The position numbers and the translations under genes are program-made. DNA of 64,000 nt from Yponomeuta sedellus (Eukaryota > Arthropoda > Insecta > Lepidoptera > Yponomeutidae): positions 3,268,591 through 3,332,590 of the forward strand of contig OW203736.1 in assembly GCA_934045075.1 (NCBI GenBank). The letters are read 5' to 3'. How positions within the stretch are numbered: position 1 is the stretch's first letter; the number at the start of each line of letters is the position of its first letter. The notes beneath the pieces were generated by a model. It saw only the letters and a program-made list of their open reading frames with translations, did not search any database and was not told the origin of the DNA. Below, in pieces: positions 1-64,000 of the stretch.

Positions 1-636
1 AAGAAAAACGGAGAGAAGATAATGAATGAAAAGAATATAAAGGAAAGGAATTGTTACAATGAAAAAGAAAACAGACAAAAGAAAATAAATGAGCCTAAAC
101 TAAAGCAAAAGAAACGGTCTAAAGTAATAACCCCAGACACAAGTGTTTCAGACTGTTTTAGTTTATACAGTGATTCCGACGAATGCGAAGACAATTTTGT
201 TTTAAGCATGGCAAAATCGATAACAATAAAAGAGACTGAAAATGAGAAAAAGTCAAACTGTAACAGTTCTGATAAAGAAAACAAAGTGGCAATGGAAGAT
301 AGTGACATACCAGATACGAGGAACGAGATAGAAATGTCAGAAGATGAAAATAATCTTTCCATAAATGATCATGTATTGGTAAGATATTACAGCCGCAAAA
401 AGTGGACATACTATGTGGGATATGTAGAAGAAATAAAAGCTGGCGAAGAGGTGCGATACACTATTAGGTTTTACAAGACCGTGAAAAGCCCATTAAAGTT
501 CGTGCTGACAAAAAAAATTGATTGTGATGATGTACCTTTTGAATCTATACTTAAAAAAGTACATTTGATTCAAGTGCCGAACAATCCTAAAGAGTTTTTT
601 TTGTCTGATAACGTGGACACGATTTATTTTACCTAA
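1..636 (+). CDS. 3' end of a transposase-like gene, cut by the window edge
   Basis: The reading frame is open from base 1 to the stop at 634-636, so the ATG at 22 need not be the true start. The first ~120 residues are Lys/Glu/Ser-rich and low in complexity. The last ~90 form a compact domain (…NDHVLVRYY…WTYYVGYVEEI…) like the short beta-rich tails after the DDE core of pogo/Jerky-type insect transposases. No catalytic motif is present, so the core would lie to the left of the window. The resemblance is recalled from family pattern, not from an alignment. An unrelated host protein tail is possible. Confidence 0.4.
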   Translation, partial: KKNGEKIMNEKNIKERNCYNEKENRQKKINEPKLKQKKRSKVITPDTSVSDCFSLYSDSDECEDNFVLSMAKSITIKETENEKKSNCNSSDKENKVAMEDSDIPDTRNEIEMSEDENNLSINDHVLVRYYSRKKWTYYVGYVEEIKAGEEVRYTIRFYKTVKSPLKFVLTKKIDCDDVPFESILKKVHLIQVPNNPKEFFLSDNVDTIYFT

Positions 637-933
637 AGTCATTTATATTTTTGCAATACATAGGTATATGAATAAACACAAATTGAAAAAATGCTAAACA
701 CGTCTTTGTACTAAGTATATCTATTCAAAAATTTTGTAGAATAAAAAATATAAAAAAAAAACTTATGAAGAATTAAAACAATAACCTCTTTGCAATTGGG
801 TAAAAATACAGGTTAGGTCTTTTTGGCAGGTTAGTAAAAATCATTAAGACTAACCTATGAAATCCTAGTACCTAGCAGAATATTTTAGATTAATCTAACA
901 AAATTCTAAGCTGGCAGAAAATTACTTATCGTC
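637..933. other. AT-rich non-coding stretch
   Basis: This follows the stop codon of the upstream frame. It contains AATAAA-like hexamers near 671 and 741 that could serve as polyadenylation signals. No other structure is seen. Confidence 0.4.
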
Positions 934-1202
934 AATTGAACGTAGTTCCACGAAAACGACTCATACAGTTTGTCCTTTTAAATAAATGCAAGTTATGGCT
1001 GGGCCATATAAAATAAATTTCTTAAAAATGTTTCAAGTAAGTAGATTGAATCGTTTTGAATAATCTCGTGAATAATCTAATTCTTTTTATGCCAGTGTTT
1101 TTTTTTATGTGAAAGAACCGACCTTAAAGGTCAGTTTGGCATACAAAACTCATTTTCGACCATTTTGTAGATTGAGTCGTTTTCGTGAAACTACGTCCAA
1201 TT
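934..1202. mobile_element. Short inverted-repeat element (MITE)
   Basis: The left end (934 onward, AATTGAACGTAGTTCCACGA) matches the reverse complement of the right end (1202 backward) over about 31 bp with two or three mismatches. The 269-bp interior has no ORF. The flanks do not show a clear target duplication, so the superfamily is unassigned. Confidence 0.65.
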
Positions 1203-1258
1203 AATATTCGATCTCTATTTAAGACCTTTAAAATGCACTTTAAAGGTACAGAGTTAAT

Positions 1259-1405
1259 GTTCAAAGTCGCACGGAATTTTGGTTTCCATTTTTGAAAGGT
1301 AAGACCGGCATATCATATCAGAAAATGTTTTCAACCCCGTTTCGTAACGATATGCCGGTCTTACCCTTCAAATAAGACAAAAATGAATTCCAAACGACTT
1401 TGAAC
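1259..1405. repeat. Foldback hairpin with GACCGGCATA arms
   Basis: Two imperfect arms of about 55 bp (1259-1318 and 1349-1405) are inverted around a short loop. They share the outer GTTCAAAGTCG and the inner GGTAAGACCGGCATATC. Related GGTCTT/AAGACCG motifs recur at 1516-1540 (a second small hairpin) and 1725-1737, so this may be a subterminal repeat cluster of a larger element, perhaps the pogo-like element that follows. Confidence 0.55.
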
Positions 1406-1952
1406 TCTTATTCCATGCTACAAAAGTGCATTTTTGAACGTAAACTACATGTTTTTGCATGAGATGGTATCAATTCATAATAACATACCAAATGACGTAT
1501 AAAATGTCAATAGACGGTCTTGCCTCCCATAGCAGGGGAAGACCGTCTGCACGCCGGTTTTGAAAAAAGACGATGTATTTTAAGTTTGCTCTATCATATT
1601 GCAATTCATATATCACACATTTATTACTAATAATATGTTCCATTTCATCGAATGCTTAAATATCAGCCTAGACCTGGCGACATCTTAGTATTATTGATTT
1701 GTGTCACATTTTAAATGGAGTATGCCGGTCTTCCCCAACCTGACCTTACAGAATTTACTATAAATTTACTAATATGTTATGGCATAATTATAATTATATA
1801 TAATAATTATATGTATGTGTGTTAATATGCGCATGCAATTTTTGAGCAAGTGTTATAGAAAAATATTTTCTTAATATATTTAATTTCGATTAGTAAAGCA
1901 AGCATAAGTAAAAACTATTTCGTAATCTTTTTTCTATCGTTTTGTTTTAGAT
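1406..1952. other. Non-coding stretch with short hairpins before the pogo-like gene
   Basis: AT-rich. It holds a hairpin at about 1514-1542 (AGACGGTCTTGCC and GGGGAAGACCGTCT) and one more GCCGGTCTTCCCC at 1725-1737. A pyrimidine tract ending TTTTAG at 1950 lies directly before the first ATG of the next gene and could be a splice acceptor. No ORF of note. Confidence 0.4.
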
Positions 1953-2880
1953 ATGCCTCGTCAATAAAAACCAAAAGGAACGCGACAACATAAAAAATAT
2001 AATGATTTAATAATGGATGCTGCGTTTAGCGAATATAAAAGATCAAATAGCTCATTTGCAAATATAAGCGAAAAATATGGCATACCGAAATCTGTATAAC
2101 ATAGACACAATACAAAGATTATGAAAAAGCACGGGGGTCAAACTGTTCTAAGTGCAGAGGTTGAGGAATACATCATAGAGAACTTAAACCATTGTTCTGA
2201 GTGGGGATACCCTTTTGATACGTATGATTTGAGAATGATGATTAAAGGTTATTTAGATAGAACTGGCGTCAACATAAAAAAAAATAAAAACAATCTCCCT
2301 GGCCCAGATTTTGTAAAAAGTTTTTTAAGAAGAAACAAAAGCAAAATTTCGGAGCGAATGAGTCAAAATATAAAAAGGTCGAGAGCGTCTGTTTCGCCAG
2401 AAGTTATCGAAGAGTATTTCGTAGAACTGGAGAAATCATTAGAAGGCGTGCCTTTGTGTAATATTATAAATTACGATGAATCTAACTTATCAGACGACCC
2501 TGGGAGAAGGAAGGTTATCACAAAAAGAGGTGCAAAATACCCAGAGAGGGTTATGAACCATACCAAAGCGTCAACATCGTTAATGATGGCGGCATCTGCT
2601 AATGGCACATTGCTTCCTTGTTACGTGGTTTACAAAGCTAAGAATCTATTTGATACTTGGGTTTAAAAAGGGCCAAAGAGTTGCAGGTACAACTGCACTT
2701 CATCTGGCTGGTTTAATACTCTTACATTTGAGAACTGGGTTCGTACCATTGCGTTGCCGTATTTCAAGGATAAAAATGGAAAAAAGATACTGATTGGTGA
2801 TAACCTATCCTCACATTTGTCTTTAGATTTGATTCGAGAATGTAAAGAACAAAATGTGTATTTCATTTTTCTGCATTGAT

Positions 2881-3837
2881 TTTCTTCATTGAAAGTTAAA
2901 CATACAATTTGAAAACCAAGCTATTGAAGAGGTAGAAACAACTAAATTCTTAGGGCTGATAATTGATAGGCAGTTAAACTGGAAATCACACATTAAACAA
3001 CTTGTTACTAAAATTAGCTCATCGGCATATCTACTCTACAAACTTGCGCCAATAAGTAATACAGATACAGCAGTTATAGCGTATCATGGTTTAGTCGCTT
3101 CTGTACTAAGATACGGGTTAATCTTTTGGGGAAATTCAACAAATAGAGAATTAGCTTTTAAAGTACAAACAAGATGTGTTAGGTCGATGTTTGGACTGAA
3201 ACAAACCGACAGTTGCGCGCCTTTCTTTAAAAAATACAAGATTCTCACACTTCCATGTATGTACATACTAGAAGTAGCTTCATTTGTTAAATCAAACCCA
3301 GAAATATTCAAACCAGTAATTTATACAAGCTGTCGATTGCAAAGAGACTCCACTAGAGTAGCCGTCATTAATGCTGTCATTAATGCAAAAAAGTATATTC
3401 TGTATTGGGCCCTTAATTTTCAATAAAATAAATGTTGACGTACGTGAACTTGACGTGAATAGTTTTAAATGTATGTTAAAAAATATCTTTACTGAGAAAT
3501 GTTATTATAATATTAATGAATTTCTGACTGACAGATCTTGACATTGATATCATGACATTAATATTACTAAGACGACATAATTAATACATAAAGTTTTGTT
3601 TTTAAGTTTGTGTTGGACATGTTTAAGATTTTTAATAATTCTTGACATATCTTTAATGATAACTTGCGTTTGCGGTGAAGGTTTTTCTGTTTATAATTTT
3701 TCAATATAAAGTCTGTTTCCTCTTGGTGCCTTCTCGAATTTCGTATGCCTATTGAGGCAAAACATGCATAGGACTCATATGTAACAACTCCAAAATCATG
3801 TATGTACTCATGTTTTACGAATAAAATACTTTTACTT
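2881..3837 (+). mobile_element. 3' fragment of a non-LTR retrotransposon inside the pogo-like gene
   Basis: About 2895-3427 reads as the end of a LINE reverse transcriptase: the thumb-region motif TTKFLGLIIDRQLNWKSHI followed by YHGLVASVLRYGLIFWGNS, typical of jockey/R1-like elements. The catalytic YADD region and endonuclease are missing, as usual for 5'-truncated copies. The remaining bases to ~3837 are AT-rich with no recognised content. No poly(A) tail or clean target duplication was found, so the exact borders, and whether 3460-3837 belongs to the same insertion, are uncertain. Confidence 0.65.
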
Positions 3838-4754
3838 TTTACTTTACTGCCTGCCAATTCGAACCTCACACAGCCCTTGGATGTGGCATTTTTTAGACCC
3901 ACAAAAGGAGCATGGACAGACATTTTGTTCACGTGGAAAAAATCAGAAGGCCGAAGTTTGCCCACTATTCCAAAAAGTGAATTTCCAAGCTTGTTAAAAA
4001 AGTTATTGGATCGTATCGAATGCCAAATCACATCCAATATACAAGCAGGATTTATGAAAGCCGGTATAAGCCCTTTAAACAAAAGCAAGGTTCTGGAAAG
4101 ATTACCAGGAAATCCTAAATGTAATGAACAGAACTGTGATAAGGAAGCCATTGACCAGACAGTAATACAGATGTTAAAAGAAATGCGATATGGCACGGGT
4201 AACAAACAAAAATCGAACAGGAAGAAAAAAATCGATGTGAAACCGGGTCAAAGTGTGAGTGGTGAAACTATAAAAGAAGTATCTGAAACGTCTGATAAAG
4301 AGAGCGACCAAGAACAAAGTCACGGTATTAGCAATATATCCGATGAATCTGAATTGCAAGAACATCAAGAACTATCAGAAATATACATAGTTGGATCTAG
4401 TACTAACGATTCTGCTGAAAGTCGAGAAAAAAATAGTAAACCTCTGTACAAAACTGCAATGCAAATTCCAGAAGCAAAAAAAAGAAAATTTGAAGAAAAA
4501 TTTGAAATGACGATCAATTCTAAACCAGCTAAGATTCCCGAAAAATCTGAAACAGAACTGTCTACTAAAAACTCGACAATAAATGTGAAAAAGAGAAATA
4601 TTGAGATGCAAAATAATATACTAAAAGAAATGAAACCTAAACAACTGAACACTAATCATGAAAATAAACCTGAACGACGGATAACTACAGAAGAAAGAAA
4701 GGCTAAACTAACTAAAAAAAGAAACACAAAACAAGAAAATGATAACGAAGTTAT

Positions 4755-7261
4755 CCTTTATCCCCCGTGGCACTACAGCTTGGCACTACTTGTAGTGCCA
4801 TGGGAAATTTTTATTTCCTTTGACTTTACTGGTAGTGTCAAGGGCAATAACGCATTTCCAGTGACACTACACTGGTTGCAGTTGATTCATGGGAAATATT
4901 ATTTCCTGTGGCACAAGGGGCTATCTTATCTTTGTGTAAAACTTCTTGGAGTTTGAGTACTGGCATTTCAATAGGAATAATATCATATCTGCTATATTAT
5001 TGACATTGACTAGTTAGGCAGATAGTGTCAATGGCGTAAATGACATTTCAATAAATACTATAAATATCGTTAAAATTTTCGACTTTTTACTGATTTCATT
5101 TCATTTAAATGGAAGTTGACGAAGATAGTGAACTTTTCTTCAGACAGCATAAAGGCGGCACAGTAGTTATGCATTGTGATTACCAATATCATAAGCTCAG
5201 AGAATTCAAATGTGGTTCAAGTGTTTGGCGGTGTTCTGCTTATAAGAAAAGTAAATGTCCAGGAACAATAACAATCAAGGTGGGTGCTATTGTGCCTATG
5301 TAATTGTCTAAAAGAATTATTAAGTATAATTATTCAATGTGATTTCAATTATGTATTAATTCTTTGTTATAGGACACAAAAGTTATCAAAAAGTCACAAA
5401 AAGCCCACACTTGTAATCCATTTGTGGGTAGGGCTATAGTTGCAAAAGCAATTGACAATTTGAAGCATGAAGTTACAAAAAGTGACAAACCAATCACGCA
5501 GTTATATGATAAAGCCTGTAATTCATTTGAAAATAAGGGTCTGAATTTTGTAGCCTCGCTACACCCACTTTCAAGTGTGCAATATTGCTTGTATGATATG
5601 CGGAACAAGTCGTTGGGTGTATCTAAAACAGTCTAAAATAATTTCGAACAAGTCCAAGTACCAGTCGATTTCGCAGATTTTGTTTTAGCTGACTACTATC
5701 ACGAAGGCAGTAGAATTTTATTATTTTGTTCACCGGAATGCAGAAAAATCATTGGTGGAATCCGTGAATTTTTTGGAGATGCTACATTCAAAAGTTGTCC
5801 TCCGCCGTTTGCTCAACTATATAGTATTCATGGTGACGTCGGTAGCACGGTACAAACCACAAACGTGATCCCATTAGTTTTTGCTTTGTTACCAAACAAG
5901 AAACAGAAAACTTACCTAACATTATTCAATTTATTAAAAACTGTGCTACCAAATTGGTGCCCTCATAGTTTTCATTGTGATTTTGAGTTGGCAGCTATCA
6001 ATGCATTGACAGAAGTTTTCCCCAACATTCAACAGAAAGGATGCTTCTTTCATTGGTCAAGAGCTGTATGGAAAAAGGCCAAAGCACTAAACTTTACTAA
6101 GAAGAAGGGGCACAAACGTATTGTTGGACTAACATCCGTCCTTCCATTGTTGCCCGACGAAGACATTGTGCGTGGTTGGGAATATGTGAAGGAGGAATGT
6201 GGAGATTTGGGCATGCAAAAGTTTATAAATTACGTGGAATTGAAACTTCAGCAAAATGTTAAGTGTTTATGGTCTCCGTCATAGAACCAACAATGTTATG
6301 GAGGGTTGGCACTCGAAAATTAACAAAAGGGTAACGAAAGGTACGATCACATTACCAAGACTGTTGAAACTTCTGAGGGAGGTGCAGAAAACAAAAATTA
6401 CTAAACGACGACACAATAAAGAAGGTTCAAAACGGTCAAAAACCTCAATCGAAAATGATGATTATATTATGAATATTCTTTTACAATTTATAAACGGCGA
6501 ATTATCAGTCGGAAACACACTGGAGAAATTACGATAGTGCAGTAAAATTTTCATTTCCTAACATTTTGTTTTAATTTTAACATAATAATTCCGCTAAATA
6601 ATCGATATCATAGTAGGACAGCCAATCAATTTGATGATTACTTACCTACTATGCATTTAGGCACTTACCCTCAAATACCTCAAACATATCCCCCCCCCTC
6701 CTCGTCGTACCTCCAGCTCGTGCCACTAGTGGTACGAGAAGGATTTCAAATTTCCTCGTCGTACCACTGATCGAAATCCGAATGGAACGCCATGATATTT
6801 GCTCTACTTACCTACTAATAAAATACAACAAATAAAGGATAATGAAGTAATATGGTATGTTACTGGCAGGCTTACTACCCCTACTTAAAGTTGCAGGTTA
6901 CAGACGTACAGTACAACCTGTAAGCATAAGAGGGATGAAAAACCAATAAATAGGTAATGTTGATTATATTTATTTAAAAACAGTCAAAGTCTAGGAAGAA
7001 ATAATTGATCATGGCAAGACCTTCATTTCGGATGGCAGCTGTCAAACTTAAAAACAGAGACGGCAAATTAAACTTTTAACAAAAAGTGATTTTAGCTTTG
7101 AGGTATTTGGGCGGTGGTAGTGCCACGGGTGATTAAATAGATCACGGTAAAATTTGTTGTATGCGGTGAATGAGCCAATCAGTGTAGTAGTGTTATGGGT
7201 AAGTTAAGTTACCCATGACACTACAAGTTGTGCCAAGCTGTAGTGCCACGGGGGGAAAATG
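4755..7261 (+). mobile_element. MULE-1: Phantom-type Mutator-like element
   Basis: Inverted ends carry CCCCCGTGGCACTACAGC near the left terminus and its complement near the right, extending about 45 bp with mismatches. The 8-bp sequence GAAGTTAT is duplicated at 4747-4754 and 7262-7269. Removing the element and one copy restores a continuous frame in the host pogo-like gene, which fixes the borders. It encodes a FLYWCH plus MULE transposase pseudogene. Bases 6538-7200 are the 3' non-coding part and contain a GTGCCACTAGTGGTAC palindrome (6720-6736). Confidence 0.88.
5109..6537 (+). pseudogene. FLYWCH + MULE transposase (MULE-1)
   Basis: Exon 1 (5109-5279) encodes a FLYWCH zinc finger: GGTVVMHCDYQYHKLRE then WRCSAYKKSKCPGTI. 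A GT-AG intron (5280-5371) follows. The downstream exon holds the MULE core: first Asp in FFGDATFKSC, second in FHCDFELAAINAL, a Cys-His pair in KGCFFHWSRA, and Glu in NNVMEGWHSKIN. It is disabled by a stop at 5634 and a one-base frameshift near 6260. This architecture defines Phantom-type animal Mutator transposases. Apart from two lesions it is full-length. Confidence 0.85.
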
Positions 7262-7835
7262 GAAGTTATTTTTAAGAAACCGTATAATATGAGAGAGTAC
7301 GTAAAAAAGAAAACAACAAATGTAAAAAAAGAACAAAAAAAACTGAATTTAAGAAAGAGAATGAGAGTGCTGAAACGGAGCTTATTTTTACTAACATCAG
7401 TGACTCTCAGTTTCAGTATATCGACGAACTTGATATTGAAAAATTGCCTGTATTTTTCTGCGACGAGTTTGAAGTCCTTGATGAAGTAGAAATAAACTCC
7501 GAAATGGAACTGATAAATAAAGACAAAGAAAAAAATGTTGAAGTCGTGGATGCGACCCCTAAAATACAAATCACGTCAGAAAAAAAAATTAAAAACAAAA
7601 ATACAAAAATAGATACGACACAAATTATGAATAAAGTATCTTTGAAAGATAAACTAATAATCAAACCAAAAGAAAAATTAAGAAAATATTATGCTAGTGA
7701 CGAAGAAATAATACGTGATCTCATGGAGCTTGAATAGGTTCTGTCTGAAATTTAATAATTAAGGCTGATTTTAGATACTTTTAATTGGTAAATATATCGA
7801 GGGGTGAAAGCCTATTTGGCTTAAGCGACACCAAG

Positions 7836-8305
7836 GGCGATATTAAGTTATAATTATATTTGGAATCAGCGAATTTTTCTGCGTCGATTGAGCTGGGTCC
7901 CATAAATATCGGAGCACTTTTTTGGCGCTTAAACCAATGGATATTTTGGCCTCATTTTAGCCCACTGATGTATGAAACGCCAATTTTGTTAGTTTTGTTC
8001 CAATTTGATTAGAACCCACTTAAACTGTTTGTGCTTTCCAAACAATACAACTCAATAGCGGTTAAAGCGTTTTGCCTGCATCTACTTTTAAGGACTAACT
8101 GTCGCTTAAAACATTTTGCCTTTTATTAATAAATACCACCACTGTCACTTAAAACAATTAGCTTGTATCAATAAAAATTCGACATGGCGCTTCAACCTTT
8201 TTGCCTGTATGTACTTTCATCATACCTTGTTGTTTGAATCATTATCGTCTTTATGAAAAACTTTACCAGCATGTCGTTTCAGAAGTTTATCCGCCCTCTA
8301 TAACT
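7836..8305. repeat. Degenerate tandem repeat, period about 44 bp
   Basis: Units begin near 7836, 7880, 7924, 7968, 8012, 8056, 8101, 8144, 8186, 8229 and 8273. The better ones share a GTCGCTTAAAAC head and a TTTTGCCTGTAT middle. Spacing stays at 42-45 bp although some units are barely recognisable. No ORF. Confidence 0.6.
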
Positions 8306-8888
8306 TAATTTGAGTGTGCATCAAACATATCTCAACTTTAACTTGTGTTATTAAAGCACTTATCAAAGCTCAAAAAAATAATAACTATGTCCGTTCACAC
8401 AAGGAAATATTAGTCTGCCGTAAACCGTGAGATCGAGTGTTTGTATGCGCTGTGCTGGGAATAGTTACTGACAAAATTAGACTGTTTTTGGTACGTACTT
8501 GATTTGTTTACCATAAATTATACTTAGACTTCTTTTAAAAACGGTTTTATTATACAATGTAAGTATTAATTGAGTTCAAACATGTATTTTAAAAGACGGC
8601 TGACAAAAAATGACTAATTACTCGAAATAAAGGAACATGAAACCCATTTTAAACTATTTACACTATCTTGAACCAGTTTATTGCTGAAAAATGCGTTAAA
8701 TAGGTTCCCAGCTCCACAACATTTTATAGGAAATCCAATATTATATACCTAAACAAATTTCACGCTAACAAAGTAGCAGAAAGAGCCTGTCTCGACAAGC
8801 ACAGATTCTTCCTAGCTCGCTGCTGTCTTACTTTTTCCAGGTGCAAGGTTTTAACCCTAATATCGTTTGTACTGTGCTTACACTCAAC
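8306..8888. other. AT-rich spacer
   Basis: No ORF, repeat or RNA gene is supported here. Confidence 0.4.
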
Positions 8889-9233
8889 AAATACCTACTT
8901 ATACTATTTTTATTTTTAATGCACTAACCCGTGCTAAGGACAAAATAGTATAATACAGTGATAATACGGTACAGTGATATCATTCCGATGTGAAACCTAA
9001 CTGCAAAGTAGGTAGTCGGAGCTGTAAGTGATGCAATTTGCTTAAGCCAGATGTCGCTGCTTGTACGTAATACAAAGAATAGTGTAGAGAGGTTCGAAAT
9101 TTCACTGATGCCGGTGAGTCGCCCATTGGCTCAATTGGTAGAGCGCTGGCACGGATAGCCAGAGGTTGCGGGTTCGAATCCCGGCATGGGTGAAATTTTT
9201 AGCCTCTAAATAGGTTTTTAAATACCTACTTAT
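8889..9233 (+). mobile_element. SINE-like retroposon with long target duplication
   Basis: The body (8903-9219, about 317 bp) is flanked by direct copies of AAATACCTACTTAT (8889-8902 and 9220-9233), a length typical of target-primed retroposition. The head ACTATTTTTATTTTTAATGC and the tail AGCCTCTAAATAGGTTTTT recur at 52179-54960, in another insertion with its own 12-bp duplication. A tail fragment also lies at 33791-33833. A tRNA-like module sits in the 3' half instead of at the 5' end. Confidence 0.7.
9120..9192 (+). tRNA. tRNA-like module inside the retroposon, probably not a working tRNA
   Basis: An A box (TGGCTCAATTGG, 9127-9138) and a B box (GGTTCGAATCC, 9171-9181) are intact. CGCCCAT and ATGGGTG can pair as an acceptor stem; GCTC/GAGC form a D stem and CTGGC/GCCAG an anticodon stem. 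The seven-base loop ACGGATA has C where U33 is expected, and the T stem is one base out of register, so I do not assign an anticodon. It could serve as a pol III promoter. Confidence 0.45.
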
Positions 9234-9367
9234 TAAAGTGGTACGGGCGTCGGTCCAATCTGTGCGTGTATGTAGCTGTGCGTTGCGTTTTTGTAGATAA
9301 TGGTACAGAACCCTTTGTGCATGAGACTGATTTGAACTTGATAGTTTTTTTTATTTGCAGTGCAATT

Positions 9368-12300
9368 ATGGACACTGAGAGGCAAAAATTCTATAAGAAA
9401 AAAATTAAGATTTTGACATCTGAAAATACAGACCAAAAACGTGAAGCTGTTCCAAGTGGGGGCCCACTTGGTAATTGTAGTGGTAATTCTAAAAAGATTA
9501 AACGTCGTAAAGAAGGATCGTCAAATTCTTCAGATACTGAAGTGACACTTTTAGGAAGCACTTCGTACATAAATCAAAATAAAGATTTAGGTATTTTGAT
9601 GGAGCAGATAAATACTAACAAAAAGACAAAAGAACATGAAGACTCACAGCATTGCCAAAAAGGTCTTGTTGATAAGAATTTCCGAAAACAGGTAAGTACT
9701 TAGGTTTTTTGAATTAGTTGGTTAAAAAACGTTATAAAATGTCATTGCTTATTATTTTTATTATTTATTTCAGACACTACCACAGAATTTCCACACAATT
9801 AAGGAAACGGGTCGAGCAGATCTACAAAGCCAGATTAATAAAGACATACCAATGATTATCAACATGTCAATAAATACTGAAAAAGAAAAAAATGAAGAGA
9901 CCCAAAAAGAATCACAGATTCAGAGAAACGACGATCGAACTCCCACTTATAAAAATATTATAAAAATAGAGATTGAACGAATAGAAAATGAAAGTGAATC
10001 TGAGAATGAATTAAGTATTTTTTATTTAAAATTGACAGTATGATGATTAAAGTTGAGGAAATAATTATTAATTTTTATTTATGTATTTCAGACCTCATCG
10101 AAAATTGATCAAAATTCAGAAATAAGTATGAGAGCGAATTATGGAGACACGCAGGAAAATATTCAACTACCTATAAGAGAGGATGAAAATAATTTAAATG
10201 ATAATATTGACCTGGCAAGAGAAATGGAAAAAAAATCAGATCACCAGTCCCAAACATCTTGATGAAAATCAAAATATAGACCATACAGCACCTACAGATA
10301 AAACAAAAAAGATAAATGTATCAGAAAAGCAATTCTTATCCAGACTCAATTATGCACATGCGGCAGAAAATAACAAAAATAAAGGTCAGAATGAAACTAA
10401 TGACAAGACAATTCAAGGTGACCCATTACAAAAAGACGGACAGGAAATATCATTGAATGAAGAAAACGGGAAAAATATTGAAAGAAGAAACAGAAGAAAG
10501 AACAGTGGACAAAAAAGAAAAAGACGAAAGAGAAAAAGTGTCATTGGATAAAGAAAGAGAGGAAAGATTGCTGGAAGAAGAAATAGAAGAAAGAATAGTG
10601 GACAAAGAAAGAGAGAAAATCTTGATTCAGGATATCTTATTAGAAAGAGAAAGAGAGGAAATATCATCGGATAAAGAAAAAGAAGAAAGATCGTTAGACA
10701 CAGAAAGAGAGGAAATGTCAGAGGCTTAAAAGAGCGAGGTAAGGTCGCCAAATAAAAAAAGAGGAGAAAGATCAGTAGGAAAGAAAAAAGAGAAGAGATC
10801 GGTGACTACCAGAAGCAAGAAAATGACATTGGAAAAAGAAAATAGATTTGAAATGAGTGAACATCTTCAACCCACTATAACGAAAATTATACCAGAATCT
10901 GACATGGACCTATTACGAAAATCTTTAGAAAACGATGATGCTGTTGATGATATAAATATACCAACTTGTCCAGAAGAAGCAGAAACTGAAAATAAAAAAC
11001 AAAGAAGAGTACACATTAATCAAAGTTATGTTGATTTTCTATCAGATGATGAAGATTTTGTATGGGATTCCACTTCTTGGAAGGATACGGAAGGATCTTC
11101 ATCAAGTGAAGATGACCAGCCAAAAAAAAAGAAAAGAAAGAAAAGATTACAAGAGGAGAAAGTTGGAGAAGACGGCTTAAGGAAAAAGAAAATTAACAAA
11201 AGGAACCAGAAAAAAGCTGCTCGGGAAAGAGGTAAAGAATATGTCAAGATGGATCAATTTCAAGTGAAAAACAATTACAGCCAAATCCATGTGCAAATAA
11301 AAACTGTGGACATAAATGCGAAGAGGTAAACGAAATAAAGAGAAGAAACTTATTTGATCATTTTTGGAGTTTGTCTGCAGAACGAAAAAAGGATTGGCTA
11401 GTTGCAATGTCAACTAAAAATGAAGTAACTAGAAAGAGAAATAAAGATTCTTCGTACCGGTCAAACACTTTCCATTACTTTATAAATGATGGGGAAGGGC
11501 GTCGTCAAGTCTGTTTACAGTTTCTTCTAAAGACACATGATATCAGTCAAAGATATGTGTATTACACATTGTCAAACGCCAGCTTTAATTTGGGTTCTGC
11601 AAAAAATGATGCAAGAGGAAAAACCGTTCCCTTTAATAAAACTCCTGATAATGTGAAAAGCTCTGCTGTGAATTTTCTAAAAAGTTTACCGGCTATACCA
11701 TCACATTAGTGCAGAAAAGATAGCACAAGACTATACCTCCCCACCGAATATAAAAACATAAAAATTTGTATCGTATATACAAGGAGGATCGTGCCAGCCA
11801 AGGTGTGGATGTAATTAATGAGAAACTTTTTCGAAACATATTCAATAAAGAATTTAATCTGGGTTTCCACGTCCCTAAGAAAGATAAATGTTTAAAATGC
11901 TTAAAATATGAAGGAAAAGACAAAACAGAACCTGAAATAAAAACTCATTTAGAAGAAAAGAACGCATCTAAACGGAGATTGAAAATTCATCGAGAACTCT
12001 GTAAAAAAAATCCCTCTATTCTATGCACCTCATTTGATTTGCAAAAGGTTCTCAATACCCCACACAGCAATAGCATGCTTTTATTTTATTCTCGCAAATA
12101 TGCTCTATATAATTTGTGCTTTTACGAAAGTGTAACCAGAAATGGTTTCTGTTTCTTATGGGGAGAGACAGAAGGAAAAAGAGGGGGCAATGAAATTGCC
12201 ACAATATTACAGAAATATATTGCGGATGTCGACCGAAGGAAAACTATAAAGAGCTTAATATTATACTCGGACTCGTGCCCCGGCCAAAACAAAAATAAAA

Positions 12301-12884
12301 TTGTCCTTGCAGCAGTTCACAACGCACTATTGATGTCGGAAAATCTCGAGAAAATTCAAATGAATTACTTGTTGCCTGGACATACTGAGATGACAGTGGA
12401 TAGTGTACATTCAACTATTGAAAGTTCTGTACGCAACATGATTGTATGGACTCCATCTCAGTGGATGATGGTGTGCCAACTGGCACGAAAAGAGCCCAAG
12501 CCCTATGAAGTGGAAAGTTTAACTCACGACCAGTTCAAAAATTTTGATGATCTATCAGAAAAATACTTCAAAGGCAACCTTCAAGGAAAGATCAGCAAGA
12601 TACGGGTCGCGACTTTCAAAAAGTCAACACCAAATGTTATGACTGTTAAGTACAGTATGAGTAATGATGCTGCTCAAGAAACTATACCAATTATCTCAAA
12701 ACCAAAGTCACTGAGCCCGAAATATAAATCGTGCTTACCAATCACCATAACAAAATATAACGACCTAAAGAAGTTATGTGACACTAACGCCATACCAAGA
12801 GTATTCCATGCAGAATACTTAAATTTCCCGAAATACAATGGGAGGGATGTACTCATCGATACAGACATCGAAGATGATGAATGA
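9368..12884 (+). pseudogene. DUF7869-like transposase-like gene, decayed copy
   Basis: Multi-exon frame: exon 1 9368-9691, exon 2 9774-10014, exon 3 from 10092, with GT-AG borders. The first ~500 residues are Lys/Glu-rich and low in complexity. Then come a Cys cluster, a Cys-x2-Cys (KDKCLKC) and an RNase H-like core: Asp at 12036 (SFDLQK), Asp at 12270 (SDSCPGQNKNK), Asp at 12399 and Glu at 12420 (within GHTEMTVDSVHSTIE). Stops at 10727 and 11707 and at least three frameshifts (near 10250, 11270, 11750) disable it; the C-terminal 372 codons are open. It aligns by eye along its length with the gene at 40699-43445. No inverted termini were found around it, so a decayed host gene of the same family is an alternative. 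Confidence 0.75.
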
Positions 12885-13474
12885 TGGCAGTGCTTAGATA
12901 AATAATAAAGCATCTATTATTTTATTCCTACAACGTGATGTTGATTTTTATGATTAGTATCTTTTGTGATATTTTTTTAACGCCAATTAAATTGGTGGAG
13001 ATACTTAATAGCAATACTTTTCAAAAGTGTCTTGTTTACTTTTTTTTAATTAGCATAGAATTGACAGACTGATTAGTTTGTGATGTTAAATATTTAGAGT
13101 CATTTTTATCTAGTTAATTATGTTGATTGTACTTGCTCAAAATAAGACTGTTAGATGATACAAAGGCTGTTTTCTTATAAGGACGTTTAAAATAGCTGTA
13201 ATTTGTTGCATAAATAGTCGGTAATGAAAGTTTAAAATGATTATAACCTTACGAATGTTAAATTTTCATGATTATAAATAATTTAGTTTTCATTATAATA
13301 CTTAATCATAATAATTATGACTGAATTAAAGGCTGTTTTTCTAAAAGGATACTAAAATTAAAATTTGTGGCATAAATAATTGTTTAAGAAACTGATTATG
13401 ATAATTATAAGGCGGATGATTCTCGTAGGCGATATAAGATAATTTAAATAAAATGTAAAGCCTAGTTTATACGA
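12885..13474. other. AT-rich non-coding stretch with one diverged duplication
   Basis: Two related segments of about 100 bp (roughly 13142-13245 and 13319-13410) share AAAGGCTGTTTT and TTGTGGCATAAATA-like blocks in direct orientation. Otherwise nothing is recognisable. Confidence 0.4.
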
Positions 13475-13660
13475 AGCCAACGCTGGCTGCCAATAAGACT
13501 GGCAGCCAGCGCTGGCGTGGCATTTGCCTTGTGTAAACAGTTTTTCAAGCCAAGCCAGCGCTGGCAGCCAACGCTGGCGTGAATAGAGCGCCGGCCTATT
13601 TTTCTAGCCAGTGACCTCCGCCCGCATACCCCTCGACCCCCGCGCCAGCGCCAGCGACAC
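13475..13660. repeat. Cluster of GCCARCGCTGGC palindromes at a Harbinger-like 5' end
   Basis: At least four copies of the palindromic core GCCA(A/G)CGCTGGC lie within 110 bp, followed by CGCCAGCGCCAGCG, a sharp GC-rich island in AT-rich DNA. It sits directly upstream of a MADF exon, the same arrangement as the GC-rich ends of the two Harbinger elements at 19.3 and 44.4 kb, so I read it as the subterminal repeat of a third Harbinger family. Confidence 0.55.
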
Positions 13661-13739
13661 GTAGACGCTTCTCGCAGTCACTGGCGAACGTCTATACGGT
13701 GTGTATGTTTTAGTTTTTTGTTCGGAACTCTGCGACAAA

Positions 13740-14078
13740 ATGTCGAGAAAATTCAATGAAGAGGATACTTTAAAATTCGTACAACTTTATAGAGAGCACG
13801 AATGCTTGTGGGATAAACGTTGTGATGCATACAAAAATAAAGAAATGCGCACTGCAGCACTAGAACAACTTCGTCTAGGAATGAATATAGATGGACTTAC
13901 TATCAATGAAGTTAAATCAAAAATCAAAAGTATTCGAAATACTTACTACTTGGAACTCGACAAAATCGAAAAATCTACGAGGTCTGGGGCTGGGGGGAGC
14001 GTTTATAAGCCAAAGGCAAAATGGTTTGATGAATATGATTCGTTTGTAAAGCCGATTACTATAAGGAGAAAAACCATA
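13740..14078 (+). CDS. MADF-domain exon of a Harbinger-type element
   Basis: The exon starts at ATG 13740 and ends at a GTAAGT donor (14079). It encodes about 113 residues of MADF (Myb/SANT-like) domain: LKFVQLYREHECLWDKRCDAYKN at the N-terminus, then TINEVKSKIKSIRNTYYLEL and KWFDEYDSF. MADF proteins accompany PIF/Harbinger transposases and bind DNA. No second exon or transposase of this family follows: other Harbinger-type DNA and a hAT element occupy the next 3 kb, so only this exon survives in view. The exon itself has no stop or frameshift. Confidence 0.7.
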
Positions 14079-14258
14079 GTAAGTAAAATCACATTATTAT
14101 TTATTTTAAACGAAAATTTCTGCTGCATTCGGTTTCATACAAAAATGCAGTTTGTACCACACGACGACTCAAAATGAGTTGTCTGCCGACTCACGCGCAT
14201 AAACTCGACCGAATTTCTGTCGGGTTGAGGGAGGGGCGCTGCGGAGAGCGGTCAGCGG
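14079..14258. other. Remainder of MADF intron and start of another Harbinger-type fragment
   Basis: After the donor site the DNA turns GC-rich at about 14158 (ACACGACGACTCAAAATGAG). It probably belongs with the MADF exon at 16974, on the far side of the hAT insertion. Bases 14251-14258 are the left hAT target duplication GTCAGCGG. Confidence 0.4.
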
Positions 14259-16903
14259 CAGTGCTGCCATTTTAGCGCTTTCGGCGCCAGATCTAGCGCT
14301 TTTTTGAGGCGCCTAGCGCGTAAATGAAAATGTTAGCGCCTAGCGCGCAATCTAGCGCTTTTTTAGCCTTGGCAATGGCAACTCATAAAGTGGCAACACA
14401 ATTTAGGGGAAGCACAGGGCATAGAGTAACTTATGCACAGGAACTTTTGTTGTACTATGCTTTTGCGGTTGATGCAAGCTTATGTTGGCGCAGTGGGCGT
14501 GCGTACGAACAGAACAGTAACTACGTACTCGCACAAGTCACACATACACGTTTCTTTTCATTCTGTGCGAAACAATCACTGATTTGCTTAGGTTTCATTC
14601 GTGATTTCGTTGACTGTTGTTTTGTTTAAGTACTTATTGCGAACTTTGCGAAATGGAAGTGCCACTCAGGAAGAAAACCACGTATAAACAAAAATATAAA
14701 GTAGAGTGGGAGAGTTCACCACTTTATAAATATTGGTTAAAACCTGTACCTGATGACGATACAAGAGCAATGTGTACATATTGTAGAAAGGATTTTGCAG
14801 CTAAACTTAGTGATATTCAGAGACACAGTGAATCGAATGTTCATAAAAAACAAGCTAAACCTTTCTTGGACCACAAGCAACCACAAATTACGTCAGTGTC
14901 TGGAATTCGAACAACTGCCGATAAGACCTGTCTTGAGGCTGAAGGAGCACTTGCCATGTATGTTGCGGAGCACACGGCCATACAAGCTATTGACCACCTC
15001 ACTCAAGTGTGTAAAACAAAGTTCTCGGATTCCAAAGCTGCATAAGAGATTAAATTGCATCGAACAAAATGTGCAGCTATTATTCAGGAAGTATTGGCTA
15101 CACATTTTAAGAAGTCATTGAGAGCTGACGTTGGAGAAAATTCATACAGCCTGATCATAGACGAGTCTACCGATATCACAGTAAAAAAATATCTTGGAGT
15201 TGTGATAAAATATTTCAGCTGCAGTCGTAATGAAATTGTGTCAACATTTTTAGGGCTGGTCGAATTGGAAACGGCTGATGCTGAAGGGATAGTGGCAGCA
15301 ATAACGGAATTGCTTGAATTCTACAATTTTGAAAAAAAGAAATTGATCGGAATTGGAACGGACAATGCTGCAGTCATGGTAGGAGTCAACGCCGGTGTCC
15401 ATAAAATATTGCAGGACCGGTATTCATTGCCAAATCTGGTATTAATAAAATGTGTATGCCACTCCATTCAATTGGCGGTGTCACAGGCGTCGCAGATGAC
15501 GATACCAAGAAACATCGAGTTCATGATCCGGGAGACTCACAATTGGTTTAAACTCACAGCCAAACGGAAAAGCACCTACAAACATCTTTACGAAGCCATA
15601 AACTGTGGAGAGGAGCCCAAGATTTTGAAAGCATTTGATACTCGTTGGTTATCAATAGAACCGGCGGTAACCAGAATATTGGGCCAATAGGACGAGCTTA
15701 AATTACATTTTGAACAAATGAGAATCGCAGAAAACTGTTACCAAGCCGAATTATTATACAACATGTATAATGATATACGAAACAAAATATATTTGTGTTT
15801 CTTGCGTGCGACTCTGAACAATGTACTAAGTGCAATCAAAACGTTCGAAAATAAAACTTCTGACCCATGTCTTTTATACAACACACTGCATGATTTGATA
15901 AGAGACCTGTGCACCAAAATCATGTTAACTCGTCCAGGCGTGGTTGAATTCGACAAAGTCAATGTCAGAGAAAATCTGTCTATGAGTCCGTATCTTGGGT
16001 ATTTCTTTGAAAAAGAAATTAATGAATCAGAATTACATAGTGACGAAAAAAATGCAATCAAGAAAAGGTGTGTCGATTTCATTATCAAACTAATTGATGA
16101 ACTGCAAAAAAGATTGCCAGAGAACTTAAAACTGCTTAAAAACTCGATGGCACTATCGGTTTCAGTCATTTTAAAACCCACCCGATTAATATGCAATTTT
16201 GTACAAGTATTAGAAAGCCTTGGAATTACAGAACATATTGATACGGTAATTCAGCAATGGCAGACTATTATCCTACAAAAATGGGAAAACACAGAAGATA
16301 CCGTGAAGTTTTGGGCGGAAGTGCAAAAATCCAGGGATGCAGCTGGTAACTGCCCTTATAAAGACTTATTTGACGTGGCATCTAAAGTCATGAGTATACC
16401 ACATTCGAATTCCACAATAGAACGAGTATTCAGTTTAATGAATGTCGTTAAAACGAAGTTGAGAAATTCATTGAATTTGAAAACGATCAACGCCATTCTC
16501 ATGATAAGAACAGGATTGACTGCTGCCAACAGCAATTGTCATGATTACAAGCTACCAGACAATGTAATAAAAAAGATTGGGTCGTCGGAAAAATATAAAA
16601 AACCTTTTTGTTTCTCTGACCCGACCGCTGGCCCATCAAGTTCAATCGCTACGGATGAAGAATCTGAAGATTTGGAGGCGTGAATTTTAATTGTTATTTT
16701 TTTTAATTAGTTGATTTTTCATGTTGTATCTATAGTACCTATATTATTTAGTTAAATAAAAGTTTCCAATGCCATCATTTCATAGTTTTTTCGAAAAGTT
16801 AGCGCCGAATTTAGCGCTTTTTTAGGTTTCAAAATGTATATAGAATCTAGCGCCTTTTGCACCGTTGTTAGCGCCCGTTAGCATTTTTTATCTGGCAGCA
16901 CTG
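14259..16903 (+). mobile_element. hAT transposon
   Basis: The ends CAGTGCTGCC… and …GGCAGCACTG are inverted, and the 8-bp GTCAGCGG is duplicated at 14251-14258 and 16904-16911, the hallmark of hAT elements. TAGCGC/GCGCTA motifs are repeated near both ends (14274-14350 and 16800-16880), probably transposase binding sites. The element is 2,645 bp and carries one transposase pseudogene. Confidence 0.95.
14653..16683 (+). pseudogene. hAT transposase with two nonsense codons
   Basis: One frame from ATG 14653 to TGA 16681-16683, about 676 codons, interrupted only by TAA at 15043 and TAG at 15688. A BED-like zinc finger near residues 40-70 (CTYCRKDF…RHSESNVH) is followed by the core: Asp in LIIDESTD, Asp in GIGTDNAAVMVG, a Cys-x2-His in CVCHSIQLA, the TRW motif in AFDTRWLS, and the dimerisation motif with catalytic Glu in STIERVFSLMNVVKTKLRNS. 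All key residues are present, so the copy is young but cannot make full-length protein without readthrough. Confidence 0.92.
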
Positions 16904-16973
16904 GTCAGCGGGGCAGCGACACGACAGTTCGTTACGGGATGCGTAGGAGTCGACACGTTTCTCGCTCGCGAAA

Positions 16974-17145
16974 ATGTTCGACACGGAAAAATTGATTGTT
17001 GAAGTTGAACAACGGCCATGTCTATGGAATTTATCAGAAAAGTCATATAGTGACAAGTTTTTGAAACAGAAAGCATGGCAAGAGGTCGCTGAGAATTGTT
17101 TTGAAGAATGGAACAATTTGAGAAACGAAGACAAAGAAAAGAAAA
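16974..17145 (+). CDS. MADF exon 1 of another Harbinger-type element
   Basis: ATG 16974 to a GTGAGT donor at 17146. It encodes LIVEVEQRPCLWNLSEKSY and KQKAWQEVAENCFEEWN, the first two helices of a MADF domain. The GC-rich leader with CGACACG-type motifs (16911-16970) continues what lies left of the hAT element, so the hAT inserted just upstream of this exon. The rest of the gene is not found; the palindrome begins at 17364. Confidence 0.6.
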
Positions 17146-17363
17146 GTGAGTATTTTTTACCATATTTTTATTAACATTAAAATATTATTGATATATTATA
17201 TCTATATGCTGTATCTTATATTAAAATTACATTAAGATCAGAATACAGAATTGATTCGAATTTGCCAGGGTAACGCTCCTACTTCACTAGCAAAGTAATT
17301 TTAAAAAAATCTCTGGTGGCTATAGCAGAATTCGACAACCTTCTTCCATTTAAAATTTGTTGA

Positions 17364-19757
17364 AAAATTAAATACTTATACATAGATATTACCTCCCAGG
17401 TTTTTTTCCTTACTGGTTTTTTCATTGAAATTGTTATAAAAAATTTGGCACAATTCATCCCAAGCATTTCTTTTTAAAACCTTGTTTGAATATTCGGGCA
17501 GTATTGAATTCCATGTAGCTGGACGATAGTTTATTTCTGTTATAAAGCGGACGGTGTCGAAAGGTTCCATTTTAAACTAAATACACGCGCAGTACACAAT
17601 AAAACATTTGCAACTGAGGCGAGTGAGGCGCAGGCGCGGGCGGTGCAGTGGTGGTGTGAGCGCCCCTCTGCCCTCTGCCCCTACTCCGCTCCTTTGTACG
17701 CGCGTTTGTATCGTTTCAAACGCGCGTATACGCGCTTCATGCGCGCGTTTGTATCATCAAAGCAAACGCAAAAATCAGCGTCTACGGCGCCGAAAACGCG
17801 CGTTCCTAATACGCGCGTCGTCGGCGCGCATAAAAAACGCCGTCTGCTATGGGCCTAACTCGAAAGTTATGGTCACAAAAAACAATTATCACAATTAGTA
17901 TTATATTTATCTATCACAGAATCAACTTTATAAGTACCTACATATATAATAAATCATAACATAATGTTTATCCCAGCGCCTTTATCCCAGGAAGGTGTAG
18001 TACCTATACAAAAAAATATAATAACAGTTTCATCAGCGCATCATTTCTAAGAAATGTCCTATAGTTACTTCACTGTTAATAAGTTTAATTTGGCACTCCA
18101 TAATAAATTCGTCAGTCTCTATTGAACTAAGCTTGCGGCGGCGTTTTGGTGATTGGTTGGCCCTAACGCTGAATAAATTGGCATCTCGGTATAAAACTGT
18201 AAGGAGTTTTAGAATGGTTGGTTTTTTTTTTGCCAACTTCGTTATTTAATTTACAATGCCACCCTTCTGCAAAGTTGTTTGTTCGGTGGCATTTGCCAAA
18301 ACTGCACCATACTTTAATAAAGTTCGGGCGAAGCCATTGGGATAACATGTATTTTCTAAATTGAGTGCTTTTGCTGTCATCACTCTATGACAGCACTGCA
18401 CTATCTCCATTAGTTTACGCTTTAATGACGGATAGAAAAAAAAATATATATGAAATTCATTTCAGTATTATAAAATCGCAAATTCCTGGCTGGAATCCAT
18501 CGTCTTTTACTTGCGATTTCGAGGAAGCAACCATGTCTGCAATAAAGGAACTTTTTCCGATTGTAGAACTCCATGGTTGTTATTACCATTTTAATAAGGC
18601 TGTATGGCGAAAAGGTCGTGAACTAGGCCTTACAAAATCTAAGATCTTACGCCGCCAAGTTGCATTAAGTGCAGTGCTGCCATTGTTGCCAGATAATCGG
18701 ATAATGGAGGGGTGGTTTTATATTACCAATCAAAGTCCTGATGACAGCAAAAGCACTCAATTTAGAAAATACATGTTATCCCAATGGCTTCGCCCGAACT
18801 TTATTAAAGTATGGTGCAGTTTTGGCAAATGCCACCGAACAAACAACTTTGCAGAAGGGTGGCATTGTAAATTAAATAACGAAGTTGGCAAAAAAAAAAC
18901 CAACCATTCTAAAACTCCTTACAGTTTTATACCGAGATGCCAATTTATTCAGCGTTAGGGCCAACCAATCACCAAAACGCCGCCGCAAGCTTAGTTCAAT
19001 AGAGACTGACGAATTTATTATGGAGTGCCAAATTAAACTTATTAACAGTGAAGTAACTATAGGACATTTCTTAGAAATGATGCGCTGATGAAACTGTTAT
19101 TATATTTTTTTGTATAGGTACTACACCTTCCTGGGATAAAGGCGCTGGGATAAACATTATGTTATGATTTATTATATATGTAGGTACTTATAAAGTTGAT
19201 TCTGTGATAGATAAATATAATACTAATTGTGATAATTGTTTTTTGTGACCATAACTTTCGAGTTAGGCCCATAGCAGACGGCGTTTTTTATGCGCGCCGA
19301 CGACGCGCGTATTAGGAACGCGCGTTTTCGGCGCCGTAGACGCTGATTTTTGCGTTTGCTTTGATGATACAAACGCGCGCATGAAGCGCGTATACGCGCG
19401 TTTGAAACGATACAAACGCGCGTACAAAGGAGCGGAGTAGGGGCAGAGGGCAGAGGGGCGCTCACACCACCACTGCACCGCCCGCGCCTGCGCCTCACTC
19501 GCCTCAGTTGCAAATGTTTTATTGTGTACTGCGCGTGTATTTAGTTTAAAATGGAACCTTTCGACACCGTCCGCTTTATAACAGAAATAAACTATCGTCC
19601 AGCTACATGGAATTCAATACTGCCCGAATATTCAAACAAGGTTTTAAAAAGAAATGCTTGGGATGAATTGTGCCAAATTTTTTATAACAATTTCAATGAA
19701 AAAACCAGTAAGGAAAAAAACCTGGGAGGTAATATCTATGTATAAGTATTTAATTTT
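17364..19757. repeat. Near-perfect palindrome, 1,019-bp arms, 356-bp spacer
   Basis: Bases 17364-18382 are the reverse complement of 18739-19757. Every matched pair of positions that I checked sums to 37121, so I see no indel between the arms, and the peptides readable in both arms are identical. The right arm includes the first 492 bp of the Harbinger at 19266 plus the 3' part of a MULE transposase. The spacer 18383-18738 is the MULE core. The outer junction lies inside the Harbinger's MADF intron, so the duplication post-dates that insertion. Confidence 0.9.
18383..19088 (+). pseudogene. Phantom-type MULE transposase fragment at the palindrome centre
   Basis: It begins inside the core (…LSPLVYALMTDRKK) and contains the second Asp in FTCDFEEATMSAI, Cys-His in HGCYYHFNKAVW, and the catalytic Glu region HRTNNFAEGWHCKLN. 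A frameshift in the A-run near 18895 shifts the last ~60 codons, which end at 19088. The N-terminal FLYWCH domain and first Asp are absent. The part from 18739 on is repeated in inverted orientation at 18033-18382. Confidence 0.8.
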
Positions 19758-21657
19758 GTCGCGTGCCCACGTTAACATTAAGCAACCATGAAAAAGTAAA
19801 GAAATTGTTTTTTATGCAAATTTTAATAATATTCATATAATACGGTACATAGAACAGTACAACAGTAGAAAATGTAATTAGGTACCCTAAATTTTAGAAT
19901 CTTGCCATGGTACTGCACCTTCATCGCTAATAAAATAATCAGTGTACATATTTCGTATAGAAGTTCCGCTTAATTGTCCCTGTGACCGTCTTGCACCTAT
20001 CGAAATCAAACTTGCATCTTCAGGAGGATCTTCTAATCCAGCTATACTCAAAGAATAATGAAAATTATAACCGTCACATTCACGTATGAAGTTATGCAAT
20101 ACACAACAGGCTTTCACAATAGCCACACTGAAGTCCACGCTAACGTTCAGTGGTCGATTAAAGATTTTAAATTTGTTGCTTAATATACCAAATGTACATT
20201 CAATGTATCTTCTGGCACGTGTCAAGCGGTAATTATATATTCTTTTTTCTCGTGGCAAGATTCTTCCAGCGTAAGGTCTCTGTAAATGTTGAGGTAATGC
20301 AAAGCCTTCATCTCCAACGAACGTAAATCGTATTGGCACTCCATTGTTAGATATTGGTCTCGCGTTAGGTGTATTATAATTTCCTTGCCTTATCTTTTTG
20401 CTCCATTCACTACATTCATTTATTGTTGAGTCTGCAGCCTTTCCATAACATCCAACATCTATATCGATAAAATTATAATTCGCGTCACATATTGCAAGCA
20501 ATACGATGGAAAAATATTTTTTATAATTAAAATACTCTGATCCACTATGTTGAGGTTTTATTACTCTAATATGTTTCCCATCGATAGCCCCAAGTAGGTT
20601 CGGAAAATTTGCGTATCTCATAAATCCTTCAGCAGTTTTAAGATGAGATTCTTCGGTTGGTTCTGGCATACAGATGTTTTTTAATTTATCCCATAATATT
20701 TTCACTGTTTCACGGACAATAATACCTGCCGTCGTTTGTCCACACTTAAAGTCATAGTGAATATCTGAGAAATAGCAACCCGTAGCTAAATACCTGAAAA
20801 AAATAACATTATTAAACTTCTATTTTCATCGTAAATTTTATATTTTTAATTTTATATTTTTTATATTTTTTAAAATTATTTTTTAAATTACCTACAACTG
20901 CTTATTTAAAATAAATTAAAACTAACTTAATAAATAACTAACTAACTATTAATATTATTATTGTTTTCAGTCATTGAACTTAAAAAAAAATGGAAGAGTA
21001 TTAAGGACGCTTATAAAAGAGACAAAACGAAGAACAATAACTGTTCCAGTGGATCTGGAGCTAAGCCTAGAAGACCCTACATATATTCCAATTTGCTAAC
21101 GTTTTTAGACCCGCTTGACGAAATAAGATCTCCAAGTCAATGTTCAAGGAGCTCAAGTCAAAATGATGATGTAGCACAGGGGCATAACCAAGACTGCGTT
21201 TAAGACCACATTTACCGAAAAAGTCCAAAAAGACTCCAAAACATGAAGACTCACAAGATAAATTGTATGATGCACTGACAGCAAATCTCAAACAGTCTAA
21301 AGCAAATAATACAATGTTATCTGAAAATTCCGACTTACTATTCTTAGTTTCGTTAGCTAAAGATTTTTCTGGCATTAAAGAAGAATTTAAATTAGAGGCC
21401 AAAGCTGATATGATAAATTTAATTCGCAAATATAAAAATATGGAACAATCATCGAGAACCATGGAAATAGACACCAAGGTGCATTTCAATACGAACATCA
21501 GTATGGGTACCAGTCTGGATATCAGTCTGAATTTCAGCCTCAATATTCAAGTAATCAATCAGTGCCAAGAAACGAACCTGGCAGTTCACTACTAAATATG
21601 GATAGCAGTGAATCGGTTACAAATGACTCCGATATCATATCGGACATGTATAAATAA
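19551..21657 (+). pseudogene. Harbinger accessory protein, MADF + BESS-like, frameshifted
   Basis: Exon 1 19551-19728 (VRFITEINYRPATWNSIL…LKRNAWDELCQIF) splices with GT-AG sites to exon 2 at 20971 (VIELKKKWKSIKDAYKRD), completing a MADF domain. Downstream is a BESS-like helix (LLFLVSLAKDFSGIKEEFKL). Frameshifts near 21190 and 21470 interrupt exon 2; the last frame ends …SDIISDMYK at 21657. The intron of this gene contains exon 2 of the antisense transposase. In Harbinger elements this partner assists transposase DNA binding and nuclear import. Confidence 0.78.
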
Positions 21658-21754
21658 ATCTTATTTTCTCTGTTCATAGTCTAAGTGCACTTATAACTTT
21701 CTACGATTGATTTAGGACTGTTACAGGTCAATAAATAAATAAATAAATACATAA

Positions 21755-21817
<63 letters not shown>

Positions 21818-22261
21818 ACAAACAAACAAACAAACAAACAAACAAACAAACAAACAAACAAACAAACAAACAAACAAACAAACAAACAAACAAACAAACA
21901 AACAAACAAACAAATAAATAAATAAATAAATAAATAAATACAGGTTGTTTTCTTACCTTAACGTGATGAGTAAACGTTCTTCTGCCGATATACATGATCT
22001 CATTACTGTATTTTGACGAGTTAACTCCGGTTTTACAATCAACAGAAGTTCTTTGAGTGATGAATATGACATTCGATAGCACTTATAAAATTTCTTCCAT
22101 CTTCTATGTATTACCAATTTTTTAAACGTTGTATGATAATGACCACTTCCTTTTTCACTCGTAAATGGGTCTATCCAATAGATTCGGTTTTTTTTACGTT
22201 TTTTTCTTTTTAAAAGAAGTACTAAAGCCAGCGTAAGCAATGTTGTCTCAACCGACGCCAT
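19887..22261 (-). CDS. Harbinger transposase (DDE_Tnp_4), apparently intact
   Basis: Two exons on the minus strand: 22261-21957 (305 nt) and 20793-19887 (907 nt), joined by a GT-AG intron that completes an Arg codon (ITLR|YLATG). Their sum, 1,212 nt, is 403 codons plus stop with no internal stop. Exon 1 gives the basic N-terminus and the FYKCYRMSYSSLKELL helix. Exon 2 holds the catalytic core: Asp in GAIDGKHIRV, Asp in FVGDEGFALP and Glu in RRYIECTFGIL. It cuts and pastes the element in the nucleus. Its intron contains the MADF exon 2 on the other strand and a 210-bp tetranucleotide array. Confidence 0.9.
21728..21941. repeat. (AAAT)n-(AAAC)n-(AAAT)n microsatellite
   Basis: About 210 bp of pure tetranucleotide repeat: AAAT units, then roughly two dozen AAAC units, then AAAT again. 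It lies in the transposase intron, 16 bp from the exon-1 donor (on the minus strand (TTTA)n/(GTTT)n just downstream of GTAAGA). The long Leu/Phe/Val/Cys reading frames over it are repeat artefacts. Confidence 0.95.
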
Positions 22262-22458
22262 TGTACAACTGGTCTCTGATCAAAACGCAAAGGCTACGAG
22301 CTACTACAGTGCGTATACGCGCTGTAGAGGCGCGTTTCACGATCGCCCCGTGTGCTTAGAGTTACAAGGTTGCGTTCAAACCTCGTATGAAGCGCGTATA
22401 CGCGCGTCATCTGCGCGTCGTCGGCGCGCATAAAAAACGCCGTCTGCTATGGGCCTTA

Positions 22459-22825
22459 TATTTTTTGTTAATTAGACTGATTTTATTATGGTAGGTTAAG
22501 TATAAAGAGAGTTATTATTACCTAGGTATATGGCATTGTTGATTCTGTGATCAAAGAAAATAATTGTGATATTTTTAATAATAATACCTTAATTATTTTC
22601 TAATTAGCATAAGGTTAATTATTTAATTCAAGTATTGTTTTTCTACTGTTTTGGTACTGAATCTGTGAAAAACATAAATAGTTACTTATAATATGTAATC
22701 GTTATCTTTGTTTTTGATTTCTTTTTTTTTTATTTCAATTAAAGCCGATCATGTAACATTTTGTTTCATTTTATTTTGTCCTTTTCGTGCTAATAGAATT
22801 CAGAAGGAACAACGACACGTAAAAT
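22459..22825. other. AT-rich flank of the Harbinger insertion
   Basis: No ORF or repeat is supported. Confidence 0.35.
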
Positions 22826-22945
22826 TTTGACGGCCCGTTGTCCCCGTTCACTATTGCCCGCAAAGGGGACAACGGAACGAAAATATAATGACGTCCCGTT
22901 GTCCTCGTAACGGGGACACAGTTACGGGGACAACGGGACTACAGG
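22826..22945. repeat. GC-rich inverted cluster of CCCGTTGTCC/GGACAACGG
   Basis: At least four copies in both orientations of CCCGTTGTCC occur within 115 bp, plus GTAACGGGGACA and GTTACGGGGACA, able to form a strong hairpin. It lies directly before a piggyBac relic and may be that element's terminal or subterminal region. Confidence 0.55.
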
Positions 22946-22954
22946 ACCAGTTTT

Positions 22955-23350
22955 ACCGGAAGAAGAATCTAGCGAATCAGGAGAGTCTGAAGTAGATGAT
23001 GATACTTGGACAAAAATATTGTGGATATCAAGGCCTGATCCTGAAGAGTTTGATGAAGTATCATTAAAGCCATAATATTTATTCAATAGAAGATTTCGCC
23101 CGGTTGCTCATATGAACAAATTTTTCAATGATGAAGTATATGACCTGATAGTCACACAAACCAATCTCTATGCAGAACAAAGAAGAATTGGCAACTGGAG
23201 ACCAGTAGATAAAAGAGAACTCCAAGCTTTTTTGGCATTCTGATCATAATGGGGTATCATGTACTTCCAACTATTGATTTGTATTGGTCGTCAGATCCAG
23301 GCTTTAGAGTCAATGAAGTGGCTGATGTTATGCCAGTGAAACGCTTCGCT
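22955..23350 (+). pseudogene. piggyBac-like transposase fragment (N-terminal)
   Basis: Reads an acidic leader (EESSESGESEVDDD), then FNDEVYDLIVTQTNLYAEQ and, in another frame, IDLYWSSDPGFRVNEVADVM plus VKRFAFFP: the dimerisation/DNA-binding region that precedes the first catalytic Asp of piggyBac transposases. Stops at about 23073 and 23242 and a frameshift occur. The catalytic half is missing; the DNA changes to a 16-bp tandem repeat at about 23364. Confidence 0.7.
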
Positions 23351-23363
23351 TTCTTCCCACTTT

Positions 23364-23431
23364 ACCAGATTCCCAAAACACCAGATTCCCAAAATACCAG
23401 ATTCCCAAAATACCAGATTCCCACAAAACCA
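23364..23431. repeat. Short tandem repeat, unit about 16 bp, four copies
   Basis: Four units of CCAGATTCCCAAAAYA, the last altered to CCAGATTCCCACAAAA. Coding-frame continuity with the piggyBac relic is accidental. Confidence 0.8.
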
Positions 23432-23787
23432 GAATTTGTACAGGCAAATACAAAATACTTCTAAGTAAGTCGTTAGCAGTCATCGTCTTTTATTAATATT
23501 ATAGACTGCGAATTAAAAGCGAGCGAACCTGTGTGTAGCAAAGTACATTAAATATATTAGTCTTATAAGATATGTGAATGTTATATATGATGTAGGTACT
23601 TAATATTATTTCCTAGTTGCACTTCACTGAAGAGGTAGGCAACTAAAGAGGTAAGCTTACGTTAATACTGGCCACTATCTTTTATACTTACTGTCAATTC
23701 AAAAACAACATTTAAACAGATTTGTCATGTGCTCGTTGTCACCAAAAACATTTATCAGTAGTTATTTTGTGGTGGTTATTGCTCAAA
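23432..23787. other. Non-coding spacer
   Basis: AT-rich. It contains an imperfect direct repeat, GAAGAGGTAGGCAACTAAAGAGGTAAGC split as two GAGGTA(A/G)GC blocks near 23630-23655. No gene is seen. Confidence 0.35.
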
Positions 23788-24528
23788 ATGGAAATGATAT
23801 TTATTGAAAGCAACAAAGGAAAACCCGTTCTGCTCTACCAAGACCTCAGGTACAATTTTTGCCTAAAAAATAAATCGGGCCTAAAAAATAAATCAACAAA
23901 CTGGCGTTGTTACAAGCAAAAGGAATGCAATACATCCATAACATTAGATAAAAATAAGGCTACAATAAAAACTCCAAATCATATTTGTCGTCCCGATAGC
24001 GTACGAAATGCCATTAGTGTAACAATGGAGGATTGTAAAAAAGACGTCTGTACAAATTTTGGTGGCCGTACCAGAACTTCAAATAATATTTCGACAATCA
24101 ATGGATTTATATAACATATATAACACGTGACGTATTCAGTTGCTTTGGTCAAAAAAATAGAACTACTAATGCCATAGAAGGCTGGCATCGGCGATTGAAC
24201 ACAAAGATACCTGCCAAACCTACATTACTGCAATTTATTGTACTGCTTAAAAAGGAAGCATATTTTCAAAACACTAAAATAGAAAAGAGCTATCATCATT
24301 GTGTGGACAAAAAGCGAAGAGGAAAGGATATCGTTAATAAGGCCGCCAATTGTACTATGTATATTTGCAATTGTTTTGTATTTGTTGTTTTTCCAGTGTA
24401 CAATAAAGAATATTCTTATCTTATCTTATCTTAAGGACAGTAAAATAAACGGAATAATTTCAGATTGCCAGCAAAATACGATATTTGTTGAGGTATGCTT
24501 AGATAGATTATCGAAAATAAATCATTAA
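23788..24528 (+). pseudogene. Phantom-type MULE transposase, internally deleted relic
   Basis: ATG 23788 opens a FLYWCH domain (GKPVLLYQDLRYNFC…NWRCYKQKECNTSITL). After about 24060 the catalytic core is missing; at 24134 the frame jumps to the C-terminal region FSCFGQKNRTTNAIEGWHRRLN, which holds the catalytic Glu, and then a basic tail. A retroposon tail interrupts it near 24340-24435, after which IISDCQQNTIFVEVCLDRL ends at 24528. Only the DNA-binding end and the C-terminus survive. Confidence 0.75.
24340..24435 (+). mobile_element. 3' tail of a retroposon
   Basis: GGCCGCCAATTGTACTATG … TGTACAATAAAGAAT followed by CTTATCTTATCTTATCTT interrupts the MULE relic. A pol II-like 3' end with a short tandem simple tail is typical of truncated insect LINE or SINE copies. 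The family is unassigned and the target duplication unclear. Confidence 0.45.
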
Positions 24529-24617
24529 ATTTATAAATCTTATTTTAATTAATTTTATTCATACATGTACTTATGGTATTGTGGGAATCTGCTATTTTGA
24601 TCATCTGGTATTTCACG

Positions 24618-24777
24618 TTAAGCTCTCCAGCAACCCCATAGTCTATTTTCACAAACTTGAATTCATAAAATCGTTGTAGATAATAAGTACTTAATTAGTA
24701 CTTATCAGAAATAAATAGTGCTTTCATAGCATGCTAGTACATTTAAATTTAATTTGGGGTTGCTGGATAGGTTCTCT
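24618..24777. repeat. Short inverted repeat (CCAGCAACCCC arms)
   Basis: CTCTCCAGCAACCCCATAG near 24620 faces GGGGTTGCTGGATAGG near 24758, with one extra direct GCAGCAACCCC at 24777. A 150-bp MITE-like hairpin; no target duplication identified. Confidence 0.5.
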
Positions 24778-24939
24778 GCAGCAACCCCAATATAAAAATA
24801 ATGGAATTTGGACACTTAAACCTACCTAATTGAAAGAACTATAGCTGAAAAAAATTGTACTGACATATTTAATAACAATATACGATCTGGAATCGAGTTA
24901 GTGCTCATTGAGTGGTTTACATTGATGCAAACAAATATA

Positions 24940-25681
24940 CAAGGTGTTCACGAATAAGCTGAAAATGAGAGAACCGTTTCTTTGAAATTACCAACATAGT
25001 CATTTAAAATTGTAATAAAAAACCGGCCAAGTGCGAGTCAGACTCGCGCACCGAGGGTTCCTTACAAACCTGTATTATAGACCTGAGTATTTGGTATGAA
25101 TTTCAATTTAATACCTCTACGCGTTTATGAGGAAATGGGTAGTAAGTTTAAAATTATTAAAAAAAATATATTATGAGATGTAACTAAAAATTTATGGTTT
25201 TCGTAATTTTTCCTTTATCTATGCTATAAGACGTTGCTTCGTACCAAATTTCAAGATTCTGAGTTCACGGGAAGCACCCTGTAGGTTTTGATTCCCTTGC
25301 AAGTGTCGAATATTTGCGGCATAAACGGCTGTATCTTTTGATTGCGTTGGCTTAGAAGTTTGATTTTTTCACAGCTTCAAGGGACAGTAGACCTGAGTAA
25401 TTGATATAAATTTCAGCTTCATACCTCCACGCGTTCCTGAGAAAAAGGGTCTTGACAGACGGACGGACGGACGGACAGACGGACAACAAAGTGATCCTAT
25501 AAGGGTTCCGTTTTTTCCTTTTGAGGTACGGAACCCTAAAAATGTAGTTTAAAAAAAATATTTCGCTATTCCATACAAATCTGCCGGGTTACTTTACCAA
25601 TTTGTATGAAAAATTAAATTTCATACAAATTGATTTCGAAGAATCGATTCTTTCATTTTCAGCTTATTCGTAAACACCTTG
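24940..25681. mobile_element. Inverted-repeat element flanked by TATA, carrying a nested repeat
   Basis: The ends start CAAGGTGTTCACGAATAAGC and match over about 28 bp with one mismatch; TATA abuts both ends (24936-24939, 25682-25685). TA-type target use suggests a Tc1/mariner-type MITE. Its interior is split by the dispersed repeat at 25021-25542. Confidence 0.75.
25021..25542 (+). repeat. Dispersed lepidopteran-type repeat
   Basis: It begins AACCGGCCAAGTGCGAGTCA and ends with GATCCTATAAGGGTTCCG…GAGGTACGGAACCCTAAAA after a GACGGACGGACGGACAGACG tract. I recognise this block as widespread in moth and butterfly genomes (from memory, not from a search); it is the best clue to the organism. Confidence 0.7.
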
Positions 25682-25685
25682 TATA

Positions 25686-25985
25686 ACAATTAAATACCAA
25701 AATATTTCATACTATGCAAAAACATGTATGGTATGACAATCGGTCCCACCAGAAAATATTAAATGTACAGACAGTACAAACACTAACAGCTTTTTAATAA
25801 ATAAACATTTGGTAGCTACCTAAATGTAGCTAAGTCTATGCGTAGGTCACAAATATTAAAACACAAAGCTGTCGGTCAGTACAATATCTATCTACCCTCA
25901 TTTTTTAGTTAATGAATTCCCACATTCATTTGCACACTATGTATCTTTGCGCGTTGAATTTATTTCATTACGTTTATTTATCAAA
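25686..25985. other. AT-rich spacer
   Basis: No gene or repeat is supported. Confidence 0.35.
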
Positions 25986-27958
25986 ATGAAACGTGGTTAA
26001 AGACTCAGTGTTAGTTTAGAGGATCAAAAATGTGCTTTTCTTGAACATTTTAACAACGTTTCTAGTATACCAACCTCCGGGAGTGATATCTAAAAGAATA
26101 TAAGCCGTATGTTGAGTGGTCAAATGTCGCCTAAAGCTCTGTATCTTTCTGCTAAAAGGAACGCTGTTTATTTTTTTGGCGACGAGCGGGAATCACAATC
26201 TGATGTTGTGCCTAAAATTAATACAAGCCCGGAAAAATCATCATCTTCAAGCCACGTTAGCGGAGATAGTGACGATGAGACGTGTTCAAAAAGTGATACC
26301 GAATACAATGCAAGTTCTATGCGTTTCAGAATAGAACTAAGTGAGTGGAATAAAATAATACCAAAAATGTACAATGATGTTAAAGACAGTTCTGGCCTCC
26401 GTGCTTCGAAGAAGAGATTACCATCTGGTGAGTTTGCTGAGAAAATATATTTGGGATAAGACAACAAACAGATGCACATGGATTTTAAAGAATAAATTAT
26501 AATTTTGATGGTCATGTGAAAATAAACGAAAAATGCCGCGAATGCGAGGGTACCATTGTTATTCAAATAGAAAATGATAACGATGAATCGGTTTTGGCAA
26601 AGTGTGTTCTAGAAAATGTGAATTCAGAACTAGTACACAAGGCAAGCAAAGTAAGAATAAACAAATCAACTAAAAAGCAGCTTGCATCTTGCCTCAAAAA
26701 TGAATACCCTATATTGGTCCGTAACAAATTAATGAACAGTGCCCTTGGTGATGATGATAAAGATGAACCACCTTACGTTCCTGCGCATAAAACTCTTCAA
26801 AATGTAAGAAGTCGTAACAACACCTCAAGCTATTTTCACAAAATCGTCGTGATCTCTTTATGGATAATGAGTTTCACAAAGCCATTTGATAAAGTTGTCA
26901 GAAATATTTCGCTACACCCTTTCTTTGTGTATTATTGGACCGATTTACAGCGCAAGTTCTATGCCAATTATTCTCAAGACAATTATGTTTCAGTAAGCCT
27001 GGATGCCACTGGATCTATCTTTAAAAAATTAAGACCACCGAATGATCCAAAAAACTGTTACGAATCAAAACATTTGTTCCTATACGTTCTACTAATTAAG
27101 TTGATTAAAAACACGTCAGTACCCATTGCTCAGATGATTTCGGCTAATCAAACACTAGATAATATACATACATGGCTGAAAACATGGATTCAATCTCTAC
27201 CGAAACCAAAGGAAGTCACGACTGATGACTCCAGTGCGTTAATTGGAGCATGTGTAAGAGCATTCACTAGCTTTAACACAACTAAAGAGTATATAAATCA
27301 TTGCTTTGCACTTTTGGAAAACCAAACGTTTCATGTTCCAAATTGTATGTTTCGCCTTGATTCATCTCATTTTATTAAAACTCTGTATGGACTTAAGTGT
27401 TTTAAAAATGTTGACATGCGCGTAAAAAAATTTTTCATCATATATTTGTTAATCCTAAAGTCATGTACAAACTTTACAGTGGCCAAAGAAATAATAACAA
27501 ACATTATTATAGTAGCGCTAAGCAGATTTGATCGTAGAACAAAAAATGGAGAAATAACCAGATGTGAAATAAGTAAATGAGTCTATGGAATCAGAATTTG
27601 ATAACATTGAAGGATGTATATTTGTAGAGGATGACAATGATGATTTACAGTCTCAAAACACATTTATGGCTAATTTAGATCAAATCATAAATAAAGAAAA
27701 AATATACAATTATCTGTGTGAAGAAACTATGTATGAGAATGTATATTATTTCCCTACTTTTATTGAAAGGTTCAAGAAACTTGTATCTAGACTCCCCCTT
27801 TGGACCAATTTATTGTTGCCTTTTTACAAAGAATCCAATGATAGTGCGAGTAGTAGTAACGTTGAAAGCTATTTTAAAAATATCAAACATTTATTACTCA
27901 ATACAAGGAGTGGTCTTTTGAGAATTGATACTTTTATAATGATTCATACTGATTATTT
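25986..27958 (+). pseudogene. NOF-like (Foldback/Mutator) transposase, copy A
   Basis: It starts MKRG at 25986 like copy B (32975, minus). Stops at 25998 and about 26089 and frameshifts near 26440-26510 disable the N-terminal third, which includes a Cys-x2-Cys (NEKCRECEG). The 354-codon stretch 26516-27580 carries the core: Asp in VSLDATGSIFKKL, Asp-Asp in EVTTDDSSALIGACVRAF and the LDSSHFIKTL motif, the pattern of NOF proteins and distant MULE transposases. A stop at 27578 is followed in another frame by more homologous sequence to 27958, where a foldback arm starts; the normal C-terminus is missing. Confidence 0.75.
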
Positions 27959-28883
27959 GTGACCGTCAGGTCCGCTGGACAAAATGAGATATAGAAATCA
28001 AACCATGCGTATAATTTACTACCCATTTGATACTATTTACTACCTATCATAAAGTATTTGCTACCTTTACGGTATCGAATTTATCAAAAGAATAAAGTGG
28101 CCAGCCATTCTGACGTCTGGTTGGCTGGCTACTTGGATTTTCATGACATGTTAGTTAAGTGTTAACGATGTCATTGATATCAGTATTTACTACCTTTTTG
28201 CTACCTAGAGAAAACATTATTTTTACGATGATAAAAAGCTCGCATAAACCTTATTCAGGAAAAAAATAAAACGCCTGTGCAAATGCTCATACCACAAGTG
28301 TTATTCATGGCTAAAATATTTCTGCAGGCGTTTAGTAGAAGTAGATTTTAAATGAACTGTCTTGGGTTTTAGTTGAATTTGTGATACCATAATAAGTAGA
28401 GTTTTATGAAAATCGTTAGAAGACTGAATGAAGAATTTAGAAATATAAATAAGCATGAAGCATAATTAGTTACAATACTTGGTCTAGAATCTACTAAGCG
28501 CCTGCGAAAATATTTTAGCCATTACCTTCATGGAGCACATAGGTGGTGTGAGAATTAGAGTACAGGCGTTTTAATGTTGTTATCTAAATAAGGTTTATGC
28601 GAGCTTTTTATCATCGTTAAAATAATGTTTTCTCTAGGTAGAAAAAAGGTAGTAAATACTGATATCAATGACATCGTTAACACTTAACTAACATGACATG
28701 AAAATCCAAGTAGCCAGCCAACCAGACGTCACAATGGCTGGCCACTTTATTCTTTTGATAAATTCGATACCGTAAAGGTAGCAAATACTTTATGATAGGT
28801 AAAAAATAGTAGCAAATGGGTAGTAAATGATACGCATGGTTTGATTTCTATATCTCATTTTGTCCAGCGGACCTGACGGTCAC
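27959..28883. mobile_element. Foldback MITE with two long inverted arms
   Basis: It starts GTGACCGTCAGGTCCGCTGG and ends with the reverse complement. Each arm is over 350 bp and includes ACGTCTGGTTGGCTGGCTAC and TTTACTACC/GGTAGTAAA blocks. The flanking 8 bp (GATTATTT and TTATTATG) do not match, so this copy was probably rearranged after insertion. It truncates the NOF-like gene A. Confidence 0.85.
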
Positions 28884-29338
28884 TTATTATGGTATCACAA
28901 ATTCAACTAAAACCCAAGACAGTTCATTTAAAATCTACTTCTACTAAGCGCCTGCAGAAATATTTTAGCCATGAATAACTCGGGTGGTATGAGCATTTGC
29001 ACAGGCGTTTTATTTTTTTCCTAAATAAGGTTTATGCGAGCTTTTTATCATCGTAAAAATAATGTTTTCTCTAGGTAGCGAAAGGGTAGTAAATATTGAT
29101 ATCAATGACATCGTTAACACTTAACTAACATGACGAGAAAATTCAAGTAGCCAGCCAACCAGACGTCAGAATGGCTGGCCATTTTATTCTTTTGATAAAT
29201 TCGATACCGTAGAGGTAGCAAATACTTTATGATAGGTAGTAAATAGTAGCAAATGGGTAGTAAATAATACGCATGGTTTGATTTCTATATCTCATTTTGT
29301 CCAGCGGACCTGACGGTCACATGGTGGTGATCGTCAGG
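28884..29338. mobile_element. Additional foldback arm, inverted orientation
   Basis: This is a second reverse-oriented arm ending in CCAGCGGACCTGACGGTCAC at 29324, directly after the first element and starting in mid-arm (TTATTATGGTATCACAAATT). A damaged terminus, GATCGTCAGGTC (29329-29340), follows. It looks like a product of recombination between arms. Confidence 0.75.
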
Positions 29339-32300
29339 TCGTTAGTAGAAGTAGATTTTAAATGAACTGTCTTGGGTTTTAGTTGAATTTGTGATACCAT
29401 AATAAGTAGAGTTTTATAGAAATCGTTAGAAGACTCAAAAATTACAGTAAAATTAATTGAAATAATAATTAATGTAGTCGGTCTAATTATGTCATGTTAT
29501 TGGCGTGTTTCAGCTTTCCGGTGGTGTAGCTTAATCTTGTTTACTTTATTATACAAGGAGTTTCAGAAAGTTCCTGTCATACTTTAGAGGGTCGTTCTCG
29601 TCTTCAATACGAAAAATTATGATGGGTCCTATAAAAACTTTTTATTATTTATGTGTAAAAATCCAATTAAGCATGTCAGAACCTTTTTTCAACTCGCTGT
29701 ATGATAAAATGTACATAAGGTACGTATATTATTAATAATAATACAAGTTATTAGAAAACTTACATTGATCTTATATTTTACAAATATTATGTACAAATAT
29801 TTTTGCTGTAAATAATGCAGTGACATATTTTTTCTTTACGACAATTAGTTATTTACAATAATAGATATTGATCTTGTATTTTACAAATATTGTGTACATT
29901 CAAGCGTTATTTAATCCTTTTTGCCGTAAATAAGGCAGTGGCATATAATTTTTTTACAACTTTTAGTTATTCGATTCGCCATGTCATCATAACATTGGAA
30001 TAAGGTACCCCTAAAGCAGTGGCATTTATAATGGCCAATTCCGTCCTCCATAGCCAAAGAAGGAACAAACTCTATGACTGATGCCAAATAATTTTTTGTA
30101 TATCTTGTAAATATATTTCGTCTTCGTAATTGGGCTCAAAAGCAACTAAATCTTTTATTACATATTCACATGTCTTGATACCCATGCAACCAGTATGTCT
30201 ACAGCTAGACATATTGTTTTCAGGGTCTAATCTTGAATTAGCAGATTCTGATAATGACCTTATGTTTAGATCCAAAGGCAAAAAAGCACATTTTTGTTTA
30301 ACTTTATTTATCGGACACACTGTATTAGTGCAAGATTCAATTCTATCAGCACTATAAATAACATCAATCAACACTTTTTCAAAAATGTGCGCCACGTTAC
30401 ATTCACAACTAATAGTGACATTTTCTTCAGATGTTGATGAATAAAAGTACTGCTTCAAAATTTCAGTTCGACTTTGATAAATATGTTGCGGTGAATAATT
30501 GGCGATAAGCATTTTTATAAATTTACAATAAGCTTGATCACTATTATTTGACCTACAGAAAATCCATCCACTACAGCAATAGCAATCGCTTGGGATAAAG
30601 AATCAAAAGCACTTGTTTTTTGTGGTTATACATTTTTCACGAGCAATATTAGTTCTAGATCCATTTTTTAACAAAGTAACATTGGTCAACTTCTCTTGAG
30701 TCTTAACCTTTTTACGTTTATTTGTTGCTAATCCGCGCCAGTTTTCAATCAATCTCGGGTTTTCCGTAAAAATTGATTCTTCAGTAAAATCTGTTTTAAC
30801 AAGTTTCACATCTTTTGACTCTAATTTCTTTTTGGGGTTTTGGTGTATTTTTTTGATATTTGTATTACGTTCATTGAAGTTGCTTAAAGCAACTTTTAAT
30901 TCACCGGACAAAAATTCTAAATGCTTTATAATAAATTCATCTATACGGTATCTGTCACTTTTAGTGCTGATTTTTTCATAAAAGCCTTTTTATATTTTTA
31001 AAATAGCTTTCAACATTAGACGATGTGGCATTATGTATTTCTGACTGGAACACGATGTGGCATTATGTATTTCTGACTGGTACACGTTCATCATAATATT
31101 AGACCACAAAGGAAGTTTACCTACAAGTCGCGTCAGAGTGTTCAAAAAATCAGGGAAGTAATATAGGTTGTCATGGTCATTTTTGCTATCTCCCTCCGTT
31201 AAAGTGGTAATTAGTTGTTCGGAATCTTTTGCTCAGTAGAACCATTTCGGATGTTTTGTTGTAGATTTTTCTTCTTCGTTCACGGTTTTAAGCGGAGCTT
31301 CAAGGTCTTGAAATGAGGAATAGTTATATTTTTCGAAATCGTCTATCTTCTTACTATCTTCGATCTCAATTTCAGATTATGCAGTCCGCGTAAAAGATCC
31401 TAATTTCTTTAGTCTAATCTTTGCTTCTTCGCACCTCGTGTTGGTTCCTTCATTATCTGATCCATCATATTTGTTTGAACACAGCGTGATCATATCAGTG
31501 ACAATTTCGTTCAATTTATCGTAATCAACGCATTGTTTAAGTTCTTGCAGACATTTAAGGTAAAAAAAATTCACTCTTTGATCAATGTGTTTAAAACAAG
31601 ATAAATTAAACAAAATCTTTATAAAATGGCTGGTATCGATGCGGATATAGCAATCATCTGGGGTAGATTGTTGTTTTTCTAACTTCATGGAAGACTGATC
31701 GATGTACTCTTTTGTGCTGTTGAATTTTGTAAATGCCCTTACTGCAGCTCCAATTAAAGCTGCCGAGTCGGCTACAACTATTTCATTTGGTGTTTTTTTG
31801 TTTTTACCCCAAGTATCCAGCCACTTGAATACTGTGTCTAATGTGTGACTGTCGGAGATTAATTGAATTATAGGCACACTGCTCTCATTGTACATATACT
31901 TCATCACACCAGAATACAAGAAGATCTGCTTTGACAGAGTTAAACTGCTAGATCCAACTGGTTTGAAAATACTTCCTGTAGCATCAAGCTTAATACAGTT
32001 CTCGTAATTTTACTGTACTCTTTGTAATATTTGTCTTGTTCAGGTGACCAATAATATACATTTAAAGGCAAAACTGATATAAGTTTCATTACTTTTTCAT
32101 AGGGTGCTAGTGTAGTCATGACCCACAGAGCCATAATTGGATTTGAATCATAGAACAAGCTCTTGCGGTCTTCATATTTAATTTGTCGTAAGGCACCGAC
32201 AGTAGGTAAATGAGTCGGTTCGCTATCATTCAAATTCATCACAGTATTTGCTGTTCTGTTTTTAACCGCTATAGCAGATTCGTGTTTTAACTCATCAGCA

Positions 32301-33422
32301 AGTTCACGTCGTTCGGCAGGAGAGAGCTTTATCTTTTTCGACAAATCATGTTGATATTCAGTATTATAACCACGTATAATGCCAACACATTTAGCAACTT
32401 TATCAGTTGGCCAGTTGATAAAGTACTTCAATTTCCGCTAGACATTGCTTGCAAACTCCGATGCATGTGACACAGTTATCGATTTTGATGCGATAATTTT
32501 TGAAGATCCAGCTACAGGGGCTTCGGATTTTCTTCCAAATTTCTTCGCGTAACAAACAAGCCCACTGATGTTTTGACAAAATAGTCTTCGTTCTAAAATC
32601 CGATAGTTTATTTTTATGTTTTTTAACAGCTGCGCTGTAAGGTTGGATTTTCTGCCACTGATAATAGTCTATATAAAAGACAATTTTTTCGCAGGTGGTG
32701 GAAGACTCATTTGGGATCTTTGCAAGTACTTTATTCTCTTCGATTTGGTGCCTGGAGCCAGATTTACAACTATCGAAAAAGAAGTCGTAATTTTTTTTAA
32801 TTGATTGATATATAGCTTTCACCGACATCCTATGTTGTAAAAGTTCACTAAGATTTCTAAAGATGTGATCACATGGTGAGGGAAAACAATTTTTATCTGA
32901 AAAATACTTCACATACTTTGAAATCACACTTTTTTGTTCTTTTAACGACACAATTAGTTTTCTACCTCTTTTCATCGTTAAAACGCACTGGTTTAGCACG
33001 TTTTTCAATTATTGATTATCGTTACATACAAGGAAACTTTACTCGAGAATCTGTCACCGTTGCAAATATTATGTAGGTCATTTGTAAATAATATTTTTCA
33101 AACTACCGACAATGTTCATGAATACAATTAATGGTTATGCCAATTTCAGATCTTATTATAAATAATTTATTTATATATTTATGAACTTTTATTACATATC
33201 TTAAGAATTTAGAAATATAAATAAGCATGAAGTATAATTAGTTACAATACTTTGGTCTAGAATCTACTAAGCGCCTGCGAAAATATTTTAGCCATTACCT
33301 TCATGGAGCACATAGGTGGTGTGAGAATTAGTACAGGCGTTTTAATATTGTTATCTAAATAAGATTTATGAGAGCTTTTTATCATTGTAAAAATAATGTT
33401 TTCTTTAGGTAGCAAAAAGGTA
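29339..33422 (-). mobile_element. NOF-bearing Foldback-type element, termini damaged
   Basis: The left segment 29339-29517 and the right segment 33046-33422 correspond to the two halves of the complete non-autonomous copy at 62264-63425, which joins them directly (…GTGTTTCAGCTTTC to TGAATCTGTCACCG…). Between them lies the NOF-like gene. The outermost arm portions are lost or replaced by other foldback copies. Bases 29518-30071 are the 3' non-coding part of the gene. Confidence 0.8.
30072..32975 (-). pseudogene. NOF-like (Foldback/Mutator) transposase, copy B
   Basis: Minus strand from ATG 32975 (MKRGRKLIVSLKEQ). N-terminal region with a Cys cluster (NCVTCIGVCKQCLAE), then the core: Asp in KLDATGSIFK (near 31975), Asp in EIVVADSAALIGAAVRAF, and RIDTSHFIKILF. 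After a stop at 31377 more homologous sequence follows in other frames, ending in a Cys-rich C-terminal domain (30512-30072: CECN…CTNTVCP…CRHTGCMGIKTCEY). Frameshifts near 32420, 31960 and 31300 and stops near 31378, 30955 and 30600 disable it. Longer than copy A, it shows the family's layout of Cys-rich DNA-binding, core, basic linker and Cys-rich tail. Confidence 0.78.
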
Positions 33423-34054
33423 GTGACCGTCAGGTCCGCTGGACCAAATGAGATATAGAAATCAAACCATGCGTATTATTTACTACCCATTTGCTACTAT
33501 TTACTACCTATCATAAAGTATTTGCTACCTTTACGGTATCGAATTTATCAAAAGAATAAAGTGGCCAGCCATTCTGACGTCTGGTTGGCTGGCTACTTGG
33601 ATTTACATGTCATGTTAGTTAAGTGTTAACAATGTCATTGATATCAGTATTTACTACCTTTTTGCTACCTAAAGAAAACATTATTTTTCCAATGCTAAAA
33701 AGCTCTCATAAATCTTATTTAGGAAAAAAATAAAACGCCTGTGCAAATGCTCATACCACCCGTGTTATTCATCGCAATTCCCAAATGAAAATCCCGGCAT
33801 GGGTGAAATTTTTAGCCTCTAAATAGGTTTTTAAATCAATGACATCGTTAACACTTAACTAACATTACGAGAAAATTGAAGTAGCCAGCCAACCAGACGT
33901 CAGAATGGCTGGCCATTTTATTCTTTTGATAAATTCGATACCGTAGAGGTAGCAAATACTTTATGATAGGTAGTAAATAGTAGCAAATGGGCAGTAAATA
34001 ATACGCATGGTTTGATTTCTATATCTCATTTGGTCCAGCGGACCTGACGGTCAC
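33423..34054. mobile_element. Foldback MITE with a retroposon-tail fragment in its loop
   Basis: It begins GTGACCGTCAGG and ends CCTGACGGTCAC. The loop (33791-33833) contains the tail of the tRNA-like retroposon family (CCCGGCATGGG … CTCTAAATAGGTTTTTAAA). Flanking octamers do not match. It interrupts the right arm of the NOF-bearing element. Confidence 0.8.
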
Positions 34055-34511
34055 ATTCTATGAGTACCTCGATACGATATATACGAGAAACACGAAACGC
34101 GTCCGTTCCACAACGTGTATGACTGAAAACTGCTCTGCGATAAACCGAGCTGTACATAGTCGTGGGTCTTATTCGTGTACTCCAGTGGAAACGTAGACCC
34201 ACGTTGACAGCGTTGAGCTATGTAACCGCCTATTCGAGCAAGCCACGCGTGTATCAATGACGTCAATTCATAAGTAGCCTCTCCGTGGGTTGCAGTGGAC
34301 ACAACCACATACATTTTCTTACAAAGCGAAGCTTAATACACGTGCGTAGCCTCTCCGTGCACCGCGGTGGGCCCGCGCCTTGACGGTCACAATTTCCCAC
34401 GTCACAGTAGCGCGCCGCATCACGGCACCGCAACGTTCCACGTTGACGACGTCGTGCCGTGGTGATGTGGACAGGCCCTCACACAGTTACAGGGCATAGA
34501 CAAGATTTGTT
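34055..34511. other. Unassigned sequence between foldback copies
   Basis: GC content is higher than around it. A lone CTTGACGGTCAC (34380-34391) resembles a foldback terminus, and GACGTCGTGCCGTGGTGATG (34447-34466) resembles a Harbinger-like CpG-rich end. No supported ORF. Confidence 0.4.
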
Positions 34512-37127
34512 GTGACCGTCAGGTCCGTTGGACAAAATGAGATATAGAAATCAAACCATGCGTATTATTTACTACCCATTTGCTACTATTTACTACCTAT
34601 CATAAAGTATTTGCTACCTTTACGGTATCGAATTTATCAAAAGAATAAAGTGGCCAGCCATTCTGACGTCTGGTTGGCTGGCTACTTGGATTTTCATGTC
34701 ATGTTAGTTAAGTGTTAACGATGTCATTGATATCAGTATTTACTAACTTTTTGCTACCTAGAGAAAACATTATTTTTACGATGATAAAAAGCTCGCATGA
34801 ACTTTATTTAGATAACAACATTAAAACGCCTGTACTCTAATTCTCACACCACCTATGTGCTCCATGAAGGTAATGGCTAAAATATTTTCGCAGGCGCTTA
34901 GTAGATTCTAGACCAAGTATTGTAACTAATTATGCTTCATGCTTATTTATATTTCTAAATTCTTCATTCAGTCTTCTAACGATTTTCATAAAACTCTACT
35001 TATTATGGTATCACAAATTCAACTAAAATCCAAGACAGTTCATTTAAAATCTACTTCTACTAAACGCCTCCAGAAATATTTTAGCCATGAATAACACCGG
35101 TGGTATGAGCATTTGCCTTGGTTCCCAACGAGTCACACCCCAACGAGTAACAGTGTGACTGGTTTGGAATTTTTTTTGTAAAAATTCCCAACCAGTCACA
35201 CTGTGACTCGTTGGGAATTTTTTTTTCCCAACCAGTAACACCCCTGTTGGGGGTGTGACTCGTTGGGAATTTTAAATTCCCAACGAGTCACACCTGTCTA
35301 GAGCTAGTCTACATCAATGGACCTTATCGATATTCACATCGCGATACAGAGGTTGATCATAAGAGTGAGACAGGTAGATCCAGGAAGTGAGCCTTCCTGT
35401 TCTTCGAACAAAGTGTGTCAAGTTGAGAGAAAATATATAACTTTCATAAACCAGTAGGTTTATATATTGAGGTTGTATATTTTTAGTTTGCTATAATTGG
35501 GTCCCTATATTATTCATTTTGCTGAATGACGATATCATCCTAACGTCCACAGTATAGACCGATAAAAAATAGATGTACTAGTTTTCGGTAAGTATATAAA
35601 CGGTCGCCGCCAAAGCGAAATACTTACTTACTTAACTTGCTTTGTAATATCATGTTTGCTTAGTCACTAGTTTTCCTAAATATTAAATAAATTAAATTAA
35701 ATACGAAGTACTTTGTTTTCCAAGAAACAATACCTGGATAATCAACGGTTTGTGCTTTAGTCGGATTTTTTTTTCCTTGTCGTATATACTTGTAATTTTT
35801 TCTCAAGAAAACACACAAAATTTTGAAATGGGCTTCATAAAAAATAATTAAAGGAGTGTGTTTAATTATAAAAAAACGGTTTTTTTATACGTTTAAAATT
35901 TGGTACGCCGCGCTTCCTCGCTACCCCGCCCGCACCGCGCCGAGACCCGATCCCGTTTTTTCGCGTCGAGCTTCTCGATTGGTGGATATGCCCGGTTGTC
36001 TCACGAGAGAGGGATGCCATGCCAAAGTGAGTGATGTCAGCCAGTCAGTGCTCGTCCCACCACTGACAATGTCAGAACCCGCGAGTGGTTCTTCCGGCCC
36101 AGTAACAAGTTTGACATTTATTCGAAAGAATGGTGGTATTCTTCTTATTCGTGGTGGGCATCAATACTATGCCAGAAGAAAACATAAAAGTGGACTAGAG
36201 GTGTGGGCGTGCACAAAAAGGAGACGATGCAAGGGGCTTCTGAGATTAAAGGTGAATGTATTTTCTGATAATTTACTAATAAATCATTTACTTCTTGTTA
36301 TTGAGTAACCTTTGACCGTTATTTTTAATTATTATCTGTGTCGCGTATGAATTATTACTTAAAATATCCCCACTTATTGGAGAATTACTTTGTTAGATGT
36401 AACTATACTATGTAATATAATTTGTTATGTACAATAAAGTTCTATCTACACTGAAAGTCAATAGAGTAAGTAACTTGAACAGTATTGTATAAAGTAACTT
36501 TCAAACGTTACTCCATAATAGTGGCTTTCAGTAAGTGTTATAAATTTTTGGTTTGTCGCGACAATGCTATCCTTAAACAATGTTGCGAGTCATAGAGCAG
36601 TCATGTTCCTCTTCGATGTATAGGCGAGACATTTTTATTCCTATGTTACGCCTATAGATTGCCTGGCCGCCATTTTGTTAATTCAACTCAACAAAATGGC
36701 GGTCTAACGGTATAACTTTTGCTCAAACCAAGAACCAATGTAATTGGTTTAGCTATACACTTGGGTGAACAATACCCTTCTTTTATTTTACAGAATATTA
36801 GAAGAAACCGCACATGACAGTGAAAACTGCATTCCAGATTTTGCGAAGAATGACGTTCATGAATCTTTGCATGAACTCAAATCAAAATTGAGCGAACCAA
36901 ACTTCCCCAGCGTTCCGAAGACATATAATTCACTGTTGGGAGACCTAAAAGATGCTGATGACCTAAAAAGACATAATAGCTGAAATACCAACATTCGGCA
37001 GTGTTAAAAGTTCTCTATACAGACACCGAAACTCAGAGGCCGGCGTTTCTAAGATGCAACATAAAGAAGCGTTACAAGTTGAAGTACCATCGCGATATCA
37101 AGATTTTTTGTTAGCAGATTATACATA

Positions 37128-38409
37128 GGCTGCTACTTATGTATGCGGAATCTGGGATTCCAATAATTTTAAACGCAATGTCTGACCTCCATGGTCAAAT
37201 TCGTTCTTTTTTTAAATACTGGCCGCTAATATTTTTCTCTTATATACGTTAGTGTTTTTTTTTTGTTGGGTTTAAAATGTGATATCGCTGAAAAAATGGA
37301 ACTCACTCGTGAAAATATTCGTGTTATGATTTATTATGATTTTCGACGTGGTTTAACGCAACAACAGTGCGTAGATCAATTAACTTCGACTTTTGGTAGT
37401 GAAGCTCCATCAAAAACGACTGTGTATCACTGCTTTAGTGAGTTTAATCGCGGGCGCAGTAAGCTCACGGACGAAGTTAAAGAAGGTCGCCCGAAATTGG
37501 TGGTTATGCCACAAAATATGGAAGCTGTGCGAAAACTAATAATGCAAGACCGCCATGTTACGTATCGCGAGATAGAGGCTATTCTGGGCATATGTATGAC
37601 GAGCATTCATAGGACATTACATGAACATTTGTCTGTAAAAAAAATTTATTCGCGTTGGATTCCGCACAACTTAACTCAGGATCAAAAAGATGCTCGCGTC
37701 GAATGGTACAAGAAAACCTTAAAAAAATTCAACGGAGGCGACTCAAAATCTGTTTATAATATCTACACAGGTGACGAATCCTGGATCTACGCGTACGATC
37801 CCGAAACTAAACAACAATCAACAGTTTGGGTGTTTCAAAATGAGCCGAACCCTACGAAAGTGGCTCGTGCAAAAAGCACTGTAAAGCAAATGGTGGCCTG
37901 CTTTTTTGGTATTAATGGCCATGTGGCTACAATACCACTGGAGAATCGCAGAACGTTCAATTCGGAGTGGTACACGACCATTTGTTTGCCGGAAGTATTT
38001 GAAGAAATACGCCAAAACAACCAGCGACGCAGAATCATACTTCACCATGACAATGCCAGCTGTCATACATCTCAGGAAACAACTACATTTTTGGATGGTC
38101 AAAAAATTGAATTGATGGGTCATCCACCGTACAGCCCTGATTTGGCTCCCAATGATTTCTATTTATTCCCAAATGTAAAGAATAAATTACGTGGTCAACG
38201 ATTTTCGACCCGTGAAGATGCCGTAGATGCGTTCAAACAGCACGTTTTGGAGATACCTGAATCAGAGTGGAAAAAGTATTTTACAAATTGGTTTCATCGA
38301 ATGCAAAAGTGCATCGATCATAGTGGAGAATACTTTGAAAAACAATAAAAGCATATTTAGCCATATACATTTGTTTATTTTTTCTATTCCGCATACATAA
38401 GTAGCAGCC
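37128..38409 (+). mobile_element. mariner transposon
   Basis: Inverted ends GGCTGCTACTTATGTATGCG (24 bp, matching). TA precedes the left end; the right flank reads CT instead of TA, so one target base pair has changed. The 1,282-bp length and single ORF are typical. It sits in the linker of the MULE-2 transposase gene. Confidence 0.92.
37296..38348 (+). CDS. mariner transposase, intact ORF
   Basis: 350 codons from ATG 37296 without stop or frameshift, the full length expected for mariner. The N-terminal helix-turn-helix pair (IRVMIYYDFRRGLTQQQCV … KTTVYHCFSEFNRG) binds the ends. The linker reads RWIPHNLT, a variant of the conserved WVPHEL-type motif. The catalytic triad is Asp160 (YTGDESWIYAY), Asp252 (LHHDNASCHTS) and Asp287 (YSPDLAPNDFYLFP), giving the DD34D spacing of true mariners. 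It is potentially active; flanking ends are also intact. Confidence 0.95.
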   Translation: MELTRENIRVMIYYDFRRGLTQQQCVDQLTSTFGSEAPSKTTVYHCFSEFNRGRSKLTDEVKEGRPKLVVMPQNMEAVRKLIMQDRHVTYREIEAILGICMTSIHRTLHEHLSVKKIYSRWIPHNLTQDQKDARVEWYKKTLKKFNGGDSKSVYNIYTGDESWIYAYDPETKQQSTVWVFQNEPNPTKVARAKSTVKQMVACFFGINGHVATIPLENRRTFNSEWYTTICLPEVFEEIRQNNQRRRIILHHDNASCHTSQETTTFLDGQKIELMGHPPYSPDLAPNDFYLFPNVKNKLRGQRFSTREDAVDAFKQHVLEIPESEWKKYFTNWFHRMQKCIDHSGEYFEKQ

Positions 38410-39544
38410 CTCGTAAATGTGACGATGATAATACGCGGATAATAGTATTTTCTTCAATGGAAGCCAGGAAAACCATGTGTGAAGCAACAGATTTTTATGG
38501 TGATGGCACCTTCAAGAGTTGCCCCATACCATTTGGTGAACTATATACAATCCACGCGGATATAGGCAGTACCATGAACCATACCAACATAATTCCATTG
38601 GTTTATGCACTCATGAGTAGTCGCAAAACGCAAACCTATGTGACTTTCTTTCAAATCATAAAGTCACAGTTACCTGAGTGGAACCCAAACAGATTCAAGG
38701 TAGACTTTGAGAAAGCTGCGATGAAAGCCATTAGTATGGTCTTTCCATCCGCTATATTGAAAGGTTGCTACTACCATTATAACAAGGCAATCTTTAAAAA
38801 AGGAAAAGACCTAAAAATGAAAGATCACAAGCAAGCGCGATTAGTACAACTAAGCGCGGTTCTGCCATTACTGCCAGAAGAACAAATAATGCACGGCTGG
38901 GTTTATATAATCGCTCGATATGGAGACGACGAAGATTCAACACGCACAAAGGCATTTCTCGAATACATGGAGAAGCAATGGCTTCGAGAAGAATTCATAA
39001 GGGTGTGGTGTGTTTTTGGAGAGACACACAGGACCACAAATGCCTTCGAAGCATGGCATAATAAGCTCAATAAGGCCGTAGGGATGAGGAGCCCAAATCT
39101 GATGCATTTCTTGAATTCAATAAAAAATGATTCGTCTCAACACACGGTTAGAAATGTTATGAGACAACAAATGAAAACACCTAAAAGAAAACGAGATAAT
39201 GTAATTTTTTTAAAAGATGAATTCATTCAAGAAGTGCAGCTGGAATTGACTCAAGGTCTTGTGACAGTTGGCCATGCATTAGAGATTTTACGACATTAGA
39301 GTTAGGAAACCTTATGTGAATGCGTGATGATTGACTGTGATAAATATTTAAGGATGATTATATAATGTTAATTAATTATAAAGCAAAAATTTAAATAATA
39401 GTATCGTTGTGATTATTCTTGTGGTGGTGTTATCAAGATGCTGTGATTTTATCGTGCACAAACTCTTGCTAACCGCGCCTACGGGGTCCAGGCGCAAATA
39501 GGTACGGTCTCAAAGGGGAGCCGGCGGTGTGACAGGAGCCACAG

Positions 39545-39826
39545 ATGTTTTATTTATTACTTAAGTCTCTGCCAACGCCTGTACCCCGTGGACGGGGTAA
39601 ACATGAGATTGACGTACTCAATTGTTTTATTCATTTTGTAAAGTACATGGATCTCTACTTTTTGGTACCGTTAACTTTATTTATTGTTTATGCGGTATAT
39701 GTTTACCTATATGCCGCGCAACAACTAATTGAGTGTCCATTTGAAACTTTTTGGTTGTTGATAACTTTTTGTGATTTATTACCTTTGTTAAAGATATCCC
39801 TAAAGATGTACATATGTACTTTGTAG
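39545..39826 (+). CDS. Small hydrophobic ORF in the MULE-2 3' region
   Basis: 93 codons. The middle is strongly hydrophobic (FLVPLTLFIVYAVYVYLYAA, then FWLLITFCDLLPLLK), suggesting one or two membrane segments. The related frame persists in the non-autonomous MULE at about 51658-51855, although that copy lost the transposase. The few differences I can see include amino-acid changes, so there is no sign of selection. It may be a chance frame in AT-rich DNA. Confidence 0.3.
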   Translation: MFYLLLKSLPTPVPRGRGKHEIDVLNCFIHFVKYMDLYFLVPLTLFIVYAVYVYLYAAQQLIECPFETFWLLITFCDLLPLLKISLKMYICTL

Positions 39827-40187
39827 ACTGACTTCTTATGTAAAAGTTTTTATTATTCCGACTCTAATCTGGAAGCGACATGAATGTCAAGCGTGACAGC
39901 GCGTTTAAAAACAAGGATGATTAATATAACTTTAGAATAATATTGCATTATATCATCATTTATATCAGAAGCTAGCAAATACCTACTTTGATGCTTGTCA
40001 AGTGAGACGCTATGCTAGACTTTGCGAGGACAAACCTACAAAGCGTACTTTTAATATTAAAATGTTATTATAATAATTATGATTGGGATACATACCGAAA
40101 TATTCAAGTCATGTTTTAAGTAAATAGATCTATGCTATATTTTTTTTGTTGATTTATAATGATTGTAATAATAAACCTTCGATAATT

Positions 40188-40565
40188 GAAGACGTGAGTG
40201 GATGAAGGTGATATGTCGTATTTTCGGTTTTCGGTGTTTTTTTGTGTGGATGAAGGTGATATGTATAATTGAATTACTACAAACCTTAATAACGTCAATA
40301 TAAAGCTTATTTTCGTAAATAAAATTTTGAAAAAGGTGTTATGTTTAGTTTATTTTAAAAGTTACAGATGATGAAAGAGGTATGTACACATAACACCCTT
40401 TCCCAAGTAAACAAAATAAAAACTTTACTTTTTGTGCGTTGAAGAAGGTGATATGTACGAACATAACACCTTCTTCCACTGCGTTTACTATGTTCGAATA
40501 AAGCGACCCCTATTTTCCGTGAATGAAGGTGTTAAGTCGCAAACATAACACCTTCATTCACTCCA
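40188..40565. repeat. Subterminal array of GAAGGTGWTATGT motifs and palindromes
   Basis: Motifs begin near 40204, 40252, 40331, 40378, 40445 and 40524. The last three are paired with inverted copies (CATAACACCTTC) to form palindromes of about 30-40 bp. Single related motifs lie near the right end (43616-43628 and within the terminus). Probable transposase binding sites. Confidence 0.75.
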
Positions 40566-40698
40566 GAGGTTCAAATGTTTTGATTGCATTCGGTCATTGC
40601 AGTTTCGCGCGCTTTCTGTTGTCGATTCGTGTTTGTTGGATACTGTGTAAAATATTGTTTAAATACATAATAATTGTAATTTTTAAAGTGATAATAAT

Positions 40699-43445
40699 AT
40701 GGCAGGAGCCAAATCAAGAGCAAAATTGTTGGTGGACGCTGCTTTAAATGACTGTGTTAACGAAATAGCTCAAAACAACGATGTTTACAATAATCATAAC
40801 CTCAAAAATATTGTAGGTTAGATCTTTTCTTATTCTTGATTTGTTTGCATTGTTTGAATCACAGTATCTACACTATCATGGACTTGTCTGCTTAACTGGA
40901 GGTTAAAATATGCCACACTTCATTGGTTACTTCTTAATGTTTTACTTCTTAAATGGCATACCTACGTAAAAGGTGATGGGGCTACGCTGACCGCTATGAT
41001 CAGCTTTGATATTTGGTTTTTTTTAGTGTTATTTCGCGTAATACTTGTTTTGTTTTGTACTTTTGGTTGAAAAAGGTGTCAAAGAAGGATGTGATAGGAT
41101 AAGGTTAATAAAAGAAAAACATTGGATGGCAGGAGGAAAAACCGACTAAGTCAATATTTAAATTTTTTGGGTTCCGACTTGTACCTCACCGGTGTTTACT
41201 AACTTTAATTTCTTTTTATTTACTTTTTGATTGCATGCCTTCTTCTATGCTTATGGCTTTGTTTTTTGTAGGTAATCTGGACCCTGCGTGTGATCTTGCA
41301 GATGCATGCATCAAAAGTTATGAAATCGCTGAACCTTCCACTAGCGGTCAAGGCACAAATTATATCGGCAGTCTTGCGAATGTTCCTGTCTCTGTAGCTG
41401 ATGAAATTTCAGATGTTATAGAGAATTCCCTAGAAGAAGGTATAGATTATTTTGGACTTACTTCGCGAAACAAAAAGTCATACACAGTCCTGGGGGATGT
41501 ATCTCCATTTCAGAATAGAAATGAAGACTTTTCTTCCGGTAGTGATGACATTTACATTCCTGAAAGCCCCGATAGCACTAGCTCTAGTGGCGTTGATGAG
41601 CATGAACCTGACAATGAATATGCTGACCGGCAGGAAAACCAAATTATTCTCTCCGCTAGTGAACAGCATGCAAATGAAGATTTGGAGGAAGATACTCGTA
41701 ATATGCCAAAAAAGCGCAAGGTATTTCCACCAAAAGAAAATAAATCCAAAAAACGGCCGAGGAATGAACAATCTTGGAAGAAAAATTCTGCAGCTACAGC
41801 TAGAGCAAAAGGAGAGGAATATGTTTCTTACAAAGGAGAGATAGTTCCGGAAAAAAAGATTAAGGAAGGGATTTTGTGCCACGAGAAGTGCAGGCTTAAA
41901 TGCTCAGAAAAATTTTCCATGGAAGATCGGCAGTCTATTTTAAACGGCTATTATTCCCTGGATATCAATAGTAAGAATGCCCTATTATTCAGCAGCATTG
42001 AGAGTAAGCCTGTAGCGAATAAACGCTGTAATGCTAGAAAGCACAAATCTGCTTCCTACAAGTACTACGTAAAAAAGCATGGAATTACGACAGAAATATG
42101 CAAGTTAGGTTTGTGCGGCATTTATCAGATAGGTCGCAAAAAAATTGATCTTATTATAAAAGGAATCAAGGAAGGACTTGCAGCTCCAAAACCAGATCAG
42201 AGAGGTAGACATCAGAATCGTCCTCACAAAATGGACGATGACGTTGTCAAACGTATTAAAGAACATATTTCAAGTTTTCCTGCTGAACAATCACATTACT
42301 CACGAAACAAAAATATGAACAAACTCTATTTGTCACCGCTAATGAATGTGACCAAGATGCACAGTCTATACCTAGAAATGTGTCATAATGAGGACCTATC
42401 AGACAAATACCTTGTAAAGAAAACTTCATATAACCAAATTTTTGTCACACAATTCAACCTGTCTTTTGGATATCCAAAGAGTGATACTTGCGCTACTTGC
42501 GATGCTGGAGACTCCAATGACGAACATAAGTCAAATTATTATGCTGCTGTTGAAGCTATGCAAGTTGACCGAAAAAAACCAACCCGAGATGGAGATGTTG
42601 TGTACATTACGATGGATTTACAACAAACCATGCCGTTACCAAAACTAACAACTTCAAAAGCGTTCTACTTGCGTCAACTGTGGTTTTACAACCTGGGTAT
42701 TCATGTTTGTGATGGAAGCAAAGAAAAAGCCGTATGTTGCACCTGGACTGAAGATGTTGCAGATCGTGGAAGTGCCGAAGTCGCGAGCGCACTTCTAAGA
42801 TTTGTGGAAGTAGATCCAAGTTGCCAAAATAAAGATCACCTATTGATTTGGTCAGATTCATGTGCCGGCCAAAACAAAAATTTCACGATGATTACACTCT
42901 ATCAATATCTTATCCTTAAAGGATATTTCAAAGTAATCGATCACAAGTTTCCTGAAGTTGGCCATTCTTATTTAGATTCGGATCGTGATTTTGGCAGAAT
43001 AGAAAAAGTCCTAAGAAAGCATGATACAGTTTATGTTCCTGACCAATACCGTGACATCATTTGCAAAGCTTCTCGTAATAATAAAGTGATGGATATGACC
43101 GAACATTTCAGACAAATTGGTGAGCTACAAGAGAATCTCAATTTGATAAATAGGAAAAAAGATGTAAGCAATGGAAAAATTCGTTTTAGGGATGGTATCA
43201 AATGGATTCGAGTTGAGGAGTATGGATCTTATCTATACAAAGAATCGTACGACGAAATGACACCGTTTATAAAGGTGGACATAATAAAAAAGAAATCGAA
43301 GGTGTCCGCAAATTTAGAAATTCCACGTAAGACCGGTAAGTATGGTACTGTTTCAGTAGAAAAGAAACAGAATCTCCAAGACCAACTAAAGTACGTGAAG
43401 CCAGAATATCGCTATTTTTATGAGTCAATTTTAAGCCAAGAATAG
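40699..43445 (+). CDS. Putative transposase with DUF7869-like catalytic core, intact
   Basis: Exon 1 40699-40816 (MAGAKSRAKLLVDAALNDC…) and exon 2 41272-43445 join in phase at a GT-AG intron: 763 codons. Layout: acidic/Ser-rich N-terminus; basic nuclear-localisation-like stretch near residue 185; Cys cluster (ILCHEKCRLKCSEKF); GIYQIGRKKIDLIIKG helix; Cys-x2-Cys (DTCATCDAGD); then the core with Asp at 42615 (ITMDLQQT), Asp at 42855 (WSDSCAGQNKN), and His, Asp (42981) and Glu (43002) in GHSYLDSDRDFGRIE. The Asp-Asp spacings (80 and 42 residues) nearly equal those of the decayed homologue at 9.4-12.9 kb (78 and 43). It is the sole gene between the inverted termini, so I infer it is the transposase; DUF7869 itself has no assigned activity that I know of. 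Confidence 0.82.
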
Positions 43446-43819
43446 TATTTTTTTATATGTAAGATGTTGCACACTTCTGATTACTGCTAATAGCTTAATT
43501 TTTTGAAGAGGCTGGTTCTGTTTATTAAAAAACATAACAATGTCTATCAACATTCGTACTTAGCACCTAATTTTATAAAGCCGCAAGGAAAAATAAGCTT
43601 AAGTTACTTCATGGAAGAAGGAGTTATGTTCAGTTTTTTTTAAATATAATATTTAATAATATCGCAAGAGTTTTATTACCAACCTACCCTCAATATTTAA
43701 GATCATTCACACTACTTTGCATTCAAATTTAAGGCATAACTAATCATTTAAGCGACTTACAAAAGAAAATTGTAGCAAAAATTTAACTTCAATTTACTCA
43801 AAATCAAAAAAAAATTACT
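43446..43819. other. 3' untranslated region of the DUF7869-type transposon
   Basis: AT-rich, with AATAAG/ATTAAA-like signals and one GGAGTTATGT motif near 43619. No other gene. Confidence 0.5.
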
Positions 43820-44656
43820 TATCACCTTCATCCACTCACGTCTTCAATTGCAAGGTAATATTTTCTTTTAAAATCCTTGACACAGGTTACTCGAGGTCAG
43901 ACACAGTATCTATTATCTCTCACTCTGTTTATATACCCATCTCTCGAAAATTCGATAACGTCCATTGTACTAGACAAGAGTAAGCAGTGTGACTCGTTGG
44001 GAATAAAAAAATCCCAACGAGTAACAGTGTGACTGGTTGGGAATAAATTATTCCCAACGAGTCACACCCCTGTCGAGGGTGTGACTCATTGGGAATTTTT
44101 ACATAAAAAATTCCCAACCAGTCACACTGTTACTCGTTGGGGTGTGACTCGTTGAGAACAAAGGAGCATTTGCACAGGCGTTTTATTTTTTCCTAAATAA
44201 GGTTTATGCGAGCTTTTTATCATCGTAAAAATAATGTTTTCTCTAGGTAGCAAAAAGGTAGTAAATACTGATATCAATGACATCGTTAACACTTAACTAA
44301 CATGACATGAAAATCCAAGTAGCCAGCCAACCAGACGTCAGAATGGCTGGCCACTTTATTCTTTTGATAATTTCGATACCGTAAGAGCCAGTCCACACGG
44401 CGCGTTGCGTTGCGTCGTCGCAGCGCTGTCCTTGCGTTGTTTTACATACAAATAACCAAGGTGTTCACACGGCGCGTTGCGTCGTCGCAACGCACACATG
44501 ACGGACAGCAGCCCCCGAGACGAAGCGAGAGAGGGTGTACTCGTGCGACGTCGGAGCGCCAGCGCTCAGTTGCTTGTGCGTTGACAGAGAGGATACACGG
44601 AAGCTCATTTCGTTTTACGTTTACGTTTTTGTATTTAGTTTTATTTGCAGGGTAAA

Positions 44657-46926
44657 ATGAATACCATTGAAGAACTTGACATAGATTACTTGATTACATT
44701 GATACAGGAAAGGGAAATTATATGGGACAAGTCAAACGTAGATTTTAAAAATAAAAACTTAAAAACAAAAGCCTGGGAAGACATATCAAGTTTTATTTCC
44801 TGATTACGAGAATTTCACAGCTGAACGAAAAAACAAAGTTGGTGAGTTCACAGTACAGATATTTATGTTTTTTTTTTATTTAAGAGGGCTTTCAAGATTT
44901 TCTTGCACCGCCAATGCCGCGATCAGTACAAAATTAATATCTTGACACTCTAAAATTTTAAAACTAAGGGAATCTAGATTATCGTGAGTACTATTTTATT
45001 ACTTAGCTCAAAACTAACCTAGACTACGCTGAGTAGGTATAAAATTTTTTTTTTTACTAATCGCGGAATTGGCGGTGCAAGAAAATCTTGAAAACCCTCA
45101 TAATACAATTATACCTTATTTAGCTGGCAAGGCAGAGTTCCTCTAGTCATAAAATAGGTCGCATATTGCTGTCTTATCTCATTCGGTGCTGTCTGTTCTT
45201 CATGTGCGGGTTGTATTGGGAGAAATTCATCAACACTTATAGCAAATTTATCTCTTTGTCTAAAACCATCTCGATCAGCGACAAAATTGTGTAATACACA
45301 ACATGCTTTTATAATGTCAGTAGCGAAGTCATAGGACACGTCTATCGGTCTGTGAAAAATGCGCCATTTGTTAGCCATAATCCCAAAAGCGCATTCGACA
45401 TATCTTCTGGCTCTGCTTAGAGGGTAATTGAAAACCTTTTGTTGTATGTCGAGATTTTGACCGCCATATGGACGCATAATATGTTTGCTCAGTCCAAAAG
45501 CTTCGTCACCCACAAATACATACGGGGTTGGTATATTGCTACCAGAGAGTGGCTGGGGTTGAGGTAGTGGTAAGTTGTTGTTAATCATTAGCTCGTACAG
45601 TTTAGAATTTTGTAATATGGTTGAATCGCATTCTTTTCCGTATGCACCGATGTCGACAAATACGAATTTGTAATTTGAATCCACAATAGCTAGCAACACA
45701 ATCGAAAAAAAGGCTTTATAATTAAAAAAAAGTGAGCCACTATTTGCAGGATTACACACGCGGATGTTTTTGCCGTCGATGGCACCAACACAGTGAGAAA
45801 AATTTGCCTTTACATCAAAACCCCTCGCTATTGTTTGGAAACTTTCAGTTGTCAGTTCAAGGATGTTGTCTCGAAGAAGATTGGTCCATATAGCACGACA
45901 ACCTCTTTGTATCATATATGCAATAGTAGATTTTCTCCGTTTGAATTTGAAATGTAAATCAGTTATTGAATTTCCACTTCCTAGGTATCTGAAACGAAAA
46001 TAATTATTATAATATGCATTTATGAGATAGATAGATACCCGAAAAAAAATACTGACATATTCAGACATCGATAGCAAATAACTTTCTCTATGTAACCAAT
46101 TAATTCTGGAATCGCGAAAAAAATAGCAGCTGTTGCATACATTTTGATTCAGTAGGTATTGCTTTTTGTATGTAACAGCTGTTATATTTTCACGATTCCA
46201 GAGTCGGTCACATAGTGTTTGTTAACGATATCTGAATATGTCATTAAATTTTATCGAGTAATTCACTATGTATAAATTATTAAATCATGTTTACTATTGG
46301 TTTTGCAGGTAATGATTTAATAAAGAAATGGAGAAGTGTAAAAGATAATTACTTCAGATATTCAAAAAAATTAAAAGAAGCCCGAGTCCAAATCGGACTC
46401 GGGCGCTACGAAACTGAAGAAGTATCATTTATACAATCAACTTCTTTTTTTGAGAAAAGTGGAACAAAATGCCACCGAATCTAGCTTAGACTCGCCTAGA
46501 GAAATCAACAATGAATCTACGTCTACAAATGATGACATTACCACAGACAACACTCCGCGCTATGTTCCAGTCGCGCGCAAAAGGGCAATGCAAATGGATG
46601 AGTTTGAAAGAGAAGGACTAAAACTTCTCAAGGAGCCGGAAAATCGCCATATGTCCTTTTTCAGAGCTATATTGCCATCTATTCAAGAATTTTCCGACCG
46701 AGAAACTCTCCGTTTCCAAAGTAAAGTTATAAAAATTATAGATGAAATGCGGTATGGACAAACATCATCATATGTGAGTGGCCCATCAACGTCTCACCAA
46801 CCATCATATGGGTATCAAACAGCAAATTTTCAAAGTACATACATTTCTGATTATAATAATTCAATTACATCTCCAGAAACATCTCAAGCAAGTGAAGAAA
46901 CTGAATACGATTTTTCTAATTTGTAA
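44657..46926 (+). pseudogene. Harbinger accessory MADF/BESS-type protein, frameshifted
   Basis: Exon 1 44657-44841 starts LDIDYLITLIQEREIIWDKS and, after a one-base shift near 44795, continues FPDYENFTAERKNKV to a GTGAGT donor. Exon 2 begins at 46309 (NDLIKKWRSVKDNYFRYSKK), completing a MADF domain. A second shift near 46450 leads to a 158-codon frame with a BESS-like helix (HMSFFRAILPSIQEFSDRE) ending at 46926. Exon 2 lies inside the transposase intron on the opposite strand, and transposase exon 2 lies inside this gene's intron. Confidence 0.78.
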
Positions 46927-47362
46927 TTACTGGATGATATCTCTCTTAAATAATGTCTAAATTTAAAATTATGACAATTGCTGATTATTTGTGAGTTGAT
47001 TACTAATTAAACAAACCAAAAAAACTGTTATATTTTTATTACAAAAATATATTTATATAGTTACCTTAAAGTAATTCCCAGCATTTCTACTGGTTCCACT
47101 GGATTCCTCATATTATTATAGTTTTTTCGTAGGTGTGGTTCTAAGGACTTCAATAAACATTCGAAGCTGGATACACTCATTCTAAAAAAAATATAAAACT
47201 TCTTTTCGTCTAATAGCAACTCCCGATATTCTAAAAAAAAAACTGTCCATCACGATTTCTTAATGAAATGAAAGGACTGATCCAGTACCGTTTTGTGATC
47301 TTGCGTCGATTTCGGCGGTGACGTAGTAATAGGAGCAATGCTAGACGTCTTTTCCGATCCAT
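45109..47362 (-). pseudogene. Harbinger transposase (DDE_Tnp_4), one indel
   Basis: Exon 1 47362-47065 (MDRKRRLALLLLLRHRRNRR…) and exon 2 45988-45109 join at GT-AG sites completing an Arg codon (ITLR|YLGSG), exactly as in the intact element at 19.3-22.5 kb. The exon sum, 1,178 nt, is not a multiple of three; the shift is in the A/T-run at 47231-47242. Exon 2 is open and contains Asp in GAIDGKNIRVC, Asp in FVGDEAFGLS and Glu in RRYVECAFGIM. A single homopolymer indel may also be an assembly error. Confidence 0.85.
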
Positions 47363-47677
47363 GATTTGCTATAGACCGACTGCGAATTTTTTTCAAAATG
47401 CTTGCCGCAACTGTGCGTCGCCGCTGCGCCGACGGAACGTTAACCCTTGATGGGGCAAGGGTAACATTATTCCCACATTATGTTTCGTGTTCTAAATGGT
47501 CAAGAGGCAAACAGTTCCCACAAAATGTCACTGTCACTTATTTTTGGTTAAGTTAATCCGTGGTACGTGCCGAAAAGTACACCGAAAACGAAACGCAACA
47601 AAAAAAAAGTATGTCAAAAATAAAGAGGGAAAGAATTCTTGTCGAAAGCCGGTGATCGGAGTGTTTTTATTGAAATA

Positions 47678-49856
47678 ATGTCGAGAAAAAATGCGGTAAG
47701 TGCTTGTTTATGACTATTTTCATTACATTTTGAGTCAGTCTACTAGGTGACTTCTTCTCTTAGTCAAAGTAACAAAATCATTCTGAGTTTTAGATGTTGA
47801 AAGTATGTGGGAAATATATACATGTTGTCCATTTAGATTTCAGTAATTAATATCTATGTGGGAAAACTGTTTCCATGATAGCTTCTTAGCTCACAGTTTT
47901 GTGTGTTTTATTTCAGAAACCTCTTCGTGATGCAGACATTGAACATCAGTTATCGCTCTTACTTCAGTCGTCAGAAGGTGAAGAATGTGATGATGACACA
48001 ACTGGCTCCTGTGCCACAGATTTTTACGACGCAGATTTTGACCAACGAATAAATGAAATCCAAAATTTGTCTAGTGAAGAATTACATAGTATATTGGTGG
48101 GTGAGTCTGACTTTTCTTCGATACATGATGAGACAAACTGTCCTGAACTTGGCTCAACAACCTCACCTTCACTATCACACGAACAACAAGTCCAAGATTG
48201 TATGTCTCTCCCAGTTCAAGATGCTAGTATGCCAGAATCAACAACAATCACTGCTTCAATATCACATAATGTGGCAATGACTGAAAACCAACATGCAGAA
48301 CAAACCTCATCATTTCGTAGAGACAATTTTTGTCAATTACAAACTAAACGAAGAGGTCTTTCACAGCTGCAAATGGTAATTTTCCTAGTTTTCAAAGAGA
48401 AATGAAAGTTAAAAAAAATTACACCAACAGAAGCCAACCAGTGGACTACTTCAATGATTATTTTCCAGAAGACTTGTTGGATGTTATTGTTCAAAACACA
48501 AATATTTATGCGAGTCACACTCATTCTAAAACATGGACAGTTGTAACAAAAGCGGAGATGAAAGCATACTTTGGTATGATTATACTTATGAGCATCAATC
48601 CTTTAGCGGATGTAACTTCCTATTGGTCGACAGATGATTTTTTTCAAAACCCAGTCATTAGCAGAGTTATGCCACTTAAAAGATTTAAAAAATTTTGCCA
48701 AAACCTCCATATTTCTGACATTACCAGTGAAGCTCCACGGAACTCCCCAAATTATGATAAATTGGCAAAAATTAAACCAGCCATTGAAATTCTGAACAAT
48801 TGTTTCAAGGAAAATGTAGAAGTATCAGAATTTTATTCCATTGATGAAAGCATGATCCGTTTCAAAGGCCGTAGTCATATGAAACAATACATGCCGAAAA
48901 AACCAATCAAACGTGGCTATAAATGCTGGGTAAGAGCAGATTCTTATACAGGATATATGTATGAATTTCAGTTCTATACTGGCAAGGTTGAGAGTGGAAC
49001 AGAAGAAAATCTAGGAGCTAGAGTCGTAATGGACTTGTGTGAATCCTTACCAAGCCATACCCTTGTGGCGTTTGACAACTTTTTCACTAGCCTTCCATTG
49101 ATGGAAATTTTATTTGAAAAGGATATTTATTCTGTCGGAACAATAAGAATAAACAGGAAGGGCTTACCAGATTTGATAACAGGAAAAAATCTAAGCAGGG
49201 AAACAAAGAAAGAAACATCACTGAAACCTGGAGAATTTCTGTATCAGTGTGATGCACCAATATCAGTAGTGAAATGGAAGGATACTAAAGATGTATATGT
49301 GGCAAGCACTGCATTTGATCCTCGGGCAGTGGAGTTGATAGAGAGGAAACAGAAAGATGAAAGATGAAAGAAAGAAACACTCTCTATAAAAAAGTATACA
49401 CAATTTATGGGAGGGGTTGATCATTTTGATCATTATAGGGCATCATACCCTCTTGGTTGTAAGTCTCACAAAAATTGGCACCGCCTCTTTTGGTTCTTGC
49501 TTGAAGCGGCTGTCATAAATGCATACATTGTGTATATGACATCTCATTCTATGAGGAGAAATACACATAAAGAATTCCGCCTGCTATTAGGTAGGGGCCT
49601 TATAAACCATTTCTCATCAAGAAAATGCCAAGCATCAGTCTTCAAAACCAAAAAAGGAGGTGCCAACTCAGTTCCTGAAGAAGTTCGGACGGCAAACATT
49701 GGCGTACATATGCCTCAACTGGCAAAATTTAGAAGATGCAGAATGTGCAGCACCCGAGCTAAAGAACAAAGAACTAAATATATCTGTAAAGTTTGCAAAG
49801 TACCTTTGTGTGCTGCCCCTTGTTTTTCTAATTTTCATAATAAAACACAAGTCTAA
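47678..49856 (+). pseudogene. piggyBac transposase, one nonsense codon and one shift
   Basis: Exon 1 47678-47695 (MSRKNA) splices to 47917. The acidic N-terminus is followed by a frame change near 48380, which may be a frameshift or an unrecognised intron. Then the core: Asp in FYSIDESMIRFKGR, Asp in TLVAFDNFFTSLP and Asp in FMGGVDHFDHY. A TGA at 49365-49367 interrupts the frame between the second and third Asp, next to a short AAAGATG duplication. The C-terminal Cys-rich domain (CRMCSTRAKEQ…CKVCKVPLCAAPCFSNFH) is intact and ends at 49856. Otherwise full-length and young. Confidence 0.87.
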
Positions 49857-50077
49857 TTTTCCGATTTAATTTTCTGTTTTATTTATAATACCTATTCTGT
49901 ATTATAATTTATTCAAATAGGTTTTATCTCTTACAAAGTAAAATATGTGCGTAATATATTTCCCACCAGTGTGGAAATAATTTCCCTCGTAGCACTCAAA
50001 CTTCATATTGAAAAGGGGCAAGGGGAAGTATTTTCCAACACGTTTTTTTGAAAAACTAAAAATACCTAAATGTATTC
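49857..50077. other. piggyBac 3' region up to the nested MULE
   Basis: Non-coding. Bases 50070-50077 (ATGTATTC) are the left target duplication of MULE-3; 61422-61429 is the other copy. Confidence 0.6.
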
Positions 50078-50570
50078 CCTTTGTTCCCAACGAGTCACAC
50101 CCCAACGAGTAACAGTGTGACTGGTTGGGAATATTTTTTGTAAAAATTCCCAACCAGTCACACTGTGACTCGTTGGGATTTTTTTTTCCCCAACCAGTAA
50201 GGGCCGGGACACATAAACACGATACCACGTCGTGTCGTACCACGATGCGGCGTCGTTTCACGATGCGACGTTGCATCGTGGGAATCTACGACGAGCATCG
50301 TAAAAAACTACGCAGCGACATCGTAACGTGCCACGATACCACACCCTCGACAGGGGTGTGACTCGTTGGGAATAATTTATTCCCAACCAGTCATACTGTT
50401 ACTCGTTGGCAAGGGGAAGTATTTTCCAACACGTTTTTTTGAAAAACTAAAAATACCTAAATGTATTCCCTTTGTTCCCAACGAGTCACACCCCAACGAG
50501 TAACAGTGTGACTGGTTGGTAATATTTTTTGTAAAAATTCCCAACCAGTCACACTGTGACTCGTTGGGAA
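50017..50570. repeat. Local tandem duplication across the MULE-3 left end
   Basis: About 163 bp (50017-50179: piggyBac flank, target duplication and first ~100 bp of MULE-3) reappear at 50408-50570, an offset of 391 bp. A second copy of the Harbinger-MITE left end (50201 and again about 50611) belongs to the same rearrangement. Confidence 0.8.
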
Positions 50571-50931
50571 TTTAAAATTCCCAACGAGTCACACCCCCAA
50601 CAGGGGTGTTAGGGCCGGGACACATAAACACGATACGACGTCGTGTCGTACCACGATGCGGCGTCGTTTCACGATGCGACGTCGCGTCGTGGGAATCTAC
50701 GACGAGCATCGTAAAAAACTACGCCGCGACATCGAAACGTGCCACGATACACGGCACGACGTCGCGTCGTAGAAACTCACGATGCGTTCCTGTGTTCAGG
50801 TCAGTTGTTATTCAAAATTCAAAGATGACGGACGCTATTGAGGTCGATCATTTAATAACGCTAGTTGAGCAGAGTCCCGTATTATGGGACAAAACATCTG
50901 AAGAATATAAGAATTTTATGTGTCCCGGCCC
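50201..50931. mobile_element. Harbinger MITE with a MADF remnant
   Basis: Ends GGGCCGGGACACATAAACAC and …ATGTGTCCCGGCCC, flanked by TAA (50198-50200, 50932-50934) at a site that is unoccupied in MULE-2 (35233-35240, CCAGTAACACCCC). The interior is an array of CACGATGCGACGTCG palindromes. From 50825 it encodes the first ~30 residues of a MADF domain (MTDAIEVDHLITLVEQS). A segment of MULE end is duplicated inside it. Confidence 0.85.
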
Positions 50932-52482
50932 TAACACCCCTGTTGGGGGTGTGACTCGTTGGGAATTTTAAATTCCCAACGAGTCACACCTGTCTAGAGC
51001 TAGTCTACATCAATGGACCTTCACTCTTATGATCAACCTCTGTATCGCGATCGATATTCACATCGCGATACAGAGGTTGATCATAAGAGTGAGACAGGTA
51101 GATCCAGGAAGTGAGCCTTCCTGTTCTTCGAACAAAGTGTGTCAAGTTGAGAGAAAATATATAACTTTCATAAACCAGTAGGTTTATATATTGAGGTTGT
51201 ATTTTTTTAGTTTGCTATAATTGGGTCCCTATATTATTCATTTTGCTGAATGACGATATCATCCTAACGTCCACAGTATAGACCGATAAAAAATAGATGT
51301 ACTAGTTTTCGGTAAGTATATAAACGGTCGCCGCCAAAGCGAAATACTTACTTACTTAACTTGCTTTGTAATATCATGTTTGCTTAGTCACTAGTTTTCA
51401 TAAATATTAAATAAATTAAATTAAATACGAAGTACTTTGTTTTCCAAGAAACAATACCTAGATAATCAACGGTTTGTGCTTTAGTCGGATTTTTTTTTTC
51501 CTTGTCGTATATACTTGTAATTTTTTCTCAAGAAAACACACAAAATTTTGAAATGGGCTTCATAAAAAATAATTAAACGAGTGTGTTTAATTATAAAAAA
51601 ACGGTTTTTTATACGTTTAAAATTGGGTACAATTGGAAATCCAGATTTAAAATTGGACGCACTCATTGTTTTATTCATTTGGTAAAGTACATGGATCTCC
51701 ACTTTTTGGTACCGTTAATTTTATTTATTGTTTATGCGGTATATGTTTACCTATATGCCGCGCAACAACTAATTGAGTGTCCATTTGAAACTTTTTGGTT
51801 GTTGATAACTTTTTGTGATTTATTACCTTTGTTAAAGATGTACTTTGTAGACTGACTTCTTATGTAAAAGTTTTTATTATTCCGACTCTAATCTGGAAGC
51901 AACATGAATGTCAAGCGTGACAGCGCGTTTAAAAACAAGGCTGATTAATATAACTTTAGAATAATATTGCATTATATTATCATTTATATCAGAAGCTAGC
52001 AAATACCTACTTTGATGCTTGATTGTGGTATTGTCAAGTGCTATGCTAGACTTTGCGAGGACAAACCTATAAAGCGTACTTTTAATATTAAAATGTTATT
52101 ATAATAATTATGATTGTGATACATACCGAAATATTCAAGTCATGTTTTAAGTAAATAGGTCTATGCTATATTTTATTTACACTATTTTTATTTTTAATGC
52201 ACTAACCCGTGCTAAGGAACAAATTTAAAAACCTATTTAGAGTGTAATAGTATAAGAAATCTATAACCAATACGTATGTGACTCCTATTTAAGATTGTGT
52301 ATCCGAATAAATGAGACAGTTATTCTCGAGCAGTCAGAACGTTTTATTGTATACAAACACCCGTCCTTACATGGCGACCCTTTGCCATATTCGGATTTGG
52401 ATCCGCGCTCGCGCTCCTCGACTATTAGTAACGCAGTAAAATAATGTAAATACCGTAATACCCGTTTGCAACTGAATCAAAA

Positions 52483-52809
52483 ATGTGCAACTCAAAAACC
52501 GAAAGAAAGGAAGAAGTCTTCATCAACCAGAATGGAGCCGGCAATTCAGCGAGCACAGAACAGCTGCAATACCATATCTCAGCTATCAGCACCGTGATGA
52601 TGATAATCCTCGCTCTACTTCTTATCGCGGCCATCTTCTTCTTCTACAAGTGCTACAGAAACTGCCACCATACTTGGATTAACAACCAAATGCTTCGCCA
52701 AAACCTGCGACGTTCGTTCTCCGTGCATCGAACTAGTGCACCGCCAGTGACTTGTTCTTCATGCGGCAACAATCCACGGTCCGGAGACGATCTACAGATG
52801 AAACCATGA
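52483..52809 (+). CDS. Small membrane-anchored ORF upstream of gag
   Basis: 108 codons with its own ATG, ahead of gag. Polar N-terminus, then a hydrophobic segment at about residues 38-58 (STVMMIILALLLIAAIFFFY), then a basic tail (CYRNCHHTW … NLRRSFSVHR). I recall similar short ORFs before gag in insect 412/mdg1-type elements; function unknown to me. It stayed open in an element that lost most of pol. Confidence 0.6.
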   Translation: MCNSKTERKEEVFINQNGAGNSASTEQLQYHISAISTVMMIILALLLIAAIFFFYKCYRNCHHTWINNQMLRQNLRRSFSVHRTSAPPVTCSSCGNNPRSGDDLQMKP

Positions 52810-52977
52810 GTGTAACCAAAGTGTAACGAAGTGTAACCAAAGTGTGTAAAATTAAAAAATAGTATGTGAAGGTATTATTGTTCAAGTGTTAAAGGAACTT
52901 AATTGAGGTATGGTTATATTATAGTCTTATTATGCTATTGGAAACATAAAATAAAATTTTACGAGTAATAATGGGCT

Positions 52978-54153
52978 ATGGCCGAAGATCTTAGTATTAT
53001 ATTAGTAAAGTTAAAATCGATAAGAGATAATTTAGTGAAGTTGAGTTATGAAAAAAGGACACTCGAACGTTTACGAGGAAAGCTAAATGAGGCTAATACA
53101 GTGTATGAGGAATATAAATTGTTGATTATAGAAATTGAAAAACAAATAGCTAGTAAGAAATTAAGTGGGGAAAATTTAACATTGATAAAAAAATATTGTG
53201 AGAGGGTAAAAGAGTTAATTAATTTTATAAGAGATTTTTGTAACAAAACCTATAGGGAAGCGAGCACATCAGATTTAAAATTGAGTCACAGTGAAAAGTC
53301 CAAAATGGAGTTTGATTTAAAAACTGCACTTAGTTTATTGCCAGTTTTGAACAATGACGACGCGACTACTAAACAACTTATTGACGGGGTGGAATATTAC
53401 GCATCTATTTTGAGTAGCCAGCAATGCAAGACAAATTTGATTAATTTTGTTTTGAAAAGTAGACTGAGTCAGGCTGCAAAATTGAAGTTAAAAACCAGTT
53501 ACAATACTGTTCAGGAACTGATATCGGATATGCGGAGTATTCTTTTGCCTAAAAAGAGCCCAGTAGCATTGCAGAATAAACTACAAACCTTGCGTCAAGA
53601 TCAAAGGTCAATAGACGAGTTTGGTAAGGAACTTTCAGAGTTGTTTATGGACCTCACTATTTCTCAAGCAGACGGAAAAGTGGAAAGTCTCAATATTTTA
53701 CAGCCTCTAAATGAAAAACAGGCGATCAAGCGATTCGCTGACGGATTACGTAATAGGAGACTAGGTACAATAATAGCTGCCCGAAATTTTGACTCATTAA
53801 GAGATGCTATTCAGGTAGCAATCGACGAGGACACAACGGCAACACCAACTGGTAATATTATGACTTTTCATAGAGGACAAAAAAGTTTCAGAGGTTCGCG
53901 CCGAGGAAGCAGTAGCCGTGCATACAACGCCCCAGTTCGTGGAAGAGGTTACCATAACTACCAAAACCGGTTTCATCGCGGTGGTTCGTCCACGTTCCAT
54001 CGTGGCCGAGGTGGTAATCAGCAGTATGGACGAGGTCAGTCTTCACCGTTCAGAGGTAGGTACACGAATTTTGACAGAAATACCTACCAACATTCAGGAC
54101 GAAACGGACAGATAAACACAATGAGCGGAGACAGCAACAATTACTACACTTAA
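52978..54153 (+). CDS. gypsy Gag protein, intact
   Basis: 391 codons. A predicted coiled coil (about residues 20-60) and helical capsid-like region (residues 110-280, …LKLKTSYNTVQELISDMRS, SIDEFGKELSELFMDLT) resemble retrotransposon Gag. The C-terminus has Arg/Gly-rich repeats (FRGSRRGSSSRAY, GRGYHNYQNRFHRGG) instead of a zinc knuckle, presumably for RNA binding. The frame is undisturbed although pol is deleted. Confidence 0.8.
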   Translation: MAEDLSIILVKLKSIRDNLVKLSYEKRTLERLRGKLNEANTVYEEYKLLIIEIEKQIASKKLSGENLTLIKKYCERVKELINFIRDFCNKTYREASTSDLKLSHSEKSKMEFDLKTALSLLPVLNNDDATTKQLIDGVEYYASILSSQQCKTNLINFVLKSRLSQAAKLKLKTSYNTVQELISDMRSILLPKKSPVALQNKLQTLRQDQRSIDEFGKELSELFMDLTISQADGKVESLNILQPLNEKQAIKRFADGLRNRRLGTIIAARNFDSLRDAIQVAIDEDTTATPTGNIMTFHRGQKSFRGSRRGSSSRAYNAPVRGRGYHNYQNRFHRGGSSTFHRGRGGNQQYGRGQSSPFRGRYTNFDRNTYQHSGRNGQINTMSGDSNNYYT

Positions 54154-54703
54154 CTCTACAGCGTATCATCATCAAACTATTGGTTCTCTAGAAAATACAC
54201 ACAAAAATTTAGGTAACTACTTACGGATGCAGGCAGATAATCACATGGGATCATGGAGCACGTGGCTTTCCTTTTGGTGTTTTTCTTATAACACTTCAGT
54301 TCATACAGTGACACAGTATACCCCTTTTGAACTAGTTTTTGGCAAGAAATGCAACATTCCATCAAATTTAACTAAAGATAAAGTAGATCCACTTTACAAT
54401 TGTGATAATTACCCGCTAGAATTAAAGTACAGAATTCAAACAGCTCAAAAGGAAGCACGACAAAATTTAGTAGACAGTAAAATAAAAAGAAAACTGAAAT
54501 ATGACCAAAATAGCAATAGCGTAACATACAATAAAGGAGATTTGATTTTAGTAAAAAATGAAACTGGTAACAAACTACAGAGAATTTATAATGGACCTTA
54601 CGAAGTTATTAAAGATGTAGCTCCAAACGTCGAAATTGCAAAACACGGTAAAATAGATTTAGTTCATAAAAATAGAACAAAATTATATAATCAACCTAGT
54701 TAA
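54154..54703 (+). pseudogene. Integrase C-terminal remnant of the deleted gypsy element
   Basis: Resumes near the end of the integrase core (TAYHHQTIGSLENTHKNL) and continues as FELVFGKKCNIPSNL … GDLILVKNETGNKLQRIYNGPYEV to the stop at 54703. The catalytic Asp residues are absent; only the region around the last catalytic Glu and the C-terminal domain remain. Confidence 0.85.
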
Positions 54704-55318
54704 GTTGCATTTATTGTATAGTACTAAAATAAAATTAACTTATGGTTATTTTATTTTACTTTTTCGGGTAAGGTGTAATAGTATAAGAAATCTATAACCA
54801 ATACGTATGTGACTCCTATTTAAGATTGTGTATCCGAATAAATGAGACAGTTATTCTCGAGCAGTCAGAACGTTTTATTGTATACAAACACCCGTCCTTA
54901 CAAGAGGCTAAAAATTTCCCGGCATGGGTGAAATTTTTAGCCTCTAAATAGGTTTTTAAATATATTTTATTTGTTGATTTATAATGATTGTAATAATAAA
55001 CCTTCGATAAATGCAAGGTAATATTGTGGCAACATTGTAATTATCGTTCACTCACGGGCACGATGGATTTCCATCGATTGACCGCTCACTCATTCAATTC
55101 AATCATTCACTCGGTAACTCGGTCAATCGTTCTTCTCTCCGCTACGTCTGTGACAGCAGGACGTGCTCGTGGGATTTTTGGTTATAAAGAGACGCTATAA
55201 CCTCAGGTGAATAGGAAACTATTTCTGATTGTCATTGTATTTGCTGTTGTGTGCTGGTGTGAAATAAAAGCCTTAATTTTGTAAAGAGACTGACGTTATT
55301 GACGCCGCCATCCTCTAA

Positions 55319-56399
55319 AGTGGTGACCCCTGACAGAACACTGTCACGCGAGGTTTTTGTTACGCCGCCGCTCCGTCGCACCGCGTTCATACGATGACGC
55401 TCATCAGAAAATGGGGCTAATCGGCCCTGCCCCGCTGCTGCTCCGCTGCCACGCCGCGCCGCCCTGCGCCGCTAGGCGCTTACTTCAGCGCGCCGCCACG
55501 CGGCCGCCGCACTGCGCCGCCACGCGGGCGCCGCCCTGCGCCGCCAAGCGTTCGCTCCATCGCGCCGCCACGCGGCCGCCGCACCGCGCCGCCCACGGCA
55601 GCCGCCGCCACGCGCCACCGCGCTGCCACACGGCGCCCGCGCCACCGCGCTGCCACACGGCGCCCGCTCCACCGCGCTGCCACGCGGCACCCGCGCTGCC
55701 ACGCGGCGCCCGCTCCACCGCGCTGCCACGCAGCCGCCGCCCCGCGCCACCGCGCTGCCACGCGGCGCCCGCGCTGCCACGCGGCGCCTGCTCCACCGCG
55801 CTGCCACGCGGCCGCCGCCTCGCGCCACCGCGCTGCCACGCGCCTGCCGCGCCCGACCTTTCGTGCTGCCCGCCCTGCTAAGCCCACGCTGAGTGCCTGC
55901 CGCGCCGACGCGGCGCGCGCCCTCTGAGCCACGCCGCTTGTGCCCGCCGCGCCCGCCGCATCGGCGACGCTCGCACCGCTTGCGCTGCTCGTGCCTGCGC
56001 CGACGTTGCGCGCGCCCTTGTGCCACGCTGCTTAAGACCGCGTCCGCCGCACCGGCGCCGCCGCACGTGCCGCTCGTGCCAGCACTTGCCGCGCCGGCGC
56101 CGTTTGTGCCGCGCCGGCAGCACTGGCATCACCTGCACCTACACCTCACGCCGCGCCGCGCTGAGTGGCGCCGTCGACGACTGATCCTCCGCCTACGCGC
56201 ACCCGGCACCCGTTGCTGCGACGTGCGACGCGTCCTGCCTGCCATCCGGCCACGCGCGCCCGGATCGATGGCCGGCTGCCACGGGACATCGTGAACCTCG
56301 TTTACAACGGACGCGGGGTAACCCTCACTGTATTTCGCTAACTTTATACTTAGATTATCCTATTTTTAGGTTATTTAGTTAGTGTATTTACCAATCAAA
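55319..56399 (+). other. GC-rich repetitive leader of the CsRn1-like element
   Basis: About 1.1 kb of very GC-rich DNA (mostly G/C between 55360 and 56290). The part 55480-55860 consists of variants of a ~21-24-bp unit around CGCTGCCACGCGGC. Long frames on both strands are products of the repeats; none begins with a credible ATG. Confidence 0.8.
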
Positions 56400-57209
56400 A
56401 TGTTGCCAGTAACGAAATCACTTGACAGTAGTGTGCAGGACGGTCGGGATAGGTATGAGGGACCGCAGGTTGCCAAGGTGGCATGTAAGCTACCACCATT
56501 TTGGTCAGGAAAGCCAACCTCGTGGTTTAGTCAGGCAGAGGCATGTTTCGCCTTAGCTGGTATCACAGCGGAGGACACTAAATATAACCACATTGTGGCC
56601 AGCCTCACCGAGTCCGTGATAGACGTGGTAGAAGAGGTAGTGAACAACCCACCGGCCGAGAACAAGTACACTCATTTAAAGTCAGAGCTAATAAGTAGGC
56701 TCTCATTATCTAAGGAAAAAAGATTAGCACAATTGTTAGGGGATGAGGAATTGGGTGACCGGAGGCCTACCCAGTTTCTCAGACACCTTCGGACCTTGGC
56801 AGGGACTAGCATAGGGGACGACTCCATTGTACGCCAGCTGTGGCTCCGCCGCCTGCCGGAGCATATCCAGGCCATACTGGCTGCTCAGGCAGACCTACCA
56901 TTAGATAAGGTGGCCGAGCTTGCAGACCGAATCGCGGAGGTTTCGCCCTCTACCAGAGTCATCTGCGCGACCACTGCTCCGGACCCTCTTCAGGACCTTG
57001 CCCGCCAGGTAAGTGAGCTGACTCGCCAGGTGGCAGCACTGCAGAGAAGCAGGTCGCGCAACCGATCTCCATCAGCGACTCCAAACCGATCCAGAGGGGC
57101 TACACCAACGCGAAATGGATGGTGTTGGTACCACAAACGTTTTAGAACAAAGGCCACAAAGTGCACTGGTAATTGCAGTTTCACGGAAAACACCCGGAGC
57201 AGTCAGTAG
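56400..57209 (+). CDS. CsRn1-like Gag
   Basis: 269 codons from ATG 56400. The capsid region begins [20 protein letters not shown] and contains [20 protein letters not shown], typical of the CsRn1 clade. The C-terminus has an unusual zinc-finger-like [18 protein letters not shown] rather than a CCHC knuckle, as in that clade. It overlaps pol by 37 nt in the -1 frame. Confidence 0.9.
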
Positions 57210-60200
57210 TGGCGGCTACTGACTGTCTTCCTGCTGGCCGCCGCATCTTCGTTACCGAACAACGCACTAAACGTCGGTACCTCATTGATACTGGATCGGA
57301 CCTCTGCTGCGCACCTCGCAGCTGGTTCCCAGGTCGCAAGCAGTCGCAGGACTATGGCCTAACAGCTGCGAATGGCAGCAGCATTAGAACATATGGTTTG
57401 GTTTCCCTACATCTCAATTTAGGTCTTCGACGCGAGTTTGTGTGGCAGTTTGTCATAGCGGATGTTGACATTGCCATAATTGGCTCAGATTTCTTGGCTC
57501 ATTACCATCTTCTGCCGGACTGCCGTACCAAGAGGTTAGTGGACGCTTCTACTGGACTCTCCTCGCCTGCTACCAGCGCTACAACTGACCAGGCCAGTAT
57601 TAAGTCCATAATCTCCGGAAACTCGAGTTTCACACAATTGCTAGCCGAGTTCCCCGATATAACTCGCCCGCACGGCCTCCCAAGAGTGATCAAACATGAG
57701 ACTGTACACCACATTAATACTACTAGCGGCCCACCCGTCTCCTGCCGTCCCCGCCGCCTGGCTCCTCAGAAACTTACTGAGGCCAAGAAGGAGTTCGAGG
57801 ACATGGTGAGTTCCGGGACAGCGAGGCTCTCCAAGAGTTCATGGTCCTCTCCATTGCATATGGCCCCTAAGAAGGAAGACGCCTGGCGTCCATGCGGCGA
57901 TTACCGCGCCCTGAATGCCAGGACCATCCCTGACTGCTATCCGGTACGGCACATTAATGATTTTTCTCACAATTTAGCCGGAGCCACGATATTCAGCACG
58001 ATAGATTTAGTTAAAGCCTATCATCAAATCCCTGTGAGCGACCCTGATATTCCCAAAACAGCTATCACAACCCCCTTTGGGCTTTTTGAATTTCCTTTTA
58101 TGACATTTGGTCTGCGCAATGCCGGCCAGACGTTCCAGAGATTTATTGATGAGGTTACTCGGGGACTGCAATTCTGTTTTCCTTATGTCGATGACATTTT
58201 AGTCTATTCAAAGGACAAAAGTCAACACATAGAGCATCTCCGAATTCTTTTTCAACGTTTGCAGGATTATGGGGTCGTAGTAAATCCAGCTAAGTGCATC
58301 TTAGGAGCTAGTGAGGTATTATTCTTAGGTTTTCATATCACCGCAGAAGGTACTCGTCCTCCCCCAGACCGCATAAAAGCCCTTGTAGATTATGCCCCTC
58401 CCAAAACTGTTCAAGGCATGCGTCGATTTCTGGGAATGATGAACTTTTACCGTCGTTTTATCCCTCACGCTGCTAAGAATCAAGCACCATTGATTAACGC
58501 ACTCACGGAGCTCCAAGGGAAAGGTGCGAAGCCATTCATATGGACACCTGACCTCCTTCAGAGTTTTGCGGCCTGCAAGGAGAGCCTAGCTCAAGCTACC
58601 TTGCTGCAGCACCCCGTGCTTGACGCTCCGCTCGGTCTTTTCACTGACGCGTCGAGCATCCACATTGGTGCTTGTCTACAACAGTTGGTTAACGGTCAGT
58701 ACGTCCCTCTAGCTTTCTTCAGCAAGAAGCTTACACCGAAGCAAATTGAGTGGCCGGCCTACTACCGGGAGCTGCTCGCCGTTTACGAGAGCGTGCAACA
58801 TTTCCGGCATATACTGCAGGTCCAGCATGCCACGATTTTCACTGACCACAAACCGCTGCTGTACGCTTTCGTCCAGCGGCGAGAAAAGCTACCCCCTCCA
58901 CAGCTTAACCAGCTATCCTTTATCAGCCAATTTACCACGGACATCAAGTATATAAAAGGTGAGGACAATGTGGTAGCTGATACGATGTCACGTATAGAAG
59001 CCATCGCGCTCGAGCAGGACTACGAAGCCCTAGCAAAATCACAGGAGACTGACACCGAGCTCGCAACACTGACTGGTTCCTCTGGACTGAGCTTGACTAA
59101 GGTAAATATTCCAGGAACCAATGTCTATGTCACTTGCGACGTATCCTCGGGAAAAGCTCGCCCGTACCTAACTCCCCGGTTTCGCCGTGCGGTGTTCGAC
59201 AAGTTGCACAACCTGAGTCACCCCGGCGCAAGGGCAACAACCAAGCTGGTTACCGAGCGGTACGTATGGCCATCAGTTAGGAAGGACTGTAGAGAATGGG
59301 CCCGGTCTTGCCTAGCATGTCAACGCAGCAAAGTGTCGAGACATATCTCAACGCCGATGGGCAGCTTTAACCAACCATCTGGGCGTTTCATGCAGGTTCA
59401 TATAGACATTGTAGGTCCCCTACCAGTTAGCAACGAGTTCCGCTACCTCCTCACTGCCATAGACAGAGCGTCCAGATGGCCGGAAGCATGGCCCATGCGC
59501 TCCATCACAGCAGAGGAGGTTGCTGAAACATTCACCCGGGAATGGGTCTCTCGGTTCGGCGTCCCCGTGACACTAACTACAGACCAAGGTACGCAGTTTG
59601 AGTCGGATCTATTCCGCCGCCTCATGGTCCAGTTTGACACCAAACGGGTAAGAACCACTTCATATCATCCTTGTGCCAATGGCATGATAGAGCGCGTGCA
59701 CCGACAACTTAAAGCGTCCCTTATGTGCCACGAAGGCGCATGGACCAAGGCCCTACCTTTGGTACTGCTGGGTATGCGTGCAGCCGTCAAGGAAGACCTG
59801 AAAGCCACTGCAGCTGAGATGCTGTATGGCGGACCCATCCGCCTCCCTGGTGAGCTACTAGTTCAACAAACTAACCCAACCTCCGTCGACAACCCAGCTG
59901 ATTTCGTCGTACAGCTACGGCGGAAAATGGCTGCCATTCGTCCGGTACCTGCTGTACATCATACCACAAAAACGCCATTCGTTTTTAAGGAACTGGCCAC
60001 GGCGACACACATCTTTTTACGCGATGACACCATCCGCCGGTCCCTGCAACCTCCATACACAGGGCCCTACTCGGTTATAGGGCGTTCCAGAGATGGTAAA
60101 ACCATTACTATCAGTCTAAAAGGTAAAACAACAGTAGTTAGCGTAGACCGTGTTAAGCCAGCGTTCCTGGAACGGACCCCGCAGTCAGGTCATGGGGACC

Positions 60201-60412
60201 AGCCTCCCCCGCAGCCGGTTTCTGCCAAGCAGTCACTCGTGCCACCAACCCAGGTGGGCTCGCCTTTCTTGCAGCCTACCATGGACCCATCCCCGGTCCA
60301 GGTAGCGCCGCCTCTACCTGTGGTCCATTCGCCTGTACCGACCCTACCTGCATTCATTAAACGCACCCGTTCAGGGAGACAGGTTAGGTTTAAAAACATA
60401 AAAGATTGGTAA
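57173..60412 (+). CDS. CsRn1-like Pol polyprotein, intact
   Basis: About 1,079 codons with no ATG start, expressed by -1 frameshifting from gag in the overlap 57173-57209 (a GGAAAAC stretch at 57186 is a possible slip site). Order: protease ([10 protein letters not shown], Asp39), reverse transcriptase ([19 protein letters not shown] ending at residue 341), RNase H ([21 protein letters not shown]), integrase zinc region ([10 protein letters not shown]…CLACQRSK) and core ([33 protein letters not shown]). No stop or frameshift; a Pro-rich tail ends it. No envelope gene follows. Confidence 0.95.
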
Positions 60413-61635
60413 ATACAGTAATTAGGCATCTTGTATTCTTTTCATTTCACAAAGGTGTAACACATGTTGTGCAGGAGTATAGTTATGTAAATACTCAAAG
60501 GTAAATAAAACAAAGTTTGTATAATTTTGGAACAATATTTAATAATTTTGTTTTTGTATCCACAAGAGGTCTTTAATAATAGGCTTGCATATATTAAGTT
60601 AGGATATGTTATAGTAAGTTAAACATGTCATGTTGTTTAACTCCCTACTGTGTCTAAGCAAGGCTGTATGCCTGATTTTGCTGTGTTTAAGGTAATATTA
60701 AGCTCGCTACATTATAGTCATACATACCTTTTATGCCATTCTAAATAATATGTATTGCTATGTTTTCTGTAATATTAAGTTTGCCATATACAGCCAGTAT
60801 ACTTACCACATAAGCCTAGGTAAACATTTGCAATGTAACCTTTATAGTATATCCCACTTACCATTCTCCGTAGGGGGGTGGTTGTGGCAACATTGTAATT
60901 ATCGTTCACTCACGGGCACGATGGATTTCCATCGATTGACCGCTCACTCATTCAATTCAATCATTCACTCGGTAACTCGGTCAATCGTTCTTCTCTCCGC
61001 TACGTCTGTGACAGCAGGACGTGCTCGTGGGATTTTTGGTTATAAAGAGACGCTATAACCTCAGGTGAATAGGAAACTATTTCTGATTGTCATTGTATTT
61101 GCTGTTGTGTGCTGGTGTGAAATAAAAGCCTTAATTTTGTAAAGAGACTGACGTTATTGACGCCGCCATCCTCTAAAATATTTTCTTTTAAAATCCTTGA
61201 CAGAGGTTACTCGAGGTCAGACACAGTATTTATTATCTCTCACTCTGTTTATATACCCATCTCTCGAAAATTCGATAACGTCCATTGTACTAGACAAGAG
61301 TAAGCAGTGTGACTCGTTGGGAATAAAAAAATCCCAACGAGTAACAGTGTGACTGGTTGGGAATAAATTATTCCCAACGAGTCACACCCCTGTCGAGGGT
61401 GTGACTCGTTGGGAACAAAGGATGTATTCTGGTATACAATTCTAAGCATAGATAATGTCATTTTAGTATTAAAATATCTTCAGGCGCACGTAGTTTTACC
61501 ATGCCCTATTAAGGGTTAAGACTGCGTCATAGTAAACGCTGCGATGGTGCAGCACCCGTGTGGCCGGCTATGCGTCAAAATATTTGCGTTGCGACGACGC
61601 AACGCAACGCAACGCGCCGTGTGGACTGGCTCTAA

Positions 61636-62009
61636 GGCCTCGGTCTCGAATTTTGCGGGCGGCGGAGCGGCAGCGGCGGCGGCGCGGGAGAGGGGCGGGC
61701 AACGCATACCTGTTCTCGAAACCAGCGGGCAGATCGCGCGGCACTGTAGCGGTGTAGTGTTGTGTTCGTGGTTGTGTTGTCGACATTCGCAAACGAAATG
61801 TCTGAAAATCGGCGACAACATCTTTTTGATTCAAATTTATTCCTAAGGCCCGGATTCCTCTGTCGCTGACGTCGGTCGCGTACCGTCAGTCGCGTAGCGC
61901 GCTGTCCATCAGCGCCAATGAAAACATCCGTAGTGTGATACTGACCGCTCCACGGTACAGGCGTCTCCAAGTGGATTTGTGAAGCGGAGTTTGAATTTGG
62001 GATATTATT
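61636..62009. other. GC-rich unassigned stretch right of the Harbinger end
   Basis: High GC with GGCGGCGG tracts (61650-61700), then CTAAGGCCCGGATTCCTCTG at 61847, which could be the TAA-flanked left end of another Harbinger family. ATG 61797 opens a short frame (MSENRRQHLFDSN) without identity. Confidence 0.4.
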
Positions 62010-62189
62010 ATGAACCCGTTTATAAATTGTTTAGTTGCTGCAGCATACTTACGCAAGCGGAGACGGCGTCAATATAGAAAAAAAAGATATCACATTCACC
62101 CAATTGTTGCTGATAGGGTGACGAATGGTGAATTTTCTACTTTATTTGAAAAGCTACGTCAGGACGAGGAAAAGTTTTTTAACCCTTAA
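62010..62189 (+). pseudogene. Harbinger transposase exon-1 fragment
   Basis: MNPFINCLVAAAYLRKRRRR … HIHPIVADRVTNGEF … FEKLRQDEEKFFNP matches the layout of Harbinger transposase N-termini: basic cluster, then the FF-x-x-FRMS helix, which here stops after KFFN. The rest of the gene is not found before the foldback insertion at 62264. Confidence 0.65.
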
Positions 62190-62263
62190 TCAAACAGAAT
62201 ACTTTTTTATGAGATAAATGAAAACTAAGAATGGTTTTTAGGTAAGTTGGGTGCGTAGATTCG

Positions 62264-63425
62264 TGACCGTCAGGTCCGCTGGACCAAATGAGATATAGAA
62301 ATCAAACCATGCGTATTATTTACTACCCATTTGCTACTATTTACTACCTATCATAAAGTATTTGCTACCTTTACGGTATCGAATTCATCAAAAGAATAAA
62401 GTGGCCAGCCATTCTGACTTCTGGTTGGCTGGCTCCTTGAATTTTCTCGTCATGTTAACACTTAACGTTAACGATGTCATTGATATCAGTATTTACTACA
62501 TTTTTGCTACCTAGAGAAAACATTATTTTTACGATGATAAAAAGCTCGCATAAACCTTATTTAGGAAAAAAATAAAACGCCTGTGCAAATGCTCATACCA
62601 CCCGTGTTATTCATGGCTAAAATATTTCTGCAGGCGCTTAGTAGAAGTAGATTTTAAATGAACTGTCTTGTGTTTTAGTTGAATTTGTGATACCATAATA
62701 AGTAGAGTTATATGAAAATCGTTAGAAGACTCAAAAATGACAATAAAATTAATTGAAATAATAATTAATATAGTCGATCTAATTATGTCATGTTATTGGC
62801 GTGTTTCAGCTTTCTGAATCTGTCACCGTTGCAAATATTATGTAGCTCATTTGTAAATAATATTTTTTAAACTACCGACAATGTTCATGGATACAATTAA
62901 TGGTATTCCAATTTCAGATCTTATTATAAATAATTTGTTAATATATTTATGAACTTTTATTACATATCTTAAGAATTTAGAAATATAAATAAGCATGAAG
63001 TAGGTATAATTAGTTACAATACTTGGTCTAGAATCTACTAAGCGCCTGCGAAAATATTTTAGCCATTACCTTCATGGAGCACATAGCTGATGTGAGAATT
63101 AGTACAGGCGTTTTAATGCTGTTATCTAAATAAGATTTATGAGAGCTTTTTAGCATTGTAAAAATAATGTTTTCTTTAGGTAGCAAAAAGGTAGTAAATA
63201 CTGATATCAATGACATCGTTAACACTTAACTAACATGACATGAAAATCCAAGTAGCCAGCCAACCAGACGTCAGAATGGCTGGCCACTTTATTCTTTTGA
63301 TAAATTCGATACCGTAAAGGTAGCAAATACTTTATGATAGGTAGTAAATAGTAGCAAATGGGTAGTAAATAATACGCATGGTTTGATTTCTATATCTCAT
63401 TTGGTCCAGCGGACCTGACGGTCAC
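62264..63425. mobile_element. Complete non-autonomous Foldback MITE
   Basis: Begins GTGACCGTCAGGTCCGCTGG and ends with its reverse complement; GTAGATTC is duplicated at 62256-62263 and 63426-63433. Length 1,162 bp with long imperfect arms. Its middle (…CAGCTTTC|TGAATCTGTC…, at 62816) is the precise fusion of the two sides of the NOF-like gene in the 29.3-33.4 kb element, so it is an internal-deletion derivative. Confidence 0.93.
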
Positions 63426-63433
63426 GTAGATTC

Positions 63434-63834
63434 AGAAAAAAAATATAATATGTCACCAAATGTCAAAGAGAAAGTCAGAGGTCACGATTTTTTTGCCAAA
63501 AACCCAGTTCTCATTAGTGTTTTGAGGTTAAATTGAAAAAAAAATCTGGTAAGTGCATATAGTGAACACTATTATAAACTAGACTTATTTTCTGCATATT
63601 TGGCTTGAAAAGAATTGTGGAAACAGTACGATTTACTAGAAATTTTTAGGTTTTAGTAAGTGGGAAATTATTTCCCATTGTTCGTTCCTGCACTTAAAAT
63701 TTTCTTTGTTTCCGTAATAAATATATATATATATATATACAACTTCTGACCGTCTGTCTCGTGCACAAAAAAATTATCCGTATCCGATATTGTTTTTCTT
63801 CAGATTTTTATTATTTATTTCCAGCAAAAGAAAA
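63434..63834. other. Non-coding stretch before the last partial gene
   Basis: AT-rich. A GTAAGTGCAT donor-like site lies at 63549, an (AT)n run of about 20 bp at 63721-63740, and a pyrimidine-rich TTTATTTCCAG acceptor at 63814-63824. These suggest a two-exon start of the following gene, but no coding exon 1 is clear. Confidence 0.4.
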
Positions 63835-64000
63835 ATGAATAAGAAAAAAATACGAAAACCACAACCACTTACTAAAAAAAAACTAGAAGAAGCAGTAGAA
63901 AACTTGGCTGACTTATCTGATTTATCCGATTATGATTCTGAAGACGATAATTGCTTTGCTAATAGCATTTGTTCTCCTTCTGCAAGTTACTTAAATCAGC
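63835..64000 (+). CDS. N-terminus of an unidentified gene, cut by the window edge
   Basis: 55 codons are open from ATG 63835 to the end: a basic start (MNKKKIRKPQPLTKKK) then an acidic segment (LADLSDLSDYDSEDDN). A short basic then acidic leader is common at the N-terminus of piggyBac transposases, but this is too little to assign. Confidence 0.4.
   Translation, partial: MNKKKIRKPQPLTKKKLEEAVENLADLSDLSDYDSEDDNCFANSICSPSASYLNQ

Follow-up and report, generated by a model that had tools for sequence, protein, structure and literature searches.

A transposable element of 3658 bp occupies positions 40188–43845 of the 64,000-nucleotide stretch of Yponomeuta sedellus DNA analysed here (referred to as the window), and we hold with considerable confidence that it is a complete cut-and-paste DNA transposon whose sole gene, spliced and 763 codons in length, encodes its transposase. 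The element is presumably autonomous. The gene product carries the Pfam domain DUF7869 (PF25273), whose name assigns no function, and the stretch matched here forms part of a predicted transposase core.

The anatomy of the element can be read directly (Table 1), and re-reading bore out what an earlier interpretation made from the letters alone (the sequence-only reading) had described, a spliced, uninterrupted 763-codon gene between perfect 26-bp inverted termini with a 4-bp direct flank. Since AATT is self-complementary, the window copy by itself would also allow it to belong to the inverted repeat; a partly deleted copy on contig C23, however, is flanked on both sides by AAAT, and because AAAT is not self-complementary this copy fixes both the direct 4-bp duplication and the ends of the element. 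Behind the left terminus is a cluster of sites for the motif GATGAAGGTGWTAWGT, of which there are 11 in the whole element, one of them within the coding region; 200 mononucleotide shuffles gave a mean of 0.155 such sites and a maximum of 1. Subterminal repeats in general are often transposase-binding sites, and the cluster is likely to represent putative binding sites of this kind. Just outside the element, at 43985–44162, copies of GTGTGACTCGTTGGGAAT alternate in both orientations and are able to form several hairpins.

Table 1. Features of the element, in window coordinates (TIR, terminal inverted repeat)
Feature	Position	Strand	Remarks
Left target-site duplication	40184–40187		AATT; direct nature shown by AAAT/AAAT at the C23 copy
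Left TIR	40188–40213	+	GAAGACGTGAGTGGATGAAGGTGATA, 26 bp, perfect
Cluster of eight GATGAAGGTGWTAWGT sites	40201–40558		≤3 mismatches, both orientations; first site is part of the terminus
Exon 1, transposase gene	40699–40816	+	Splice inferred from sequence
GT-AG intron	40817–41271	+	Inferred from sequence
Exon 2, including stop	41272–43445	+	763 codons plus stop in total, uninterrupted
First putative catalytic Asp codon	42615–42617	+	Asp in 154/155 rows; model strand 300–307
Second putative catalytic Asp codon	42855–42857	+	141/147 rows; directly after model strand 380–385
Third putative catalytic Asp codon	42981–42983	+	132/135 rows; near start of model helix 426–439
Glu codon, alternative third acid	43002–43004	+	129/136 rows
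Right TIR	43820–43845	-	Exact reverse complement of GAAGACGTGAGTGGATGAAGGTGATA, 26/26
Right target-site duplication	43846–43849		AATT; pairs with left AATT

The genome searched comprises 657.5 Mb in 57 contigs, and the copy counts obtained from it are lower bounds. A search for other copies, proposed as a check in the sequence-only reading, recovered at least three full-length copies, on C16 (the window copy), C18 and C4. The C18 copy differs from that of the window at one base and the C4 copy at two, and all three have unrelated flanks, with AATT on both sides of each. Near-identical copies at three unrelated sites indicate that the element moved recently; the window copy is intact and recently mobile. 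The 4-bp duplication is seen in all four coding copies in which both ends were read (AATT in three, AAAT in one). Fragments of the element are also present on C16 at about 2.178–2.197 Mb. On C1 and C19 there are 137-bp derivatives that retain both termini, counted as one insertion because their flanks are shared. Comparison of the window gene with a C16 relative over 91 codons gave a dN of 0.22 and no usable value for dS (-1). The C18 copy lies between two predicted tRNA-Ser(GGA) genes (positions 1393–1469 and 5356–5432, in the L002 flanks).

The only Pfam match of the 763-aa protein is DUF7869, at residues 557–668, and the score of 45.9 bits against a curated cut-off of 26 makes it a member of that family; the known transposase families in Pfam matched neither this protein nor the relatives scanned, and sequence searches of the PDB returned nothing meaningful. 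The product of exon 1 (SRAKLLVDAALN) resembles the N-terminal start of a Scirpophaga homologue (P0003, SRAKRLVEAALN). The N-terminal part appears to be cysteine-rich and helix-turn-helix-like, and the protein may contain a His-His-Cys-Cys-like metal site. The closest named protein is from Euphydryas editha (P0004; a 93% match that covers 56% of the query), and among the matches listed, most of which are nameless, the named relatives come from insects and one sea cucumber. Scans of IMG/VR and GTDB contigs, each with one or two short peptide patterns, confirmed no relatives. In two relatives (P0103 and P0107) an OTU cysteine protease domain is present as well, and in another (P0149) a YqaJ nuclease domain.

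The proposal in the sequence-only reading of an RNase H-type D-D-D/E core agrees both with an AlphaFold model and with conservation among 164 relatives. The model (pLDDT 87) predicts an RNase H-like core that aligns to Mos1 and to integrases, and not a fold devoid of such a core, the outcome that had been named as counting against the proposal; a single-sequence fold with a pLDDT of 33.5 was set aside. Foldseek comparison with the PDB gave NurA, TnsB, the P element, Hermes, RNase H, Argonaute and Mos1 as top matches, none at E ≤ 0.001 and so suggestive only, and the structural alignments to Mos1 and integrases re-examine this same list and are not independent of it. In the viral Foldseek comparison, E ≤ 0.001 was reached by a putative transposase of Tetraselmis virus 1 and by one other match, which has no name. 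Three Asp residues are near-invariant in the alignment of the 164 relatives (the counts in Table 1 refer to rows with a residue at the position concerned), and their codons, beginning at 42615, 42855 and 42981, lie where the earlier reading had placed them. The third acid may be the Asp encoded at 42981 or the Glu encoded at 43002, which is lost in P0046 and in the L030 relative; the triad would then be D-D-D, possibly D-D-E.

Above its cut-off the DUF7869 profile matched at least 149 places in the genome. This is a lower bound, as 150 candidates out of 239 were scored, and it includes fragments; the 14 control genomes, of unstated kind, gave no match. Seven further DUF7869 families, hand-picked among multi-copy families, were compared using two copies each, and both ends with TIRs were found in four: F1 (6218 bp, TIR CGCTACCTTGGGG, with ACAT/ACAT in one copy and non-matching ATAT/TATT in the other), F2 (4157 bp, TIR CGAYTCATCCG, ATAC/ATAC and GTAT/GTAT), F5 (3205 bp, TIR GAGRGRTATAAAATC, AATT/AATT in both copies) and F10 (4709 bp, TIR CGCACCTCCTCTAG, ATAT/ATAT in both copies). 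The 4-bp flanks match at seven of these eight copies; those of F5 and F10 could be terminal bases, as AATT and ATAT are self-complementary, whereas F1 and F2 are free of this doubt. At the edges of the sequence shared within F4 (L061/L062) and within the L046/L047 pair no TIR was found, and for the L067/L068 pair only one end was reached. The long frames of F1, F2, F5, F10 and L067 all match DUF7869 by profile scan. Families with differing TIRs thus share the kind of protein and the length of the duplication, as expected if DUF7869 is a transposase, which it very probably is. Together with the fold and the conserved acids, these four families lend support to the cut-and-paste transposase envisaged from the sequence alone. 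The F1 family has a 1107-aa frame (L055:462–3782) that contains tandem repeats about 90 bp long, and five of its copies are nearly identical across the 3426 bp compared. The window itself holds a second DUF7869 gene, from another family, which the sequence-only reading omits; lying at about 10730–12884, it is broken into three frames of 199, 157 and 376 aa, the last scoring 48.9 bits for DUF7869, and no clear TIR was found for it.

These features can be set beside those of Sola transposons, which are described as having a DDD transposase, a 4-bp target-site duplication, a size of mostly 2–9 kb and TIRs of 11–1124 bp (PMC10741241). In social amoebae, Sola2 elements have TIRs whose length is 12, 13 or 21 bp, and their 4-bp duplications are AT-rich: one species has AWWT, the other ATAT, AAAT and ATTT (PMC3627910). 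A Sola-2 annotation is also reported from a crambid moth (PMC12205365). At 3658 bp and with 26-bp TIRs, the window element lies within the size and TIR ranges given for Sola as a whole (PMC10741241). Its protein shows the DDD core expected of Sola2 by predicted fold and conservation (the third acid could be Glu), and its family makes 4-bp duplications, AATT and AAAT, of the AWWT type; among the relatives F5 (AATT) and F10 (ATAT) also fit this type, whereas F1 (ACAT) and F2 (ATAC/GTAT) do not. Judged by such published feature descriptions and not by sequences, the element is probably of the Sola2 type, in which case DUF7869 would form the catalytic portion of transposases of this type. The sequence-only reading had instead proposed a new transposase superfamily and did not name Sola2, to whose published features the element conforms. 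A dictyostelid or moss match would have linked the family to hosts from which Sola2 or Sola elements have been published; no such name is among the named protein matches listed, an absence that says little as most matches are nameless.

A new superfamily would mean that DUF7869 elements stand apart from Sola and, with the same chemistry, represent a transposase lineage in no catalogue yet. We think this unlikely and retain it mainly because F1 and F2, whose duplications are ACAT and GTAT and likewise ATAC, depart from strict AWWT. It would accord with the lack of matches to known Pfam transposase families and with our literature search, which found no paper mentioning DUF7869 or PF25273 (repeat databases may use another name); a link between DUF7869 and transposase seems to be unprinted in the literature searched. 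Against it, the DDD core, the AT-rich 4-bp duplication, the size and the TIR length all agree with the published Sola and Sola2 descriptions, and repeat curators would hardly overlook a domain present at so many places in one genome. Stated in full, as a separate and very abundant eukaryotic superfamily with a D-79-D-41-D arrangement, an integrase-like HHCC part, 4-bp targets AATT, ATAT, ACAT and GTAT, and an intact, recently active copy in the window, the proposal is marginally less likely again.

It is far less probable that the element is non-autonomous and carries the gene as a passenger while a different transposase moves it. A scan for AWWT joined to the terminus, allowing ≤3 mismatches, found 12 places in the genome and none with a reversed control, which together with the three full-length copies speaks against a chance origin of the termini; nine belong to known copies and three are single ends. 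One of these (C16:1816705) adjoins a divergent DUF7869 fragment, the frames at another (C20:18152774) were assigned to no type on reading by eye, and the third (C16:8440547), which is degraded, has mariner-like frames, again read by eye, inward of it within roughly 1 kb. Nothing direct favours a passenger beyond this lone degraded terminus, and from the frames at the three outlying ends, inspected by eye, no other transposase consistently accompanies these termini; such a companion is what the sequence-only reading had said would overturn it. The DUF7869 gene is, moreover, the sole gene and has a predicted transposase fold, and the different TIRs of four other families likewise enclose a DUF7869 gene. 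That the window gene is a domesticated host gene of transposase origin, flanked by repeats through chance, is scarcely credible and is refuted for this copy by the three full-length, near-identical copies, which have the termini and the duplications, even if some DUF7869 genes may be solitary, for example the L030 frame on C20. That frame (L030:4223–5803) encodes 526 aa of divergent DUF7869 sequence in which the three Asp are kept and the Glu is lost, and its coding part has no other match among the 40 candidates scored out of 5283; it may be a defunct copy or, alternatively, a candidate for domestication.

For the transposase that we favour as the product of the window gene, we envisage that the protein would bind the 26-bp termini together with the subterminal repeats, and that the element would be cut out by metal-ion chemistry at the three Asp residues. 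The excised element would then be joined to an AT-rich target (AATT or AAAT) that is cut with a 4-bp stagger, and repair of this cut would generate the 4-bp duplication. A likely function would thereby be given to a Pfam domain of unknown function, and DUF7869 proteins of several insects and a sea cucumber, now uncharacterised or unnamed in public databases, could be relabelled in gene catalogues. The intact copy and its near-identical sisters offer a good start for the biochemistry of this type of transposase.

Among other known systems, piggyBac and Kolobok have TTAA as their target-site duplication and do not fit the AATT and AAAT duplications. Tc1/mariner elements duplicate TA and do not fit the 4-bp duplication, AAAT at the C23 copy; only the core fold is alike. 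This similarity of the predicted core to Mos1/mariner (PDB 4mda and 3hot) is accompanied by a sequence identity of 7–8%, and the window protein differs in having an additional Cys/His-rich part. Retroviral integrases and IstA, which belong to another type of element, share the core fold of the model, with an rmsd of about 9–11 when the His/Cys part is included. Several of these alignments begin near residue 178 of the model, where a pair of conserved His comes before a pair of conserved Cys. Integrases have an HHCC domain, with which this order of His-His and then Cys-Cys compares.
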